Program-made: the position numbers and the translations under genes
Part shown: positions 1 through 64,000 of the stretch, one piece after another
Layout: every line of letters begins with the position of its first letter
How positions within the stretch are numbered: position 1 is the first letter of the stretch
The notes under the pieces: model-generated
Databases searched by the model: none
What the model was told of the DNA's origin: nothing
Seen by the model: the letters and a program-made list of their open reading frames with translations, nothing else
Assembly (NCBI RefSeq): GCF_007971385.1
Contig: NZ_CP042434.1
Span: 4,712,001-4,776,000, forward strand
DNA: 64,000 bases
Origin: Arachidicoccus ginsenosidivorans
GTDB taxonomy: Bacteria > Bacteroidota > Bacteroidia > Chitinophagales > Chitinophagaceae
Direction of reading: 5' to 3'

Positions 1-75
1 TTTTATAAGGCTTTCAACGTTCAGCCAGGTGAAAAAATGTATATTAAACCTGAGGACAGGCTGAAAATCTGGTAA
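1..75 (+). CDS. M13-family zinc metallopeptidase, C-terminal end only
   Basis: The window opens inside a reading frame that ends with TAA at 73-75. The last 24 residues include the stretches FYKAFNVQPGEKMY and PEDRLKIW. A closing segment with a P-E-x-R-x-x-I-W end is typical of M13 (neprilysin/PepO-like) endopeptidases, where the C-terminal Trp is conserved. The catalytic HExxH region lies outside the window, so activity cannot be judged. A strong terminator follows at 136-185. The family call rests on the short tail alone. Confidence 0.6.
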   Translation, partial: FYKAFNVQPGEKMYIKPEDRLKIW

Positions 76-135
76 AATAGAACACGCTATATAGCAAGTG
101 GTGCAATATCATTATATTGTTGAATTTAAATAAAG

Positions 136-185
136 AACTCCCTGAATGGATACCTACACGGTAAATAGCATTCAGGGAGTTTTTG
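136..185 (+). terminator. Rho-independent terminator of the M13 peptidase gene
   Basis: A 13-bp perfect stem (AACTCCCTGAATG pairing with CATTCAGGGAGTT) with a 20-nt loop is followed directly by a T run at 181-184, 60 bases after the peptidase stop codon. Confidence 0.85.
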
Positions 186-204
186 TATTCGTGCATAAGG
201 CATA

Positions 205-258
205 AAAACAGGCGGTGCGGTAATGTCTTTTTGGAGACATTACCGCACCGCCTGTTTT
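205..258. terminator. Bidirectional terminator between converging genes
   Basis: A perfect 24-bp stem (205-228 with 235-258) encloses a 6-nt loop. It is A-rich on its left flank and T-rich on its right, so it reads as a terminator on both strands. It separates the plus-strand peptidase from the minus-strand dapA. Confidence 0.85.
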
Positions 259-306
259 TATATTAATTGCTTAAAGACTTAAAGACTGATTAAGTTTAAT
301 CTTTGT

Positions 307-1197
307 TTAGGCATCATAGCTTTTTAAAAAAGCCTTGATCTTGCTGTGATTTTCTGCACTTAACGGAACAACTGGTAAACGTAGTTCGTTTTTAATCAAC
401 CCTTTTTCAAATAAAAATGCCTTCACGCCTGCCGGATTGTTCTCATTAAAGAGTAAGGTGAATACTTCAAGGATTTTATTATTGACCTGAGTTGCTTCTT
501 TGAATTTTCCTTCCAGAGCTAACCGTACAATGGTAGACACTTCTTTAGGGAAAGCATTGCCGGCTACGGTAATAACACCTTGCATGCCCATAGCGATCTG
601 TGGAATCGCAATATCGTCTTCTCCGCTGGTTACCAGAAAATCTTCTGGTACGTCTCTTAAAATCCGGGCAAACTGGGTAAAGTTACCACAGGCTTCCTTA
701 ATACCGCCAATATTAGCTACCTCATTTGCCAGACGAATTACGGTGTCCGCATCAATATTTTTGCCCGTACGATGAGGGACATTATAGAGCAAAATTGGTT
801 TTGGGCTGGCCGCAGCGAGCGCCTTGTAATGTTGGAAAATACCTTCTTGGGAAGGTTTACTGTAATATGGTGCAGAACTAAGCACTGCAGTGGCCTTTTC
901 CAGGGGGAAAGTCTTTAGCGTTTCTACCACTGCCTGGGTATTGTTGCCTCCGATGCCTACCACTACAGGTACCCTACCCGCTACTTTTTCGTAGGTAAAT
1001 TCAATAATCTGGATTTGCTCTTCCCGGGAAATGGTCGGGGTTTCTCCCGTTGTGCCCAGGGTGACCAAATACTCGATACCGCCGTCAATCTGAAAGTCAA
1101 TAATTTTTCCTAATGCCTCAAAATCAATGGTGTGATCTTCGTTAAATGGCGTTACAATGGCAACGCCAGTGCCTCTAAGAGAGCTTTTCAGCGACAT
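307..1197 (-). CDS. dapA: 4-hydroxy-tetrahydrodipicolinate synthase
   Basis: This cytosolic enzyme condenses pyruvate with aspartate semialdehyde, the first committed step of diaminopimelate and lysine synthesis. The 296-residue length is normal for the family. Visible family features are the GTTGE motif near residues 48-52, the catalytic Tyr138 in LLYNVPHRTG, and the Schiff-base Lys167 in GGIKEAC. It lies 55 bases downstream of accA on the same strand, so the two may be cotranscribed. It ends at a shared bidirectional terminator. Confidence 0.97.
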   Translation of the reverse strand: MSLKSSLRGTGVAIVTPFNEDHTIDFEALGKIIDFQIDGGIEYLVTLGTTGETPTISREEQIQIIEFTYEKVAGRVPVVVGIGGNNTQAVVETLKTFPLEKATAVLSSAPYYSKPSQEGIFQHYKALAAASPKPILLYNVPHRTGKNIDADTVIRLANEVANIGGIKEACGNFTQFARILRDVPEDFLVTSGEDDIAIPQIAMGMQGVITVAGNAFPKEVSTIVRLALEGKFKEATQVNNKILEVFTLLFNENNPAGVKAFLFEKGLIKNELRLPVVPLSAENHSKIKAFLKSYDA

Positions 1198-1252
1198 AAT
1201 GATTTGCTATGTTATTTTTTAATGATGATATTTTAATAAATCAGGGCTTAAT

Positions 1253-2233
1253 TTAGGCTTTTACTTCCTCAAAATTGCCCATTTTCTCAAATTTAGCGAT
1301 CCTTTGAGAAATCCGTTTTTCCGCTGGTATTTTTGCCAGCTCAGCCAGAGATTTTTTAATGGTTTCTTTTAAAGTGGCTGCGGCCTGATCATAATCCCAA
1401 TGGGCGCCTCCAACGGGTTCGGCAATTACGCCATCTACTAAACCAAATTCACTCATATAGTCGGAGGTTAATTTAAGTTGTTCGGCCGCGGTTTCCTTAT
1501 AATCCCAGCTTCTCCATAAAATAGAGCTGCAATTTTCCGGAGAAATCACTGTATACCAGGAGTTTTCCAGCATAAAGACACGGTCGCCTACACCAATACC
1601 CAAGGCCCCCCCACTCGCTCCTTCACCAATAATGATGCATATTACCGGTACTTTTAAACGGAACATTTCATAAATATTGCGGGCAATGGCCTCACTTTGG
1701 CCTCTTTCCTCGGCTTCCATGCCAGGGAATGCGCCCGGCGTGTCAATTAAGGTGACGATCGGCTTATTGAATTTTTCTGCCAGTTTCATGAGTCTTAAGG
1801 CTTTGCGGTAACCTTCCGGATTTGCCATCCCAAAATTACGCAGTTGGCGCTGTTTGGTATTGGTGCCTTTCTGTTGTCCGATAAACATGACTGTTTGCCC
1901 ATCCAGACTCGCAAAACCCCCGATCATTGCTTTATCATCCTTGACATTGCGATCACCATAAAGTTCAATAAAGTCGGTCGTCATTTTGTCTATATATTTT
2001 AGGGTATAGGGACGGTCTGGATGACGACTTAGCTGCACACGTTGCCAAGGGGTGAGGTTATCTGTAATTTCCTTACGTTTAGCCTCTATCAAAGATTCAA
2101 TTTGTTCGATATTGGATGTGTAATCAATTTTCGGATTCTTTTCAGCCAGCTTTTTAGCCTGGTCAATTTGTTCGTATAACTCTTTGATCGGCTTCTCAAA
2201 ATCGAGGAACTGTCTGTTTGGATACTGGGGCAT
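1253..2233 (-). CDS. accA: Acetyl-CoA carboxylase carboxyltransferase subunit alpha
   Basis: The AccA subunit of the carboxyltransferase transfers the carboxyl group from biotin-BCCP to acetyl-CoA to make malonyl-CoA for fatty acid synthesis. The protein has 326 residues, a full-length AccA. It carries the N-terminal helical segment ([19 protein letters not shown]), the oxyanion-hole region [15 protein letters not shown], and the conserved [15 protein letters not shown] block. It is intact and begins at ATG 2233. The divergent tRNA promoter lies about 70 bases upstream. Confidence 0.97.
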
Positions 2234-2299
2234 AATTATTTAATATTTAGTCTAATCGAGTGTAAAAGTAACGTTAGAAAATTTTTTTAAAAATATTTG

Positions 2300-2328
2300 T
2301 TTGATAAAATTATTTGTTCTTATATTTG
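2300..2328 (+). promoter_or_regulatory. Bacteroidota-type promoter for the tRNA cluster
   Basis: TTTG at 2300-2303 is followed after 17 bases by TATATTTG at 2321-2328. This matches the primary sigma factor pattern of the phylum (TTTG spacer TAnnTTTG). The first tRNA starts 42 bases downstream. Confidence 0.75.
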
Positions 2329-2369
2329 CACACCCAAAACAAAGGATATCAAGTAGTTCTGGGTAATTT

Positions 2370-2443
2370 GGATCGGTAGTTCAGTTGGTTAGAATGCCGC
2401 CCTGTCACGGCGGAGGTCGCGAGTTCGAGTCTCGTCCGGTCCG
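2370..2443 (+). tRNA. tRNA-Asp(GTC), copy 1
   Basis: A 74-nt cloverleaf with acceptor stem GGATCGG/CCGGTCC, anticodon stem CCGCC/GGCGG and loop CTGTCAC gives anticodon GTC. The T-loop GTTCGAGTC is standard. CCA is not encoded. The first half of a duplicated Asp-Asn pair. Confidence 0.97.
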
Positions 2444-2460
2444 CTTCTTGGTAAGAAGAT

Positions 2461-2534
2461 TCTTCCTTAGCTCAGTTGGTTAGAGCATCTGACTGTTAAT
2501 CAGAGGGTCGTTGGTTCAAGTCCAACAGGAAGAG
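2461..2534 (+). tRNA. tRNA-Asn(GTT), copy 1
   Basis: A 74-nt cloverleaf with a fully paired acceptor stem TCTTCCT/AGGAAGA, anticodon stem TCTGA/TCAGA and loop CTGTTAA gives anticodon GTT. It lies 17 bases after tRNA-Asp, so both are likely cut from one transcript. CCA is not encoded. Confidence 0.97.
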
Positions 2535-2546
2535 CAGAAAGTTAGG

Positions 2547-2571
2547 AAGATTTCAGAATGGAATCTTTTTT
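2547..2571 (+). terminator. Weak terminator after the first tRNA pair
   Basis: A 6-bp stem (AAGATT/AATCTT) with a short loop runs straight into six Ts, 12 bases after tRNA-Asn copy 1. The stem is short, so read-through into copy 2 is possible. Confidence 0.45.
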
Positions 2572-2587
2572 CCACAAAGTTGCGTGA

Positions 2588-2622
2588 TTTGTGGGTTTTG
2601 AAATAAGTTCTTTATACATTTG
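2588..2622 (+). promoter_or_regulatory. Possible promoter of the second tRNA pair
   Basis: TTTG at 2588-2591 and TACATTTG at 2615-2622 with 23 bases between them lie 17 bases before the second tRNA-Asp. The spacing is at the long end for this promoter class. Confidence 0.5.
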
Positions 2623-2638
2623 CAGCAATGCAACATTT

Positions 2639-2712
2639 GGATCGGTAGTTCAGTTGGTTAGAATGCCGCCCTGTCACGGCGGAGGTCGCGAGTTCGAGTC
2701 TCGTCCGGTCCG
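2639..2712 (+). tRNA. tRNA-Asp(GTC), copy 2
   Basis: Identical in sequence to the copy at 2370-2443, with the same GTC anticodon. It is part of the tandem duplication. Confidence 0.97.
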
Positions 2713-2729
2713 CTTCTTGGTAAGAAGAT

Positions 2730-2803
2730 TCTTCCTTAGCTCAGTTGGTTAGAGCATCTGACTGTTAATCAGAGGGTCGTTGGTTCAAGTCCAACAGGGA
2801 GAG
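2730..2803 (+). tRNA. tRNA-Asn(GTT), copy 2, one acceptor-stem change
   Basis: Same as the copy at 2461-2534 except that base 2799 is G where copy 1 has A (2530). This turns one U-A acceptor pair into a U-G wobble. The anticodon GTT and the rest of the cloverleaf are unchanged, so it should still fold. Confidence 0.96.
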
Positions 2804-2814
2804 CAAATTTATTA

Positions 2815-2852
2815 AAGTGCAATACAACAAATTAGATTGCACTTGTTTTTTT
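2815..2852 (+). terminator. Terminator of the tRNA cluster
   Basis: An 8-bp stem AAGTGCAA/TTGCACTT with a 14-nt loop is followed by seven Ts at 2846-2852. It lies 12 bases after the last tRNA. Confidence 0.85.
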
Positions 2853-3054
2853 GAAAAGACAAAAAAGGAAAAAAGCTAAAAAAAGCAGTTACAAATCTTG
2901 TAACTGTTTTTTTGCTTCTTGGTCATTTTCAATGCAAAGTGGTTCCTACACTTTTTTTCGACTTGTCCGCCCCTATTTTTGTCGTTTTGCCCCCCTTTTA
3001 CCCGTTTTCAATTCTTGTATTTTTGATGCATTAATCATTTTTAAACCTTTCACC

Positions 3055-3651
3055 ATGCGTAAATTATTTGTCAAAATGTCGATGTCCCTGGATGGATTTG
3101 TCGCCACTGAAAATGGAAATATGGATTGGGTATTTAGAAGCTCAGATGAAAAGTCCAGAAACTGGGCCGTTTCACTGAGCGAAGAAGCAGGGTTAATTAT
3201 TATGGGACGCAAAAGCTTTCACCAGATGGCGCCCTACTGGCCAGGTGCACAGGGTCCTTTTGCAGCGCCCATGAACAGCATTCAGAAAGCCGTTTTTACA
3301 TTAAAAGGATATGATGCAGCCAGTAGTTTGAGCGAAGAGATTATTCAGTTGCCAACTGCAGCCACCTGGGCAGGTGCACGTGTATTTTCGGGAGATTTGA
3401 CATCAGAGATCCAGGGGCTTAAACAAGAAGAGGGAAAGCCAGTAATGGCTATTGGGGGTGCGGATTTTGTGCAAAGCCTGCTTACAACCGGTGAGGTGGA
3501 TCAGTTGCAACTAGCCATCCATCCTGTAATACTGGGCAGTGGACTTTCGATATTTACTGGAGTGACGCAGCAATTGGACTTGAAGTTATTGGACGTGAAA
3601 TCTTTTCCCGGCGGGATCGTTGTGCATACCTATCAGCCAACTTACGCTTAG
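3055..3651 (+). CDS. Dihydrofolate reductase family protein (RibD C-terminal type)
   Basis: A 198-residue cytosolic reductase of the RibD-C/DHFR-like fold, probably using NADPH; the substrate is unknown. The start MRKLFVKMSMSLDGFVA is the usual first strand (V-x-x-S-x-D-G) of the family. IIMGRKSFHQM and the late MAIGGADFVQSLL match its cofactor-binding segments, and the C-terminal DQLQLAIHPVILGSG is also standard. The frame stays open upstream to 2851, but that part is Lys/Phe-rich and overlaps the tRNA terminator, so ATG 3055 is preferred. Confidence 0.85.
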   Translation: MRKLFVKMSMSLDGFVATENGNMDWVFRSSDEKSRNWAVSLSEEAGLIIMGRKSFHQMAPYWPGAQGPFAAPMNSIQKAVFTLKGYDAASSLSEEIIQLPTAATWAGARVFSGDLTSEIQGLKQEEGKPVMAIGGADFVQSLLTTGEVDQLQLAIHPVILGSGLSIFTGVTQQLDLKLLDVKSFPGGIVVHTYQPTYA

Positions 3652-3676
3652 ATAGTCGGTTTAGTGACATAATAAA

Positions 3677-3713
3677 AGACCCCATCCTTTGCCTAGGCTT
3701 TAGGATGAGGTCT
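3677..3713 (-). terminator. Terminator of polysaccharide locus 1
   Basis: A 12-bp stem with one mismatch (AGACCCCATCCT/AGGATGAGGTCT) is followed on the minus strand by TTTTATTATG. It sits 63 bases beyond the stop codon of susD. Confidence 0.65.
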
Positions 3714-3775
3714 ACATGTTGCATTACAAACAAAATATTCTAATGCAGTAACTGAACATTATAATAGGTTAAAGG

Positions 3776-5742
3776 CTACCAACCTGGATTTTGCATCGCT
3801 TCTTTTTCTGCGCTGGTTAATGCAGAACCGCCACTCTGAATGGCATCCAGGAAGGATTGTGGAATGGGTCTGAGATAATCCTTATCCGTAGGCGCCGCCT
3901 CATCATTAAAGGCCTTATCACGTTTAATCAAGGTTTTGGTTCTTGCCAGATCCTCCCAACGCATTAATTCACCGGCCAGTTCCCGAGAACGTTCATTTAA
4001 GATAAAGCAAAGGAATTTATCAGCGTTTGAACTAACCCCTAATACATCATAAAATCATGCTTGGAATTAAAGATATCACTGGTGCTATTCAGGTGCATAG
4101 CAGACAGTGTGCTACCGGTTGTCGTTTCTGGCAGATTATTAGACTCGTAATAGGTGTTTTTGTCCGAATAAGAAACATAGGTCGCTGCGTTGGCTGCTGA
4201 ATTGTTCTTATAAGCAACACCGCCATCCACATAAAACGAACGGTCTTCTCCATCTTTATAGGCTGCTCTGTCTCTGACCTTATTAATATAAGGAAGCGCT
4301 TTATCGTAATCGCCCAATCTACCATAAGCTTCGGCTGCAATCAGATAGGTTTCTGCAAGCCTTGCCAGGATACCATCTCTTTGTCCAAACTGAGAAGCCA
4401 CTGTGCTTCTGGAACCATCCATAAATTTAGAAAGTGCCACATATTGGCTGGCCGTATAATTACCATGACCGCCTTTATAGTTATTGGCCTGACCACTAAA
4501 ATAACGCACATACATGCTTGGTGCCCGGTAATTGATATTATCAGCTGTATATCTTGTATCTCCGGCACTATTCACAATATAGCGGATAGACTCCTGTCCG
4601 CCGGCAAATTTGGGCTGGCCGATATCTGCAGTCGTGGGTGCATAGTCCGCCGTCCATTTAGGTGCACCTGAAGGCTTATTACAAAGATAGCTGGTCTTAA
4701 AGCTTTTCCAGAATCTGGAATCATTGACCCTGTCAAAAACATCCAGGATATAATCCGTACTACGCATACGTTGAAATTCTCTGTCGCCTGGAATATCCCG
4801 CTGCATACCGGGCAGGTTCTGATAAACGGCAGGATAATACAGGTGGATCTGATTACCATAACGACCTTGTGTGGCTGTATTATTGGAGAACTGTGCTGCC
4901 AGTATAATCTCATTGAGCTGTTCATTGGGACCGTCTACGGTTTCAAAATCCCAGAGATCGCTATAATTGGGTGCCAGGCTATAATGACCGCTATTAATGA
5001 CGATATCTGCATATTTAACGGCATTTTGCAGATCTGCCTGTTTGGTATCACTGTTCCAACTGTCATATAACTCGCTGGCTCTGTATAAATAAGCCTTGGC
5101 CAGAAAATGAGCAGCGGCATATTTTGTGATCCTACCTGTAGCTGCCGGCGTTTCCGGCAGGTTATTATAGGCATTCGTAAAGTCATCAATGATTTGCTGA
5201 TAGACTTCTTTTTCTGTATTTCTGGTAAACTCACGCTCAACGGTGGTAGAGGGGGTTAGTTTAATAGGAACTCCCCCATATTGTTTGACCAGTTTAAAAT
5301 AATCGAAGGCACGCATAAAATAGCCTTCTCCGAGGCGCGTATTTTTATCCGCTCCCTCACCATAGTAAAGCGGTACGTTCTGTATGACGATGTTGGCCGA
5401 ATTAATATTGCCATACATATTATCCCAGATGTTTTGTGCATGGGCTGTTTGTGAATTCAAATTCGAGCTGTAAGAATTCCACATTTCCATTGTTCGGTCG
5501 CCGCCGACCTCAAACTCATCGGTGCCATATTCGGTTGTGGTATATGCCCATTCATAATTAAAGTGAAAGCGTAGTGACTGATACATACCTGTGACCAGTG
5601 CATCTAGCCCTTGCTGAGTTTTGAAATCGTCTGTGCTAAGGGAAGTAACTAAGTTTTCTTCCAGAAAGCCTTTTTTGCAGGATTGCAGTGAACATAGACC
5701 TAGGCTCATGCCCAGAATTCCATATCTTATAAATCGGTTCAT
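3776..5742 (-). pseudogene. SusD/RagB-like glycan-binding lipoprotein (locus 1), one-base frameshift
   Basis: This outer-membrane lipoprotein partners SusC and captures glycans at the cell surface. It has a lipoprotein signal ending in SLQSC, TPR-like SusD helices and the family C-terminus [12 protein letters not shown]...[14 protein letters not shown]...NPGW. The frame breaks at the A run 4051-4054: one more base joins the main part to a tail reading [12 protein letters not shown] then [12 protein letters not shown], giving 655 residues, normal for SusD. The missing base is probably a sequencing error. SusC ends 20 bases upstream, so the pair is an operon. Confidence 0.9.
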
Positions 5743-5761
5743 AATAATAATGCTTTAATAA

Positions 5762-8700
5762 TTAAAAGGTAAGGTTAGCGCCAATTACAACGCCTCTGTT
5801 AAAGGAAGAACTTCCCAGATCCGGATCAATCCAGGAGACACCTGAATAGATCAGGGCTGGATTGCTCATCTGGGCATAGAACTTCAGATTGGTTATATGC
5901 AGGTTGTCTAATACTTTTTTAGGTAATCTGTATCCCAATGAGATATTGCGGATTTTAATGAAAGAACCGTTCTGATAGTTTAGTGCTGTCTTGTAAGGAT
6001 CCCCTGCAGCGCTGCTATAATCAGGAGAAGGATAAGCATTGGTTGGATTTTCTGGTGTCCAGTAATCCAACAGCCTTTGTGCATAGCGTCCTTGCAGGGC
6101 TTCATCACCTGTTTCAATGGTATAACCCAATCTGCTGATAATAAATACGCTTAGCTCCCAGTTTTTATAATCAAATGTATTTTGGAAACCACCCATCCAA
6201 TTGGGACTGGAATGACCGACAATTGTTTTATCGTTATTCGGATCGATTTTATAATCACCATTCAAATCCGCTAATTTGATATCACCGGCCTTAAAATCAC
6301 CACCGTTTGCATTGAATTTGGCCATTTCTGCCTGATCGGCAGTGGTATTTTGCCAGATCCCGATTTTCTTATAATCATAGTAAACGCCCAGGCGCTGACC
6401 AATAAACCAGCTATTATTGATATCATCTTCTTTACCATTGCTTAGTTCAACAATTCTGCTTTTATTGCCTGCAAACGTAAGGGTAGAATTCCAGCTAAAA
6501 TCTCTTGTCTGGACATTGACGGTATTCAGTGTTATGTCTATCCCTTTATTAGCCGTTTTACCAATATTGGCCCAGGCGCTGGTATACCCCGTCAGTGAAG
6601 GAATACTCATCATCATTAAAAGGTCGTTTGTCTGCGATTTATATAGATCAATGGAACCGCTAACCCGGTTATGAAATAAGTCGAAGTCAAGACCCAGATT
6701 AAACTGTGTGGTCCGCTCCCAGCCTAAGTCTATATTAGCCATGGGTTGAGGATCCTTTAAGGATGCATCTGAAGACACATAGCCTGCATCTACGCTGCTT
6801 CCCCAGGTATAATACAGGGTTTGGATGCCGCCAAGTGTCTGGTAAGCAGAGATGGCGGCATTACCTGTTGTACCGATACCTGCTCTTAGCTTTAAGGAAT
6901 TAATCCAGCTGATACCCCGCATAAAATCTTCCTGATCGATTCTCCAGGCAGCTGCCAGCGATGGGAAATAAGACCATTTATGGCCGTCCGCTAACTGTGA
7001 GGCGGCGTCCCATCTGCTGGAAAGCGTCAAAAGGTACTTATTGTTATAAGAATAGTTTAAACGGGCCATGTAAGATTCCAGCGTGGTTTTAGAAAGTCCC
7101 GTTCCGAAACTTTTCAAAGCCGCCACTGAATTTAACTGATACCACTTCTGACTGTTCCATGGCAAGTCTTCTGCGGACATGGAAGAGGTTTCCGTTCTGT
7201 TATAAGACGTACTTTGCAGTAAGGTTAAATGAAAGGCGTGTTTGTTGATTTCTTTATCATAATAGAGCAAATTATCCAAAGTCCAGGATAGTTTATTGCT
7301 TTGATCCAGGCCTGCGAAGTTGGTAGAGCCTGGTTCTCCGCCGCCGCGATTAATGGACAGGGAATCCATAAAACGGCCGTCTTGCCAATTATAGAACTCT
7401 GGACCAAAATTGCTGCGCAGTTTTAAACCGGGCATGATGTTTAATTCAGCATAAACCAAGCCGATCGTTCTGACTAGTTTGCGTTCATTGATATTATATT
7501 TATCCTCTCCGATCGGATTTACAATATTAATATCTCCCCCTGGAAGGTTAATGCGGGCCCCTGTGCTGTCAAAAGGTACAGCATAAGGCAACATGCCTCT
7601 GGCGGCAGCATAGAGACTACCGGGACCTGTCGCACTTGATGAGGCAAACCCATAATTTTGGATGCTGTATGTCGTTGAAATACTTCCGCCGAATCTAAAC
7701 CATTTAACAGGTGTCAGATCTATGGAGAATTTGCCATTGTACCGGGTATAATCCTGGCCTTTCTGGGTACCATTTTGCGATAGGTAACCGATTGAGGCGT
7801 AGGTTTTGATTTTATCCGTACCACCGCTGGCACTTAAGGAGTGATTTTGGGTAATGCCCGTTCTGGTCACCATGCCTGCCCAATCTGTTGTGGGCACTTT
7901 TGAACCGTCCCAGGTGCCGCCAGCCCAGCCTTTCTCAATATTGGCCCAGGCATAAGCGTCTGTCTGCCCGAAAATTACTTTATCAGCGGCGAGTGTAGGC
8001 TCGTCTGGATATTGACCAGCTCTACGGAAGGCAGCCCTTCTAAATTCAATGTACTGGGCAGAATTCATCATTTTGGAACGATCCTCCAATTGGTCAAAAG
8101 TGACAGAGCCGTTATAATTAACCGCTAACTTGCCCGCTTTACCTTGTTTGGTCTTGACCAGGATAACGCCATTTGCACCTCTGGATCCGTAGATGGCGGT
8201 AGCTGAGGCGTCTTTTAAGATATCGATAGACTCGATATCGTTGGGGTTTAAGGCGTCAATGCCGCCTGTAGCCAGTGGAATTCCATCTACAACATATAGT
8301 GGGGAATTGCTGGCATTCAAAGAGCGTACACCGCGAATCATTACACTGCCTGTCTGACCCGGACGTTCATTTGAGGTAATGTCCACACCGGCAGCCTTAC
8401 CTTGCATGGCTTCCAGGGCATTAGCAACAGGGCGCTTCTCTAACTCGTCGGAGGATATACTGACAATAGCTCCTGTAAGGTCGCTTTTCTTCTGTGTGCC
8501 ATATCCCACCATTACAACATCTTCTAAGGTGGTGACAGATTCTTTCAGCGTGACAGAAATATCGGTTTTACCATCCAGGGTAATTTCCTGGGTAGTATAG
8601 CCCGTGTAGGCAACCTGGATGGTTGTATTGGCATCTGGCAGCTCCAGCTGAAACCGACCCTCTGCATCTGAAATCGTTCCCTTATGGGTGCCTTTAATAA

Positions 8701-8944
8701 TAATGGAAGCCCCTACGATAGGTTTACCCGTTTGATCAAGCACTTGGCCTTTTATAACTTTTTGCTGACGAGTAGAAACGTATCCCTCATGGCCAGGTGC
8801 TGCCAGTGTTAAACAGGGCGATGCCCCCAAACACAAAACCATCAGTGATAAGGGAAGATATAAACGCTTCCCCTGGCGTTTGAACAGCCTTTGTGGCTGA
8901 ATGGTCGCACTTCTTTTGTTCATTTTTTTCAAGATTTTGGTCAT
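5762..8944 (-). CDS. SusC/RagA-family TonB-dependent outer-membrane transporter (locus 1)
   Basis: This 1060-residue transporter imports oligosaccharides released at the surface, driven by TonB. In order it has a signal peptide (cleavage probably after TLAAPG), a carboxypeptidase-regulatory-like domain (GQVLDQTGKPIVGASI), the SusC signature region VVMVGYGTQKKSDLTGA, a plug domain with DIESIDILKDASATAIYG, and a beta-barrel ending in NRGVVIGANLTF. All are intact. MNKRS, seven codons on, is an alternative start. A 650-base gap with possible operator motifs lies upstream. Confidence 0.96.
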   Translation of the reverse strand: MTKILKKMNKRSATIQPQRLFKRQGKRLYLPLSLMVLCLGASPCLTLAAPGHEGYVSTRQQKVIKGQVLDQTGKPIVGASIIIKGTHKGTISDAEGRFQLELPDANTTIQVAYTGYTTQEITLDGKTDISVTLKESVTTLEDVVMVGYGTQKKSDLTGAIVSISSDELEKRPVANALEAMQGKAAGVDITSNERPGQTGSVMIRGVRSLNASNSPLYVVDGIPLATGGIDALNPNDIESIDILKDASATAIYGSRGANGVILVKTKQGKAGKLAVNYNGSVTFDQLEDRSKMMNSAQYIEFRRAAFRRAGQYPDEPTLAADKVIFGQTDAYAWANIEKGWAGGTWDGSKVPTTDWAGMVTRTGITQNHSLSASGGTDKIKTYASIGYLSQNGTQKGQDYTRYNGKFSIDLTPVKWFRFGGSISTTYSIQNYGFASSSATGPGSLYAAARGMLPYAVPFDSTGARINLPGGDINIVNPIGEDKYNINERKLVRTIGLVYAELNIMPGLKLRSNFGPEFYNWQDGRFMDSLSINRGGGEPGSTNFAGLDQSNKLSWTLDNLLYYDKEINKHAFHLTLLQSTSYNRTETSSMSAEDLPWNSQKWYQLNSVAALKSFGTGLSKTTLESYMARLNYSYNNKYLLTLSSRWDAASQLADGHKWSYFPSLAAAWRIDQEDFMRGISWINSLKLRAGIGTTGNAAISAYQTLGGIQTLYYTWGSSVDAGYVSSDASLKDPQPMANIDLGWERTTQFNLGLDFDLFHNRVSGSIDLYKSQTNDLLMMMSIPSLTGYTSAWANIGKTANKGIDITLNTVNVQTRDFSWNSTLTFAGNKSRIVELSNGKEDDINNSWFIGQRLGVYYDYKKIGIWQNTTADQAEMAKFNANGGDFKAGDIKLADLNGDYKIDPNNDKTIVGHSSPNWMGGFQNTFDYKNWELSVFIISRLGYTIETGDEALQGRYAQRLLDYWTPENPTNAYPSPDYSSAAGDPYKTALNYQNGSFIKIRNISLGYRLPKKVLDNLHITNLKFYAQMSNPALIYSGVSWIDPDLGSSSFNRGVVIGANLTF

Positions 8945-9596
8945 TAATACCGTTAAAAACTTTTATGAGCATCTTGAGATTGCTAAAACCTTGCTTTTGA
9001 GCTTACTTATCGTTTTAATTATCGCATATCTCAAATTTAAAGCAGTAAGCACTTGTCTTAATTTTAGCTTTACTTAATATAATAAAAGCATGAATATTTT
9101 TGTGTACACCCTTTATTATATACTAGAAATCAATGTTTTATCAGTTAAGTATATTCAAAAAAGTCTAACGAACGTTAATCATTTTTCAATTCTTAACAAA
9201 TATAGCAGGGTAGTTTTACCTGACTGTCCTGTACCGTCCTGTATTAATTGAAAAAAAAACAATTATCCATGTAAGATTGACACAAAAAGCTGTTTTTATT
9301 GCTGAAATCGTGTCCATAAATGGCATAGATGGGCATATTTGAAAGTGCATTTCAATTTATAATTACATGCACATCAATTTATTACCAAGGGATTTCCTTG
9401 TCTTTATATTATGAGGGGCTACGATATGCTAAATAAAACCAAAAATATATTAGACTGATCTGCCTTTTAGGGGATCAACTTACTTATTTTGTGATGCGGC
9501 GACCTTGAATTGCTGGTATTATTTTATGAAAATTTAGAATTCTGGGACTTTTTATAGGGAAAAAAGTATTAAACAATGGCCGTAGGTAGGCCGTCA
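8945..9596. other. Long gene-free region upstream of susC (locus 1)
   Basis: No coding frame is convincing here; the DNA is AT-rich. On the minus strand there are TAAATTTG (9039-9032) and TATATTTG (9204-9197) boxes that could serve as -7 elements for susC, without clear -33 partners. A direct repeat of GTCCTGTA occurs at 9226-9243. The size suits a regulated leader or promoter region. Confidence 0.5.
9227..9243. promoter_or_regulatory. Possible operator, CCTGTA direct repeat
   Basis: TCCTGTACCGTCCTGTA contains CCTGTA twice, 11 bases apart. A very similar string lies upstream of the GH115 gene (15378-15394), and a weaker one upstream of GH92 (17932-17945). A shared regulator site is an inference. 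Confidence 0.35.
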
Positions 9597-12500
9597 TTAC
9601 CAGCCATAACTACTTTGATAGGGATTCTCGGGATTAATTGTTTTATAGGGATTAAAAGTTTGATTTAAAAAATCTACCGGTTTTGACGCTGTGGTTATAA
9701 ATAAAATTAATCTCCCGGAAACTTCATCTATATCACTGGCACGCATTAATCCTTTAGGTGTTTTAAATTTACTGCCGTAGCCGCTCACTATTTCGTTTTG
9801 AGAAATAGCCATACGGCCATCTATATTTTCTAGCCCGATATTTCCGTTGCTGCTCCAAAGGCCAATACCTGTACTGTCTTTTGATGTAGCTGCTGCTAAC
9901 CTAACATTGGAGCGGTTCCCATTAAAGCGGATATCCTGAATATTCAAAGCCCAAAGCCCATTTTCATTATAGGCTTTTTGCCGACCGTCGTAGAAAATGG
10001 CCCTTGCCCCAGATAGTCAAATGTTTGATATTGTTTTTCCAGTAGCAGTGTGAGTCCACATGCCAACAGACTGCCAGTGGCACCCTTGTATGGCTGCGCT
10101 TTATAGCTTAATTCAATGACGTTATTTTTTCCAATCAGTATCTGTACTACTCCTTTAAATCCCCGGTGATTGAACGAATCATTATCAATGGCCCAATGGC
10201 AATCCAATAAGTAGACTTGGCCGCTATCGGTCTTTATTTTTTTAAAATGATCTACTTTAGGCCTGAGTAAATAGGGTTGCCAATTAAACTTATTTTTACT
10301 TGTTTGCGCCTGCAGTGTAATGGTCTGCTTTCTACCCACCCGCATCAGTAAGGGTGATTTTAACAGCTGCTGTTTTTTATTTTGAATTTCCAGTACTGCT
10401 GTTTTTGAGATGCTAATTTGTAAATCCTGATTAGCCTTTATATCCCTGATCTGTTTGGTAAAATCAGCCTCTTTCAGCACAATATTTTTTTCATTGATTT
10501 GTTTCCCTTGTGGATCTAGCACCATCAGATGCAGCGCCAAAGGCTGTGCAGCAGTCAGGTGTTCAGGTAACCAGCCCTGAATCGTTACTTTTTGTGTATG
10601 GTTGGCGGGTGCATCCAACCAGCGCTTACCTTGATCAATGGTTTTTTTCAGGTTGACAATTTGCCATTTGAGTTGGTATCCATGTAAGGAAATAAAGTCA
10701 AACCTGTTGGTGACATCAATGGTGAAATTTGATTTTTGGCCCGGGATAAAATTTAAATGATCTGCCTGGATTTGCACAGGAGCATAAATTTTCCTTACTA
10801 AAAAATAATCCTCCTGGGGATATCCATCTCCGTAAACAATGCCGTCTGCGCCGTTATTGCCATTGTTATCCAAATAATGATGCTGATCAATTTGGATCCC
10901 TTCCATTACCTGTGTCTGTTTGAGATTTGGGTGATTTACTTTTTCATTAAAGCGGTTTACGCTTTCTAGCCCATTTGGCGGTCTACTTATCAGCATAGCC
11001 TGGTCGGTCCAGCACCAAATGGATCCGCCAATAATCCGAGGCTGTTTTAATATGTTCGCGTATTGCTGCTCAAATTCATCCATGGCCAGCCCCAGAGAAT
11101 GGGCATATTCTGTTAGAATGAGTGGTTTGTCTGTCTTTTGCAGGCTCTTATTTAAAGAAGTTACGTCCAGATAATGTGGCATGTAAATATCCACATTTGG
11201 ACTTTGTCTGCCCTGATAACGCAGATAATCAGACCCTCGTTGCGGCAGTCCGCGCGGCCTGCTGGGATCCTTTTGCTTTACATACTGAATCACCTTTTCC
11301 ACGATGGGTGTATAAGGATTCTCATTGCCGATCGACCAGATGATCACGGCGGGGTGATTTTTATCCCGACTGATTGTAGCGCGGGCCCGGGTAATCAACT
11401 GCGGCAAATAGGTTTCATCCTTTAAATTATGGTCACCAAATCCAAAGGGGACTTCATCACAGATATAAAAGCCCATTTCATCGGTGAGATCATAAAAGTC
11501 TGGACTAAAAGGGTAATGCGCTGTTCGGATAAAGTTAATGCCAGCGGCTTTCATCATTTTAAGTTGCTGACGCCTTTGTTTATATTTGAGTGCTCTGCCG
11601 TTTTTAGGGTTGATTTCACTTAAACAAACACCGTGCAGTTTAATGGGTACATTATTCACTTTTAAGTTGTAGCCGTCTACCCGCACACTACGGATACCTA
11701 CTTTTTGGTGGGTACGCTGAATTACCTGGCCCGTTGGTCCTATGATATTAACTTCCAATCGATAAAGATTGGGCGTTTCAGCAGTCCACAGACTGGGGGT
11801 TTTCAATTTTGCTTTAAAATGGATCGTATCCTTATTGAAAGTACAAGCCTTCCTAAAATCAATCACATGGTTATTTAATGGGTCTACCAGTGATACTTCC
11901 ACCTGATAATTTTGGGTGTGTGTAGGCTTAAATCTGTCTACTTGTACGTCTACCTTTACATCAGCGTCTTTGTTTTCCAAAATATCAGTAGTGAATGTCA
12001 CATCCTTTAAGTAAACGGTATCAAGGGTGAACAGTGTTACGTCTCTGGAAATACCTGATAAGGACCAGTCATCATTGGTGTCAAATTGCCAGGTATTATC
12101 TGGTTGTGTGGGCAGCGATCTGGTGGATACTTGTATACAAAGCAGATTTTTTCCGCCTTTATTTAAATAGGGCGTTATATCAAACTGACAAAGATTAAAA
12201 CTGCTGCCCCAGTCACCTACTTTGTGTCCGTTTAAGTAAATAGTGTACGAGAAGTTGACACCATCCAATCTTAAGATGACATGTCTGCCTTTCCAACTTG
12301 GGTTGTAATCAAACTTACGTCTGTACAGGCCTGTATAATCGCTTAAATCTGCACCATATTCCGGCATTTTTAACCCTTGGGTTTCCAGGTTACCGGGCAC
12401 AAGAATATCCTGCCAATTTTGTGTATCATAGCTTAAATCCAGCCAATTGCTTAAGCTATCAGGTATCACTTGACCGGCAATCATCTTAATTTTCCAGGTG

Positions 12501-12631
12501 CCATCTAAAGACTCAGTTAGCATTTGATCCCGCACAGGATAAAACCTCAATTGTGCATCCAAGCCTTTGCAACAAAATACAGCTAGAAAACCCACCAATA
12601 GATATATTACACGCATGTGCTTACTGTTCAT
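9597..12631 (-). pseudogene. Glycoside hydrolase family 2 enzyme (beta-galactosidase-like), one-base frameshift
   Basis: A secreted or periplasmic GH2 hydrolase, probably removing beta-linked galactose or glucuronic acid. ATG 12631 is preferred, 18 bases past the GH115 stop. A signal peptide is followed by the sugar-binding domain (VNFSYTIYLNGHKVG) and the catalytic barrel: GVCLSEINPKNGRALK, acid/base Glu in SIGNEN, nucleophile Glu in LILTEYAHS. The tail resembles the LacZ small domain (DYLGQGPF). At the T run 9975-9979 the frame breaks; one extra base joins KKAYNENGLWALNIQDIRF and gives 1011 residues. The exact substrate is unknown. Confidence 0.88.
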
Positions 12632-12648
12632 TTTAAAATAAAATAAAG

Positions 12649-15185
12649 TCAATGTGTATTTATAGGAAAGACATAAAATTTGCGATTTGCCTTAAAATCA
12701 ACCATCCATTGATCAATGATTATGTGATCATCCAGGGCCGTTATTTTTAATTGATGTTGTCCCTGGTTGAGCTGGCACGGTGTAATATTTACTGCCTGGC
12801 CGCGCAGCACGTTGGTTTTCCAAGTTTCTGTTCTACCCTTTTGCCTAAAAGAAATTACCTGAGGTGGGTTATCGTCAATTTGCACGCTATAACGGATATC
12901 GCCCTTGTCATTGGGCTGCGTTGGAATGACGGCTGTTCGTAAAACAGCTGCACCGGCTTTAGTGGTATTAAAAACATAGGTGAGCGACTGCTGTTTAGGC
13001 AGCGGTACCGCCTCCATGCTATGGCCAAGCATTTCCACTGGTTGGGGGGTAAACGATGCTTTGGTATAATCAGCCGCATTTAAGGCAACGTAGGATGGAT
13101 CTGGTTGGATGGAATCGTAGGGAGCTTCCTGGTCGTTTGCTTTTGCCGTATATAAATTAATTTCTTGCTCCGTTAAGTCTATTGGTAAAGATGGTTGATC
13201 AAAAACCGGTAAGTTTCTTGGGTTGAAACACATCAAATATTTCCATTGTCCACCATTCAATTTGTTATTATAATAATCTGTCATACTGCGGATCTCCTGA
13301 TAGGCCTTCAGGCTTTTTGCAGAGGCGGTCATTAGCTGATTTTTTGCCTTACTGCGCTTTACAGCGCTGTAATCACCGCTCGCCAGGGATTTTGCCCTGG
13401 CTGCTTCCAGCCATTTTGTGGCCATGTCAGCTGCAGCGCATACGGGGTATTTAATGGCCGCAAAATAGGCGTCTTTTTTACCGGCAGGAATCTCTTTTTC
13501 AATTTGTTCCACAGCCGTTTTTATTTTGGCATAAGCGGCCAGATACCGGTCCGCTTCGCCGGCGAACTGCGTAAAACTAAATTCGGTAGTGCCGGCCGGA
13601 GAAATGCCTCTTGGATAAGTTTTCTTATCTAATTCTACTTGCTCCCAGCCCATAAATTCCGGTTTACGAATGGCTGTTAAGTGGTAAAATTCTTTCATGA
13701 CAGGATATAGCTGTTCTCCCACCTGATGACCGTAATCTCTTATCAGGCAGTTTTTAAGATGTGTAGCCACGCTACCACGACTGGCCGTTAAATGTATATC
13801 CCAGGCCAGATCCAAAAAGAGTTCCAGATCGAAGGCCGCAACTTTAGGATCATGGACATTCACGATCCATAACCTTTTGGCATTATGGTGATAGGCAGTG
13901 CTCATTTCGTAATAGATGAGTCCAGGTTGTGTGGTGGTTAACCATAAATAGTCATGTGGACGGCCCCAATAACTTAGATGATAATAAACACCGGATCCGC
14001 CTGTACGCGTCTGCTGCTTTTTATCGCTGAGCCGGGTAAGATAGCCATAGTTATCATCACACCAGGTCAGCATTACATCCTGAGGAACTTGCAGTCCATT
14101 TTCATAAATATCTAATACTTCCTTATAGGGTACAAACTGTTGTGGAATGGACTGTAAATCTGGATTTACATATTTTTTGAGCAGGGATCTTTGATCGTTA
14201 ATAACTGCTTGCAGGGCCTTGGTTTTTTCGCTCAGTGTATGCACGCCTTCCATGGACCCGTCGTGCTTGCCACGCAAGCCTAATGTGTATATGTTATCAT
14301 ATGGTGCGACTGCCTTTAACCGTCTGCTCCAATAAGCAATAACAGAATCTCTGTTGGTGATATAATTATATGGCCCCTGGTTGTTTTCATTCCACTCACC
14401 ATTTGCATTGGACATCATCGGTTCGCAGTGCGAAGTGCCGATCACGATTCCACAACTATCTGCCACTTGTTTGGCACCAGGTGTCCAGTAAAAAGGTACT
14501 GAACTGCCATGCATAGCCGGCCAGATCATATTGGCCCGCAGTCGCAGCATGAGCTGAAAGACTTTTTTGTAGGTTTTGGCAGAGATCATGCCTTTTTTGT
14601 GATGCGGATCAAAATTTAACCAGCTCCAGGGTTGTAAGCTCCAGTCCTCATCGTTGATAAAAATGCCTCTATATTCTACTGACGGACTTTGAAAAGTTTC
14701 AAAATCATCCGGTAAGGTTAATGTCGTTTTTTTGTCTGGTGTTACCTCGCCCCACCATACCCATGGCGATACACCCGCCAGTCTGGAGAGTTCGAGAATG
14801 CCGTAAGCCAGCCCACGGGGTCACTGCCAATCACCTGCAGTTGTTTGCCGGCAACTTTAATATAAAATGCCTCCTTTGTTTTAGCAAGTTTATCTACGGG
14901 AACACCCTGTGATTTTAACGCGTTTGACTGATCTTGATCATATTGTATAAAACGGATCCTTGCTTTATCCCGGTTTTTGTTACCTGCTAGCAATGTCGGA
15001 AGTTGGCCGGTCACTTGTGCCAGATCCTGGCGCCACATGGTGACGGCCGTGTATACCACCGGAGCGACCGTTTTGGGCAATACATAAGTAACAGGACTTG
15101 TTTTGCTGAACCAGATAAAGTCCGAAGCGTGACAAATATGTGCCATGGTCAAAAGAAAGCTCAATACTAGAATTTTGCTTTTCAT
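12649..15185 (-). pseudogene. GH115 alpha-glucuronidase-like hydrolase, one-base frameshift
   Basis: GH115 enzymes remove 4-O-methyl-glucuronic or glucuronic acid from xylan or arabinogalactan. The N-terminal part has a signal peptide (ending HICHAS) and runs to GSDPVG. The frame is then lost at about 14810, where one C appears missing. The next frame resumes with AYGILELSRLAGVSPWVWWGE and the family blocks RGIFINDEDW, RANMIWPAMHG, GTSHCEPMM and LGLRGKHDG. Correcting it gives 845 residues, near family length. It overlaps no neighbour; GH2 follows 18 bases later, so the two are probably one operon. Confidence 0.88.
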
Positions 15186-15377
15186 AATTTATTGGAAATG
15201 GAAGATCGTTCCTTTATTTTTAAGAGGTACGCTAATTCAATTCAGGGAGGCCACTGCCTATATCCACAACAGGTATTTTTGAAAGGCTGCTGTTCCACTT
15301 ATAGGAAGTCGCAAAAAAAAGTATAATACCAATTGTTAGTTAAGTTACGAAGTTAGGTGGAGTCTTTTGCATAACCA

Positions 15378-15394
15378 TCCTGTACTGTCATGGT
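15378..15394. promoter_or_regulatory. Possible operator upstream of GH115
   Basis: TCCTGTACTGTCATGGT matches the site at 9227-9243 in 13 of 17 positions. It lies about 190 bases before the GH115 start in the 284-base gap after GH92, the place expected for a second promoter of the locus. Confidence 0.35.
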
Positions 15395-15469
15395 TGAAGG
15401 CCAAAATTTGCGCAATCGTTTCCGGTAAATCTGTGCGCCTTTAGACGAGACATATAAAAGGGTTGCGGC

Positions 15470-17842
15470 TTAATGACTCATGGAATATCCTCGATCTTTT
15501 TGCTTGCTTCCCCAGGCTGTGGGATGAGCAGTTAGGTAGATTTGCAGGTCTCCGCCTGTTTTAAAAAGGTCTTTAGTCAAATAGTTTTTGGTATAAAGGC
15601 GACCATTAAGTAGTATCTTTTCTATGTAAATTGCCGACACTGTTGTTTTATGTGTGGTAATGGAAAGCATTTTATGATTACTCAGTTGTATTTCTATATG
15701 GTCAAAGTGGGGACTGGATAACATATAGGTGCCTGATACCGGATCCACCGGATAAAACCCCATCGAGGCAAAAACATACCAGCTGCTCATTTGACCCGCA
15801 TCGTCATTACCGTCAATGCCGCCGGGGCCAGGGCTGTATGCCTGTTGTAGAATTTTATGTACCTCAAGTTGTGTTTTATAAGGGGATTTAGTATAGTTAT
15901 ACATAAAAGGGATCTGGTGCCCGGGCTCATTGCCATGCCAGTAACCCTTTTTTGCAAACAGCTCGTCCAGGTGATTTTCTAAAATTTTATCACCACCCAT
16001 CCACTGGGCGAGCCCTTTGATATCCTGTGGAACATAAAAGCTGTATTGAGCGGGTGTACCTTCCGTAATATAACTAGCCCGCTCATATGGCCTAAAGGAT
16101 TGTATCCATTTGCCGTTTTGGTACCTGCCTCTGGCCATGGCTACACTGGGATCAATGACGTTTTTATAATTGAGTGCTCTTTTGGATAAATGCTTGTAAT
16201 CGCTGGTTTTGCCCAGTGCTTTTGCCAGCACACTTAAGGCATAGTCATCATAGCTATATTCTAATGTTCTACTTACCTGCTCTTTTTTGTGAAAGGCATC
16301 TTTAACCTCGTCTTCGAGCGGAATATAACCATAACGCAGGTAGGATTTTAGGGCTCTTCTGCCCTTTCCCTGCCGGTAAGCAGTTTGACTTGTCGTATCA
16401 AATGCATTTTTTCTTAAGTAAGGATATAGTGCTTTTAAATCAAAATCCCTGATGCCCATTTGGTAGGCAGCTGCTACAAAAGCAGTGCTATGATCCCCGA
16501 TCATAGCTGCGGTATAATTATTCCAGCAAGGAAAGATGGGCGTCCAGCCACCTTGCTCACTTTTAAGCAATATGGAGCGGACAAAATTATTGACCGTTTT
16601 AGGCTCAATAAGCATCATTAGTGGCAGCTGGGCTCTATAAATATCCCACATGGAAAAGTCATCATAATAAAGGCCATCTTTGATTTGCATAATGGGCGAT
16701 TTTTCTTGATTTTTGCCGCCACTGAACGCCGGGTAGGTACCTGCCGCATCACTAAATAGCCTGGGTTGCTGAAAACTGTGATATAAGGAGGTGTAAAACA
16801 TTTTTAGATCATGGATACTTTTTGTAAAGACTTTAATCCGACCTAAATGAAGGTTCCAATCCGCCTTCACCTTTTGCTCAGTTATCTTGAAATCCCAACC
16901 AGGAATTTCTGTATCCAGATTGTTTTTTGCAGCTGTCGTACTGGTAAGTGATGTGCCCATTTTAAAAAACAAAGTCTGGCCGGCCCTTAGATAATAGCTT
17001 AATACAATAACCCCGCTATCTGCTGCCGCTGCATGTTTTTGCCGGATATTTGTGGGTTTTTGGGAGGCCACAAAATAAAAGTTGCCATCAAAACCTGCAT
17101 AATCACCCCATCCCTGGTAGATTCTGTGAACGGGATTAAAACCAGTAATTGATTGACTGTCCTGCCCTATTTGCACATGGCCTTGGTTTAAGTCACTGTT
17201 GGCCCGGATAATCAACCTTAAGGTGTCGGATTTGAGCATTGTTAACTGCCACAGGCCTGAGCGCAGGGTGGCCGTCATCTTTGCTTCATATTTTCCCGGA
17301 AAACGGATCTGGTATTTATAAGGGGTTGATAATTCCTGCCCATGATCTAATACTAAACTGGCCGTATCCGAGACCTTACCCACAACCGGCAGGATTGAAA
17401 AGCTGCCATAATCCTGGGTGCAGGAGCCACTCAGCCAGTGACTGGCCCTGAACCCCCTGAAAAGCCTGGCGTTGTATTGATAGGGTGCTACGCATTTATT
17501 TTCAGACCAGGTTGTTTGCGGTGTAAACTGTGTCATGCCAAAAGGAAGACCTACTGCCGGGATCGTATTGCCGCTTCTTTCACTGCCCGCCTCGCTATGG
17601 GCAAGTGCACTTGTTGAGCTTGCGGGTGCAGTTCCATTCAAGGGCTCCACGTACTGCACAGGTCCATCCGCCAGGTTTATAGTGCCAGCTTGTGCAAAAA
17701 GTGCCTGAACACCGGATATAAGCCATATCGCACTCAACAGTAAAACCTGAAGTCGCTTATTGTGGCGTGTATTAGGCCTATAGTAATTAACAGGTGACTT
17801 GCCTGGACGTAAGGTGATGGTGATCCTGCTCGATGCATGCAT
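15470..17842 (-). CDS. GH92 family alpha-mannosidase-like glycoside hydrolase
   Basis: GH92 enzymes are calcium-dependent exo-acting alpha-mannosidases, usually secreted or periplasmic. The 790-residue protein has an N-terminal signal segment (ending ALFAQAG). The family blocks seen are RSGNTIPAVGLPFGMTQFTPQT, FRGFRASHW, the YDDFSMWDIYRAQLPL region, and near the C-terminus PGGIDGNDDAGQMSSWYVF followed by GFYPVDPVSGTY. It is full length and intact. GH92 is not a usual partner of GH115, so its target in this locus may be a mannose-bearing substrate or a side activity. Confidence 0.93.
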   Translation of the reverse strand: MHASSRITITLRPGKSPVNYYRPNTRHNKRLQVLLLSAIWLISGVQALFAQAGTINLADGPVQYVEPLNGTAPASSTSALAHSEAGSERSGNTIPAVGLPFGMTQFTPQTTWSENKCVAPYQYNARLFRGFRASHWLSGSCTQDYGSFSILPVVGKVSDTASLVLDHGQELSTPYKYQIRFPGKYEAKMTATLRSGLWQLTMLKSDTLRLIIRANSDLNQGHVQIGQDSQSITGFNPVHRIYQGWGDYAGFDGNFYFVASQKPTNIRQKHAAAADSGVIVLSYYLRAGQTLFFKMGTSLTSTTAAKNNLDTEIPGWDFKITEQKVKADWNLHLGRIKVFTKSIHDLKMFYTSLYHSFQQPRLFSDAAGTYPAFSGGKNQEKSPIMQIKDGLYYDDFSMWDIYRAQLPLMMLIEPKTVNNFVRSILLKSEQGGWTPIFPCWNNYTAAMIGDHSTAFVAAAYQMGIRDFDLKALYPYLRKNAFDTTSQTAYRQGKGRRALKSYLRYGYIPLEDEVKDAFHKKEQVSRTLEYSYDDYALSVLAKALGKTSDYKHLSKRALNYKNVIDPSVAMARGRYQNGKWIQSFRPYERASYITEGTPAQYSFYVPQDIKGLAQWMGGDKILENHLDELFAKKGYWHGNEPGHQIPFMYNYTKSPYKTQLEVHKILQQAYSPGPGGIDGNDDAGQMSSWYVFASMGFYPVDPVSGTYMLSSPHFDHIEIQLSNHKMLSITTHKTTVSAIYIEKILLNGRLYTKNYLTKDLFKTGGDLQIYLTAHPTAWGSKQKDRGYSMSH

Positions 17843-17901
17843 ATTTGTATTGTGACAAATTATTTAAAAGTCAGGTAAAAATAACATTAAATGCCCAAAA
17901 G

Positions 17902-17917
17902 TTTACCAAAGGGTAAA
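17902..17917. promoter_or_regulatory. Inverted repeat and CCTGTA box upstream of GH92
   Basis: TTTACC-AAAG-GGTAAA is a perfect 6-bp inverted repeat about 60-75 bases before the GH92 start. CCCTGTATTTTGTC follows at 17932-17945 and shares CCTGTA with the other locus sites. The spacing is right for an operator, but no regulator gene is in the window. Confidence 0.35.
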
Positions 17918-18054
17918 TTAGTCGCAATCTGCCCTGTATTTTGTCTTATTCTGATCGCTTGCTTTATTTTAAATAATCGGAACTTTGTCATTAGTGGATC
18001 ACAATGGACGGGAAGTAATTGAAGTATCTATATTTTTTACACAAAATTATTGTT

Positions 18055-18516
18055 ATGGACAGTGCTAAAAACACCAACACAGTTACCCTTCACAGGGTGA
18101 TTAAGGCAACGCCAGATAAATTATTCAGGGCCTTTACGCATGAAGCGGCTATCGCCAGCTGGCTACCTCCCTATGGGTTTGTCTGCTCTGTGCAGCACAT
18201 GGAGGCAAAACTAGGCGGAACCTACCACATGAGCTTTGAGAATTTCAGTACGGGTAATCGTCACGGATTCAGTGGCCGGTTTGTTCAGTGGGAACCAGGT
18301 AAATTACTCCAGTTTGTGGAAACTTTCGACGATCCTGCCTTTGGCGGTGAAATGACCACGACTGTTGAACTTGCAGCCGTCAGCTGTGGTACTGAGATGC
18401 ATATTAGGCAAACTGGTATCCCAGCCGTGATCCCCGTTGAAATGTGTTATCTGGGCTGGCAGGAAAGCCTGGAGAAACTAATTGCGTTGGTAGAACCTGT
18501 AATCCCCGAAGGCTGA
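18055..18516 (+). CDS. SRPBCC/AHSA1-domain protein
   Basis: A 153-residue cytosolic protein of the START-like SRPBCC superfamily (AHSA1 type), which binds hydrophobic ligands; no reaction can be assigned. Typical features are the first strand VTLHRVIKATPDKLFRAFT, then the ASWLPP turn, the central GGTYHMSFENF and GRFVQWEPGKLLQFVETF strands, and the C-terminal helix GWQESLEKLIALVEP. ATG 18055 (MDSAKN) fits the domain start; an upstream in-frame ATG at 18019 would add 12 hydrophobic residues and is less likely. It is divergent from GH92. Confidence 0.85.
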   Translation: MDSAKNTNTVTLHRVIKATPDKLFRAFTHEAAIASWLPPYGFVCSVQHMEAKLGGTYHMSFENFSTGNRHGFSGRFVQWEPGKLLQFVETFDDPAFGGEMTTTVELAAVSCGTEMHIRQTGIPAVIPVEMCYLGWQESLEKLIALVEPVIPEG

Positions 18517-18686
18517 TCAGTCAAAGCAGATGTATTGCGCAAAATGCCTGCGCTAAGTATGGATAACAGGAAGCATTGTGCGTCCTTGTCAGCAACTTTT
18601 CCATAAAGGTTAAAGACTGGGAATTCTATTGCCCTTTTTTTCTTTGAACTACTCGCAGCCCTTATCAGGGGAACAAGTCTTTCCTT

Positions 18687-19355
18687 CTACAATATCCAAA
18701 TCGGGACTATTGTTTTCAGCTTGCCAATCTTGAAAGGATTTTTTAATGCTTCAACAAAAACGGCGCTTGGCTGTGCACCGGACAGGGCAAATTTTCGGTT
18801 GAAGACAAAAAAAGGAACCCCCGTGATACCTATTTGTTGTGCTTCATGAATGTCGGATAGCACGTCCTTGGCAAATGTTCCTTCCTGTAATGCGGTTTTT
18901 AATAACTGGGGATCCAGTCCAATTTCTGTACCCAAACTGATCAGCGTTTGCATATCGTCAATATTTTTACCATCGGTAAAATAAGCCCGAAATAAAACTT
19001 CTTCGGCCTCATTTTGTTTGCCCTTATTTTTGGCAAAATGAACCAATTGCTGTGCTTTTAAAGAATTGGCCGGAATTACTTTATCCATGTGGTAGTGAAG
19101 GCCGGCTTCTTTCGCAAAAGCTGTTGCCTGTACATTCATTTTGTGGGCCTCCTGCAAGGGCAATCCTTTTGCTTCGGCCAGGACTTCATCAAGTGATTTA
19201 TCAGGTGCTGTAACCAGTTCAGGCATTAACTGAAAACTCTTCCAGATTATCTGAAGCTGCTCTTTATCATTAAACTGGTCGAGCGCTGCCTCAAATTTTC
19301 TTTTGCCGATATAGCAAAAGGGACAGATGATATCGCTCCAGATTTCTATTTTCAT
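18687..19355 (-). CDS. DsbA-family oxidoreductase (FrnE-like)
   Basis: A cytosolic 222-residue thioredoxin-fold protein of the FrnE/2-hydroxychromene isomerase-like group. It opens with the strand IEIWSDIICPFCYIGKRKF, which holds a CPFC active site. The inserted helical domain follows, then the cis-proline loop GITGVPFFVFNRKFALSGAQP. There is no signal peptide, which separates it from periplasmic DsbA. A TACCTTTG box on the minus strand at 19422-19415 lies 60 bases before the start and is a likely -7 element. It appears to be a single-gene transcript. Confidence 0.9.
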   Translation of the reverse strand: MKIEIWSDIICPFCYIGKRKFEAALDQFNDKEQLQIIWKSFQLMPELVTAPDKSLDEVLAEAKGLPLQEAHKMNVQATAFAKEAGLHYHMDKVIPANSLKAQQLVHFAKNKGKQNEAEEVLFRAYFTDGKNIDDMQTLISLGTEIGLDPQLLKTALQEGTFAKDVLSDIHEAQQIGITGVPFFVFNRKFALSGAQPSAVFVEALKNPFKIGKLKTIVPIWIL

Positions 19356-19414
19356 GGGAACTGTTTTATAAATACGTTAAAGGCTGATATTTGATTGTAA
19401 TCAGTATTGTAGTG

Positions 19415-19422
19415 CAAAGGTA
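19415..19422 (-). promoter_or_regulatory. -7 element for the DsbA-like gene
   Basis: TACCTTTG on the minus strand matches TAnnTTTG, 60 bases upstream of the start. No clear TTTG partner is seen at the right spacing. Confidence 0.45.
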
Positions 19423-19497
19423 GCCATCTTTTGGCGCTCATTTGGCCTGCTTTACTTTTGTAAAGTTAATATGGGTACGCAGATACGCTTAATGGCT

Positions 19498-20784
19498 TCA
19501 TGCATTAAACGGGGATGCATGTTCTCCTCTTTCCAGAAAATCAGCTGCTTTATGCATGAGCTCCTCAAAGTCCTTACCTGTTTTACTTCTGTATTTTTCC
19601 ATCAGGGAAAATGGATGTACGTGGTCATAAGGATAGTCAAAATCCATGGGTTCCACTCTTGTCGGAATATCTCTATAATCTCCTTTTAGGGTGGAAAGCA
19701 CTTCTACGGGAGGAATGATTGTATCTTTTTTAAGCGGTACCGCCATTACTTGGTTGTGAATGGTGGCCATTTTTGCCTCCCGCAGCTCTTTATAGAGATT
19801 ATAGTGCAACATGAGCTTAAATACATTTTCTCCTTCATGGTGATCCATATAATGGGCTAGGCGCTCACTGCCCTGAAAGTGATTGTGCAATTGCTCGCTA
19901 AAATAACTGTTCAGTGTTTGACCCGCATTTGAATCCAATATATATTTAGAAATGGGGAAAGACCTGTCCAGGGTCGTACCGCCACAAAAGGCAAAAAGTT
20001 TGGTGTGACTAAAATAGCCATAAGGATTGGCCATGAGCAAAATCAAAGAAAAGAATGCACCGATGGAATAGGCGAAAAAATCAATACTTGCCTCGGGATC
20101 AATGCCCTCAATCTGCTCTTTTTTAATTTTCTTAATAAACTGACTGATATCCTGATAGGTTTGCAGTCCAGACCAGAACAACCGGTCCGGTTGATTGCCC
20201 AGCCGGATACTAATAGCCGTATTTACCGCACTGATATTGGAGAAACCTGGATGGTTTTGCTGGCGGATCAGCGCAATCTCATGCATGGACTTAATATCCG
20301 ACCAACTTTTATGCGCGCGGTTCATATGAAAGGCAATGGGGAATAACACAACGGATTTGCCGGTTAGCTGAACCAGACGCACGGCCCAGGGCAGATATTT
20401 GTCCCAGCTTTTTTCGTTCAGGCCGTGAAAAAGTAAAATAACACCTTTGTTTAGGCCGTCGCTTGTTTTTTCGAGCGGATGCAGGATAAAATAATCAAAA
20501 TACTTATTTTCTTCAATGGTGCTATCCTTCATTTTTAAAGGATGCAGGTTATAGTGGTGTTCAGTGGCCTCCTTTGCCAGGATGTCGGCTGTCTTGGTCT
20601 CATCAAAGAGGCGTTCGTGTCTCGGGCAATAATAATGGTCTTTGCCTGGTAAAATCTGAGCGCCAGGGGAGGTAAAAGGATATTTTTTCAGGCAGATGCC
20701 GAGCGTTTCGTCTTTACCACCACCGGCTTTCATCAGGGCTTTTATTTGGTAATAGAGTGATTGATAGTCCATAAATTCTTCCAA
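19498..20784 (-). CDS. Alpha/beta-hydrolase-like protein (DUF6051-type)
   Basis: A 428-residue cytosolic protein with an alpha/beta-hydrolase core. The oxyanion strand is GVILLFHGLNEKSWDKYLPWA, the nucleophile elbow is FAYSIGAFFS (A-Y-S-I-G in place of GxSxG), and a late DHVHPFSLM could hold the catalytic His. The long N-terminal stretch before the core contains a CxxH pattern (YYCPRHERLF). It resembles the uncharacterised Bacteroidota DUF6051 family; that assignment is from memory. Substrate unknown. It is flanked by unrelated genes. Confidence 0.7.
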   Translation of the reverse strand: MEEFMDYQSLYYQIKALMKAGGGKDETLGICLKKYPFTSPGAQILPGKDHYYCPRHERLFDETKTADILAKEATEHHYNLHPLKMKDSTIEENKYFDYFILHPLEKTSDGLNKGVILLFHGLNEKSWDKYLPWAVRLVQLTGKSVVLFPIAFHMNRAHKSWSDIKSMHEIALIRQQNHPGFSNISAVNTAISIRLGNQPDRLFWSGLQTYQDISQFIKKIKKEQIEGIDPEASIDFFAYSIGAFFSLILLMANPYGYFSHTKLFAFCGGTTLDRSFPISKYILDSNAGQTLNSYFSEQLHNHFQGSERLAHYMDHHEGENVFKLMLHYNLYKELREAKMATIHNQVMAVPLKKDTIIPPVEVLSTLKGDYRDIPTRVEPMDFDYPYDHVHPFSLMEKYRSKTGKDFEELMHKAADFLERGEHASPFNA

Positions 20785-21216
20785 AATCTTAATTAAGTGT
20801 CGCTTTTAGATGCTTTTGATGATCTACAGATGTCTTTTTTATATTATATAAAAAACCGAGGCACTCAGCCTTGCCGACCTGAATCAAAACTAAGTGGAAA
20901 CAATCAAATTACCATGCCTTTGTACGTTAAATAAGATTTTATAAACTAACGAATTTTAAGTACCTTTGCACCAGTTTAATTCAAATCTTTATTAGCAGGT
21001 CTGCAATAATTAACGCTACTTCTGAATTGTCCCCAGTCGAATTGCTTTTAATTACGCTCAGCAAAGCTTAACACAAAGGGTGTTTACTGATGGCTGATAG
21101 CAAAGATTGGATTATGTAAAGGATTTATAACAGCCTAGGTATTAATCGTTTTGACTATTTTGATGCGTTAAAATATTAACATAACGGCTGTTCCCTATTC
21201 AATTAAAACAATTTAG
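20785..21216 (+). other. Gene-free region with probable long leader of the DEAD-box gene
   Basis: A TACCTTTG box at 20961-20968 is the only good plus-strand promoter element; it would give a leader of about 240 bases before the helicase start. A TAGTTTTG box on the minus strand (20892-20885) could serve the hydrolase gene. No coding frame is convincing. Long leaders are common on cold-induced RNA helicase genes. Confidence 0.45.
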
Positions 21217-22341
21217 ATGACATTTAAGGATTTAGAAATTATCCCAAGTATTTTATCAGCTCTTGCGGCTGAGGGCTACGAGCGCCCTACCCCTATTCAG
21301 CAAAAATCCATTCCTATTATACTTGACCGCCAGGATCTGCTGGCATGTGCGCAAACAGGTACAGGTAAAACGGCAGCATTTGCAGTTCCATTGTTGCAAT
21401 TAATGGCTGCGGAGCCTGTCAGAAAAATGCAGGATATTGAGGCGTTGATTCTGGCACCGACCAGGGAACTGGCCTTGCAGATAGATGAAAGCTTTCATAG
21501 TTACAGTAGAAATATTGCTGTCCGCCATGCGGTTATTTTTGGTGGCGTTTCTCAAAATAAACAATTAAATGACCTGAAAGCCAGGCCAGCTATCCTGGTG
21601 GCAACGCCTGGTCGTTTGCTGGATCTGATTGGGCAAGGTTTACTGGATATCTCAAAGATTCGGTATCTGGTGCTTGATGAGGCTGACAGAATGCTGGACA
21701 TGGGTTTTGTCCATGATGTAAAAAGGATTGTCAGGTTAATCCCGAAGAAAAGACAGACCTTATTATTTTCGGCCACCATGCCACCCTCCATTATGCAACT
21801 AGCAGCAAGCTTGTTATTTCAGCCCAAAAAAGTACAGGTTGATCCGGTTTCTTCTACTGCAGAGACTGTTCAACAGTCCGTATTTATGGTTGGGAAAGAA
21901 AACAAAAAATTATTGTTGGCGCATTTATTAAAAGAGCAGGCGGCAGACAAAGCACTTGTGTTTACCAGAACCAAGTATGGCGCTGATAAACTGGTCAGAC
22001 TGCTCGTCAAAAAAGGTATAACGGCAGCCGCTATCCATGGTAATAAAAGTCAGCAGGCACGCCAGCGCGCCCTGCATCATTTTAAATCCGGTGAGATCCG
22101 GGTTTTGGTCGCGACAGATATTGCTGCCAGAGGCATCGATATTGAAGAGTTACCTCGGGTGATTAACTACGAGCTTCCTAATATACCAGAGACCTATGTG
22201 CACCGTATCGGCAGAACTGGTCGCGCAGGAAGTTCTGGATTAGCGATTTCTTTTTGTGATAGTGAAGAAGTGGCTTATTTAAACAGCATCCAAAAATTAA
22301 TCGGGTTTAAAGTAGCAGTAGCGAAACACCCTTTTCAGTAA
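21217..22341 (+). CDS. DEAD-box ATP-dependent RNA helicase (RhlE-like)
   Basis: A 374-residue cytosolic helicase that unwinds short RNA duplexes in ribosome assembly or RNA decay. All core motifs are present in order: Q motif (PTPIQQKSIP), motif I AQTGTGKT (45-52), PTRELALQI, TPGRLLD, DEAD in VLDEADRMLDMGF, SAT, then in domain 2 VFTRTKYGADKLV, VATDIAARGIDI and HRIGRTGRAG. It ends soon after the core, without the long basic tail of many RhlE proteins. The cold-shock-domain gene 23 bases downstream suggests an operon for growth in the cold. Confidence 0.95.
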   Translation: MTFKDLEIIPSILSALAAEGYERPTPIQQKSIPIILDRQDLLACAQTGTGKTAAFAVPLLQLMAAEPVRKMQDIEALILAPTRELALQIDESFHSYSRNIAVRHAVIFGGVSQNKQLNDLKARPAILVATPGRLLDLIGQGLLDISKIRYLVLDEADRMLDMGFVHDVKRIVRLIPKKRQTLLFSATMPPSIMQLAASLLFQPKKVQVDPVSSTAETVQQSVFMVGKENKKLLLAHLLKEQAADKALVFTRTKYGADKLVRLLVKKGITAAAIHGNKSQQARQRALHHFKSGEIRVLVATDIAARGIDIEELPRVINYELPNIPETYVHRIGRTGRAGSSGLAISFCDSEEVAYLNSIQKLIGFKVAVAKHPFQ

Positions 22342-22364
22342 AAATCAAAAGCATATAAATATTT

Positions 22365-22799
22365 ATGGGTATAACACCGGCAAAAAAAGAAAAAGAGAAA
22401 AAAAGAGCAAAGGCCAAACAAGAGAAGGCCGAAAAAATGAGAGAACGCAGAGAGAATGCCAAAAAAGGCAAATCTCTGGAAGAGATGATGATGTACGTAG
22501 ATGAAAACGGCAACCTTTCTCCTACACCTCCAGATCCTAAAAACAAACAGGAAATCGATCCTTCAGAAATTGACCTTACTGGGTTCCATCCAAAAAGAGA
22601 ATTGTCCGTCAAAAAAGGCATACTCACTACTTTTATGGAAGACAAAGGGTATGGTTTTATTACTGATTTAGCGACAAAACAGAGCTATTTTGTTCACCAG
22701 AACAATTTTACAGAGGCCATCAAAAAAGGTGATACGGTAACCTTTGAACTGGAAAAGACACCCAAGGGGGTGAATGCCTGCTTTGTCAAAAGGATCTAA
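22365..22799 (+). CDS. Cold-shock-domain protein with basic N-terminal tail
   Basis: A 144-residue RNA-binding protein. The first 45 residues are a Lys/Arg/Glu-rich, probably helical or disordered tail. A cold-shock domain follows from about residue 82: KKGILTTFMEDKGYGFITD with RNP-1 motif KGYGFI, then SYFVHQNNF, which carries the RNP-2-like FVH. It likely acts with the helicase immediately upstream as an RNA chaperone pair. Confidence 0.9.
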   Translation: MGITPAKKEKEKKRAKAKQEKAEKMRERRENAKKGKSLEEMMMYVDENGNLSPTPPDPKNKQEIDPSEIDLTGFHPKRELSVKKGILTTFMEDKGYGFITDLATKQSYFVHQNNFTEAIKKGDTVTFELEKTPKGVNACFVKRI

Positions 22800-23166
22800 G
22801 CAGTATTTAAGAACTGCCTAGATTTAAAAACGCTAAGGGGACCGATCGTAATCACAGTGCTGTCGGCTCTGATGATTGCATATAACTGCTGCCCGGTCCA
22901 TTTATGGACCGGGCAGTTGCATGCCATGGATTGCAGTTTATTTTTCCGTAGTCTTAATCTATTTTTTCTGAAATCTGGAGCAGCTGATCGGTATCGTTTT
23001 AAAGGTGACATTTTAAAATTACACTGTGATGAGTACCAACCGGATATTGAAATATGTTAATCCAGTATAACGACTACCTCTTGGAAGTAGGTTTAATGCA
23101 ATAGCTCTGCTTATAGACAAGCTAATTGCTAAAAAAAAACAAGGTAAATCTTCGTATCTTCGCTAT
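22800..23166. other. Gene-free region after the cold-shock gene
   Basis: Apart from the hairpin at 22889-22916, it holds a TATCTTCG box at 23155-23162 close to the next gene. The 13-mer ATCTTCGTATCTT at 23148-23160 recurs at 24771-24783, upstream of the methyltransferase. No believable gene is seen. Confidence 0.4.
22889..22916. terminator. Strong GC-rich hairpin after the helicase operon
   Basis: A perfect 12-bp stem CTGCCCGGTCCA/TGGACCGGGCAG has a 4-nt loop. There is no T run on either side, so it may act as an mRNA 3' end stabiliser or a weak terminator. Confidence 0.45.
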
Positions 23167-24705
23167 ATGTTACAACAATATCCTATTGGCCTTCAGAGTT
23201 TCCAGGAAATCCGGGAAGGCGGTTATGTTTATGTAGATAAAACCCAGGCGATTTACCAATTGGTGAAAACGGGCAAATATTATTTTCTGAGTCGTCCTAG
23301 GCGCTTTGGCAAAAGTCTGTTAGTAGATACCATTGATAAGCTCTTCAGTGGTAATAAGGAGCTTTTTGAAGGACTGTGGATTTATGACAAATGGGATTGG
23401 ACCCAGACCCATCCGGTGATTCGAATTAGCTTTTCTAATATTGGCGTAAGAACTGAAGGGTTGGAAGTGGCCATTTATCGGAGCTTGGAAACGAATGCCA
23501 GGCGACTGGGTTTAACCCTTAATGAATCCAGTTATGATCAAAAGTTCAAAGAATTGATTGAAAAGGCATCTGTAAATGGGCGTGTTGTTATTTTAATTGA
23601 TGAATACGATAAACCGATCATCGATTTTTTGGAGGAGCCTGAACTAGCGGAAGCGAACCGCGCCATTATGAAGAACTTCTATTCCATTATAAAAGACAGT
23701 GATGAATATATCCGTTTTCTGTTCATTACCGGCGTCAGCCAATTTAGCCAGGTGAGTGTTTTCTCTGATCTGAATAATCTGCGCAATATCACATTGACAT
23801 CCGAATTTAGCTCCTTAGTTGGGATTACACAAGAGGAGCTTGAAGCAAATTTTTCTGAGGAAATTGCAGCCTTACAAAAAGATAGGCCAGATATCTTAAC
23901 ACAGATTAAAGACTGGTATGATGGCTACACCTGGGATATGAAAACCTGGGTTTATAACCCATTTTCACTACTAAATTTTATGGTTGATCCTGAATTCGAT
24001 CCTTACTGGTATGAAACAGGAACACCTACATTTCTGATCAGGCTACTTAAAAAGGAGTGGAAGTATGATGTGGAAACCTATCAAATGGGCAAACAGTCCT
24101 TATCTAATTTTAATACGGTTAATCCCAATATGGGCGCCCTGCTCTTCCAGACAGGGTATCTGACGATTAAAAACATTTCTCCAAACAGAAAGGTCTATGA
24201 CCTGGGATTTCCCAACCTGGAGGTAAAGTCCAGCTTCCTGGATGGACTACTGGGTGCTTACAGGGGTATGGAAGGCGTAGATTCCGTGGCTGAGATGGAC
24301 GTTATTAAAAAGGCGTTGAAAGAAGGTGATATACCAGCCATGATTCTTGGGTTAAATGCTATAATCGCCACGACCCCATATGACGTATGGAAGCCCGATA
24401 CTGAGTCTATATTTCATGCGCAGACTTCCCTTATTTTCAGGCTGTTAGGGCTGGAAGTCTATAGTGAAGTACACAGTGCCCAGGGCAGATGTGATGTGCT
24501 GGTCAAGACTGCCCAGTATATTTATGTATTGGAATTAAAGCTGGATGGCACTGGTGGTGAAGCGCTGAAACAGATTAAAGTAGATTTAAAAGCAAGGGGT
24601 TATCTTACGCCCTACGCTGCAGATCCAAGAAAGAAAATAGCCGTTGGAATTTCTTTTTCATCAAAGACCAGGCAGGTGGAGGAGTACCTGGTGGAAGAGC
24701 TGTAA
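23167..24705 (+). CDS. AAA-ATPase-like protein with C-terminal PD-(D/E)XK nuclease domain
   Basis: A 512-residue protein of the AAA-ATPase_like plus PDDEXK_9 type, common and multicopy in Bacteroidota; its role is unknown. The ATPase starts at the family motif GLQSFQEIREGGYVYVDKT. It has a P-loop variant RPRRFGKSLLV, Walker B VVILIDEYDKPI, and sensor segment FLFITGVSQFSQVSVFSDLNN. The C-terminal domain reads GRCDVLVKTAQYIYVLELKLDG, in which D and E-x-K form the nuclease signature. The start codon lies just after a TATCTTCG box. A defence or mobile-element role is often suggested but unproven. Confidence 0.88.
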   Translation: MLQQYPIGLQSFQEIREGGYVYVDKTQAIYQLVKTGKYYFLSRPRRFGKSLLVDTIDKLFSGNKELFEGLWIYDKWDWTQTHPVIRISFSNIGVRTEGLEVAIYRSLETNARRLGLTLNESSYDQKFKELIEKASVNGRVVILIDEYDKPIIDFLEEPELAEANRAIMKNFYSIIKDSDEYIRFLFITGVSQFSQVSVFSDLNNLRNITLTSEFSSLVGITQEELEANFSEEIAALQKDRPDILTQIKDWYDGYTWDMKTWVYNPFSLLNFMVDPEFDPYWYETGTPTFLIRLLKKEWKYDVETYQMGKQSLSNFNTVNPNMGALLFQTGYLTIKNISPNRKVYDLGFPNLEVKSSFLDGLLGAYRGMEGVDSVAEMDVIKKALKEGDIPAMILGLNAIIATTPYDVWKPDTESIFHAQTSLIFRLLGLEVYSEVHSAQGRCDVLVKTAQYIYVLELKLDGTGGEALKQIKVDLKARGYLTPYAADPRKKIAVGISFSSKTRQVEEYLVEEL

Positions 24706-24873
24706 ACTTCTGAGTGTGAAAACCCCGTTGTGGTGTGGGCAAATAAAGTTATAGGCATTAATAAGGCTCCATCTTCGTATCTTACAATGACAAAATACTA
24801 GGAGGCCTCAATAGCAATTGCTCATTAAGGCCTGGTATTGGGGGGCGGCTTACTATAAATCATAACTAGAAAA

Positions 24874-25731
24874 ATGGAAAAACCAGATAACACCGCTCAG
24901 CGAACTGCCTTATGGCGGGCACTGCACCTGGAAATAGATGATGTCCCTCTTATCATTAAGGATAATTGGGCGCTTCGCCTTACCAGGCCTGCACCAGGAT
25001 GGCAACAGCGCCCCGATATGAAATACACAAAGCCGATTAGGGCCTCCATTGTTGGCAGGGCAAGATTTGTGGAGGACCAAGTGGAAGTCGCCGTTCAAAA
25101 GGGATTATCCCAATACGTAATACTTGGTGCCGGGCTGGATAGTTTTGCGTTGCGTTATAATGAACAGCACGCCCAAACAAAGGCGCCTCCTACCCTACAG
25201 GTCTTTGAAATCGACCAACCAGAAACATTAAGTTGGAAGCAGGACTGCATTAAGGAGCAAATTGAAAACTTGCCTGAAAACCTGCATTTGTTACCTGTAG
25301 ACTTTGAGCAGTCCACCTGGTGGGAAGCATTGGCGGGTCAAAACTCGGGTTTTGATATGCAAAAGCCGACAATAATCTCCTCAACCGGTGTGACCCTTTA
25401 TTTAACGCATAAGGCCATACGCGATATGCTGATGCGGATTGCTAAATTTGCGCCTGGATCAAAGGCCATAATCAGTTTTTATGCGCCCATTGAATCCCTT
25501 CAGGGGGAAGATAAAACCCTAATGGAAATGTCCGTTAAAGGCGCCGCCAGCCAGGGTACACCTATGATCAGTTTTTTTAACCCGGAAGATGTGCTTTTAC
25601 TTGCCAAAGACGCCGGACTTAAAAATTGTCAGATTTTCGATACCCAGGATCTTACCCGCCAGTATTTTAAGCATAGAAGTGATGGACTTCGCCCCTGCGA
25701 TGGTGAGCTTTTTCTGGTAGCTGAAAGCTGA
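24874..25731 (+). CDS. Class I SAM-dependent methyltransferase (LCM/TIGR00027 type)
   Basis: A 285-residue cytosolic methyltransferase of the leucine-carboxyl-methyltransferase-like family, whose bacterial members act on small molecules that are mostly unknown. The SAM-binding strand is YVILGAGLDSFALRY. The acidic end of the next strand is VFEIDQPETLSWKQ, and the family's TIISSTGVTLYLTH follows. The N-terminal KPIRASIVGRARFVED matches the family's R-A-x-x-x-x-R region. It stands alone and ends at a strong terminator. Confidence 0.88.
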   Translation: MEKPDNTAQRTALWRALHLEIDDVPLIIKDNWALRLTRPAPGWQQRPDMKYTKPIRASIVGRARFVEDQVEVAVQKGLSQYVILGAGLDSFALRYNEQHAQTKAPPTLQVFEIDQPETLSWKQDCIKEQIENLPENLHLLPVDFEQSTWWEALAGQNSGFDMQKPTIISSTGVTLYLTHKAIRDMLMRIAKFAPGSKAIISFYAPIESLQGEDKTLMEMSVKGAASQGTPMISFFNPEDVLLLAKDAGLKNCQIFDTQDLTRQYFKHRSDGLRPCDGELFLVAES

Positions 25732-25798
25732 TAACGGTTAGAGACTTATGTTGCAGTGCTGCACACAAAAAAGCATGCATTAAAAAGGCAAACTAATC

Positions 25799-25857
25799 AC
25801 GGGGTCACCACCTCTGATCTTCTTTGATCAAAGTGACGACCCCGTCAATAGTTTTTA
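25799..25857 (+). terminator. Terminator of the methyltransferase gene
   Basis: An 8-bp outer stem ACGGGGTC/GACCCCGT encloses a nested TGATC/GATCA hairpin and is followed by GTTTTTA. Confidence 0.7.
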
Positions 25858-25912
25858 TATGTGGCCTGCCAGAACTTTTAAAACCAATCCAATCTTTGCT
25901 TTGACGTAGCTT

Positions 25913-25953
25913 TGATTACGGTTGCTCTGATTACGGTTGCTCTGATTACGGTT
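25913..25953. repeat. 15-bp tandem repeat abutting the GH2 stop codon
   Basis: Two full copies of TGATTACGGTTGCTC (25913-25927, 25928-25942) and a partial third copy (25943-25953) run into the TAA stop of the minus-strand GH2 gene. The unit is five codons long, so slippage could lengthen or shorten the protein's end. Confidence 0.8.
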
Positions 25954-27898
25954 ACTTTTTTGTCTTGGGCGCCCAGCCGCTTTTTTGGATTTGGTGATAA
26001 TATTTTTGCAGCAGATAGAAGGCCTCTTTTTTCTTGCCCTGGTCACTATACAGGCCTTTGCGATTCCAGCCTTCCTGATATACGGGATTATTACGTTTTG
26101 GACTCCTAAAATCAGCCAGTACCCAAGGGGACATGCCTACCCAATTGTCTGGCATTCTGCCCAGCATATCTAAGAGTTCTCTATAATACCACGCCTGATA
26201 TTCTTCACTGAATCTGGTCAAGGAATCTCTGTGATAACCATATTTGGCACCGCCGCCGGTTTCGCTGATAAATAAAGGTTTGTTATAAGGTGTACCCCAA
26301 TTAGTCGTCCTGCACTTGTCTGGCGTGCCGCCGTACCAGCCCAGGTATTCATTGAAGGCCACCAGATCGACAAACTGCCCCAATGGATCATCGATCATAT
26401 TGATATTTTTACCAGAGTTATAATTGACTTCCAGGGCAGCGGAGACCATTCTGGAACTGTCCAGCTTATGTGCATTTGTAATTAGCCGATGCATAAAATC
26501 TGTCCTGGTAGCACTAACGGGCGTCTCATTGCCCACTGACCAAACGATGATACTGGCTCTATTGTGATCACGGGTAATCATTTCTCTGAGCTGTTTTGCT
26601 GCTTTGTTGTAAACGGCCTGACTGCCAAAATCAATGGTCCAGTAAACCGGAATCTCTGACCAGACTAAAATGCCCATGGAATCAGCGGCCCGGGTCATGG
26701 TCTCATCATGGGGGTAATGTGCCAGCCTGACCATATTGCACCCCAGCTCTTTGGCCTGACCCAGTAGTTGGCGCGCATCAGCTGCACTCCAGGCCCTGCG
26801 CATTTCATTGGGTATTTCCTCATGGATGGCAATACCCCGCATAAAAATCGGTTGACCGTTTAATAAGACTTTGTTTCCGCTGGCCTTAACGGTTCTAAAT
26901 CCAATTTTATCAGAAATCTTGTCCTTACCAATGGTTAAGTCTACCTGGTAAAGCTTAGGATGACCTGGCTGCCAAAGCTCCAGGCTGGGTAAGGTAAAAC
27001 TAAGCGCTGTTTTTGCCTGGCTAACCGTAAAGCTTTTAGAAAAATGCAGTTCGGGAATGTTCAGTGTTAACTGCTTTGGCGTACTCGGCGCCTGGTTTAA
27101 TGTAACATAACCCTTGATCTTGGCATTTTTTGGTGTTGGGGCCGTTAAGTGGATGAAGAAGTCACGGATAAATGTCTGCGGTACTTCTATTAGCTCGACG
27201 CTTCTTGTAATACCACCATAGTTCCACCAATCTGTATTCAAGGTAGGCACATCATCTTTATGGCGGGTATTGTTCACCCGCACCACCAGATTATTACCCG
27301 TTTCCCTGAGCAGGCTATCTGGCACTTCAAAATTAAAGGGAGTAAAGCCGCCTTCATGAAAGCCCAGTTTGTGACCGTTCAGATAAACGTCTGCCCGGTA
27401 GTTGACGGCCCCAAAATACAGATAGACTTTGCTTCCATTTAGTTTTTTGTGAAAATCAAAGGACTTCTCATACCAGACGGTGCCCTCATAGTACAGGAAC
27501 TGGTCTTTTTGATGGTTCCAGTCGCCAGGCACTTCAAGGCTGTAGTTACTATTCCAGCCAAACTCGACCAGGTCGGACTTGGTTTTAGGGTGCGGGTTGT
27601 TCCAGTAAGCCGATGGATTGTTCTGAGCCAGTTCTTTATACCGGTAATCAAAAAAACCGGTTTCATAGGGATCTACGATAAAATCCCAGGAGCCATTCAG
27701 ACTGGTTGCAGTAGACGCTCTACCAGGGATATCCGTTAATAAGGGCGTATCGGCGGTTGTATTGTCCTTGGCCTCTTGCTTAGGCTGTGCAGTTGCCGCT
27801 ACGCAAAAGCAAAAAAGTACGCCCAGTGCCAGTGCTGTCTGAATAAGGGTATGGTGTCCTGAAAATGTCTTGTATTTATTTTGACCTTGAATTATCAT
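25952..27898 (-). CDS. Glycoside hydrolase family 2 enzyme, beta-glucuronidase-like
   Basis: A 648-residue secreted or periplasmic GH2 enzyme. It has a signal peptide (ending VAATAQ) and a jelly-roll sugar-binding domain (YFGAVNYRADVYLNGHKLG, then GFTPFNFEVP). An immunoglobulin-like domain comes next, then a TIM barrel with GIAIHEEIP, MVRLAHYPHDE, acid/base Glu in WSVGNETPVS, NEYLGWYGG, and nucleophile Glu in PLFISETGGGA. The NEYxGWY segment is typical of beta-glucuronidases. Its place behind a GH43 galactanase suggests removal of glucuronic acid from arabinogalactan side chains. It is intact. Confidence 0.9.
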   Translation of the reverse strand: MIIQGQNKYKTFSGHHTLIQTALALGVLFCFCVAATAQPKQEAKDNTTADTPLLTDIPGRASTATSLNGSWDFIVDPYETGFFDYRYKELAQNNPSAYWNNPHPKTKSDLVEFGWNSNYSLEVPGDWNHQKDQFLYYEGTVWYEKSFDFHKKLNGSKVYLYFGAVNYRADVYLNGHKLGFHEGGFTPFNFEVPDSLLRETGNNLVVRVNNTRHKDDVPTLNTDWWNYGGITRSVELIEVPQTFIRDFFIHLTAPTPKNAKIKGYVTLNQAPSTPKQLTLNIPELHFSKSFTVSQAKTALSFTLPSLELWQPGHPKLYQVDLTIGKDKISDKIGFRTVKASGNKVLLNGQPIFMRGIAIHEEIPNEMRRAWSAADARQLLGQAKELGCNMVRLAHYPHDETMTRAADSMGILVWSEIPVYWTIDFGSQAVYNKAAKQLREMITRDHNRASIIVWSVGNETPVSATRTDFMHRLITNAHKLDSSRMVSAALEVNYNSGKNINMIDDPLGQFVDLVAFNEYLGWYGGTPDKCRTTNWGTPYNKPLFISETGGGAKYGYHRDSLTRFSEEYQAWYYRELLDMLGRMPDNWVGMSPWVLADFRSPKRNNPVYQEGWNRKGLYSDQGKKKEAFYLLQKYYHQIQKSGWAPKTKK

Positions 27899-27999
27899 GT
27901 AATTAAATGCTGGATTTTATATGAATTTATTGATGCTTGTAAATACAACTGCCAGGTGGACTTTGTTGCGTTTTTACTTTACTTAATTTTTGCCTATAC

Positions 28000-29060
28000 T
28001 TAATTTAATTGCCAGCTATCCTGCCATTTAATCTCAATAGGCATCTCATTTTGGGGGGTCAACGTAACTGGTAAAAACTGATAGCGACTGTCTTTTAGGT
28101 TTTTAGGATTCCAGCGGTCAGCCATATAAATAAAGCGGGGCGACGGTGACTGTGACTGTGACTGGACGCTTTTTTTACGCAGCCTGCCGCTACTAGCTGG
28201 CACGGGGAAGAAATAAGTCGGTTGCCCATAAAAAGAGATATTGCTGTCTTTGCCTTTTAATGGATTGCCTAGCAGCTTCCAGGGACCATAAAGATTATCT
28301 GCTACTCTGAGCGCCGCTGCATTAGGGGCCCAGCCAGTACAGCCGCTGGTGATCAGATAATATTTCTTTTGGTATTTGAAAATGGCGGGCGCCTCTCTGT
28401 GTTTAGCAAAAAGTAGTGAATCTTTAGTTGTTACGTTTAAATAATCATCTGTCAGCCGGACGATCCTTAAATCATAGTTTTCTCTGGATGAATAGATCTC
28501 GTAGGCTGCTCCGTTGTCATCTACAAAGATGGTCATATCACGGCTCATATTGCCATTGGGTCTGAAGCTGCGTATAAACTGATAGGGACCGGTAATATGT
28601 TTACTAACAGCAACCCCTACTTTGGCGGCGCCATAGCCCTTACCTCTGACTTCCACATGGAACCACATAACAAACTGCTTTGTTTTTTTATTATAGACCA
28701 CCTTGGGTCTTTCCATAATACCGCCAAAGGCGATATCGCTGGTCGTGTCCTTACTATGAGCAAGTGCCAGGCCTTCGGGTTTCCAGTTATAAAGATCCTT
28801 GGAGCTATAAACACTCACGCCCAGTGAATGGTGACGGTCTCTTTTCTCTCCAAACCAGTAATAAGTGTTTTTGTAATAAACAATATTTCCACCATGGGCA
28901 TTAATCGTATCTCCTTTGCTGTCCAGCCATGTCTGGCCGACATGAAAGCGATCATAATGCAGCTTGGTACTACTACTACGCTGCCCAAAGCAAGGCTGCA
29001 TGGCCAGGCTAAAAAGGATGATAGAGCCAATGAGTATAAACCGACTAAATTTTTTTGCAT
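28000..29060 (-). CDS. GH43 exo-beta-1,3-galactanase-like enzyme (subfamily 24 type)
   Basis: A five-bladed propeller hydrolase expected to cut the beta-1,3-galactan backbone of arabinogalactan. The sequence INAHGGNIVYYKNTYYWFGE, then IMERPKVVYNKKTKQFVMW, RDMTIFVDD, REAPAIFKYQKKYYLITSGCTGW and FIYMADRWNPKNLKDSRY match the GH43_24 pattern. The open frame begins only at 29001 with no export signal. One extra base in the T run 29050-29056 would join ATG 29060 to a signal peptide QKKFSRFILIGSIILFSLA, giving 353 residues. A repeat-derived QSQSQSPSP insert is coded at about 28145-28165. Confidence 0.88.
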
Positions 29061-29131
29061 GCTTGTCATCATAACTCAGGTATTGGGAATGAATGGATTT
29101 TAAAAATAAAATACAAAAACAAATACAAGCC

Positions 29132-29224
29132 CGGTGGATATTGTTAGTTTAACAACTATCCACCGTGGCCTGCGCGGCTGATATCCTTGTAAAAATAATC
29201 AATTATTTTTACAAGGATATCAGC
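29132..29224. repeat. Two back-to-back perfect hairpins between susD and GH43 (locus 2)
   Basis: Hairpin 1: CGGTGGATA/TATCCACCG (29132-29140 with 29157-29165). Hairpin 2: a perfect 23-bp stem (29177-29199 with 29202-29224) with a 2-nt loop. Neither has a minus-strand T run. They could stop or stabilise the susCD transcript and lower expression of the downstream enzymes. Confidence 0.75.
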
Positions 29225-29243
29225 TGGTGTTTTAATTGATCAA

Positions 29244-30869
29244 TTAATTGGTGTAACCAGGATTTTGATCGAGTACGGCGTCCTTATTTAACTGAATTTC
29301 GCTGAGTGGAATGGGTAGCAACAAATTGGTCTCAGTCAGCCCCGTGGTCGGATGCTGCGTATCACCACTGTTTAACCTTAAAGATCTTTCTACCAGCGTC
29401 TTAGTCCGCATGAGCGTTTCTCTTCTGTTTTCTTCTCCCACTAATTCCCGGGCTCTTTCATCTAAGATAAAATTCAGTGTAATATCACTGGCACTGACTT
29501 TGCCTTTGGCGGGATAATCGGCGAAGGCTCTTTTGCGCAGTACATTGATACTGGCGGCTGCCTCCGCTAATTTGCCCTGATCAAACTGTGCCTCTGCCTG
29601 TAATAGATAAGTTTCGCCTAGGCGCATCAAAATAAAATCCTTGATCATCGCATATCCAAATTCATCATTGGGGTCATACTGGCCCCATTTAGTGGTGGAT
29701 GGACAGATTTTATACAGGGTATCCGGACCTGTAAACGGTACTTCTTTACCAAAATTAGCACTTGTAGGATCGTTATAATAATAATGCCTTTTGATATTGT
29801 ATTCAGAATTTCTGATATCGCCATCCTGATAGAGTCCGTATAAGACCCAATTACTCAACCTAAGCCGGGCAATGCCCCGGCCACCCAGTGAATCACATAT
29901 TTTCATGCCACTGATCTGGTAATAGGCCGCACCCCAGACCCGGCGTTGTTGCGGGTTGTCGGTGACACCTCCTACGACGGTGCTGGGGTTTTCTACTTCC
30001 AACACCCATATAGCCTCTGTATTGCCCTGAGAGCGGCGTTGGTTGCCATAATGGAACATATCAGAATAATAATCTCCCGGCACAGAAGACACGACGCCAT
30101 ATCTTTTATCAATCAGACTGAACCGGCCACTGCCAATGATTTTTTGGGTCATTATCTCTGCAGAATCCGGTTTGCCTGCTTTGATATAGACCTCTGCCAG
30201 TAGCTGCATGGCCATATATTTATTGGCCCGGCCATAGAGTTTGCCTTTGGGATTGGAAGGCATATCATCAATATCAGGCAAATGATCCGCTGCATAGCGA
30301 AGATCGTTTATTATAAATTGATTGACCTGATCCAGACTGGCTCTGGTAAAATCTGTTTTAGGCGCTGAAAGTGCATGTTCTACAAGCGGTACCCCACCAA
30401 AAAGTATACTGAGCTCATTATAGGCATAGCCCCGGAAAAACCGGGCTTCTGCTGAGGCGGAGGCTTTATTGCTCTCAGAAATCGTAACTGAAGGATCCGC
30501 TGCATTGTCAATAATGATATTGGTTAGATTAATCATCTGATAGTTCAGAGACCAGATCTTGCTGGCACCTACATCTGAGGGTGTCAGTTTGCCATAATCA
30601 TAATAAGGGATTTCTACGCTTTCCTGATTGGCTGTGGCATTGGCGATGTCGGTGCCGACAGCCCATACGCTGGGCCAGCCCTGGTGATCCGACCAGGCAA
30701 AATAACCTTCCAGTTGATGGTAAAGCCCAACAATGGCTGCATCAAAACCCAGAGAATCTGTTAAGGTAACCGGTGTGTAGGAGGAATAGGGTGTTTCATC
30801 CAGATAGCTCTTTTTACAGGAGCTTAGTAGGACAAGGGCAAGGATAAACCCAAATATATATTTTTTCAT
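29244..30869 (-). CDS. SusD/RagB-like glycan-binding lipoprotein (locus 2)
   Basis: A 541-residue outer-membrane lipoprotein that binds glycan with its SusC partner. The preferred start is ATG 30869, giving MKKYIFGFILALVLLSSCKKSYLDE, a clean lipoprotein signal with LSSC. Upstream in-frame codons overlap the susC end. SusD hallmarks are the N-terminal LDETPYSS, the SusD-like helix ARFFRGYAYNELSILFGGVPLVE, and the C-terminal LDERARELVGEENRRETLMRTKTLV, LLPIPLSEIQLN and QNPGYTN. It is intact, 16 bases behind susC. Confidence 0.95.
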   Translation of the reverse strand: MKKYIFGFILALVLLSSCKKSYLDETPYSSYTPVTLTDSLGFDAAIVGLYHQLEGYFAWSDHQGWPSVWAVGTDIANATANQESVEIPYYDYGKLTPSDVGASKIWSLNYQMINLTNIIIDNAADPSVTISESNKASASAEARFFRGYAYNELSILFGGVPLVEHALSAPKTDFTRASLDQVNQFIINDLRYAADHLPDIDDMPSNPKGKLYGRANKYMAMQLLAEVYIKAGKPDSAEIMTQKIIGSGRFSLIDKRYGVVSSVPGDYYSDMFHYGNQRRSQGNTEAIWVLEVENPSTVVGGVTDNPQQRRVWGAAYYQISGMKICDSLGGRGIARLRLSNWVLYGLYQDGDIRNSEYNIKRHYYYNDPTSANFGKEVPFTGPDTLYKICPSTTKWGQYDPNDEFGYAMIKDFILMRLGETYLLQAEAQFDQGKLAEAAASINVLRKRAFADYPAKGKVSASDITLNFILDERARELVGEENRRETLMRTKTLVERSLRLNSGDTQHPTTGLTETNLLLPIPLSEIQLNKDAVLDQNPGYTN

Positions 30870-30885
30870 TATAATTAATTTGTTG

Positions 30886-33800
30886 TTATTTAAGTGCAAT
30901 ATTGACACCCAGTACAAAAGACCTGGTCATGGGATAGTTATTGGTCCAGTCGCCTGATCCTCTGGAAGAATAATTATCTTCCGGATCCCAACCCACCCAG
31001 CTGGTAAAGGTGTGCAGGTTCTTGCCACTGGCATATATTGTGAGACTGGACAGGCCAAGCCGGCTAAGTTTATCCTTGTCAAACGTATAACTTAGGGTAA
31101 TGTCTTTGAGCCGGGTATAGCTGGCATCAGATGGAAAACCATAACCTCTTGTATTATTATAAGCCAGTGAGGGGCGGGTATTGCTTTTGTTTTCCGGAGT
31201 CCAGTAACCAATTTCCTGTGGCGTATTTCTTCTACCGGTTTCATCTCCGTAGGTCAGATCCGGGTTGTATTTCATTTGCCCCTGGGTCGTCTGGAAGAAA
31301 ATACTTAGACTGAAGTTTTTATACTCGAACCTATTGGTGAGGCCACCTTGCCATTTAGGCGTGGTTTGTCCAAGGATGACTTTATCGTCGGCTGTAATCT
31401 GACCGTCCGGCTTGCCATCCGGACCGCTGACGTCTTTAAATTTAAGGTCGCCGGGCTTGGCTCCGGGATCCTGCTTGGACGGGTCCTCCCCTTGTTGCCA
31501 GACGCCTTCCAATACATAATTATAAATAACGCTGATGGGATGGCCTAAAAACCAGCCATTACCAATGTCATCCAGGCCATCTCCATAGAGTTCCTTTAAC
31601 TTGTTTTGATTACTGGAAAAAACGATGGCGGTTTGCCATTTAAAATCTTGTCTGTCAATATTTTTGGTGTTCAGGCTGAGTTCCAGGCCCGTATTGGAGG
31701 TTTTACCTAAGTTATCCAGTACAGAGGTGTAGCCTGTGATAATAGGCAAGTGTCTGGATAGCAAAAGATCGTAAGTATTGTTTTTATAAAAATCCACCGC
31801 ACCACTAATTCTGCCGTTAAACAGACCAAAATCCAGACCCAGGTTAAGGGTCTTGGTGGACTCCCAATGCAGGTCGTTGTTCCCCAAATTACCAGCCACT
31901 GCGCCTACAGTCGTTACACCATTAAAGGGCTGCTGGATGGTATTATCGGTGGTAATGGTTTTATAAACACTGATGGCCTCATTACCCGTTTTGCCATAAG
32001 ACACTCTGAGCTTTAGGTTATCCACAAAGTCAGCGTCTTGCATAAAGGCTTCTTTTGAGATATTCCAGCCAATGGCAGCTGAGGGGAAGATTCCGTATTT
32101 ACTGGTATTGGCACCAAAGACAGAGGAACCGTCCCTTCTGGCTGTCAGTGTTAAAAGGTACCTGCTGTCGTAATTATAATTGAAGCGTACCATCTGAGAG
32201 TTTAATGCATACCGGTCACTGTAGGAACTGTTGTTCTGGGTAGAGCCGGAAGCCAGGCTGTTAAAGCCGATAATATCATTGACAAATCCTTTGGCAGTGG
32301 CCGTTGTCGTTATATATTTTCTTTGCTGTGCACTGTAGAGGCCTGTAAAATCCAGGTGATGCTTATTCCAATCGTGGTTATAATAAATCAGGTTTTCCAG
32401 TGTATAATTATTGGTATGTGCATTGGTGATACTGGCTGTTCCTAATAGATCATTGGCAGCTCGGCCAGTATAGCTGGCACTGCGCTCTGGAAAATAGATA
32501 TAACCGGCATTCAGGCGGTAGCGTAATCCTTTTACCAGGCCTCCTAAATCCAGTTCTGCATAGGCATTCCCGTTGATATTGACGCTTCTTCTCTCTTGGT
32601 CGGTGGTGAGTCCCAACAGTGGGTTTACGTAGAGCTCCTCTGGATACATGGGATAGATATTATAAGATCCGTCTTCGTTGTATTCGTTTCCATAGGGACT
32701 CATGGCCGTTGCCAGCAAAAGGTTCGCCCTGCCGCCATCGTAGTTGTTGGAAGTAAACAGCGAAGACATTCCTATTTTTAAAAACTTAGCAATGCGGATA
32801 TCCAGATTGCTTCTTAGATTGACCCTTTGGTATTGATAACCCAGGATGACCCCTTTTTGCTGCATCAATTCTCCGCCTACATAATATTTTACATCTGCGG
32901 TTCCCCCCGATACACTCAGGTTGTGGTCCTGCATAATGCCGGTACGGGTGACTTCGTCCATCCAATCGGTCGTACTACCTGCATTGTAATTATCTAATTC
33001 TGAGGAGTTGGGTACGGGGCTGGTCTGTGTTTGTCCTGTCTGAGAAAGGTAGTCTGCATATTTTTGTATATAAGAAGCGCCATCTCTGGGTTTTAATACA
33101 TGGGCCAGGTTCTCAATACCTGCATACCCGTTATAACGGATGACGGCCTTTCCTGTAAGGCCTCTTTTGGTGGTAATCAAAATAACACCATTGGAACCGT
33201 TGGTGCCATAAATGGCTGTAGCAGAAGCGTCTTTCAAAACTTCAATAGAAGCAATATCATTGGGATTGATATCATTGAGGGGATTGCCCTGGGTTTTGAT
33301 CAGCGGTAAACCATCCACGATAATATAAGGACCGCTGGAGGCGGTAATTGAATTCTGGCCCCGGATCATCACAGCCGGAGAGCTGCCTGGCACACTCGAG
33401 GTATTGGTGACACTGACGCCTGCCACGGCGCCTTCCACCGCCTGCATGACATTGGTCACCGGCAGCTGAGAAAGCCTGGACTCGGGAACAGAGGTGATGG
33501 CACCTGTTACATCGGTTTTTTTCTGCGTGCCGTACCCTACCGTAATCACATCTTCCAGTTGGTTGCTGTTGGAGGCAGGCAAAACAATTTCCAGTGTATT
33601 TTTGCCCCCAACAGCCACCTTTTGTGTTTGATAGCCCACATAACTGACTGATAAGGTATCGTTTTCATTTACTTCGAGCGTGAATTTGCCCGCGTCATCT
33701 GTAACTGTTCCCGTTTTAGTGGCAAGGACAGTTACTGTAGCACCTATAACGGGTGTATGCGCCTCAGTTAGTACTGTTCCGCTTATTTGTTTTTGTGTTT

Positions 33801-33987
33801 GTCTTTGTCCCTGGTTTGTGCTTTGGGCATTTACCCTTATCTGGCTCAACAGCAGTAGGGTTATTAGCCATGCGATCATGATAAGCCCGCTGAATCCTTT
33901 TTGTATAAGATTATGTACCCTGCCGCTACTTATTCCGGCTCCAGGGGGCAAAGCCTGCTGCAAGTAGCCCTTTTGTTTCGATTTCAT
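30886..33987 (-). CDS. SusC/RagA-family TonB-dependent transporter (locus 2)
   Basis: A 1033-residue outer-membrane transporter. It has an N-terminal signal (cleavage after RVNAQ), a Gln-rich linker, a regulatory-like beta-sandwich domain (GTVLTEAHTPVIGATVTV), the signature ITVGYGTQKKTDVTGAI, a plug (NPNDIASIEVLKDASATAIYG), and a barrel ending MTRSFVLGVNIALK. It differs clearly from the locus 1 SusC, so this is not a recent duplication. It heads an operon with susD, GH43 and GH2. The 270 bases upstream show no exact TAnnTTTG box. Confidence 0.96.
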   Translation of the reverse strand: MKSKQKGYLQQALPPGAGISSGRVHNLIQKGFSGLIMIAWLITLLLLSQIRVNAQSTNQGQRQTQKQISGTVLTEAHTPVIGATVTVLATKTGTVTDDAGKFTLEVNENDTLSVSYVGYQTQKVAVGGKNTLEIVLPASNSNQLEDVITVGYGTQKKTDVTGAITSVPESRLSQLPVTNVMQAVEGAVAGVSVTNTSSVPGSSPAVMIRGQNSITASSGPYIIVDGLPLIKTQGNPLNDINPNDIASIEVLKDASATAIYGTNGSNGVILITTKRGLTGKAVIRYNGYAGIENLAHVLKPRDGASYIQKYADYLSQTGQTQTSPVPNSSELDNYNAGSTTDWMDEVTRTGIMQDHNLSVSGGTADVKYYVGGELMQQKGVILGYQYQRVNLRSNLDIRIAKFLKIGMSSLFTSNNYDGGRANLLLATAMSPYGNEYNEDGSYNIYPMYPEELYVNPLLGLTTDQERRSVNINGNAYAELDLGGLVKGLRYRLNAGYIYFPERSASYTGRAANDLLGTASITNAHTNNYTLENLIYYNHDWNKHHLDFTGLYSAQQRKYITTTATAKGFVNDIIGFNSLASGSTQNNSSYSDRYALNSQMVRFNYNYDSRYLLTLTARRDGSSVFGANTSKYGIFPSAAIGWNISKEAFMQDADFVDNLKLRVSYGKTGNEAISVYKTITTDNTIQQPFNGVTTVGAVAGNLGNNDLHWESTKTLNLGLDFGLFNGRISGAVDFYKNNTYDLLLSRHLPIITGYTSVLDNLGKTSNTGLELSLNTKNIDRQDFKWQTAIVFSSNQNKLKELYGDGLDDIGNGWFLGHPISVIYNYVLEGVWQQGEDPSKQDPGAKPGDLKFKDVSGPDGKPDGQITADDKVILGQTTPKWQGGLTNRFEYKNFSLSIFFQTTQGQMKYNPDLTYGDETGRRNTPQEIGYWTPENKSNTRPSLAYNNTRGYGFPSDASYTRLKDITLSYTFDKDKLSRLGLSSLTIYASGKNLHTFTSWVGWDPEDNYSSRGSGDWTNNYPMTRSFVLGVNIALK

Positions 33988-34261
33988 GATTAATTTTTTT
34001 TGATTTAATGAGGGGGTTAAAAACGGTCGTTGAATCGTCTTCTAACTATATTTTTTTAACACTCTGACAAATTAACGTCGGAAATAGACCTAGAAAAGGG
34101 GGTAAAACGGTAAAAAAGCGGGTAGTTTTTGGTGTTGTTTTAACAATTTATGGAAAAGCTGTTAATATGCTGGCAAAGGGTCCACAAAGGTCTGGCAAAA
34201 TGTTTTTTGCTGGCCACTGGTTAGCTGGCCCTAAAATGGGTAGGACATGTGTAAAGGGATT

Positions 34262-35656
34262 TTATGAATTCATATTTTCCCACATCTCATATTCTTTCAT
34301 CAGTACCTTTTCCGGAAAGGCCTTGGCATAGCTGTAGATGAGTTGCATGATATAGTGGTTACCCTGGTATAAAGGTAACAGGCTTTTAGCATCTTCAATA
34401 CGGGTCAGATCCGTATCCTTATCTATATAGCCCATCGCTGTAAAATGTCCTTTTTCCACATAGATACAACTCTGTTCGTTTGCTGTCCTGCCTTTATCCA
34501 GGATAACAAAAGTGGGCAACTGATTTCTGTATTCCTGTAAAGCTTCCCTGACCAGTTCATTATAATAGGTCGTGTCCGTCTTTTTGGGACACATGACGCC
34601 CTTGCTGTGGCAGCCACCCTCAGCGCTGCAACTGCCGAGCCGGCAGAGCTCGGGGCAGAGATCATAGGCGTGTACCATCTCATGCAAGGTATTGGAGGCT
34701 TCAATCAGATGGGTAAAGACCAGTTCTGCCTGCTGGTTTTTATTGAATTTACCGATGGCCATTCTTAAGAAGCCGTCCAGGGCCTCATAGACAAACAGGC
34801 CAAACTTAGGCTCATATTTTTTCATGGCCCGGTTGTATATAGGCCAGAGTCTTTTAATCTCCAGCGCTTCCAAAATAAAAGCCATCAGCTCTGTTCCGCA
34901 AGGGGCGTGACTGATATGATAGATACTGCGCAGAAAATGTTGCCTTTGTGGATTGGGATTATGGCCGGTAAAATGTTGGGCAACCCTTTTGCGGATATCT
35001 TTGGCCTTGCCTACATAAATCACCTTATCCTTATCGTCTTTAAAATAATAAACACCCGGCGTGTGCGGCAGGGCAGTCATATCTGCCTGAGGCAGATTGG
35101 GTGGCAGGTTTTGATCACCGGCGCCTTTTTTGAGCATCCCTGCAATCACCCCCTTGGTATCCCACTGGAGTAACCGGGTAAATAATATAGCCGTAGCGTC
35201 TGCATCGCCGCCTGCCCGGTGCCGGTCCGTAAGCGGTATTTCCAGGGCGGCGCAGAGCCGGCCCAGGCTATAGGAAGAAAGCCCTGGTTTGATCTTGCGG
35301 CTCATCCTGACCGTACAGAGTTTAGTGGCACTATAAAAATAGCCTGCTTCTGCCAGATGGTGCTTGATAAAAGAGTAGTCAAAATTGACATTATGGGCCA
35401 CAAAGATCCGGCCTTGCAATAGATTATAGATCTTGTCAGCCACCTGGTCAAAAGACGGACTGGTTGCAATGGTGCTGTTACTGATGCCGGTAAGCGCCGT
35501 AATATACAGTGGAATGGGGACGCCCGGATTGACCAGGGTCTCATAGCGCCCGATCACCTCCTGACCGTTATGCAGTATAATGGCCACCTCGGTAATCCCG
35601 CTGCCGGCAGCGTGTCCGCCTGTCGTCTCGATATCTACGATTGCATATTCCATCAT
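34262..35656 (-). CDS. DEDDh exonuclease fused to a GIY-YIG nuclease domain
   Basis: A 464-residue fusion. Residues 1 to about 170 are a DnaQ/epsilon-type 3'-5' exonuclease with motifs VDIETTG, AHNVNFDYSFI and HRAGGDADAT (catalytic Asp, Glu, Asp, His, Asp). A UvrC-like GIY-YIG domain follows (PHTPGVYYFKDDKDKVIYVGKAKDIRKRV), then a Cys-rich region with CPELCRLGSCSAEGGCHSKGVMC that could bind zinc. The start is 71 bases behind the DnaE2-like gene, so it may be part of the damage-tolerance operon. Such fusions are known in Bacteroidota, but their role is not established. Confidence 0.9.
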   Translation of the reverse strand: MMEYAIVDIETTGGHAAGSGITEVAIILHNGQEVIGRYETLVNPGVPIPLYITALTGISNSTIATSPSFDQVADKIYNLLQGRIFVAHNVNFDYSFIKHHLAEAGYFYSATKLCTVRMSRKIKPGLSSYSLGRLCAALEIPLTDRHRAGGDADATAILFTRLLQWDTKGVIAGMLKKGAGDQNLPPNLPQADMTALPHTPGVYYFKDDKDKVIYVGKAKDIRKRVAQHFTGHNPNPQRQHFLRSIYHISHAPCGTELMAFILEALEIKRLWPIYNRAMKKYEPKFGLFVYEALDGFLRMAIGKFNKNQQAELVFTHLIEASNTLHEMVHAYDLCPELCRLGSCSAEGGCHSKGVMCPKKTDTTYYNELVREALQEYRNQLPTFVILDKGRTANEQSCIYVEKGHFTAMGYIDKDTDLTRIEDAKSLLPLYQGNHYIMQLIYSYAKAFPEKVLMKEYEMWENMNS

Positions 35657-35727
35657 TTATCGGCTATTTTATCAATTGTCTTCAGTGCTTTTCTTATTTT
35701 CTATTTTTTATTTTCTTTTCGTTTATT

Positions 35728-38705
35728 TTACGTTTTTTGGATGCCGACTTTCTCCATAAAGGTAACACTGACAGTCAGTACGCCAAAATCTTCCATGACG
35801 ATACCGGTAAAACTGTAAAATCCCCGCCCCCGAAAAGGATAATTAGCGGCACTATCGGGAAAATGGACCGTATCCAGCCAGGCGCCCTCGGCATCCAGAA
35901 AAGTCCCAAAATGCATGCGGCGATGGTCTTTTTTGGTTTGTGTATTTTTAATACAGACCAGGTACCCCAGGCAGCAGACTGTTTTACCTATAAAAGACCG
36001 TAGATCCCTGGCGTAGATGTATTTAGCGGGATCAGCCTCTACCATCTCAAACACATTACTGAGCGTAAAATGCAAGAGCTCCATTTGTTGATGCATATCC
36101 TCCAGAGGGCTGGTAGGCAGATCCGGCAATGTAAAAGTCATGGGCGGCTCCTCAAAAAGTGACTGGGCGGCGGCGACATGGCTGGGCGCCTTACGCAGGA
36201 AGTTTCCTTCCCAGAGCAGCGCTTTTTTGCTGCTGCCTGTAAAGCGAAAAGCGTCCACCTTGATTAAGAGATTGAGTTGCTCCATGGGTGTGCCTGTGCG
36301 TTCAATAAAATCCTGCAGGTGCAAATAAGGCCCGTTATTTTCCCGCTCTTCAATCAAGCGTAAAGCGACTTTCTCTTCCAGGGACTGTATATGGATAAAG
36401 CCTACATAGACAATACCGTCCTTAATAGTGGTCAGGTATTCACTGTGCTGCACCGAGGGAGGCTCCACCTGGGCGCCTTCCAGACGCAGTTGCTGAAAAT
36501 AGAGTTCACGTGAATAAAATCCCCCGAAATTATTAATCACGGATACCATGAATTCCACCGGAAAATAGGTCTTCAGATACAGGCTCTGGTAGCTCTCTAC
36601 GGCAAAGCTGGCGCTATGCGCCTTGCAAAAAGAATAGCCGGAGAAACTCTCCATCTGCCGCCAGATCTCGGCTGTGATATTATCCGGATAGCCCCGCTGT
36701 TTACAGTTATCAAAAAACTTCTTTTTTAACTGCTCCATTTTCTCTGTGCCTCGGGTCTTGCCTGACATATGGCGACGCAGCACATCTGCCTCACCCATAT
36801 CCAGTCCTGCAAAGTGATGCGCCACTTTGATAACGTCTTCCTGATAGACCATGACACCAAAAGTATCCTGCAGTATCTCCCCTATTTTAGGATGGATATA
36901 GCTAAACTTATCCGGATGGTGGAACCGGAAGATATAGGCTTGCATCATACCGGACTGGCCTACGCCAGGCCGGATAATCGAGCTGGCAGCCACCAGCGTT
37001 TTATAGTCCTCACAACGCAGTTTTTTTAGCAGTTGGCGCATGGAAGGACTCTCGATATAAAAACAGCCGGTGGTATTCCCGTTTTTAATATGCTCGGCTA
37101 CCTTTTTATCTTTTTTGAACTTTTCCACCTGGTGGATATCAATGTCAATGCCGCGGGTTTGTTTGACCAGCTGAATGGTATCTTTAATATGGCCCAGGCC
37201 ACGCTGACTTAAGATGTCAAACTTAAATAGTCCGACATCTTCTGCCACAAACATATCGATCTGAGCAGTAGCAAAACCCTTGGGCGGCAGCTCCAGAGCG
37301 GTATAGTTATAGATGGCTTTTTCACTGATCAGCATACCACCCGGATGGATGGACAGGTGATTAGGGAAATCCTTCATGAGCGCCGCATACTGATAAATCT
37401 GAATATGGTTTTTATCTGTCTTGCTGTAAACCCCTTCCGTTAGTCCATCTATCTCTGATTTAGGCAACCCGAAGACCTTGCCCAGTTCTCTGACCGCTGC
37501 ATTAAACTGAAAGGTCGCAAACATGCCCAGTAGTGCTACATGGTCTCTGCCATAGCGTTTGAATACATAGTCAATCAGCTCATCTCTGTCTGCCCAGGAA
37601 AAATCCAGATCAAAATCCGGCGGCGAAGTCCGGTGTGGGTTTAAAAATCTTTCAAAATACAGATCCAGTTCAATGGGACAGACATCTGTAATTTTCAGGC
37701 AATAGGCAATAATAGAATTGGCCCCACTGCCCCGCCCCACATAATAAAAGCCTCTGCGGGCAGCGTATTGCAATAGATCCCAGGTGATCAGAAAATAGGC
37801 ATTGAAGTTCAGGGTATCAATAATAGCGAGTTCTTTTTCTACGCGCGCGCTGGCCACTTTGTTTTTAGCGCCATAGCGCTCCATAAGGCCATCCATGGCC
37901 AGCTTGCGAAGTAGCTCCCGGTCGTCTTGCTTGCTGGCAGTAAAAAAACGTTTGTTTTATCCTGATGAAAATCCATCTCGATATGACAGCTGTCTATCAG
38001 CTGAAAGGTATTGGTCAGTATCTGCGGATAGGCGCTGAAACGGTGCAGCAGACTGTCTAGCGGCATAAAACACTCATGGGGACCAGCCCGGTGCGTGTCC
38101 TGTTGTTTGGACAGGATAATATTACGGTCGATGGCCCTGAGTAGCCGGTGCAGATTATACTGCTGCTTGCCTGCGAAAGTCACTGGTTGGCGTAATACCA
38201 ACCGGTGTTGCAGGGCTTTATAATCAAGACGGATCAGCTTATTGATATCTGAAGGTTGCACACCGATATACTCATGAGGGGATAAAGACGTGGCAAAATT
38301 ACCTCTATCTGTCATCAGGCGCATAAAAGGATAGATAACGACCACATCGCCACTGTCCTTACCGCCACTTCCCTGGGTGCTGCCATCTGTAAAGACAGGC
38401 CGATCGGGAAACGCTAAACCCTGCATCAGGTGCCAGGACAAAAAACGATTGATGGCGGCGAAGCCTTTATTGTTCCTAGCCAGCAGTATATAACAAAGCT
38501 CATCTTCGTTTCTGATCTCTACGCCTGCAATCGGATGGATACCCGCCTGGATTGCATAGCGGACGAAGTCCCATATATCTGACGTGTTATTGATATTGGT
38601 CAGGGCAAGACTGGTGGCACCGGCCTCTACGGCCGCCGCCACCAGTTGCTTCGCTGAAAAAGTACCATAACGGTAAGAGAAATATGTTTTGCAGTTCAGG
38701 TACAT
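35728..38705 (-). pseudogene. dnaE2: DnaE2-like DNA polymerase III alpha subunit, one-base frameshift
   Basis: An error-prone C-family replicative polymerase that extends past lesions together with a Y-family enzyme. The N-terminal PHP domain starts MYLNCKTYFSYRYG; the usual metal-binding His is Lys, so PHP is probably inactive. The palm has PPDFDLDFSWADRDE with catalytic Asps, followed by GRGSGANSIIAY and the tandem HhH region. The frame breaks at the T run 37955-37958. One more base joins DKNKRFFTASKQDD to the main part and gives 992 residues. It lies 200 bases downstream of dinB. Confidence 0.9.
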
Positions 38706-38905
38706 ATAAGTGGTCTATAAATGGTCTATAAGTGATCTACTGAGCGTATGATGTATAATACTAATTTAGTAAAGGGATGAAACAAACTCAGGTGGCGGAT
38801 GGCTTGCCTGATTGTTTACCCGATTGTTTACCAGATTGTTTTTAGTGCTGCTGGGTCTAGGTGCTTGCCTGGTGTTTATGTCTCTGCGTCTTAACCGAGT
38901 CTTAT
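38706..38905. promoter_or_regulatory. Repeat-rich regulatory region between dinB and dnaE2
   Basis: Three kinds of repeat occupy 200 bases: three 11-bp units of the form AAGTGGTCTAT (38708, 38719, 38730) directly before the dnaE2 start; a perfect palindrome TACTAA-T-TTAGTA (38759-38771); and three 12-bp units around GATTGTTTACC (38810, 38822, 38834). They look like clustered operators. Confidence 0.6.
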
Positions 38906-40117
38906 TTAGGTCTTGTAAGCCCTTTGCAGCTGTAGCGCGCGTTGTTTAACGCGCTGTCGGTCTTTGTCTGGCTTATCCACGCCGCTGGCCCGGATTAAAG
39001 ACAAAGGACCAAACTGGCTTTTGATGCTGTCAATCTGCTGGTAAAGACTGATCATTTCCTGGGTGTCGTCAAAAAGGCTGATCTGGTGGGCACCAGTCAC
39101 CAGATCCGTAAAACGTACGCCCAGCAGACGAACCAGTAGTCTTCGGTCATAGAGTTTACGCAGCAGGGCGGCCGCTGTTTCCAGTAAGGTATGGTCAGAA
39201 GCGGTGTAGGCAATTCTGCATTGTTTGGTGACGGTATTAAAATCCGCGTAACGTAGTTTAAGTGTCACGCAACCGGTCATCTTTTTTTGGTGTCTGAGTT
39301 CAAAACCAATTTTTTCGATCATGCGTACCAATCTGGATTGCAGGAAATCCAGATCCATGGTATCGCAGGAAAAGGTATCTTCTGTAGAAATACTTTTTTG
39401 TTCTATATAAGGAATGACAGGCGTGTCGTCGACACCCCGGGCGCGCCTGGACAGTGTGCTGCCGTTTTTACCTAAAAGGCGGATCAGCATTTCCGGGGGG
39501 ATTTCTGAGAGAATCTTAATGGTAGAAACGCCCATATCTTTGAGCAAGGTGGCCGTCTTTTGCCCGACCATGGGCATTTTCTCTACGGCCAGCGGCGCCA
39601 GGTAGGCTCTTTCCGTTCCCAGAGGAACTTCTATTTGCCCATTGGGTTTTACCTCATTGGTCGCCACTTTGCCCAGCAGCTTGTTGGAGGCCAGCCCATA
39701 GGTAATCGGCAGGCCGCTTTCTTTGACGATTTTTGTTTTAAGCTCTTTACAGAACATCGCTGTTCCAAAATAACGGTCCATACCAGTAAGGTCGGCATAG
39801 AATTCATCAATAGAGGCCTTTTCATATAAAGGGACACTGCTGGCGATCACTTCGGTCACCAGTCTGGAATATTTACTGTAGTCTTCATGATCTCCAGAGA
39901 TAATGGTGGCATCTGGGCAAAGAAAACGAGCCTGGCGCATCGGCATAGCCGAGCGCACCCCAAATTTGCGTGCCTCATAACTGCAGGCAGCCACCACGCC
40001 GCGGTCTCCCCCACCTACAATGACTGGTATACCCATGAGTTTGCTGTTTTTGAGCCTTTCCACGGAGACGAAAAAAGAATCTAAGTCCATATGAATTATA
40101 TGCCTTGGGTTGTCCAT
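38906..40117 (-). CDS. dinB: Y-family DNA polymerase (DinB/Pol IV)
   Basis: A 403-residue translesion polymerase. The start MDNPRHIIHMDLDSFFVSVERL holds the first catalytic Asp; an upstream ATG at 40141 is possible. The palm motif SIDEFYADLTGMD gives the other acidic ligands, YGLASNKLLGKVATNEVKPNG is the family's central block, and a helix-hairpin-helix and little-finger domain follow. Near the C-terminus, QISLFDD resembles a QLxLF clamp-binding peptide. With DnaE2 just downstream it matches the DinB/ImuB-DnaE2 mutasome layout. Likely damage-induced. Confidence 0.94.
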   Translation of the reverse strand: MDNPRHIIHMDLDSFFVSVERLKNSKLMGIPVIVGGGDRGVVAACSYEARKFGVRSAMPMRQARFLCPDATIISGDHEDYSKYSRLVTEVIASSVPLYEKASIDEFYADLTGMDRYFGTAMFCKELKTKIVKESGLPITYGLASNKLLGKVATNEVKPNGQIEVPLGTERAYLAPLAVEKMPMVGQKTATLLKDMGVSTIKILSEIPPEMLIRLLGKNGSTLSRRARGVDDTPVIPYIEQKSISTEDTFSCDTMDLDFLQSRLVRMIEKIGFELRHQKKMTGCVTLKLRYADFNTVTKQCRIAYTASDHTLLETAAALLRKLYDRRLLVRLLGVRFTDLVTGAHQISLFDDTQEMISLYQQIDSIKSQFGPLSLIRASGVDKPDKDRQRVKQRALQLQRAYKT

Positions 40118-40259
40118 ATTTGGGTTATCTTTATAGTGCAATTATACCCCTTTATTTAGTAAAATAAACCAATATGTTTAGGTGTAAGATTTAAAGAGTT
40201 GATTTAAAATTAGTTATCCAATATATTTATTTTTTTATACTAAGTTATTTATCGTTAGT

Positions 40260-41030
40260 ATGTGTTATCAAGTATCCAATAAGCAGAAAACACAGGCCAT
40301 TTATGAGGCCTTACCTGAATTGACAGATCAGCCCTTAAATTTTGATTTTGAACCGGGCTATATCAGCTCTGGATTTACCTTGCCGCGCTGTCCGGTCGTA
40401 CTTAGTGAAAACGGACAGCTTAAGCTAAAGGTATTTGAATGGGGTATGGTGACCAGCTATATGAAAGGATCCATGACAGGCCCTGAGAAAAAACAGCTGG
40501 ACAGACAAAGGTTTAAGCTGCTGAACGCAAGAGCCGAAAGGATTTTGGGGGACACCGGCAGTCTTTGGTATAGAAAAAGAAAAACAAGATTACTGGTGCC
40601 GGTAAATGGCTTTTTTGAATACAGAGAAGTGCCTGGTTTTAAAAACAAGATTCCCTATTATATCCATTTAAAAGACCGGCCAATTTTCTTTTTGCCAGGG
40701 CTCTATAATTATGCGCATCTGCCGGATCAGGAGGGAGAGCTGATCGGGACTTTTACTTTAGTTATCCGGGCAGCTAACCCTGTAATGCGTGCCATTCACA
40801 ATAGCGGCGATCATCCCTTCAGGATGCCCCTGATGCTGCCCCCGACCCTGGAAAGAAAATGGCTGGATCCCAATTTATCTGACGAGCAGTTGCAATCGAT
40901 CCTGGATTATGAATTACCAGGCGCAGCACTGGAATATTATCCGGTAAAATCGCTCTATAGAGCGAGTCCGCTGGATCCGACCCTGATAGAGCCAGTGACG
41001 TATCCGGGGCTTGCGCCCATTGAGGCGTGA
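40260..41030 (+). CDS. SRAP (SOS response-associated peptidase) family protein
   Basis: A 256-residue YedK/HMCES-like protein that crosslinks to abasic sites in single-stranded DNA through its N-terminal Cys. After Met removal Cys2 is exposed (MCYQVS). Other family residues are Asn in FKLLNARAER, Glu in VPVNGFFEYREV, and His in HPFRMPLMLPP. It is divergent from dinB with 142 bases between, supporting a shared damage response. TACTAA (40238-40243) and TTAGTA (40255-40260) flank its start. Confidence 0.95.
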   Translation: MCYQVSNKQKTQAIYEALPELTDQPLNFDFEPGYISSGFTLPRCPVVLSENGQLKLKVFEWGMVTSYMKGSMTGPEKKQLDRQRFKLLNARAERILGDTGSLWYRKRKTRLLVPVNGFFEYREVPGFKNKIPYYIHLKDRPIFFLPGLYNYAHLPDQEGELIGTFTLVIRAANPVMRAIHNSGDHPFRMPLMLPPTLERKWLDPNLSDEQLQSILDYELPGAALEYYPVKSLYRASPLDPTLIEPVTYPGLAPIEA

Positions 41031-41143
41031 ATGTTTATAAATTATGTTTTTTAGGTTTTAGGCTGCTGGGGCGCAATAGGCACAGATAGATTGAGAGGGT
41101 GGTATCGCGGGCTTATACAGATACTATTTTTTTAGGACGGTCG

Positions 41144-41194
41144 CAATACCCAAAGTGGTTGTTCGGAATTTCCGAACAACCACTTTGGGTATTG
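41144..41194. repeat. 25-bp perfect inverted repeat with a 1-nt centre
   Basis: Bases 41144-41168 pair perfectly with 41170-41194 around a single T. It lies between the converging SRAP and SPFH genes, but neither strand has a T run after it. It may be a bidirectional transcript end or the remains of a small repeat element. Confidence 0.8.
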
Positions 41195-41262
41195 TATTGA
41201 TATTTGCGTGGAAAGAGAGGAACATTAAGGTTGCTCCATAGGTTATGAATGTGCGTAAGCAC

Positions 41263-42054
41263 CTAGTCCACCTTCTTGAAAAAGGTCGGTACATTACCAT
41301 AAAGGGGTGTTTTGCCATCCCATTTTTCTATGAACTGCTGCTGTATTAGAAGTGGTGTCAAAGAAGATTGTCTAAGCAAATTGGCCTGCCGCTCCCCTTC
41401 TGCAACGATGACTTTTCTTCGGGCATCGATAGAATCTTTTACCAATTGGTTCTGCGCCTGCATCGCTTCCTGGACTGCTCTGTTTTTGGCATCTACTGCC
41501 TCTACAATGGATTTTGGATAGATCAGGCCAGAAGTCAAGGATTCCAGCTTAAAACCGTCAGAATTCATGAGTTTATTCAGGTTGAATTGAACACTGTCTT
41601 CAAACTGTTGTCGATTACTGATCAACTGTTCTGTTGTGTATTTATTCATCTGTATCCTGAATGCATCCTTGACATAATTATACATGGTGGTATTGGTGAT
41701 TTCATCCAGATTCTTTCGGTATTTGACATAGATATAAGGAGCCTTGCCTGGAATAACGGCATAACTGAGCGTGGGGTCAATGGTAAAAACAGACCCGTCC
41801 TTTGCGTTTACGGTAAAGGGATCATAGTCGACTGTTTTTACAAACAGTGGGAATTCAATAACGTCCTGTGTGAGTGGGTTGTACCAGACTCTGCCTGTAC
41901 GGATCTGTACATTTGAAACGCCTCTTTCGCTTCCGTACTGGTTCACCAAAATCCCTTCGTACCCGGCATCGATCCTGGTACAGCTGGCGCAGGCCGCAAA
42001 AATGAGCGCAATGGCGCCAGCAGCGACAAAAATCTTTTTCATCATCTGAGTCAT
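41263..42054 (-). CDS. SPFH/prohibitin-family lipoprotein
   Basis: A 263-residue SPFH (band 7) protein. The N-terminus MKKIFVAAGAIALIFAAC looks like a lipoprotein signal, so it is probably anchored in a membrane by lipid. SPFH core: DAGYEGILVNQYG, then VIEFPLFVKTVDYDPFTVNAKDGSVFTIDPTLSYAV. A coiled-coil tail follows (AVDAKNRAVQEAMQAQNQLVKDS...VIVAEGERQANLLRQ). Family members form ring scaffolds. The small membrane protein gene lies 29 bases upstream, so both may be one operon. Confidence 0.88.
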   Translation of the reverse strand: MTQMMKKIFVAAGAIALIFAACASCTRIDAGYEGILVNQYGSERGVSNVQIRTGRVWYNPLTQDVIEFPLFVKTVDYDPFTVNAKDGSVFTIDPTLSYAVIPGKAPYIYVKYRKNLDEITNTTMYNYVKDAFRIQMNKYTTEQLISNRQQFEDSVQFNLNKLMNSDGFKLESLTSGLIYPKSIVEAVDAKNRAVQEAMQAQNQLVKDSIDARRKVIVAEGERQANLLRQSSLTPLLIQQQFIEKWDGKTPLYGNVPTFFKKVD

Positions 42055-42083
42055 AAAATAAGCAGATTTAGCTTTTTGAAAAT

Positions 42084-42275
42084 TTAGTATTTGATATGTT
42101 TTTTGAGCAGTGTATACAATTTGATGATGGCGAAAATGTCCAGACCTATGCCAAAAACGCCTAAAAATACCAGCAAATCAGAGGGCTGCGATATCATGGA
42201 GAACAGCTTTGTGATAAGAAAAAGTTCTGCTACGATAAACAAGGGGACAATAATCAGCAGATATTTCCAGTTCAT
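42084..42275 (-). CDS. Small membrane protein with two transmembrane segments
   Basis: A 63-residue protein with hydrophobic stretches LLIIVPLFIVAELFLITKLF and LLVFLGVFGIGLDIFAIIKLY and a short basic end (KKHIKY). No family is recognised. It precedes the SPFH gene on the same strand, which suggests a shared role in the membrane. A TATATTTG box on the minus strand (42319-42312) is a plausible promoter element. Confidence 0.65.
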   Translation of the reverse strand: MNWKYLLIIVPLFIVAELFLITKLFSMISQPSDLLVFLGVFGIGLDIFAIIKLYTLLKKHIKY

Positions 42276-42617
42276 AAATGATATTTTGGTTTACTGTTAC
42301 GAATATTTATACAAATATACGAAAGTAAATTTATATTTAAGGGGTTAATTGATTAGTCTTTAGATTGGCCTCAAGTTAACGCCCGCAAAAAAGAACAGCA
42401 TAATCCAGTGGGATTCAGCTGTGGTTTCCCAGGTATAGTTGCGGCCCTTAAAGGCTGGCTTTTTGTAACGCGCTGAGTCTTTTTTGGATAGAAGAAATGT
42501 GATCGGATAACGTGCTGGCGGACTTATCAATGTCTGGATAGGGCAAATAGATGGCAGAAAAACCAAAGTTGTCATTTTGGCTAACCCACTACAGGAACTG
42601 ATGAACGGCAATAGAGC
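42276..42617 (-). other. Possible gene remnant, no intact gene
   Basis: On the minus strand a frame reading IAVHQFL, TAG, WVSQNDNFGFSAIYLPYPD, then TLSDHISSIQKRLSALQKASL (about 42600-42430) looks protein-like but has an internal stop. A second overlapping frame ends WIMLFFFAGVNLRPI. Neither is recognised. It directly follows the small orphan gene at 42618-42859, so it may be the wreck of a third gene in that group. Confidence 0.3.
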
Positions 42618-42859
42618 CTAGGTGCTATAGTATTTTTTTAGTTCCCCAAGGGTTTTAAGACGAGTGCCATTATCAAGGGCATATATCGGTGTTGTGTCAG
42701 GTAGATAATCGATCAAGGCTTTTACGTCAGTTTTGAAGCATGAGGTATGACCAATTATCGTATAATCATCCCCTTCTGATAAGTCTTTAGGCCACCAGCC
42801 AGATTCTGGATCTTCAGGGGGGCAAGGCCTTTTCTAAAAATTGCATACGTAGTTGACAT
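42618..42859 (-). pseudogene. Small hypothetical gene, one-base frameshift
   Basis: A strong AGGAGG site precedes ATG 42859. The protein begins MSTTYAIFRK. After a one-base slip near the G run at about 42825-42830 (or the adjacent T run), the second frame reads PPEDPESGWWPKDLSEGDD, then TSCFKTDVKALIDYLPD and LKTLGELKKYYST. Corrected length is 80 residues. It is not recognised; the acidic, Trp-containing sequence is soluble and cytosolic. Its start follows the stop of the preceding gene by one base, so translation is probably coupled. Confidence 0.55.
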
Positions 42860-42860
42860 A

Positions 42861-43208
42861 CTACTTCCTCCTATTTTTTATTCTATATGGATCAAATTGT
42901 TTTTCCTTCCACCATTCCCATTGTATAATGCGATCGCAATAGGTGTAATCGTTGACTATAGCTCTAGGGTCAGGGATCGTTTCTTCAAGATAAGGTGTAT
43001 CTTTAGGTATTTCATGTGTAAGACACATTTCTCCATCTTTATTTATTGCATATCTGTCATCGTCCCATGATACATAAGGGCCAAGCGGCCAGGGATACGA
43101 CTTTATCTTGTTCTTTATTGACCTTCTTATGTGCCTCCAGTATATAGCAGTCCTACTATAGTTTCTGGCTCTTTCTTTTGTTATAGCTTTTCTATAGGAT
43201 CTTGACAT
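42861..43208 (-). CDS. Hypothetical basic protein
   Basis: A 115-residue protein with a very basic, Arg/Lys-rich N-terminal 40 residues (RKAITKERARNYSRTAIYW), then an acidic, Trp/Tyr-rich half (YVSWDDDRYAINKDGEMCL, IIQWEWWKEKQFDPY). No signal peptide and no known family. A TAAATTTG box on the minus strand (43251-43244) fits a promoter 36 bases before the start. It is followed at once by the acidic 80-residue gene; a basic/acidic pair could be a toxin-antitoxin or effector-immunity set, but nothing in the sequence proves that. Confidence 0.55.
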   Translation of the reverse strand: MSRSYRKAITKERARNYSRTAIYWRHIRRSIKNKIKSYPWPLGPYVSWDDDRYAINKDGEMCLTHEIPKDTPYLEETIPDPRAIVNDYTYCDRIIQWEWWKEKQFDPYRIKNRRK

Positions 43209-43335
43209 GCTTTAATATTTAAAATTTGGATAATTGGCTTAATCAAATTTATTTTTTATTGGGTAAAATGCGGATATTTAAACTATTTCAGCAATATATC
43301 AATGGTAGGTTGCAATCTTTCGCTAAAAATTAAAG

Positions 43336-43409
43336 TGGAGAGTACCGGATTCGAACCGGTGACCTCTTGCCTGCCAGGCAAGCGCTCTAGCCAACTGAGC
43401 TAACCCCCC
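43336..43409 (-). tRNA. tRNA-Ala(GGC)
   Basis: A 74-nt cloverleaf on the minus strand. The acceptor stem is GGGGGGT/ACTCTCC with two G-U pairs, anticodon stem CTTGC/GCAAG, loop CTGGCAG giving anticodon GGC, and T-loop GTTCGAATC. CCA is not encoded. Confidence 0.95.
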
Positions 43410-43866
43410 TTTAATCAAACAGAACGAATAACTTTCTGCTAATGAGTCGCAAATGTAGTACTGAAAATTTAAATTACAAAAATTAGTAGGAATATTTTTC
43501 AAATCACTAAAAGCATGGGATATATATTGGTTATTATTAATATTTAATTGGTCTGCTAGTCATTTAAAGTTTCCCCTCTTCTCAATAGTGCTGGTTGACC
43601 TGTTCATTTGTTTTTTCTGCACAGAAATTTTCATTGAATGAAATTGCGAGGCCATATTTCGACCCATTCTTAGCGAATTTTCCTCCTTGTCCTAAATATC
43701 GGGTTTGGAATTTAATCTTGAATATGAAGTCGAGATTTAGGTCATATTAACAGGAATCCCCCTATATTTCCCAACATTCCATTCAAATAAAGCACTGTAT
43801 CAGCTGTGATTTCCCTGATAATCCATTAACTTTAACTTCCGTAATCACTATAAAACAGTCCTGAAT
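43410..43866. other. Gene-free region upstream of the TlpA-like gene
   Basis: AT-rich, with no convincing gene. A perfect palindrome TTTCATT-G-AATGAAA lies at 43629-43643, about 225 bases before the TlpA-like start, and could be an operator. No clear promoter box is seen. Confidence 0.35.
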
Positions 43867-45071
43867 ATGAAACGCTGCTTTAGACTTACTTTATTTAGTG
43901 CCTTTCTTACCCTGGTGGCTGGTAGTCAGATCTTCGCCCAAACACCCAGTAAGATTATTATTGATGGTTGTCTTACCGGTGTACAAGACGGAGCCCATAT
44001 ATCCCTTATGAAAGAAGAGGGGTCCGTAGGTAGTGAAGTGGCAAAAGATAGCGTATCTGATGGGCATTTTCATATAGAGTATGCTCCGGAGGATACATTA
44101 CTAGGCAATTACAGCCTTATGTCTTTTGATGATAGCTTTCCTTCCATGGCCTTGAAGCTTTGGGCTAAAGCAGGTCACCCTATTTCCATTACCGGCAAGA
44201 ACACTTTGGTTTATACATGGCAGGTCAAAAGTGATATCCCCGAACAACAAGAATGGACCTATTTTATAAATGCCAATAAGGAGCTTTGGAATGCGTATCA
44301 AAAAAAAGGGGTAATAAGAAAAGGGCTTATGCATATTGCATTAGATGATAATCGTTCCCCCGAAGATAAAAAAACAGCCAGAAAATCAATAGACTCCCTG
44401 GATAAGGTCTCTAACTCAATTGAATATACCATTCAGAAGCAGAACCTGGCCTTACTGCAACAAGGTCCGATGACACTTACCCGACTGGAAGTGCTAAACG
44501 GCGTCGCAAATCAAATTAAATGGTACCAGAAAGAGGAATTTAGAGCCCCAGTTACTAAAATCTATAAAGGCCTGGAGCCTGAGCTAAAAATAGTGTATAT
44601 GGACAAAAACTAACCATTACACTTTATGCACCTAAAGTAATTAAGGCCGGAGATTCTATGTATGACACCAAATTATTAGACATTGCAGGCAACGTGCATC
44701 ATTTGGCGGATTTTAAAGGCAAATATCTTCTAGTTGATTTTTGGAGCTTCGGATGTGGCCCTTGTCATGCATCCATACCGGAATTAAAGGAAATTGCTGA
44801 AAAACTTGAGCGCAAACTGGCTGTAGTCAGTCTTTCCAGCGATACCAAAAAAATCTGGGAAAAGGCCACTGAATATTTTAAAATGACCGGTAATAACTTT
44901 AGCGATTTAAAGGAAGACCGAGGTATTTATGCACATTATGGTGTTGCAGGTATTCCGCATTATGTTTTAATCAGTCCCGACGGTATTGTAAAATCTGCCT
45001 GGACTGGATATGGCACTGGCAGTATCAAAAGCAAATTAAGAGAGCTAACGGGTTTGACAATTGAAGATTAA
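43867..45071 (+). pseudogene. TlpA-like thiol-disulfide protein with DUF4369-type N-terminus, one-base frameshift
   Basis: An exported thioredoxin-fold protein of the Bacteroidota TlpA/ResA-like class. It has a signal peptide (ending SQIFAQ), an N-terminal DUF4369-like beta domain (IIIDGCLTGVQDGAHISLM), a helical linker, and a C-terminal thioredoxin domain with active site FGCGPCHASIPEL and the cis-Pro loop GVAGIPHYVLISPDG. The frame is lost at the A run 44605-44609. One more A joins KKLTITLYAPKVIKAGDSM and gives 401 residues. It probably reduces or oxidises periplasmic cysteines. Confidence 0.85.
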
Positions 45072-45306
45072 ACCAAAGCCTGGTCAGGCAAGCGGGTCGG
45101 CTAAGGTAGTCCTGCATTCGCTAAAACTGACATTATCTATTGAATGGTTAACCTTGAATGATGCCCACATGCTGGCTTTTTATTGGTTCCATTACCGCTT
45201 TAAATAAACTTCCAAAATTAAGAAGAGCAATTAGGGTTGGTAATTGGGTCTTGAGTATTATGAATTTAACCGACTTTTTGGGTTAATTGCCCCACGCTAT
45301 TGATCG

Positions 45307-46671
45307 CTATTGATGCCTCTCCAGAATTCTCCATTTAAGCTTGCTGGTTAAATGTTGGTCATATTTGTAGATAATCCCAAGTAGCACGACTCCTGCCAAA
45401 AGAGTAGCGCCCATTGTATAAAGGAAATATTTGGAAGGATAAAAATAACCAATTACCGCAGCTAGGACCAACATGGAAATTGTAGCAATTAAAGAGGTCG
45501 CCGTACGGATTCGTAAAAAATCAAAGTTCTTTTCCATTCTTTTGTACCGAAGATTAGAGGATAGAAAACCAATAGGTATGCCAAGCCCGCTAAAAGCCAT
45601 ATAAGCTAACGGGATTTTCGAGCTGAAGCAGTGATAACAGACGGTGATAACACTGGTGGTTATAAGCATGACTAGTACTGCCGGCAGATATAAGGAGAGA
45701 TAAACCTTAAGCTGTTTTTTGAAGGTAGGCTGAATAATCAGGTTATTTACTGCAAGCTGATAATAGAAACCCCACAGGTTCTCAAATACATAGGTGAATA
45801 ACACTAAAGGTAAAAAGCAAAAGGCCATAAAAGGAATCTTTGCAAACAAAGCGTCCAGGCCTGTAGCCCCTGTCTTTTGTCCGGATAAAAAGATGATTGC
45901 CATAAGTGTATTAATACACAAGACGCCCATCAGCATACTGGTCGCGGCATTATTGTTTCCGATGAGTATGCTACAAACGATCCGCCAATATCCTTTCTTG
46001 GGGGTAAAGCTATCGTTGGGCCGTTTTGTCGATCTGCTAAAACTGGGCTCCTGATCTTGATAAAAAAAATAAAAAGCAAAAACCAAAACAACACTTATTC
46101 CCAATAGTAAAGCCGATTGAGGCAGGTGCAGGTTCCCGGCGAACTTTAAGGCTAAATAATAGAGGACGCATAATAATGCCAATAAAGCTATATATCCTTT
46201 TTTTCGCCAGGAAATGGCATTTAACAGGTTCTCCGCAAAAAGGATTCCTGTTATCCAATACAAAAGTAGGGTTATGAGCCCGGTTAATGGAAGGGGTCCT
46301 GCTGAAAAATAGAACACCAGTACAAATAGCAGTAAGATTAGGTAGATTGTCTTAAAAAGGGCAAAAGCAAAAAGATCGATGGTCGCCTTCTGCACCCTTG
46401 AAATAGGATATTGTGGCGCTATAATTAGCTTCTTGAGGCAAAAAGAGGGGAATACCTTGTAAAATAAGGGAACAAATAAAAGGCTGTAGCATATCGCCTG
46501 CATGATAAGGGGCGCCTTATCGTGCGCTCCGTGGCTAAAAAGGTAGCCGGCAGCTCCAGCATATAAAAGTAATACCAATGCATACAAGGCATTGCCGATA
46601 AGAGATTCGGTATTATTTGACCGGAAAAATCCCTTAAATTTATTTTTCAATAAAAATACAATGATTTCCAT
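45307..46671 (-). CDS. ABC transporter permease-like membrane protein
   Basis: A 454-residue integral membrane protein with about ten to twelve hydrophobic segments (for example LYALVLLLYAGAAGYLF, TIYLILLLFVLVFYFSAG and YIALLALLCVLYYLAL). It begins 12 bases after the ATPase gene on the same strand, so it is the expected permease of that ABC exporter. Substrate unknown. The permease is intact although its ATPase gene is broken. Confidence 0.75.
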   Translation of the reverse strand: MEIIVFLLKNKFKGFFRSNNTESLIGNALYALVLLLYAGAAGYLFSHGAHDKAPLIMQAICYSLLFVPLFYKVFPSFCLKKLIIAPQYPISRVQKATIDLFAFALFKTIYLILLLFVLVFYFSAGPLPLTGLITLLLYWITGILFAENLLNAISWRKKGYIALLALLCVLYYLALKFAGNLHLPQSALLLGISVVLVFAFYFFYQDQEPSFSRSTKRPNDSFTPKKGYWRIVCSILIGNNNAATSMLMGVLCINTLMAIIFLSGQKTGATGLDALFAKIPFMAFCFLPLVLFTYVFENLWGFYYQLAVNNLIIQPTFKKQLKVYLSLYLPAVLVMLITTSVITVCYHCFSSKIPLAYMAFSGLGIPIGFLSSNLRYKRMEKNFDFLRIRTATSLIATISMLVLAAVIGYFYPSKYFLYTMGATLLAGVVLLGIIYKYDQHLTSKLKWRILERHQ

Positions 46672-46682
46672 GGGATAAAGCG

Positions 46683-47437
46683 CTAGATAATAGCATTTAA
46701 TAAGGATGCGTCCTGGTGATCAGGTTGTAAATATTTGAGGAGCTCGTTATCGATAGACGAGCTGCCATTCTCTTTGAATTGGGATAATGTCCCATTAAAG
46801 GCCAGCGCACTGTCATATAAAACGCCGATCTGAGTAGCAATTTTGTCTACATACAATAAGTCGTGTGAGGAAACGATAATGGTTCGCTCGGCAGATTTGT
46901 ATGCATTGATAAAATTGCAAAGCTTTTGGGCTGCTACAGGATCCAGATTGGCAAAAGGTTCGTCCAGAATCAGTAATCTGGGCTAGTGCAGCATCGCAGC
47001 GCAAATAGATAGCTTTTTACGCATACCACTGGAATAGCTTTTCGATTTTTTAAGTAGCTCCTCTTCATTTTCAAAAAAGTAACCTAGCAGGTTTTCTATG
47101 CGCTCCAGTGACGCTGACTTATTCATGCCGTAAAGCATCCCGATCCACTGTAAATAGTCAATTGCATTTAAATCCCCGATAATCTGATCAAATTCGCTTT
47201 GTATGCCTAGCTCCTTTTTTATAGCCAGTTCGTCCTCCTGATAATTTAAACCACCAATCCATACCTTACCCTGAGTTGGCTTACTGATATCGGCAATAAT
47301 ATTCAATAAGGTGCTTTTACCAGCGCCGTTTTTGCCGAGCAGGCAATAAATGTTGTTTTGCTCTACCCCAGGTTAATGTTATTTAAAACGATTTGTTTTC
47401 CATAGATTTTACTTAGATGTTGTAATTGTATATGCAT
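46683..47437 (-). pseudogene. ABC transporter ATPase, frameshift plus nonsense codon
   Basis: Starting MHIQLQHLSKIYGKQIVLNN, the frame is broken at the C run 47366-47369. The next frame has Walker A LLGKNGAGKSTLL and the signature YSSGMRKKLSICAAMLH. It then meets an in-frame TAG at 46985-46983, where CAG (Gln) would be expected. The same frame continues with PRLLILDEPFANLDP (Walker B) and SSHDLLYVDKIA (switch His) to 46683. Total length would be 251 residues. The nonsense codon makes this a stronger candidate for true inactivation than the other broken genes. Confidence 0.85.
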
Positions 47438-47804
47438 AAGTGTTCTCGTTTCTTCAAATAATGGATTCTTTCATTCCCAGTTCTTACAATTTTCTTCTGA
47501 CCTATTCCCAAACCTCCCTCATCTGTGGTTCGAACATTTAGATACTGTTCGATAGTAATGCTGTAAGGTAACTATTTATTGGCATTCAATTTCTTCCTTT
47601 ATTAAATTGGAGAAATACTTTTAAACGCTACTTATGCATAAATTTACAAATAAGTTCTGAAAAGGATCGTTTTTTGAGGATCACTTCCCCCGCCAAAAAG
47701 AAAATTAATCCCTGCCAAAGATAGAAGCCACGGGGTAAGATTATATAGCTAATGGAAAATTACATTTAAGATAATACGGATAAGTTTTGAATTTCAATTG
47801 CTCC
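47438..47804. other. Gene-free region between the ABC ATPase and the repeat-protein gene
   Basis: AT-rich DNA with no believable gene, no clear TAnnTTTG box on either strand and no strong hairpin. Confidence 0.4.
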
Positions 47805-49297
47805 TTATAATTTCTTTTCAATGCGTATCCATACATCCGCTAAGGAACGAACACCTAAAAATTTTTTGATGCTGGCCTGGTTGGGTAATTCTTTATTGCT
47901 ATTAATTTCTTTGGTTGTGGGACGCCTGTTATATTTGAGGTATTCTTTTTTGAGTAGCATTAATAACTCCGCCTTGGTAAACCTGCCTTTAAGCATATGG
48001 ATGCGGGTATAACCACAAGCTTGCTTCAGCGCTGTAAAACTGCCAAAATGGTTAATAATTGTACGGTAACTAGGCATACCTTTTAGTTGCTTAGTTGCCT
48101 TAACAGTGGCGCCATTTGGAAAACAATACCGGTTGCTGAGCTCAATATAGCGCCTTTTCACCTCCTCTTTGGTCAGGTCCAAATTGTTTGTAAACTCCTT
48201 ATTTTTGGACATCCCCAGCCATTGTAAAAACTGATTGTAGTTACCAACAGCTGTATGAATACGGTCAGGGGTTATCTGCAGTCTTTTGCCAGCTCATCCA
48301 TGGTGGGCGATTTACCCTGTTGCTTGTAATGTTCTATTATTGCATTTATGAGCTTTTTCTTATCCACATCGCTCCATAAACCTGCTTTTTTGAGCAGATT
48401 TCTCCAACCACCAAATTGTTGATTTATATATGCAGTACTGGGCAGTTGATGCTTTTTATAAACTAATTTGTACTGCTTTTCCGTGGTAATCTTTTCTTTT
48501 TTAATAAATTGCAATAAGACTTTTAAAGCCTTGTTTTTATCTTCAGTAACGGGAGACTTAAGGGTAAAGCGGTCCAGTCCAGCGGTTTTAAGAACCGCTG
48601 TCCAGGTCTTTACCCCGAATTTTTTGTAATAAATATTTTTTGAATAGAGTCCATTAGCCTTTAAGCATTCGGATGCCTTTGGCGCCCTTTTGTGTTTTAC
48701 ATAAAAATTAAGCAAAGAATTTTTGACCTGTGCAATGGAAGGATTCAATGTTCTATTGGGCTTCAGTCCTATTTTTTTGATGACTTCCTGCCAACTAGAA
48801 ACCCCAAATGCCTTCAGGATGGTTTCGTAAGCAGGTAACCCGTTAGCAGTAGTACAATCTTTTGTTCCAGGTAATTTTCCATGCTGCTGCTCAAAATCCA
48901 GCAAAGCTTGTTTTAGATCATCCACAGAAGGTTTCCATACTTGATAAAATCCGAGTCCCACTGCTGTTAATACTTCTGCCCAGGTTTTGACCTGAAAAGT
49001 ATTTAAATAAAATACCGGTGCATAAAGCCCGTTAGCCCTGCTGCAATCCACCGTCCTGGGTGATTTGTTGTACTTAGCATAATAATCCAGTAAGGTCTTT
49101 TTTAACTGCTCTTTTGAATATTCCTTTTTTCGGGTGTACTGTAATCCGGCTGCTTTTAAAGCATTGGTCCAGTTACCAAAGTGGCGTTTAATACCGTAGA
49201 GATCCTTATGGAAATCCTCTTTAATGGGGCACCGGCCCGTCCTTTTAAAATGTTCCTGTAATGCCTCAATATATTGCTGTGCTTTATCCTGGTCCAT
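47805..49297 (-). pseudogene. Protein of about eight tandem homing-endonuclease-associated (HNH_repeat-like) repeats, one-base frameshift
   Basis: About 497 residues made almost wholly of 56-66-residue helical repeats, starting MDQDKAQQYIEALQEHF. Each unit has an amphipathic helix, a basic turn (GRCP, YNKSP, HGKLP, HKRAP, QGKSP, YNRRP), a variable middle, and a closing F-G-x-W-x-x-x-L-x-x-x-G-L (HFGNWTNALKAAGL, FGVSSWQEVIKKIGL). Units 2-4 share ANGL before the variable part. This resembles the presumed DNA-binding repeat beside HNH homing endonucleases, but no nuclease domain is present. One base is missing near 48279. Function unknown. Confidence 0.75.
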
Positions 49298-49463
49298 ATT
49301 GGTATTATACAAAGTGGGTGGCAAATTTGATTACCGCTAAATTAATAAAGTATAATAAAGCAGGTGCATTAAAACATATTGCCCAGTCTGTTAGACATAA
49401 ATATAGCAATAAGATGGAAAAAAGACAAGTATAAACTGCTCAGGTTCTTATTAAAAAATATAG

Positions 49464-49721
49464 GGCGCTAGTGCAGTTAATATTACCAGGTTGCTTTGCT
49501 GGCAAATTGCTAAAATTAGTGGCGCTCTCCTTTGTCATTGCAGCTCCTGTTGCCTGGTATGCGATGCATAAGTGGCTCAATCATTTTGATGATAGGATGG
49601 CTGCCCACTTGTGGTGGTTTATACTTGCTGACGCCATCGGTATCTTAGTGGTCATAATCTGGGGTGGCTGGCAAGCGGTAAAAGCTGCCGGGTAAACCCG
49701 GTCAGCCTGAAAACAGAGTAA
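49464..49721 (+). pseudogene. Remnant of an FtsX/MacB-type ABC permease C-terminus
   Basis: Three frames spell the usual FtsX end: GASAVNITRLL, then GKLLKLVALSFVIAAPVAWYAMHKWLNHF through a final transmembrane helix to WQAVKAA, then VNPVSLKTE and TAA at 49719-49721. The first junction needs a base removed, the second a base added, and just upstream the frame has a stop (TAG). This mixed damage and the lack of the rest of the gene indicate true decay, not a single sequencing slip. Confidence 0.75.
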
Positions 49722-49789
49722 GCTACCCTTAATAGTGCCCACTACTAAATTCAGTTAACTGTTAAAATGTAGTGATTTGTTTAATAATA

Positions 49790-49821
49790 TTTGCCTACTT
49801 ACTAGTAGGTAGGTATCTTTG
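49790..49821 (+). promoter_or_regulatory. Promoter with embedded operator for the TetR gene
   Basis: TTTG (49790-49793), 20 bases, then TATCTTTG (49814-49821). The inverted repeat CCTACT-TACT-AGTAGG (49794-49809) fills the spacer, an ideal place for repression. The start codon lies four bases after the -7 box, so the mRNA is probably leaderless. Confidence 0.75.
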
Positions 49822-49825
49822 TGGC

Positions 49826-50377
49826 ATGCAAACACGCGATAAAATCATTCAAATCGGCGATGAACTCATTCGTAAAATTGGGTATAATGCTTTTAGTTTC
49901 AGTGATATATCCAAAATTTTACAAATAAAAAACGCGTCCATTCATTATCATTTTCCGACTAAATCCATGTTGGTCATTTCCATTATACAGAAGCATTTGT
50001 ATTTATTAGAGCGGTTTAAAAAGACAGTATCTGATAGAACAGCTACAGACAAAATGATACAATTTCTGGCGGTATATGCCATGGGTAGGTCCAATAGTAA
50101 GATCAGCATTCTGGGGGCGCTAGCTAATGACTATTATACCTTTGACACACCTATTCAAAACGAATTAAAACTACTGATGGAAAATACCCTGAACTGGTTA
50201 ACAGAAACCCTTAAGGAAGGTAAAACTGACGGATCATTCCATTACCCCATGGATCATAGAACAAAAGCTACCATGATTATCACCAACCTGCTAGGCGCAG
50301 AAAAGTTGGCCAGGATCACTTTTAGCCACGATTTTCAGGAAATTAAGGAAACCATTTTATCAGAATTAATTAAATAA
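49826..50377 (+). CDS. TetR/AcrR-family transcriptional regulator
   Basis: A 183-residue repressor. The N-terminal helix-turn-helix reads IGYNAFSFSDISKILQIKNASIHYHFPTKSMLVISI, the standard TetR pattern. The C-terminal ligand domain is typical in length but gives no clue to the ligand. The start at ATG 49826 fits the domain; the upstream frame to 49772 runs through the promoter and is rejected. The operator-like repeat in its own promoter suggests autoregulation, and the ketoacyl synthase gene only 4 bases downstream is probably controlled too. Confidence 0.92.
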   Translation: MQTRDKIIQIGDELIRKIGYNAFSFSDISKILQIKNASIHYHFPTKSMLVISIIQKHLYLLERFKKTVSDRTATDKMIQFLAVYAMGRSNSKISILGALANDYYTFDTPIQNELKLLMENTLNWLTETLKEGKTDGSFHYPMDHRTKATMIITNLLGAEKLARITFSHDFQEIKETILSELIK

Positions 50378-50381
50378 AATC

Positions 50382-51625
50382 ATGAGAAGAGTCGTCATAA
50401 CCGGTCTAGGAGTACTGACCCCTATTGGTAATAACGTACCAGATTTCTGGGAGGCTTTAAAGCAAGGCAAAAGTGGTGCAGGTCTCATCACCAGATTTGA
50501 CCCCTCCAGGTTTAAAACAAAGTTTGCCTGTGAGGTTAAAAACTTTAATCCATTAGACTTTATGGATAAATCTGACGCCAGAAAATACGACGCCTTTACG
50601 CAATACGCACTCGCCACTGTCCAGCAGGCGCTAAAGCAGGCAGACGTCGATTTTGAAAAACTAGGTAGAAACAGAGTGGGCGTTATCTGGGGATCTGGCA
50701 ATGGCGGTATCACCACCTTTGAACAACAGATCACTGAATTTAATGCAGGTGACGGCACGCCCAGGTTCAGTCCATTTTTTATCCCAAAGATCATCACTGA
50801 TATTGCTGCAGGTGTCATTTCTATTAAATACGGGCTTAGAGGCGTAAACTTTGCGACCGTGTCTGCTTGCTCAACGTCCAATACGGCCATTATTGAAGCC
50901 TTTAACTACATAAAATGGGGAAAGGCAGATATGATCATTACTGGCGGTTCAGAAGCTTCTGTGTCGCAGGCTTCAGTTGGTGGATTTAATGCAGCAAGGG
51001 CGCTTTCAACCCTTAATGAGAGCCCGACTGAGGCCTCAAAGCCCTTTGACGTAAATAGAGACGGCTTTGTGATTGGGGAAGGTGCAGGTGCTATTATATT
51101 GGAAGAGCTGGAGCATGCCAAAAAAAGAAGTGCGCATATTCTGGCAGAAATTGCTGGTGGTGCAATGGCAGCCGATGCTTACCACTTGACAGGCACGCAT
51201 CCCGATGGTGAAGGCGCTATTTTGGGGATGAACTTAGCACTGCAAGACGCGGAGATTACTGAGCAGCAGATTGACTACCTGAATGCCCATGCTACTTCCA
51301 CTCAGCAAGGTGACACCAGTGAATTAAGAGCCATTGCCAGCGTATTTAGGGCCAATAGTCATTTAAATATCAGTGCGACCAAGTCCATGACAGGTCATTT
51401 ATTAGGCGCTGCAGGTGTAGTGGAGGCGATCGCTTGTATAAAGGCGATCACCGATCAGATAGTCCCACCTACCATCAACACGAAAATGGTTGATCCCGAG
51501 TTTGACGGCCGCTTTAATCTTACCTTAAAGACCGCCCAACAAAAACGGTGAACTATGCCATGAATAACACCTTTGGGTTTGGGGGCCACATTGCTACCAG
51601 CATCTTCAAACGCTTTGATGGATAA
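50382..51625 (+). pseudogene. fabF: Beta-ketoacyl-ACP synthase II, one-base frameshift
   Basis: FabF-type condensing enzymes extend acyl-ACP with malonyl-ACP. The catalytic Cys is in TVSACSTSNTAI and the catalytic His residues are in NAHATSTQQGD and KSMTGHLLGAAG. The frame is lost at the A run 51541-51545. One more A gives KTVNYAMNNTFGFGGHIATSIF and a normal 414-residue length. It is downstream of a TetR gene, which is unusual for the housekeeping copy, so it may serve a regulated lipid or polyketide-like pathway; a second fabF elsewhere would support this. Confidence 0.88.
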
Positions 51626-51674
51626 CATTAAGTCTTAGCATTTATTGAACCCACCTTTGATTACAATAAGTAAT

Positions 51675-51718
51675 CATTGCCCGGCTGTGGCTAGCGTCTG
51701 GCCGGGCAATGCTTGTTT
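51675..51718 (+). terminator. Terminator after fabF
   Basis: An 11-bp stem CATTGCCCGGC/GCCGGGCAATG with a 15-nt loop is followed by a weak T-rich stretch (CTTGTTTAT), 50 bases past the fabF stop. Confidence 0.6.
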
Positions 51719-52077
51719 ATAGCCAAGGCAAACGGCCATTTTTATATTATGCAGCTGTATTGTGTTGCTGTTATGTGGTGCTTTCTTGTCCCCTGGATCT
51801 TATTCATCTAGTCCCCGCTCTGCTAATGTTGTATTGTTGGTTCATATATAGATTAATGCGGGTTTTGATACGAGCTTGTTTATTAAATCTGATGTCAATG
51901 CGACTTTGTTTTCTATATAGGGTTGCTCCTGAAAAGTAAAATGGTGCAATTGTATATCCTAGATTAAATAGTGCTAAACCTATACCGGATAAAATGAGGT
52001 GATTTCAATATTTTCTATACCAGCTACATTGTACGAAACCTCATGGTAGCTAAGCGAAGATTAATCTTCACTTAAAC
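51719..52077. other. Gene-free region with possible TnpB-element right end
   Basis: No convincing gene; a short Cys/Leu-rich open frame at 51709-51939 overlaps the terminator and is rejected. The perfect palindrome GAAGATTAATCTTC at 52056-52069 lies just past the tnpB stop. It could be a subterminal hairpin of an IS200/IS605-type right end or part of its guide RNA. Confidence 0.35.
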
Positions 52078-52818
52078 TTACCCCTTCGGTTTATCAGGCT
52101 TCACAGACTCCTCCAATGAAGACGCCTCCACCTGTTTGGGTTTACCCTCCGACTGAGTACCGCAGCCGGACATTATTTTTAAGCCTTCGGCTAATATATT
52201 TTTAGCGGCATTAATATCCCGATCATGATGTGCTCCACAAGACTGGCAGGTCCACGACCTGTCAGCCAGGGTCAGATCCTGCTTAATCCAGCCACAGCCA
52301 GAGCAGGTCTTACTGGATGGATAGAACCGGTCTATTTCAATATAGACCCGGTCATGCCATGCACATTTATATTTTAGTTCTGTACGAATCCTACCTAAGG
52401 AAACGTCCGCCAGGGATTTAGCCAGATTATGATTTTTGATCAGATTTGCAACAGCAAGATCTTCTGCACACAGTATATCATGGTTCTTGACAATCTCTGT
52501 AGTTATTTTGCTGATAAAATCCTTTCTCATATTGGCTATCCGCTCATGAAGCAACGCCACCTTTTTTCTTTGGCGTTGCCTGGAATTACTTCCTTTTTGC
52601 TTCTTTGCAAGCTGTCTTTGTTCATAGGCAAGCTTTTTCTCAAGTGATTTAAATGCTTTAATATTTTTGTATATGGTCCCATCTGATAAGATAACCGCCT
52701 CTTTTATGCCCAAATCAATTCCAGCCTGTTTACCGGTCTTCTCAAATGTTTTTTTTGTACCTGCTACAGTAAGAGATACATAATATTTATCCGTAGGTGT
52801 TCGTGAACAATCCTTCAA
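52078..52818 (-). pseudogene. tnpB: TnpB-family (IS200/IS605 OrfB-like) RNA-guided nuclease, 5'-truncated
   Basis: The 246 residues cover only the C-terminal two thirds of a normal TnpB (about 370-400). RuvC catalytic residues are present: Asp in AGIDLGIKEAV, Glu in CAEDLAVANLI, and Asp in HHDRDINAAKNIL. A zinc ribbon lies between (CSGCG and CQSCG). The N-terminal region is missing; upstream the frame reads KTIRV but is broken by stops near 52825. No tnpA lies nearby. TnpB uses a guide RNA encoded at its 3' end; this copy is probably inactive. Confidence 0.88.
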
Positions 52819-53178
52819 CCCTTATGGTTTTACCTGGCAATATTACCAGGTAGTTTGCAAGCATAGTTCTAACCAATTAAATTGCTCCATAGTCGCTTTT
52901 GAAAGATCCAGCAGGTTGCCATTATTGTATTAAAGTACCTTTCATGGGTAAGAGAAAATCAAACCTGTTTTCGCATTATTTATTTATCTTTGATAGTATG
53001 CAGTGCCTGGAAGCATTTTGAGAATGTATTTTATTGATATTGTGTTATGTATGTTTATTTTGAGTAGGAGTCTATACCGCTTTTCTGCGCACAATTGAAA
53101 TCGCTTATACAATCAATAATATAACTCAGCTGTTGTTAAATTGGCTTTTTTTGTTATGAATAAGAAAATAGTCTTCCC
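52819..53178. other. Gene-free region with decayed 5' part of tnpB
   Basis: A hairpin ACCTGG/CCAGGT (52832-52851) and broken tnpB-like frame lie next to the truncated gene. A short minus-strand stretch reading NGNLLDLSKATMEQFNWLEL (about 52920-52860) is protein-like but closed by stops. No intact gene. Confidence 0.35.
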
Positions 53179-54087
53179 ATGAAAAGAAATAGCACCATAC
53201 AGAAGCAGACGACTTTTTTCGTTATGCTGGTCTTAGGGGTTTCACTGAGTTTTATAACAACAGTAGCTGGACAATCTTACAGTGGGATATATAAAAACGT
53301 TTGGCATTATAAAAATGACGCCTTGGAAACCACTTCTTATCAAAAGATACTCTTTTTAAATGATTCGACCTGCTTATTTATAAACAGTGACCGTCCAGAT
53401 GACTTACAATTTAATTCAACAGGACCCAATATTGCAAGGTATATTGGTCGTAAAATTGTATATAAAGGACAGCCTAGATGGTTTATTGTGCGTGATGATG
53501 CAAATATAGGCTACCGGATAGCTGCCAGTACATTTACAGATACCTCCGGCAGGCTGGATTTTTATCAGGCAGTTAATTATAATTGGGCGCTAGACCCTAA
53601 TAGCAAAATACCGGAACCCTCAAAAAATCCTTATGAGATCTATGAGTTACAATTTTTCAAAGATTCTTTTTATGTAAGTGCTATTAGAACCTTTCAACCA
53701 GATAATGGGGATCTTGGTATGCACTATAAGATAAAGAGCATTGCATATAATCATAGTAATACGCAAAGGCTGCCAAAGATGGATCCTCGTCAAGTTATCC
53801 AAAAGAACTGCACCTTAACTACCTCTGATATGCAGCATTTTTGCACAAACTGCTTTTTCCCGGCCACTGTAAAGTCAGATGTTGACGGTAGGTATATTCC
53901 CATTAGTGAAAATATCGCTGGCAACACGATGGAAGCGCGCTTTAAAACAGGGGAAAGTGTACTGGTTCAAAAGGGTACTTACATGAATTATGCGTTTATA
54001 GTGACCACGGATAACCAAAACCATATCAAAAAGTACGGGTGGATCTTAAGAAGTCAGCTAACCCCTAAAGAGGCCATTTTGCATTGA
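53179..54087 (+). CDS. Exported hypothetical protein
   Basis: A 302-residue protein with a signal peptide (ending TTVAGQ) and then a mostly beta-strand domain rich in Tyr, Phe and Asn (SGIYKNVWHYKNDALETTSY). A segment with three Cys (KNCTLTTSDMQHFCTNCFF) follows. The last 60 residues (TGESVLVQKGTYMNYAFIVTTD, KKYGWILRSQL) resemble an SH3-like fold. No family is recognised. It is probably periplasmic or surface-exposed, and stands alone between the TnpB remnant and a DUF1801 gene. Confidence 0.7.
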   Translation: MKRNSTIQKQTTFFVMLVLGVSLSFITTVAGQSYSGIYKNVWHYKNDALETTSYQKILFLNDSTCLFINSDRPDDLQFNSTGPNIARYIGRKIVYKGQPRWFIVRDDANIGYRIAASTFTDTSGRLDFYQAVNYNWALDPNSKIPEPSKNPYEIYELQFFKDSFYVSAIRTFQPDNGDLGMHYKIKSIAYNHSNTQRLPKMDPRQVIQKNCTLTTSDMQHFCTNCFFPATVKSDVDGRYIPISENIAGNTMEARFKTGESVLVQKGTYMNYAFIVTTDNQNHIKKYGWILRSQLTPKEAILH

Positions 54088-54274
54088 TCACCTGCCTGCT
54101 CAATGAAAGTACATAGCTTCATAAATATTGGGAGCAGGACGCCAGGCTGTGCTGCTTACGCTCCCACCCCATAAATAAATGTAAATATCCCTCTAAGCCT
54201 ATGGCAAACCATTTAATTGCTGTATCTTACAGGTGCATTCAGGATGTATTTCTGATCCCTTAAAATTCAGTCTT

Positions 54275-54664
54275 ATGGAAAAGCGCTTTTCAAATGTAGA
54301 CGCCTATATTGCCAGTTTCCCTCCAGATATCCAGATGTTGCTTGATGATGTACGTAGTACCATCAAAAAAGCTGCACCGGAAGCTACGGAAGGTATCAGC
54401 TATGGCATCGCCGCCTATCACTATAAAGAGCAGCCCCTGCTTTATTTTGGGGGATTCAAAAAGCATATTGGCATTTTTGCTACCCCGGAGGCGCAACAGG
54501 AATTCCAGGAAGAACTCTCGGATTACAAACAAGGCAAAGGTTCTGTCAAGTTTCCTTTTAGTAAGCCGCTGCCATTACCTTTGATTACCCGTATCGTGAA
54601 ATTCAATCGGCAGCGCCTAAAAAATAGCCCGAAAACCGGGTCAGGCAAAACGTCCAAAAAATAG
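54275..54664 (+). CDS. DUF1801/YdhG-like protein
   Basis: A 129-residue cytosolic protein of the DUF1801 (YdhG, frataxin-like iron-chaperone fold) family. Diagnostic parts are VDAYIASFPPDIQMLLDDVRSTIKKAAPEATEGISYGIAAYHY, then LLYFGGFKKHIGIFATP and GKGSVKFPFSKPLPLPLITRIVKF. It has a Lys-rich tail. ATG 54275 fits the domain start better than 54233. The molecular role of the family is poorly known. Confidence 0.85.
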   Translation: MEKRFSNVDAYIASFPPDIQMLLDDVRSTIKKAAPEATEGISYGIAAYHYKEQPLLYFGGFKKHIGIFATPEAQQEFQEELSDYKQGKGSVKFPFSKPLPLPLITRIVKFNRQRLKNSPKTGSGKTSKK

Positions 54665-54701
54665 CACAGAAAAATTAGGGAAAAATAGCCCTTAAAGATA
54701 G

Positions 54702-54709
54702 TACCTTTG
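54702..54709 (+). promoter_or_regulatory. -7 element for the small membrane protein gene
   Basis: TACCTTTG matches TAnnTTTG, 45 bases before the start at 54754. No TTTG partner is seen at the usual spacing. Confidence 0.45.
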
Positions 54710-54753
54710 TGGCGCGGCTTATTTTGCCTATAAATGTAAATGATAGAAAAGTA

Positions 54754-54921
54754 ATGGGTAAATTCTTAAAACAAATAGCAGAATATCTATATATAAAGAG
54801 AGACAAAAACAAACCTAAGCCCAGTATGTATCTTAGAATGATGCATGGCATGAACCGCATCTCCATTGTTGTCTTTTTACTGGCATTGCTATTTTTACTC
54901 TTCAGGTGGATCTTTAAGTAG
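54754..54921 (+). CDS. Small DUF6728-like membrane protein
   Basis: A 55-residue protein, MGKFLKQIAEYLYIKRDKN... then NLR-like YLRMMHGMNRISIVVF and one transmembrane helix near the end (FLLALLFLLFRWIF). The MMHGMNRIS block before the helix is, from memory, typical of the small DUF6728 family of Bacteroidota. Function unknown. ATG 54754 is chosen because an upstream ATG at 54709 falls on the promoter box. Confidence 0.7.
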   Translation: MGKFLKQIAEYLYIKRDKNKPKPSMYLRMMHGMNRISIVVFLLALLFLLFRWIFK

Positions 54922-55104
54922 GACAGTCGCCAAGTCAAGTTAACAAGTTCAATTGAGCTCGCTTAATAAGCTGAACCAGTAATTGAATGGGAAAAACACT
55001 TTAGGGCATGCTACTGCTCAATGGACATCACATCCTTAATAAGTCCTAAAATCGGCATTTGCCATTGCTGTTGCCTTTGTTATGCGCTTAAATCCGCCTT
55101 CACG

Positions 55105-55707
55105 TTAATTTAGTTGATCCATACTTTTAACACCGGTAGGCCTATCGGTGGTCGCCATCTGATCGGTGTTAACCGCATCCAATTGACCCGTTTTTGCACG
55201 CAGCGCGGCTGCAGATTGCTGCCTAAACGAAAAATACCGTTGGGAAAAATAAGTAAAGGACACGACTATAACCGTCATTAAGATATAGGAAGGCGTTGGA
55301 TACCAATGGAAAACCTCCACAAACAACTTCAGGATCCCATAATTCAGGAAAATATTCAGGATCAGAATCGTAAAATACCTAAAGAGCTGAATACGTCTTC
55401 TCAAATGAGAGCCCGGGAAAACCACGAACAGATTCAGATAAAAGCCGATCGGAAAAGTAACGCAAAAAGCAGAAATAAAAGAAGCCACATAAGGCGTTAA
55501 AACAAACCCGAAAGGCATATGTGCCAAATCTTTATGGTAGACAAAATGGTAGAAAAACGTAAAAAGCAAAATATTAAAAGCCTGGTTTCCGCCGCCACAG
55601 ACTGCATAACGAAAGGTCTGGGCAGGCAAAAAGCGCCTGAAGGGCGGATAAAAATAATCCACCAAGGCTAAAATCGCATTTTTAAGTTTATAATGGAGCT
55701 TCAACAT
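55105..55707 (-). CDS. GtrA-family membrane protein
   Basis: A 200-residue inner-membrane protein with four predicted helices. The N-terminal FRYAVCGGGNQAFNILLFTFFYH and the PIGFYLNLFVVFPGS and RRIQLFRYFTILILNIFLNYGILKL segments match GtrA, which is linked to moving or modifying lipid-linked sugars. The C-terminal 35 residues are polar and look disordered. It stands alone on the minus strand. Confidence 0.88.
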   Translation of the reverse strand: MLKLHYKLKNAILALVDYFYPPFRRFLPAQTFRYAVCGGGNQAFNILLFTFFYHFVYHKDLAHMPFGFVLTPYVASFISAFCVTFPIGFYLNLFVVFPGSHLRRRIQLFRYFTILILNIFLNYGILKLFVEVFHWYPTPSYILMTVIVVSFTYFSQRYFSFRQQSAAALRAKTGQLDAVNTDQMATTDRPTGVKSMDQLN

Positions 55708-55863
55708 GAATCAGTCGCAAATGTATACCAGAAAATAATAATAACCACCTGAGTTGCAAAATGATTTACATCTTTTTAGCATCTTTTTTTCATACCTATA
55801 AAAGCCGGAAAACCAACCAGGAAATCACCTAAATTGTGCCATTTTTTACCCTTTAAAACTCTA

Positions 55864-55895
55864 TTTGTTATTCCTTGCTAAACAAATTATTTTTG
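55864..55895 (+). promoter_or_regulatory. Promoter of argS
   Basis: TTTG (55864-55867), 20 bases, then TATTTTTG (55888-55895). A full match to the Bacteroidota promoter pattern, 20 bases before the argS start. Confidence 0.75.
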
Positions 55896-55914
55896 CCCAC
55901 AGAAATAATACCCA

Positions 55915-57720
55915 ATGAATATCATTATACAGATAAAAACTGCTGCGGCAGCCACCATCGAATCCTTATATGGCCTGGAGCTTTCCCCGGAAGCGGTGCT
56001 GATCAACCAGACCAAGCCGGAGTTTGAGGGTGACTATACAGTAGTGCTCTTTTCCTTTGTAAAAACACTTAGAAAGTCACCGGAAATGCTTGGCGCAGAA
56101 ATCGGCGCTCAAATCGTAAAAGGCTGGCCTGATTTGTTTACAGGGTATAATGTTATTAAAGGGTTCCTCAATCTGACTGTAGCCGATAGCTACTGGCAGA
56201 CATTTGCCCTGGACAACCAGGCCAATGCTGATTTTGGCAGGTTACCAGCTACTGGCAAGCGGGTAATGGTAGAATACTCCTCTCCTAATACCAATAAACC
56301 ACTCCATTTAGGGCATTTACGCAATAATTTTCTGGGATATAGTATTACAGAGATTCTAAAGGCGGCCGGTAATGCCACTTTCAGTTCCTGCGTGGTAAAT
56401 GACCGGGGTATCCATATCTGTAAATCGATGATCGCCTGGCAGATGTTTGCAGCGGGTGCCACTCCAGCATCGACTGGCATCAAAGGTGATCACTTTGTGG
56501 GGCAATACTACGTCAAATTCAATGACGAGTATAAAATTCAGGTGCAGGCACTGGTAGACAGCGGTATGGAAAAAGAATTGGCAGAAAAACAGGCGCCCAT
56601 TATGGAAGCAACTCAGCAGATGCTGCTGGACTGGGAAGCCGGAGAACCAGCCGTTATAGAACTTTGGAAGAAAATGAATAGCTGGGTCTATACAGGATTT
56701 GATGCCACTTATCAGATGATCGGCACTCGTTTTGATAAAGTCTATTATGAAAGCAATACCTATTTACTGGGTAAAGACCTGGTAGAATCCGGACTGAAAA
56801 AAGGGGTTTTCTACCAAAAAGAAGACGGCAGTGTCTGGATTGATTTAACCAGAGACGGGCTGGACGAAAAACTAGTCAGAAGAAGCGACGGTACATCTGT
56901 ATATATTACACAGGATATAGGTCTGGCAGAAGAAAAACAAAAAGAGTTTAATATACAGGAAAGCATTTACGTCGTTGGAGATGAACAAAATTACCATTTT
57001 AAGGTCCTGAAGCTCATTTGCCAAAAACTAGGGCTGCCTTCTGCTGACGGCATCTATCATTTAAGTTATGGTATGGTAGAGCTGCCTTCAGGGCGAATGA
57101 AAAGCCGGGAAGGCACCGTGGTAGATGCAGATGAACTGATCGAAAGGATGATCTCCATTGCCCGGCAGAAAACAGAAGAACTGGGCAAAGTCAGTGATTT
57201 TAATGAAGCGGAACTGGTATCCTTATACAATATGATCGGACTAGGCGCCTTAAAATTTTTCCTACTAAGGGTAGATCCTAAAAAAAAAATGTTGTTTAAT
57301 CCAGAGGAAAGTATTGATTTTCATGGCTTCACTGGTCCATTTGTCCAATATACGCATGCCCGTATCAAAAGCATCTTAAGGAAACTTAAGGCAAATGAAA
57401 CGCCGCAGGCTGATAAGCCAACAACAAGTGACACTACCTCAGCGGCGCCACTGTTGGTGGCAGAAAAGGAAGTGTTGGTGGCCCTGGAGCAATATCCAGC
57501 TCTTATACAGGAAGCGGCCACTGAACATGACCCCTCCAAAATCGCCATTTATGTATTCAACCTGGCCAAACTTTTTAATGCGCTGTATGCTGAACATTCA
57601 ATTCTAAATGCAGAAAGCGTAGAGAAAAAGGCATTAAGGACTAAAATTGCCCTGCTTACCGGAAACACCATAAAAAGTGCTATGGCTTTATTAGGTATTG
57701 AAGTGCCTGAAAGAATGTAG
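55915..57720 (+). CDS. argS: Arginine--tRNA ligase
   Basis: A class I synthetase that charges tRNA-Arg, 601 residues. The N-terminal Add1 domain precedes the HIGH-like motif in SSPNTNKPLHLGHLRNN. The second signature is GRMKSREGTVVDADELI, the ArgRS form of KMSKS. The C-terminal anticodon-binding DALR domain holds KLFNALYAEHSIL and ends with MALLGIEVPERM. The gene is full length and intact, under a well-formed promoter. Confidence 0.97.
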   Translation: MNIIIQIKTAAAATIESLYGLELSPEAVLINQTKPEFEGDYTVVLFSFVKTLRKSPEMLGAEIGAQIVKGWPDLFTGYNVIKGFLNLTVADSYWQTFALDNQANADFGRLPATGKRVMVEYSSPNTNKPLHLGHLRNNFLGYSITEILKAAGNATFSSCVVNDRGIHICKSMIAWQMFAAGATPASTGIKGDHFVGQYYVKFNDEYKIQVQALVDSGMEKELAEKQAPIMEATQQMLLDWEAGEPAVIELWKKMNSWVYTGFDATYQMIGTRFDKVYYESNTYLLGKDLVESGLKKGVFYQKEDGSVWIDLTRDGLDEKLVRRSDGTSVYITQDIGLAEEKQKEFNIQESIYVVGDEQNYHFKVLKLICQKLGLPSADGIYHLSYGMVELPSGRMKSREGTVVDADELIERMISIARQKTEELGKVSDFNEAELVSLYNMIGLGALKFFLLRVDPKKKMLFNPEESIDFHGFTGPFVQYTHARIKSILRKLKANETPQADKPTTSDTTSAAPLLVAEKEVLVALEQYPALIQEAATEHDPSKIAIYVFNLAKLFNALYAEHSILNAESVEKKALRTKIALLTGNTIKSAMALLGIEVPERM

Positions 57721-58098
57721 GTTAAACAATTTTTTATTCTTTAATTGTCTTATAATTATTTGATTTTGAGTTTATAAACTCCTTTTATTAATATTTTATT
57801 TTAATTAAAATGGTTACTTATGATACTACATGAACCGCAGCGCCTAATTAAATAATGCAGATCGGTGGATATCTTAAGCGAGTATATTTAAATTAATAAA
57901 ATGTAATAACTATAATAACCTGATAATTAATATTTTATTAGAAATCTTACGGGCCATTAATTCATAGATGTGCTATTAAAACAATGGTGATTTTGACGGG
58001 TATAAATGGCACCCATTTTAAATATATGGAATCTTACCCTACCTTTGCAGCACTGAAAATCAAAAATTGTTGTCCTTAAAAATATAAATAAGCACATT
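57721..58098. other. AT-rich gene-free region between argS and the oxoamine synthase
   Basis: A palindrome GAGTTTATAAACTC at 57768-57781 followed by CTTTTATT may weakly terminate argS. The phrase ATTAATATTTTATT occurs twice (near 57788 and 57926). TACCTTTG at 58040-58047 is the likely -7 box for the next gene. Confidence 0.4.
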
Positions 58099-59373
58099 AT
58101 GGCAGATATTTTTGCACGACTGCTGCAAGACTCAGGGCCGCTTGGCCAACACCGCGACAGAGCGCATGGTTACTTTGCCTTCCCTAAATTGGAAGGAGAA
58201 TTAGGAAGTCGCATGAAATTTATGGGCAAAGACGTGATCGTCTGGAGCCTGAATAATTATTTAGGGTTGGCCAACCATCCAGATATCCGCAAAGTAGATA
58301 CAGAAGCCGCCGCTGCATACGGTCTGGCCTACCCTATGGGTGCCAGAATGATGAGCGGAAACACCGCCAAACATGAAGAGCTGGAAGCCCGCCTGGCAGC
58401 ATTTGAGGGAAAAGAAGACGCCATTTTACTGAATTATGGTTATCAGGGGATCATGAGTGTCATTGATGCTATTTGTGGCAGACATGACATTATTGTCTAT
58501 GACGCGGAGTGTCATGCCTGTATTATGGACGGTATGCGCATGCAACTGGGTCATAAGTTTGTATTCAAACACAATGATATCCAGGACTTTGAAAAACAAA
58601 TGGATCGCGCCACTGCACTGGCCGAAAAACAGGGCCAAGGTGGCATCCTGGTCATTTCTGAAGGTGTTTTTGGTATGGCTGGTGATCAGGGAAAAATCAA
58701 AGAAATCGTTGCCTTGAAAGGAAAATATGATTTTCGCATTCTGGTGGACGATGCGCATGGCTTCGGAACACTGGGTGAAAAAGGTGCTGGTGTGGGTGAA
58801 GCCCAGGATTGCCAGGACAAAATTGATCTGTACTTTTCCACCTTTGCCAAGTCCATGGCCTCTATTGGAGGCTTTATCGCTGGCGACAAAGCCATCATGG
58901 ATTATATCCGTTATAATATCCGCTCTCAAATCTTCGCCAAGAGTTTACCTATGCCTTTTGTGATTGGTAACCTCAAAAGACTGGATATGTTACAGACCAT
59001 GCCTGAGCTTAAAGAAAAACTCTGGCATAATGCATTAAAATTGCAAAACGGTTTAAAAGAAAAAGGATTTGATATTGGAGAGACCAATACACCGGTAACC
59101 CCAGTTTATATGAAAGGCGGCGTCGAAGAAGCCACAGCTATGGTCATGGATCTAAGGGAAAACTACAGCATATTTGCCTCTATCGTGGTCTACCCTGTTA
59201 TCCCTAAAGGTCATATCATTTATAGATTAATCCCTTCAGCCGCTCATACGGATGAAGATATTGAACAGACCTTAATTGCCTTCAGCGAGACGAAAAAGAA
59301 ACTGGACGCCGGTGCTTATAAGGTCGCCGAGATTCCAGATGACTGGCGTCATGCCAAGGCATCAGACTGCTAG
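58099..59373 (+). CDS. Alpha-oxoamine synthase family enzyme (serine palmitoyltransferase or KBL type)
   Basis: A 424-residue PLP enzyme joining an amino acid to an acyl-CoA. Family features are SLNNYLGLANHP, MGARMMSGNTAKHEELE, the DDAHGFGTLGEKGAG block with the PLP-ring Asp and His, the Schiff-base Lys in STFAKSMASIGGF, and a C-terminal GHIIYRLIPSAAHTDEDIEQ. In Bacteroidota such enzymes commonly make 3-ketosphinganine for sphingolipids, so serine palmitoyltransferase is the leading option. Glycine C-acetyltransferase is the main alternative. It stands as a single gene. Confidence 0.85.
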   Translation: MADIFARLLQDSGPLGQHRDRAHGYFAFPKLEGELGSRMKFMGKDVIVWSLNNYLGLANHPDIRKVDTEAAAAYGLAYPMGARMMSGNTAKHEELEARLAAFEGKEDAILLNYGYQGIMSVIDAICGRHDIIVYDAECHACIMDGMRMQLGHKFVFKHNDIQDFEKQMDRATALAEKQGQGGILVISEGVFGMAGDQGKIKEIVALKGKYDFRILVDDAHGFGTLGEKGAGVGEAQDCQDKIDLYFSTFAKSMASIGGFIAGDKAIMDYIRYNIRSQIFAKSLPMPFVIGNLKRLDMLQTMPELKEKLWHNALKLQNGLKEKGFDIGETNTPVTPVYMKGGVEEATAMVMDLRENYSIFASIVVYPVIPKGHIIYRLIPSAAHTDEDIEQTLIAFSETKKKLDAGAYKVAEIPDDWRHAKASDC

Positions 59374-59588
59374 GCGTCTCTGTTTATACAATATCTATAT
59401 GGACTAAGGAGGTTTAAAGTTAAGCGGCTGCATTGGACAATTCAGGATTTAAATTAAAATGTACAATTTAATTTATACATTGAATTTAAATGAAAGGAAC
59501 AGCACAGCGGATAGCTTTAAACCTCTTTTTACAATAATAAAAGTGACCAGGTACCAAAGTATTGCAATGAATCACAGATAAACAACAG

Positions 59589-60466
59589 ATGAGCACAATT
59601 AAAAACTATTTTTCGCTGGTAAAATTTGCGCATACCATCTTTGCCCTGCCTTTTGCCATGATTGGCTTTACGCTGGGGGCAGTCGTGGTTTACCAGCAGG
59701 GCAGTCTGACTGGTAAGGACATCCTGATCAAATTACTTTTGGTGTTGCTTTGCATGGTCACCGCCAGAAGTGCAGCCATGGCCTTTAACCGTTATCTGGA
59801 TCGCCATTTTGATGCCCAGAACCCAAGAACGGCCATCCGGGAAATCCCCAAAGGCATTATCTCTGCAGGCAGCGCACTTCGCTTTACCATTGTAAACTGC
59901 CTGCTATTTATGGCAGCAACTGCTTTTATCAATCCCATTTGCCTGACCCTTTCGCCCGTGGCTTTATTTGTCATCCTGTTTTACAGTTATACCAAAAGAT
60001 TTACCCCTTTATGTCATTTGGTGCTGGGACTAGGGCTCTCACTGGCTCCTATAGGTGCTTACCTGGCGCTCACCGGCGTATTCTCCCTGCTGCCCATCTT
60101 ATTTTCACTGGCAGTCATCACCTGGGTCAGTGGTTTTGATATTATCTATGCCATGCAGGATATAGACTTTGACCGGTCTCAAAGTCTGCATTCTATTCCC
60201 ACTGCCCTGGGGGAGCAAAGGCGCTTAGGACCTCTGAGCTGTTACATGCTTTTAGTTGCGCCTTTGTGATAACAGCCGGTATTTATGGCCATTTTTCATG
60301 GTTATACTGGGTGGGCATTGCCGTTTTTATTGGCATGCTTATCTATCAGCACTTATTGGTAAAACCTAGTGATCTGAGCCGGGTTAATATCGCCTTTATG
60401 ACTGCAAATGGTATAGCAAGTGTGGTATTTGGCTGTCTGGTCATAGCAGATATAATTTTCCTTTAA
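59589..60466 (+). pseudogene. UbiA-family prenyltransferase, one-base frameshift
   Basis: A polytopic inner-membrane prenyltransferase, probably for menaquinone by the futalosine route (MqnP-like) or 4-hydroxybenzoate. It starts with YFSLVKFAHTIFALPFAM and carries the first Asp-rich motif NRYLDRHFDAQNPRTAIREIPKG and the second DIDFDRSQSLHSIP. The frame breaks at about 60260 where one G is missing. The next frame reads FVITAGIYGHFSWLYWVG to the end, giving 292 residues. ruvX starts 11 bases downstream. Confidence 0.88.
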
Positions 60467-60477
60467 AAAGCATACAT

Positions 60478-60891
60478 ATGGGCAGAATCATCTGTATTGA
60501 TTATGGAGGCAAAAGAACCGGGATCGCTGTTACGGACCCCTTGAAAATCATTGCCAGTTCACTGACGACCATCCCGACTACAGAATTTATTCCCTTCCTG
60601 AAAAATTACTTTGCAACAGAAGCCGTAGAGCTGATTCTTATCGGTCTGCCTAAAAACTGGGATGAATCTGATACGGACGCCACGGCTATGGTAAAAAGAG
60701 CTATTACCAAATTGAAGAAACATTTTCCGGATAAACCGATCCAGACAGTGGATGAAAGATATACCTCAAAAATGGCCAGCCAGGCCATGGTCTTAATGGG
60801 CATGAAGAAAAAGGACCGCCAGAAAAAAGGAAATACTGACCAAATAGCGGCTACGATTATGTTACAGGAATATTTGGGTCATCAGATTTAA
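60478..60891 (+). CDS. ruvX: Putative pre-16S rRNA nuclease / Holliday junction resolvase
   Basis: A 137-residue RNase H-fold protein (YqgF family). The first strand has IDYGGKRTGIAVTDPLK with the catalytic Asp, then LILIGLPKNWDESDTDA, TVDERYTSKMASQAM with Asp-Glu, and the terminal DQIAATIMLQEYL with the last Asp. It acts in rRNA end maturation in other bacteria. It is tightly spaced behind the UbiA gene and ahead of def. Confidence 0.93.
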   Translation: MGRIICIDYGGKRTGIAVTDPLKIIASSLTTIPTTEFIPFLKNYFATEAVELILIGLPKNWDESDTDATAMVKRAITKLKKHFPDKPIQTVDERYTSKMASQAMVLMGMKKKDRQKKGNTDQIAATIMLQEYLGHQI

Positions 60892-60902
60892 GAAAATTAG
60901 CC

Positions 60903-60910
60903 TAACTTTG
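60903..60910 (+). promoter_or_regulatory. -7 element for def
   Basis: TAACTTTG matches TAnnTTTG, 70 bases before the def start. A TTTG at 60873-60876 is spaced 26 bases away, slightly too far. Confidence 0.45.
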
Positions 60911-60980
60911 CGCTTTAACAAATAAGCATAATAAGCGTAAAGACCCGAAAAATCTATCAAATTACAAACTTATAATATAT

Positions 60981-61556
60981 ATGCAATTACCCATTATCGC
61001 CTACGGTTCGCCCATACTCAGAAAGGTGGCGCGCAACATAGACCAGGATTATCCGGATCTGAAAAAACTGATCGAAGACATGTGGGAGACTTTATATGCC
61101 AGTAATGGTGTTGGTCTGGCCGCCCCTCAGATCAACCGGGATATCCGTCTGTTTGTGGTGGATAGTGAAGTCATTTTCAATAATCTGGAGCCAGAAGATG
61201 AAACTTATCCAGATGCCCCTGGCCTAAAAAGGGTATTTATCAATGCGAAGATCAAAAAACTGGAAGGGGAACCCTGGCCTTATAATGAAGGCTGTCTGAG
61301 TATCCCCAAAATCAATGAAGATGTGACCCGGCCAGCCTCCGTTACCCTGGAATACCTGGATGAAGACTTTCAGCCACACACGGAGACCTTTATCGGTATC
61401 ACGGCCCGCATCATTCAGCATGAATATGATCATATTGAGGGTAAACTTTTTATTGACTACCTTAAACCCCTTAAAAAGAAAATGTTACAGCGCAAGCTCA
61501 CGGACATCTCCAAAGGGAAAATTCAGGTAGGTTATAAAATGCTCTTCCCTAAATAG
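60981..61556 (+). CDS. def: Peptide deformylase
   Basis: A 191-residue metalloenzyme that removes the formyl group from new proteins. All three motifs are present: GVGLAAPQI, EGCLSIP with the metal-binding Cys, and QHEYDHIEGKLF with two metal-binding His and the catalytic Glu. It is full length. A small insertion of acidic residues (NNLEPEDETYPDAPG) sits between motifs 1 and 2. Confidence 0.96.
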   Translation: MQLPIIAYGSPILRKVARNIDQDYPDLKKLIEDMWETLYASNGVGLAAPQINRDIRLFVVDSEVIFNNLEPEDETYPDAPGLKRVFINAKIKKLEGEPWPYNEGCLSIPKINEDVTRPASVTLEYLDEDFQPHTETFIGITARIIQHEYDHIEGKLFIDYLKPLKKKMLQRKLTDISKGKIQVGYKMLFPK

Positions 61557-61609
61557 CCCAAAGATACAAGGCCGGCAAGCGGTGCTTACCGGATCTAAAT
61601 AATTTTTAC

Positions 61610-61643
61610 AGGGTTGTGCCTTAAATTAGGTACAACCCTTTAT
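61610..61643 (+). terminator. Terminator of def
   Basis: A 12-bp stem (AGGGTTGTGCCT/AGGTACAACCCT, one G-U pair) with a 6-nt loop leads into a T-rich stretch (TTTATCTTTA). Confidence 0.8.
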
Positions 61644-61857
61644 CTTTATATTCTTTATATTTCTTGATAATCTTTAGCCTTATAAGATAAATCGGCGAAA
61701 GTAAAGAGCGCATCCATTCTTGTCTGGTTGAAAAGCAGACAAGGACGAGCTAAAAGCAAGAAAAGGGCACAAGAAAAGGACATAAAAAAGGCAAAGCAAA
61801 AGCAATGAAAAACTATGAAAGAAAAATACTAAGATCACCAGCCGGATACAAAGTTCA

Positions 61858-62886
61858 ATGACGCCCAATAAAACACCACCAGCAGCCCCATTATTTTGTT
61901 CAACAACTGAATTAAAATCAGTTAGCCGCCTGCTGCAAAGGAGTCTACCCGTAATGCTCGTGCTATTATGCTGGCTGGCTCCGGCTACGCGCAGCCAGGC
62001 ACAATTTGTACAACAGACAGACAGCCTAAGACCAGGCGACACGATTCTTGCCAATCAAAGTCTGACCTTGCCCGTTGTCATTGTAAATTCTGTGAATGCC
62101 GGACAATTGATCAGAAGGATTAAAAATGACACCAGCTTTTATAAGGCATTTAAGACCCTTCATATCCTAAGTTACCACTCCAGCAACCATATTGAGGTCT
62201 ACAATAAAAAAGGCAAGGTAAAGGCCAGTTATAAGAGTCAGGCGAATCAAATCCGCCAGGGTAACTGCCGGACAACACAAATTGAGCATCAAGAGACAAC
62301 CGGCGATTTTTTTGATCGTAAAGGCGGATACAATTATACCGTTGGGGAACTCTATGCCGGTCTGTTTTTTGCCAAGGGTAAGGTCTGTGGTGAAAATAAT
62401 ATTGTCAAAGGACAAATGAATTTTGAAACCAGTGGCCTGTCTGGAATTGAAAAGAAAAAGGAACAACTTAAAATGCTGTTTTTTAATCCAGGCAGAAAAA
62501 TACCTGGGATTCCATTTATCGGAGATAAATTGGATCTTTATGATAAAGATGCCCTGCAAAAGTACAATTACCGCCTGGACACCATCACCTATGGAGCTCA
62601 TCATGGTTATGAATTTACCATCACGCCTAAACCCGGCGCCCGCGGCGTCGTCATTGATTATATGCGCACCATTTTTGATGCAGAAACCTTAAATGTCCTG
62701 TACCGCTCCTATTCGCTGAGCTATAAGGCGGGCGTCTATGATTTTGATGTTAAAATGCAGGTCAAACTAGACATCAGACAAGGCCTACTTGTACCCGTTC
62801 AATTATATTATAAAGGCAATTGGAGCGTTCTTTTTAAAGGAAGAGAAAGAGCCAGTTTCTCGGCCAGCCTCTCCGATTTTCATTAA
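61858..62886 (+). CDS. Exported hypothetical protein of Chitinophagaceae type
   Basis: A 342-residue protein with an N-terminal hydrophobic signal (MLVLLCWLAPATRSQAQ, cleavage after the second AQ) preceded by a polar extension, so a later start is possible. The mature part starts with a Pro/Asp-rich strand, then LPVVIVNSVNAGQLIRRIKNDTS, and has mainly beta character (YNYTVGELYAGLFFAKGKV, RGVVIDYMRTIF). Cys occurs twice. I recognise no family. It is probably a periplasmic or outer-membrane-associated protein. Confidence 0.65.
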   Translation: MTPNKTPPAAPLFCSTTELKSVSRLLQRSLPVMLVLLCWLAPATRSQAQFVQQTDSLRPGDTILANQSLTLPVVIVNSVNAGQLIRRIKNDTSFYKAFKTLHILSYHSSNHIEVYNKKGKVKASYKSQANQIRQGNCRTTQIEHQETTGDFFDRKGGYNYTVGELYAGLFFAKGKVCGENNIVKGQMNFETSGLSGIEKKKEQLKMLFFNPGRKIPGIPFIGDKLDLYDKDALQKYNYRLDTITYGAHHGYEFTITPKPGARGVVIDYMRTIFDAETLNVLYRSYSLSYKAGVYDFDVKMQVKLDIRQGLLVPVQLYYKGNWSVLFKGRERASFSASLSDFH

Positions 62887-63425
62887 TGGCTAATGGCGCT
62901 GCCTGGCAGGTACCCATATAATCCTTAACCCATTCATAATCCCACATAATCCCCAATAATCCCTCATAATCCCTCACAACTCTCCTAATAATCATTTTCG
63001 GCACCTTGCGAAGGTTGCTGCTGTAATTATCTTTTGGCTGCATTTTGAACACAAATAATAGCTTGCTAGAACTGGCACATAACTGTTCATAGGATCCCGT
63101 CCTACACAGACCGAGTTGCTTTTATTACAACCAATGTCACGAGGGCAAATATAGGCTGCGTATCCAGTGGGTAGTGCAGGATAATTCTATTCGACCTAAA
63201 TGTAAATTTGAAATATATTTATAATTCATATATTATTGATCTGAAATATCATCAAGGGGTTAACAATTCCAGTCATTGGACTGAAAAAATAAAGGGTTTG
63301 CAATGCATTCATTAACAATATATTGTATAAGAAGTAATAATTATTGCTGAGATTTTGAACACTATGTTAAATTTAATTTTTTAATCCTTATATTTGTTTC
63401 ATAATCATTTTTTAATTAAAAAAAT
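62887..63425. other. Gene-free region upstream of hppA
   Basis: The left 110 bases hold the ATAATCC repeat block. The rest is AT-rich without a convincing gene. TATATTTG at 63389-63396 is a likely -7 box for hppA, 30 bases before its start. Confidence 0.45.
62914..62993. repeat. Degenerate ATAATCC repeat block
   Basis: Six loosely matching copies of a 10-13-base unit (CCATATAATCC, TTCATAATCCC, CACATAATCCCC, AATAATCCCT, CATAATCCCT, CTAATAATC) lie just after the hypothetical gene. Spacing is irregular, so this is not a CRISPR array. Confidence 0.65.
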
Positions 63426-64000
63426 ATGTCGTCTATGAACAATTTGTTTTATGTGGTGCCTGCCTTGGGCCTCATAGGTCTAATATTTACGATCATCAAG
63501 AGCAGATGGGTTGCGGCGCAGGATCCCGGGTTGGATCGCATGAAAGAAATATCTAAATATATTGCGGATGGCGCTATGGCCTTTCTCAAAGCTGAATATA
63601 GGGTCATGCTGTATTTTGTTGTCATCGCTGGTATCTTATTAGGCATAATGGGATACAGCAATAGTAGTTCTCACTGGTCCATTGCACTATCTTTTGTTGC
63701 AGGTGCTTTCTTAAGTGCCCTGGCCGGTTTTATTGGGATGCGTATTGCCACCAAGGCCAATGTCAGAACCGCCAATGCTGCCAGAACTTCGCTCAAAAAA
63801 GCATTGGCTGTTTCTTTTACCGGTGGTTCTGTCATGGGGATGGGTGTTACTGGACTGGCAGTTATAGGCCTGGGTGGATTATTTATTGTGCTATTGATGA
63901 CTTTTGCTCCTGGCGCCTTAAGTGATACACAGGAAGTGGCAAGAGCCATTGAAGTATTGACTGGATTTAGCCTGGGTGCAGAAAGTATTGCCTTATTTGC
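63426..64000 (+). CDS. hppA: Membrane-bound ion-translocating pyrophosphatase, 5' part
   Basis: The first 191 residues of a membrane pyrophosphatase, which couples hydrolysis of pyrophosphate to sodium or proton pumping. It starts MSSMNNLFYVVPALGLIGL, with MKEISKYIADGAMAFLKAEYRVM as the conserved loop after helix 1, then FLSALAGFIGMRIATKANVRTANAAR and helix VMGMGVTGLAVIGLGGLFIVLL. The end GFSLGAESIALFA is the start of the conserved pump helix 5; the catalytic Asp-rich loops lie beyond the window. Ion choice cannot be read from this part. Confidence 0.93.
   Translation, partial: MSSMNNLFYVVPALGLIGLIFTIIKSRWVAAQDPGLDRMKEISKYIADGAMAFLKAEYRVMLYFVVIAGILLGIMGYSNSSSHWSIALSFVAGAFLSALAGFIGMRIATKANVRTANAARTSLKKALAVSFTGGSVMGMGVTGLAVIGLGGLFIVLLMTFAPGALSDTQEVARAIEVLTGFSLGAESIALF

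Follow-up and report, generated by a model that had tools for sequence, protein, structure and literature searches.

Repeats of the Pfam family PF18780 (HNH_repeat) take their name from their HNH partners, whereas a gene in the Arachidicoccus ginsenosidivorans genome carries eight such units with no partner domain at all. This raises the question as to whether an array of this kind acts on its own, and how. The gene lies in a window of 64,000 nucleotides (contig NZ_CP042434.1, positions 4,712,001 to 4,776,000), which is the whole stretch of DNA analyzed here. An earlier sequence-only reading had described it as a protein of about eight homing-endonuclease-type repeats without a nuclease, and had suggested a modular DNA-binding protein in which each unit reads a short piece of sequence.

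That reading had proposed a search with the PF18780 profile. Both frames of the gene exceeded the family cut-off of 26 bits, with 123 bits in the first frame (E = 6.3e-36, five stretches) and 30.6 bits in the 135-aa part of the second (E = 4.4e-7, two stretches). No other Pfam family, HNH included, passed its own cut-off in either frame, in agreement with the reported absence of a nuclease. A DsrC-family match was weak (17.6 bits, cut-off 24.9), and TIGR04096, at 19.9 bits, fell far under its cut-off of 150 and was rejected. Units were then placed with a hidden Markov model (HMM) trained on the repeats of several arrays. This model recognized units 1 to 5 and the first half of unit 6 in frame 1, units 7 and 8 in frame 2, and, weakly, the remainder of unit 6 in frame 2. 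Given this placement, the count of eight is correct and the frame change falls within unit 6; the reported position of the gene, on the minus strand, is correct too (Table 1).

Table 1. Positions of the repeat gene, its units, and other features named in the text. Locations are window coordinates unless a locus is given.
Feature	Location	Strand	Remarks
First frame	48275..49297	-	341 aa, ATG 49297; units 1-5 and first half of unit 6
Second frame	47805..48293	-	Stop 47805; second half of unit 6 and units 7-8
Unit 1	49139..49285	-	Short-turn type; best outside match is a B. subtilis plasmid unit, 48%
Unit 2	48953..49120	-	ANGL type
Unit 3	48764..48931	-	ANGL type
Unit 4	48575..48736	-	ANGL type
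Unit 5	48377..48547	-	Placed by unit HMM
Unit 6	48222..48367	-	Split between frames; second half weakly recognized (-0.7 bits)
Unit 7	47994..48179	-	Placed by unit HMM
Unit 8	47814..47981	-	Without closing AGL
fabF	50382-51551	+	
ABC transporter ATPase	~46800-47400	-	Identified by eye
Permease-like ORF	45307-46671		No Pfam match
TnpB / OrfB_IS605-like protein	52078-52818	-	246 aa, with Cas12f1-like TNB domain
Helicase, 905 aa	L055 7141-9855	-	Near C1:3048025 of the window's genome
Two neighboring arrays	L064 401-4114	-	Uncultured bacterium
Two neighboring ORFs	L263 1849-4660		Viral contig
gp35	L305 4998-6536		Geobacillus virus E3

Each unit comprises about 53 profile columns plus linkers and has four helices. 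The motif ANGL, previously noticed in units 2 to 4, is visible as common to these three in the unit alignment. We compared all units of the array except unit 6 with 377 units from elsewhere. Units 2, 3, and 4 each find their best partner among these three, above all 377 outside units; the number of outside units that beat the best in-array partner is 202 for unit 1, 131 for unit 5, 41 for unit 7, and 10 for unit 8.

The gene runs from 49297 down to 47805 and spans 1493 bases, a length that precludes a single frame. The frame change inside unit 6 separates a basic 341-aa frame (net charge +31) from a second frame whose first ATG, at 48212, would yield 135 aa (48212-47808). A short A run lies near the junction. 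On the plus strand, fabF ends prematurely and its remaining C-terminal part sits in another frame; stop to stop, its open frame measures 393 aa, whereas three other genomes of the genus have 414, 421, and 420 aa. On the other side, the ABC transporter ATPase gene carries an in-frame stop and a frame change, and a permease-like ORF adjoins it. Because the repeat gene, fabF, and the ABC ATPase gene are all broken within about 5 kb, the damage is more readily explained by an assembly error or by local decay than by a programmed event. The frame change is probably such an assembly error or recent decay, outside any mechanism of the protein, and the most likely account of the sequence is that the gene encodes, or until recently encoded, a protein that consists of eight PF18780 units and nothing else.

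The surroundings of the gene were searched for further clues. Reading by eye of the three minus-strand frames downstream (47800-46601) revealed no HNH motif, and scanning the flanks of the gene for promoters and terminators produced counts at chance level. A promoter pattern of the Bacteroidota type matched 10 times in the window against 3.9 expected, with zero matches upstream of the repeat gene on its strand. An empty insertion site is unreadable, as three same-genus neighborhoods retain the TetR gene and fabF and their upstream parts diverge. The window also encodes a TnpB-like protein (Table 1).

In the window's genome, a single 5.77-Mb contig, PF18780 occurs only in this array and in one 905-aa helicase with one HNH_repeat unit; a protein in another genome of the family (L321) is very similar to that helicase in the part after the unit. 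Counting the window's own genome, the profile matches in 13/394 genomes of the same family and in 17/395 of a class-level sample. Outside the window's genome, the family holds 10 ORFs with two or more units, and their commonest architecture is an HNH nuclease with two or three N-terminal units. An HNH ending was found in seven by regular expression and in an eighth by eye; of the others, L319 (three units) stops roughly at the expected HNH start, and L327 ends differently. The regular expression is insensitive, having missed L322, and we therefore used Pfam for the tally of partner domains given below.

A close relative of the 341-aa protein was found neither in its own genome, apart from itself, nor in 58 relatives, and in a sample of 395 genomes of the phylum, its own among them, it matched only itself. 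There were likewise zero matches in the genome-contig peptide scan, the viral-contig peptide scan, and the phage records. Such protein searches are insensitive: a protein from another genome (G354) that matches PF18780 by profile was missed by the 341-aa query. Among plasmids, 29 of 72,556 records matched, the best place in each at <60% identity.

Arrays without a nuclease are nonetheless not peculiar to this genome. Two pattern scans yielded at least 240 loci, holding at least 166 ORFs that contain one unit or more (141 + 25). Among the matches listed, 45 ORFs (40 + 5) have three or more units, and 13 of these 45 contain no other stretch longer than 60 aa, 4 of the 13 touching the end of their locus and thus perhaps being cut. 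The sequence-only reading had asked whether homologs might all end in a nuclease domain lost here by truncation; these ORFs, and plasmid arrays of up to 17 units in B. subtilis, speak against this. One uncultured bacterium (L064) has two neighboring arrays of 11 and 8 units, in which, by eye, two unit types largely alternate, a hint of a two-unit period. The Peribacillus array (L088) has five units and the Halorubrum one (L103) four, nuclease-free arrays of 3 to 5 units occurring in haloarchaea and Bacillales, and in two further genomes (G188 and G232) the array stands nearly alone in the protein.

Partner domains in related ORFs act on DNA: by reading, there are HNH nucleases and helicases (SauUSI-like ones and others), as well as a serine recombinase and a DNA methyltransferase. 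The Pfam tally covers the first 141 of the ORFs, and among the matches listed it assigns an HNH partner to 45/104 genome ORFs and 5/37 viral ORFs. Phage matches are few (3/50,697 records, two phages). Two viral contigs (L181 and L237) each have three ORFs with two or three units and a C-terminal part of ~155-350 aa. On a third (L263), neighboring ORFs of 469 and 459 aa have five called units each; they contain gaps of 154 and 91 residues with no called unit, which may be missed units, and were excluded from the pure arrays. Geobacillus virus E3 gp35 has six called units followed by a C-terminal part that may resemble a PD-(D/E)XK or VSR-type nuclease. The module is already known as a curated Pfam family, and the sequence matches indicate that nuclease-free arrays recur in bacteria and archaea. 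With no sign of a multi-gene system besides, the earlier designation of this locus as the best candidate for an undescribed system is not supported.

The longest array found resides on a Bacillus subtilis plasmid (WP_104843671.1), with 17 units and no other domain. Like the L064 arrays and the array in the window, it is long and consists of PF18780 units with no further domain; the window protein is 25-27% identical to the B. subtilis arrays, whose units resemble one another far more closely than do those of the window array. Three alleles of 17, 15, and 14 units (L056, L299, and L300) occupy the same plasmid site, beside an integrase gene and a helix-turn-helix gene, and all are open; a second gene, of 6 units, adjoins the 14-unit allele. 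Seven columns (20, 23, 24, 29, 30, 36, and 38) are the most variable inside the 17-unit array, where 75-92% of unit pairs differ at them. In contrast, matched units of the 17- and 14-unit alleles differ at 15/98 cells in these columns, which indicates that units retain their own letters and that whole units are gained or lost. Unit-like remnants were seen by eye directly before the array. The non-coding DNA of the alleles held no candidate target site, and the B. subtilis protein had zero matches in the viral-contig peptide scan. Extra Pfam rows for this array, in which no stretch passed on its own, were set aside.

Structure prediction had also been proposed in the sequence-only reading. For the 341-aa frame, modeling from the sequence alone gave a poor result (pLDDT 66.2, pTM 0.26). 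An AlphaFold2 model of units 2 to 4, based on a 63-row alignment in which 60 rows came from other loci, had a mean pLDDT of 84.4 with a pTM of 0.45 and repeats one helix pattern three times. This fits units that are well predicted and whose relative placement is uncertain, so that the expected repeated helical units are supported and a solenoid is unproven. In the model, each unit would be a four-helix module of the helix-turn-helix type, in which helix 1 is long, helix 2 is short, and a turn leads to helix 3; helix 4 would close the unit and hold the signature F-G-x-W...L-x-x-x-G-L.

Foldseek returned nothing at E <= 0.001 for this model. When 769 Foldseek-ranked chains were re-aligned with VIA-align, the best was SauUSI residues 616-669 (54 residues, 1.9 A) at Z 7.2, a value below the safe level, since in helical folds Z under ~13 may mean just a common arrangement; the next entry had Z 4.7. 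Rows at Z 3.3-4.7 include many TetR-family regulators, among them entries with DNA (SimR, MtrR, QacR, and TetR), as well as a ribosomal protein and DsrC-family proteins. The TetR-type helix-turn-helix has three helices, helix 3 being the recognition helix. The unit profile did not match the window's own TetR protein (probability 0.13%). The G354 protein matches SauUSI along its whole length (765 bits), and it and a second SauUSI-like protein (G272) match PF18780 at 619-662 and 619-664 with 20.0 and 18.1 bits, under the cut-off of 26. The G354 segment aligns to the very part of SauUSI matched by structure; SauUSI was absent when the unit profile was compared with PDB sequences at E <= 10. Structure and sequence matches thus agree on this SauUSI subdomain as a probable HNH_repeat unit, both from below safe thresholds.

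The subdomain in question (PDB 7clg, ~616-669) has the same four-helix arrangement as the units and is the first of the SauUSI coupler; the passages of the SauUSI report available to us name it as part of the coupler and describe no DNA contact there. SauUSI, however, carries one unit within a large restriction enzyme with nuclease, SF2 ATPase, and target-recognition domains, whereas the window array has eight units alone, with PF18780 as the only family above its cut-off in either frame. Other structural leads were followed as well. The DsrC-family proteins, which appear weakly in the structure lists too, are kept as a lead; in the part of PMC8078820 consulted, which tabulates PF18780 among repeat families modeled without a known structure, the DsrC-kind chain 2xsj_C was the top template. 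No solved structure matched the 341-aa frame by sequence. The B. subtilis array had two matches, one to a de novo design (E = 0.0002) and one at E = 0.15, which were rejected as chance or composition; 13 structure matches of the unit profile (best, centrin, E = 0.059) were likewise rejected as chance.

Helix-turn-helix folds usually contact DNA around the starts of helices 2 and 3. When variability is averaged across 12 arrays, it is highest in columns 34, 24, 23, 27, 20, 35, 38, and 39, all inside columns 20-40, that is, helix 2, the turn, and helix 3. In the window array, mean variability at and directly before the helix 2/3 starts is 0.96 versus 0.72 in other exposed columns (one-sided p = 0.0008, in a test left unblinded by fixing the column set after the B. 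subtilis variability had been seen). The same excess has p < 0.05, uncorrected, in 7/12 arrays and is non-significant in 5/12. The region of highest variation between units includes the segment after ANGL, to which the sequence-only reading had pointed. Non-synonymous divergence also peaks in columns 20-40 in 10/10 arrays; pN/pS is <1 in all segments of all arrays (pS 0.41 to 0.86), which lends no support to positive selection. Net charge is positive in 8/10 arrays, the two haloarchaeal ones being acidic, and in 8/10 no segment is more positive than columns 20-40. These columns carry a charge of 0.0 and -0.71 in the haloarchaeal arrays, and in the window array helix 1 is the most positive (+2.33 per unit, versus +1.17 for columns 20-40).

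Taken together, helix-turn-helix-like units, variation near helices 2 and 3, and DNA-acting partner domains point to DNA binding. We consider it probable, on sequence and modeling grounds, that the array is a modular DNA-binding protein without catalysis. The repeat family, the basic protein, and the site of variation favor this part of the earlier reading, and the more positive helix 1 of the window array speaks against it. Helices 2 and 3 of every unit would lie on DNA, and the array would grip a long site by many weak, differing contacts. Binding in a sequence-selective way, it could, for example, serve as a repressor, act as a roadblock, or compete with a related nuclease for its site. It probably arose from the specificity module of an HNH or restriction enzyme that lost its nuclease and gained units. 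We infer DNA binding, sequence reading, descent, and cellular role alike. A broader proposal, somewhat doubtful at present, is that HNH_repeat arrays form a natural class of modular DNA readers across bacteria, archaea, plasmids, and phages, in which self-contained helix-turn-helix units of ~55 residues would set their target through helix 2/3 residues and specificity would evolve by unit gain, loss, and swap.

The array might instead be a decaying remnant of a homing or restriction nuclease that lost its HNH domain and has no function of its own. Nuclease loss does happen, as the family ORFs suggest, where 8/10 end in HNH and L319 stops near the HNH start; here, moreover, the frame change sits beside other broken frames (fabF and the ABC ATPase gene), and no ortholog was found in 58 relatives or the 395-genome phylum sample. 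We nevertheless regard such a remnant as unlikely, because the array has eight units rather than the two or three of the family HNH ORFs, by eye no HNH remnant follows it, and similarly nuclease-free ORFs are found elsewhere (13/45 among the matches listed, 4 at a locus end), the B. subtilis arrays of 14, 15, and 17 units being open in three alleles. The broken neighbors weigh differently on the idea of a programmed frameshift that makes a short 341-aa form plus a long form. The second frame does continue unit 6 and the A run is close to the junction, yet damage also in the ABC ATPase gene (by eye) and in fabF (393 versus 414-421 aa) renders programming highly improbable.

It is also conceivable that the units serve in protein-protein contacts or as mechanical parts, in the manner of a coupler between enzyme domains, and make no DNA contact. 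Single units do occur within helicase proteins, and the most basic part of the window array lies outside the helix 2-3 segment. A coupler-only protein, however, would have nothing to couple; variation concentrates at the helix 2/3 starts, columns 20-40 are the most positive in 8/10 arrays, and long arrays are found on plasmids and multi-unit proteins in phages. We judge such a role to be unlikely and retain a modular DNA-binding protein as our preferred reading of the array.

How would such a protein relate to known systems? HNH nucleases share its unit family but have fewer units, and an HNH homing endonuclease is defined by mobility into a cognate site and by the HNH catalytic domain, the latter of which the window array lacks by Pfam and, downstream, by eye. 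TALE repeats are about 33-35 residues long with a two-residue code, whereas the units here span ~53 columns and four helices. TALE, STAR, and pTERF proteins, as described in the portion of PMC11417379 consulted, share with the proposed array the idea of modular repeats whose variable residues read DNA; the TALE-like and mTERF-like repeats covered there are nevertheless distinct from PF18780 units. HNH and homing are absent from the main text of that systematic screen for DNA-binding repeat proteins. In the literature searched, we found no functional study of, or DNA-binding experiment on, a PF18780 repeat.

If the units read DNA singly, they would constitute a further modular design beside zinc fingers and TAL effectors; natural arrays reach 17 units, and the natural alleles that differ by whole units would make the code testable. 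Even if they do not, the SauUSI link gives PF18780 a likely structural template and hints at the role of the module in HNH nucleases, helicases, and recombinases.
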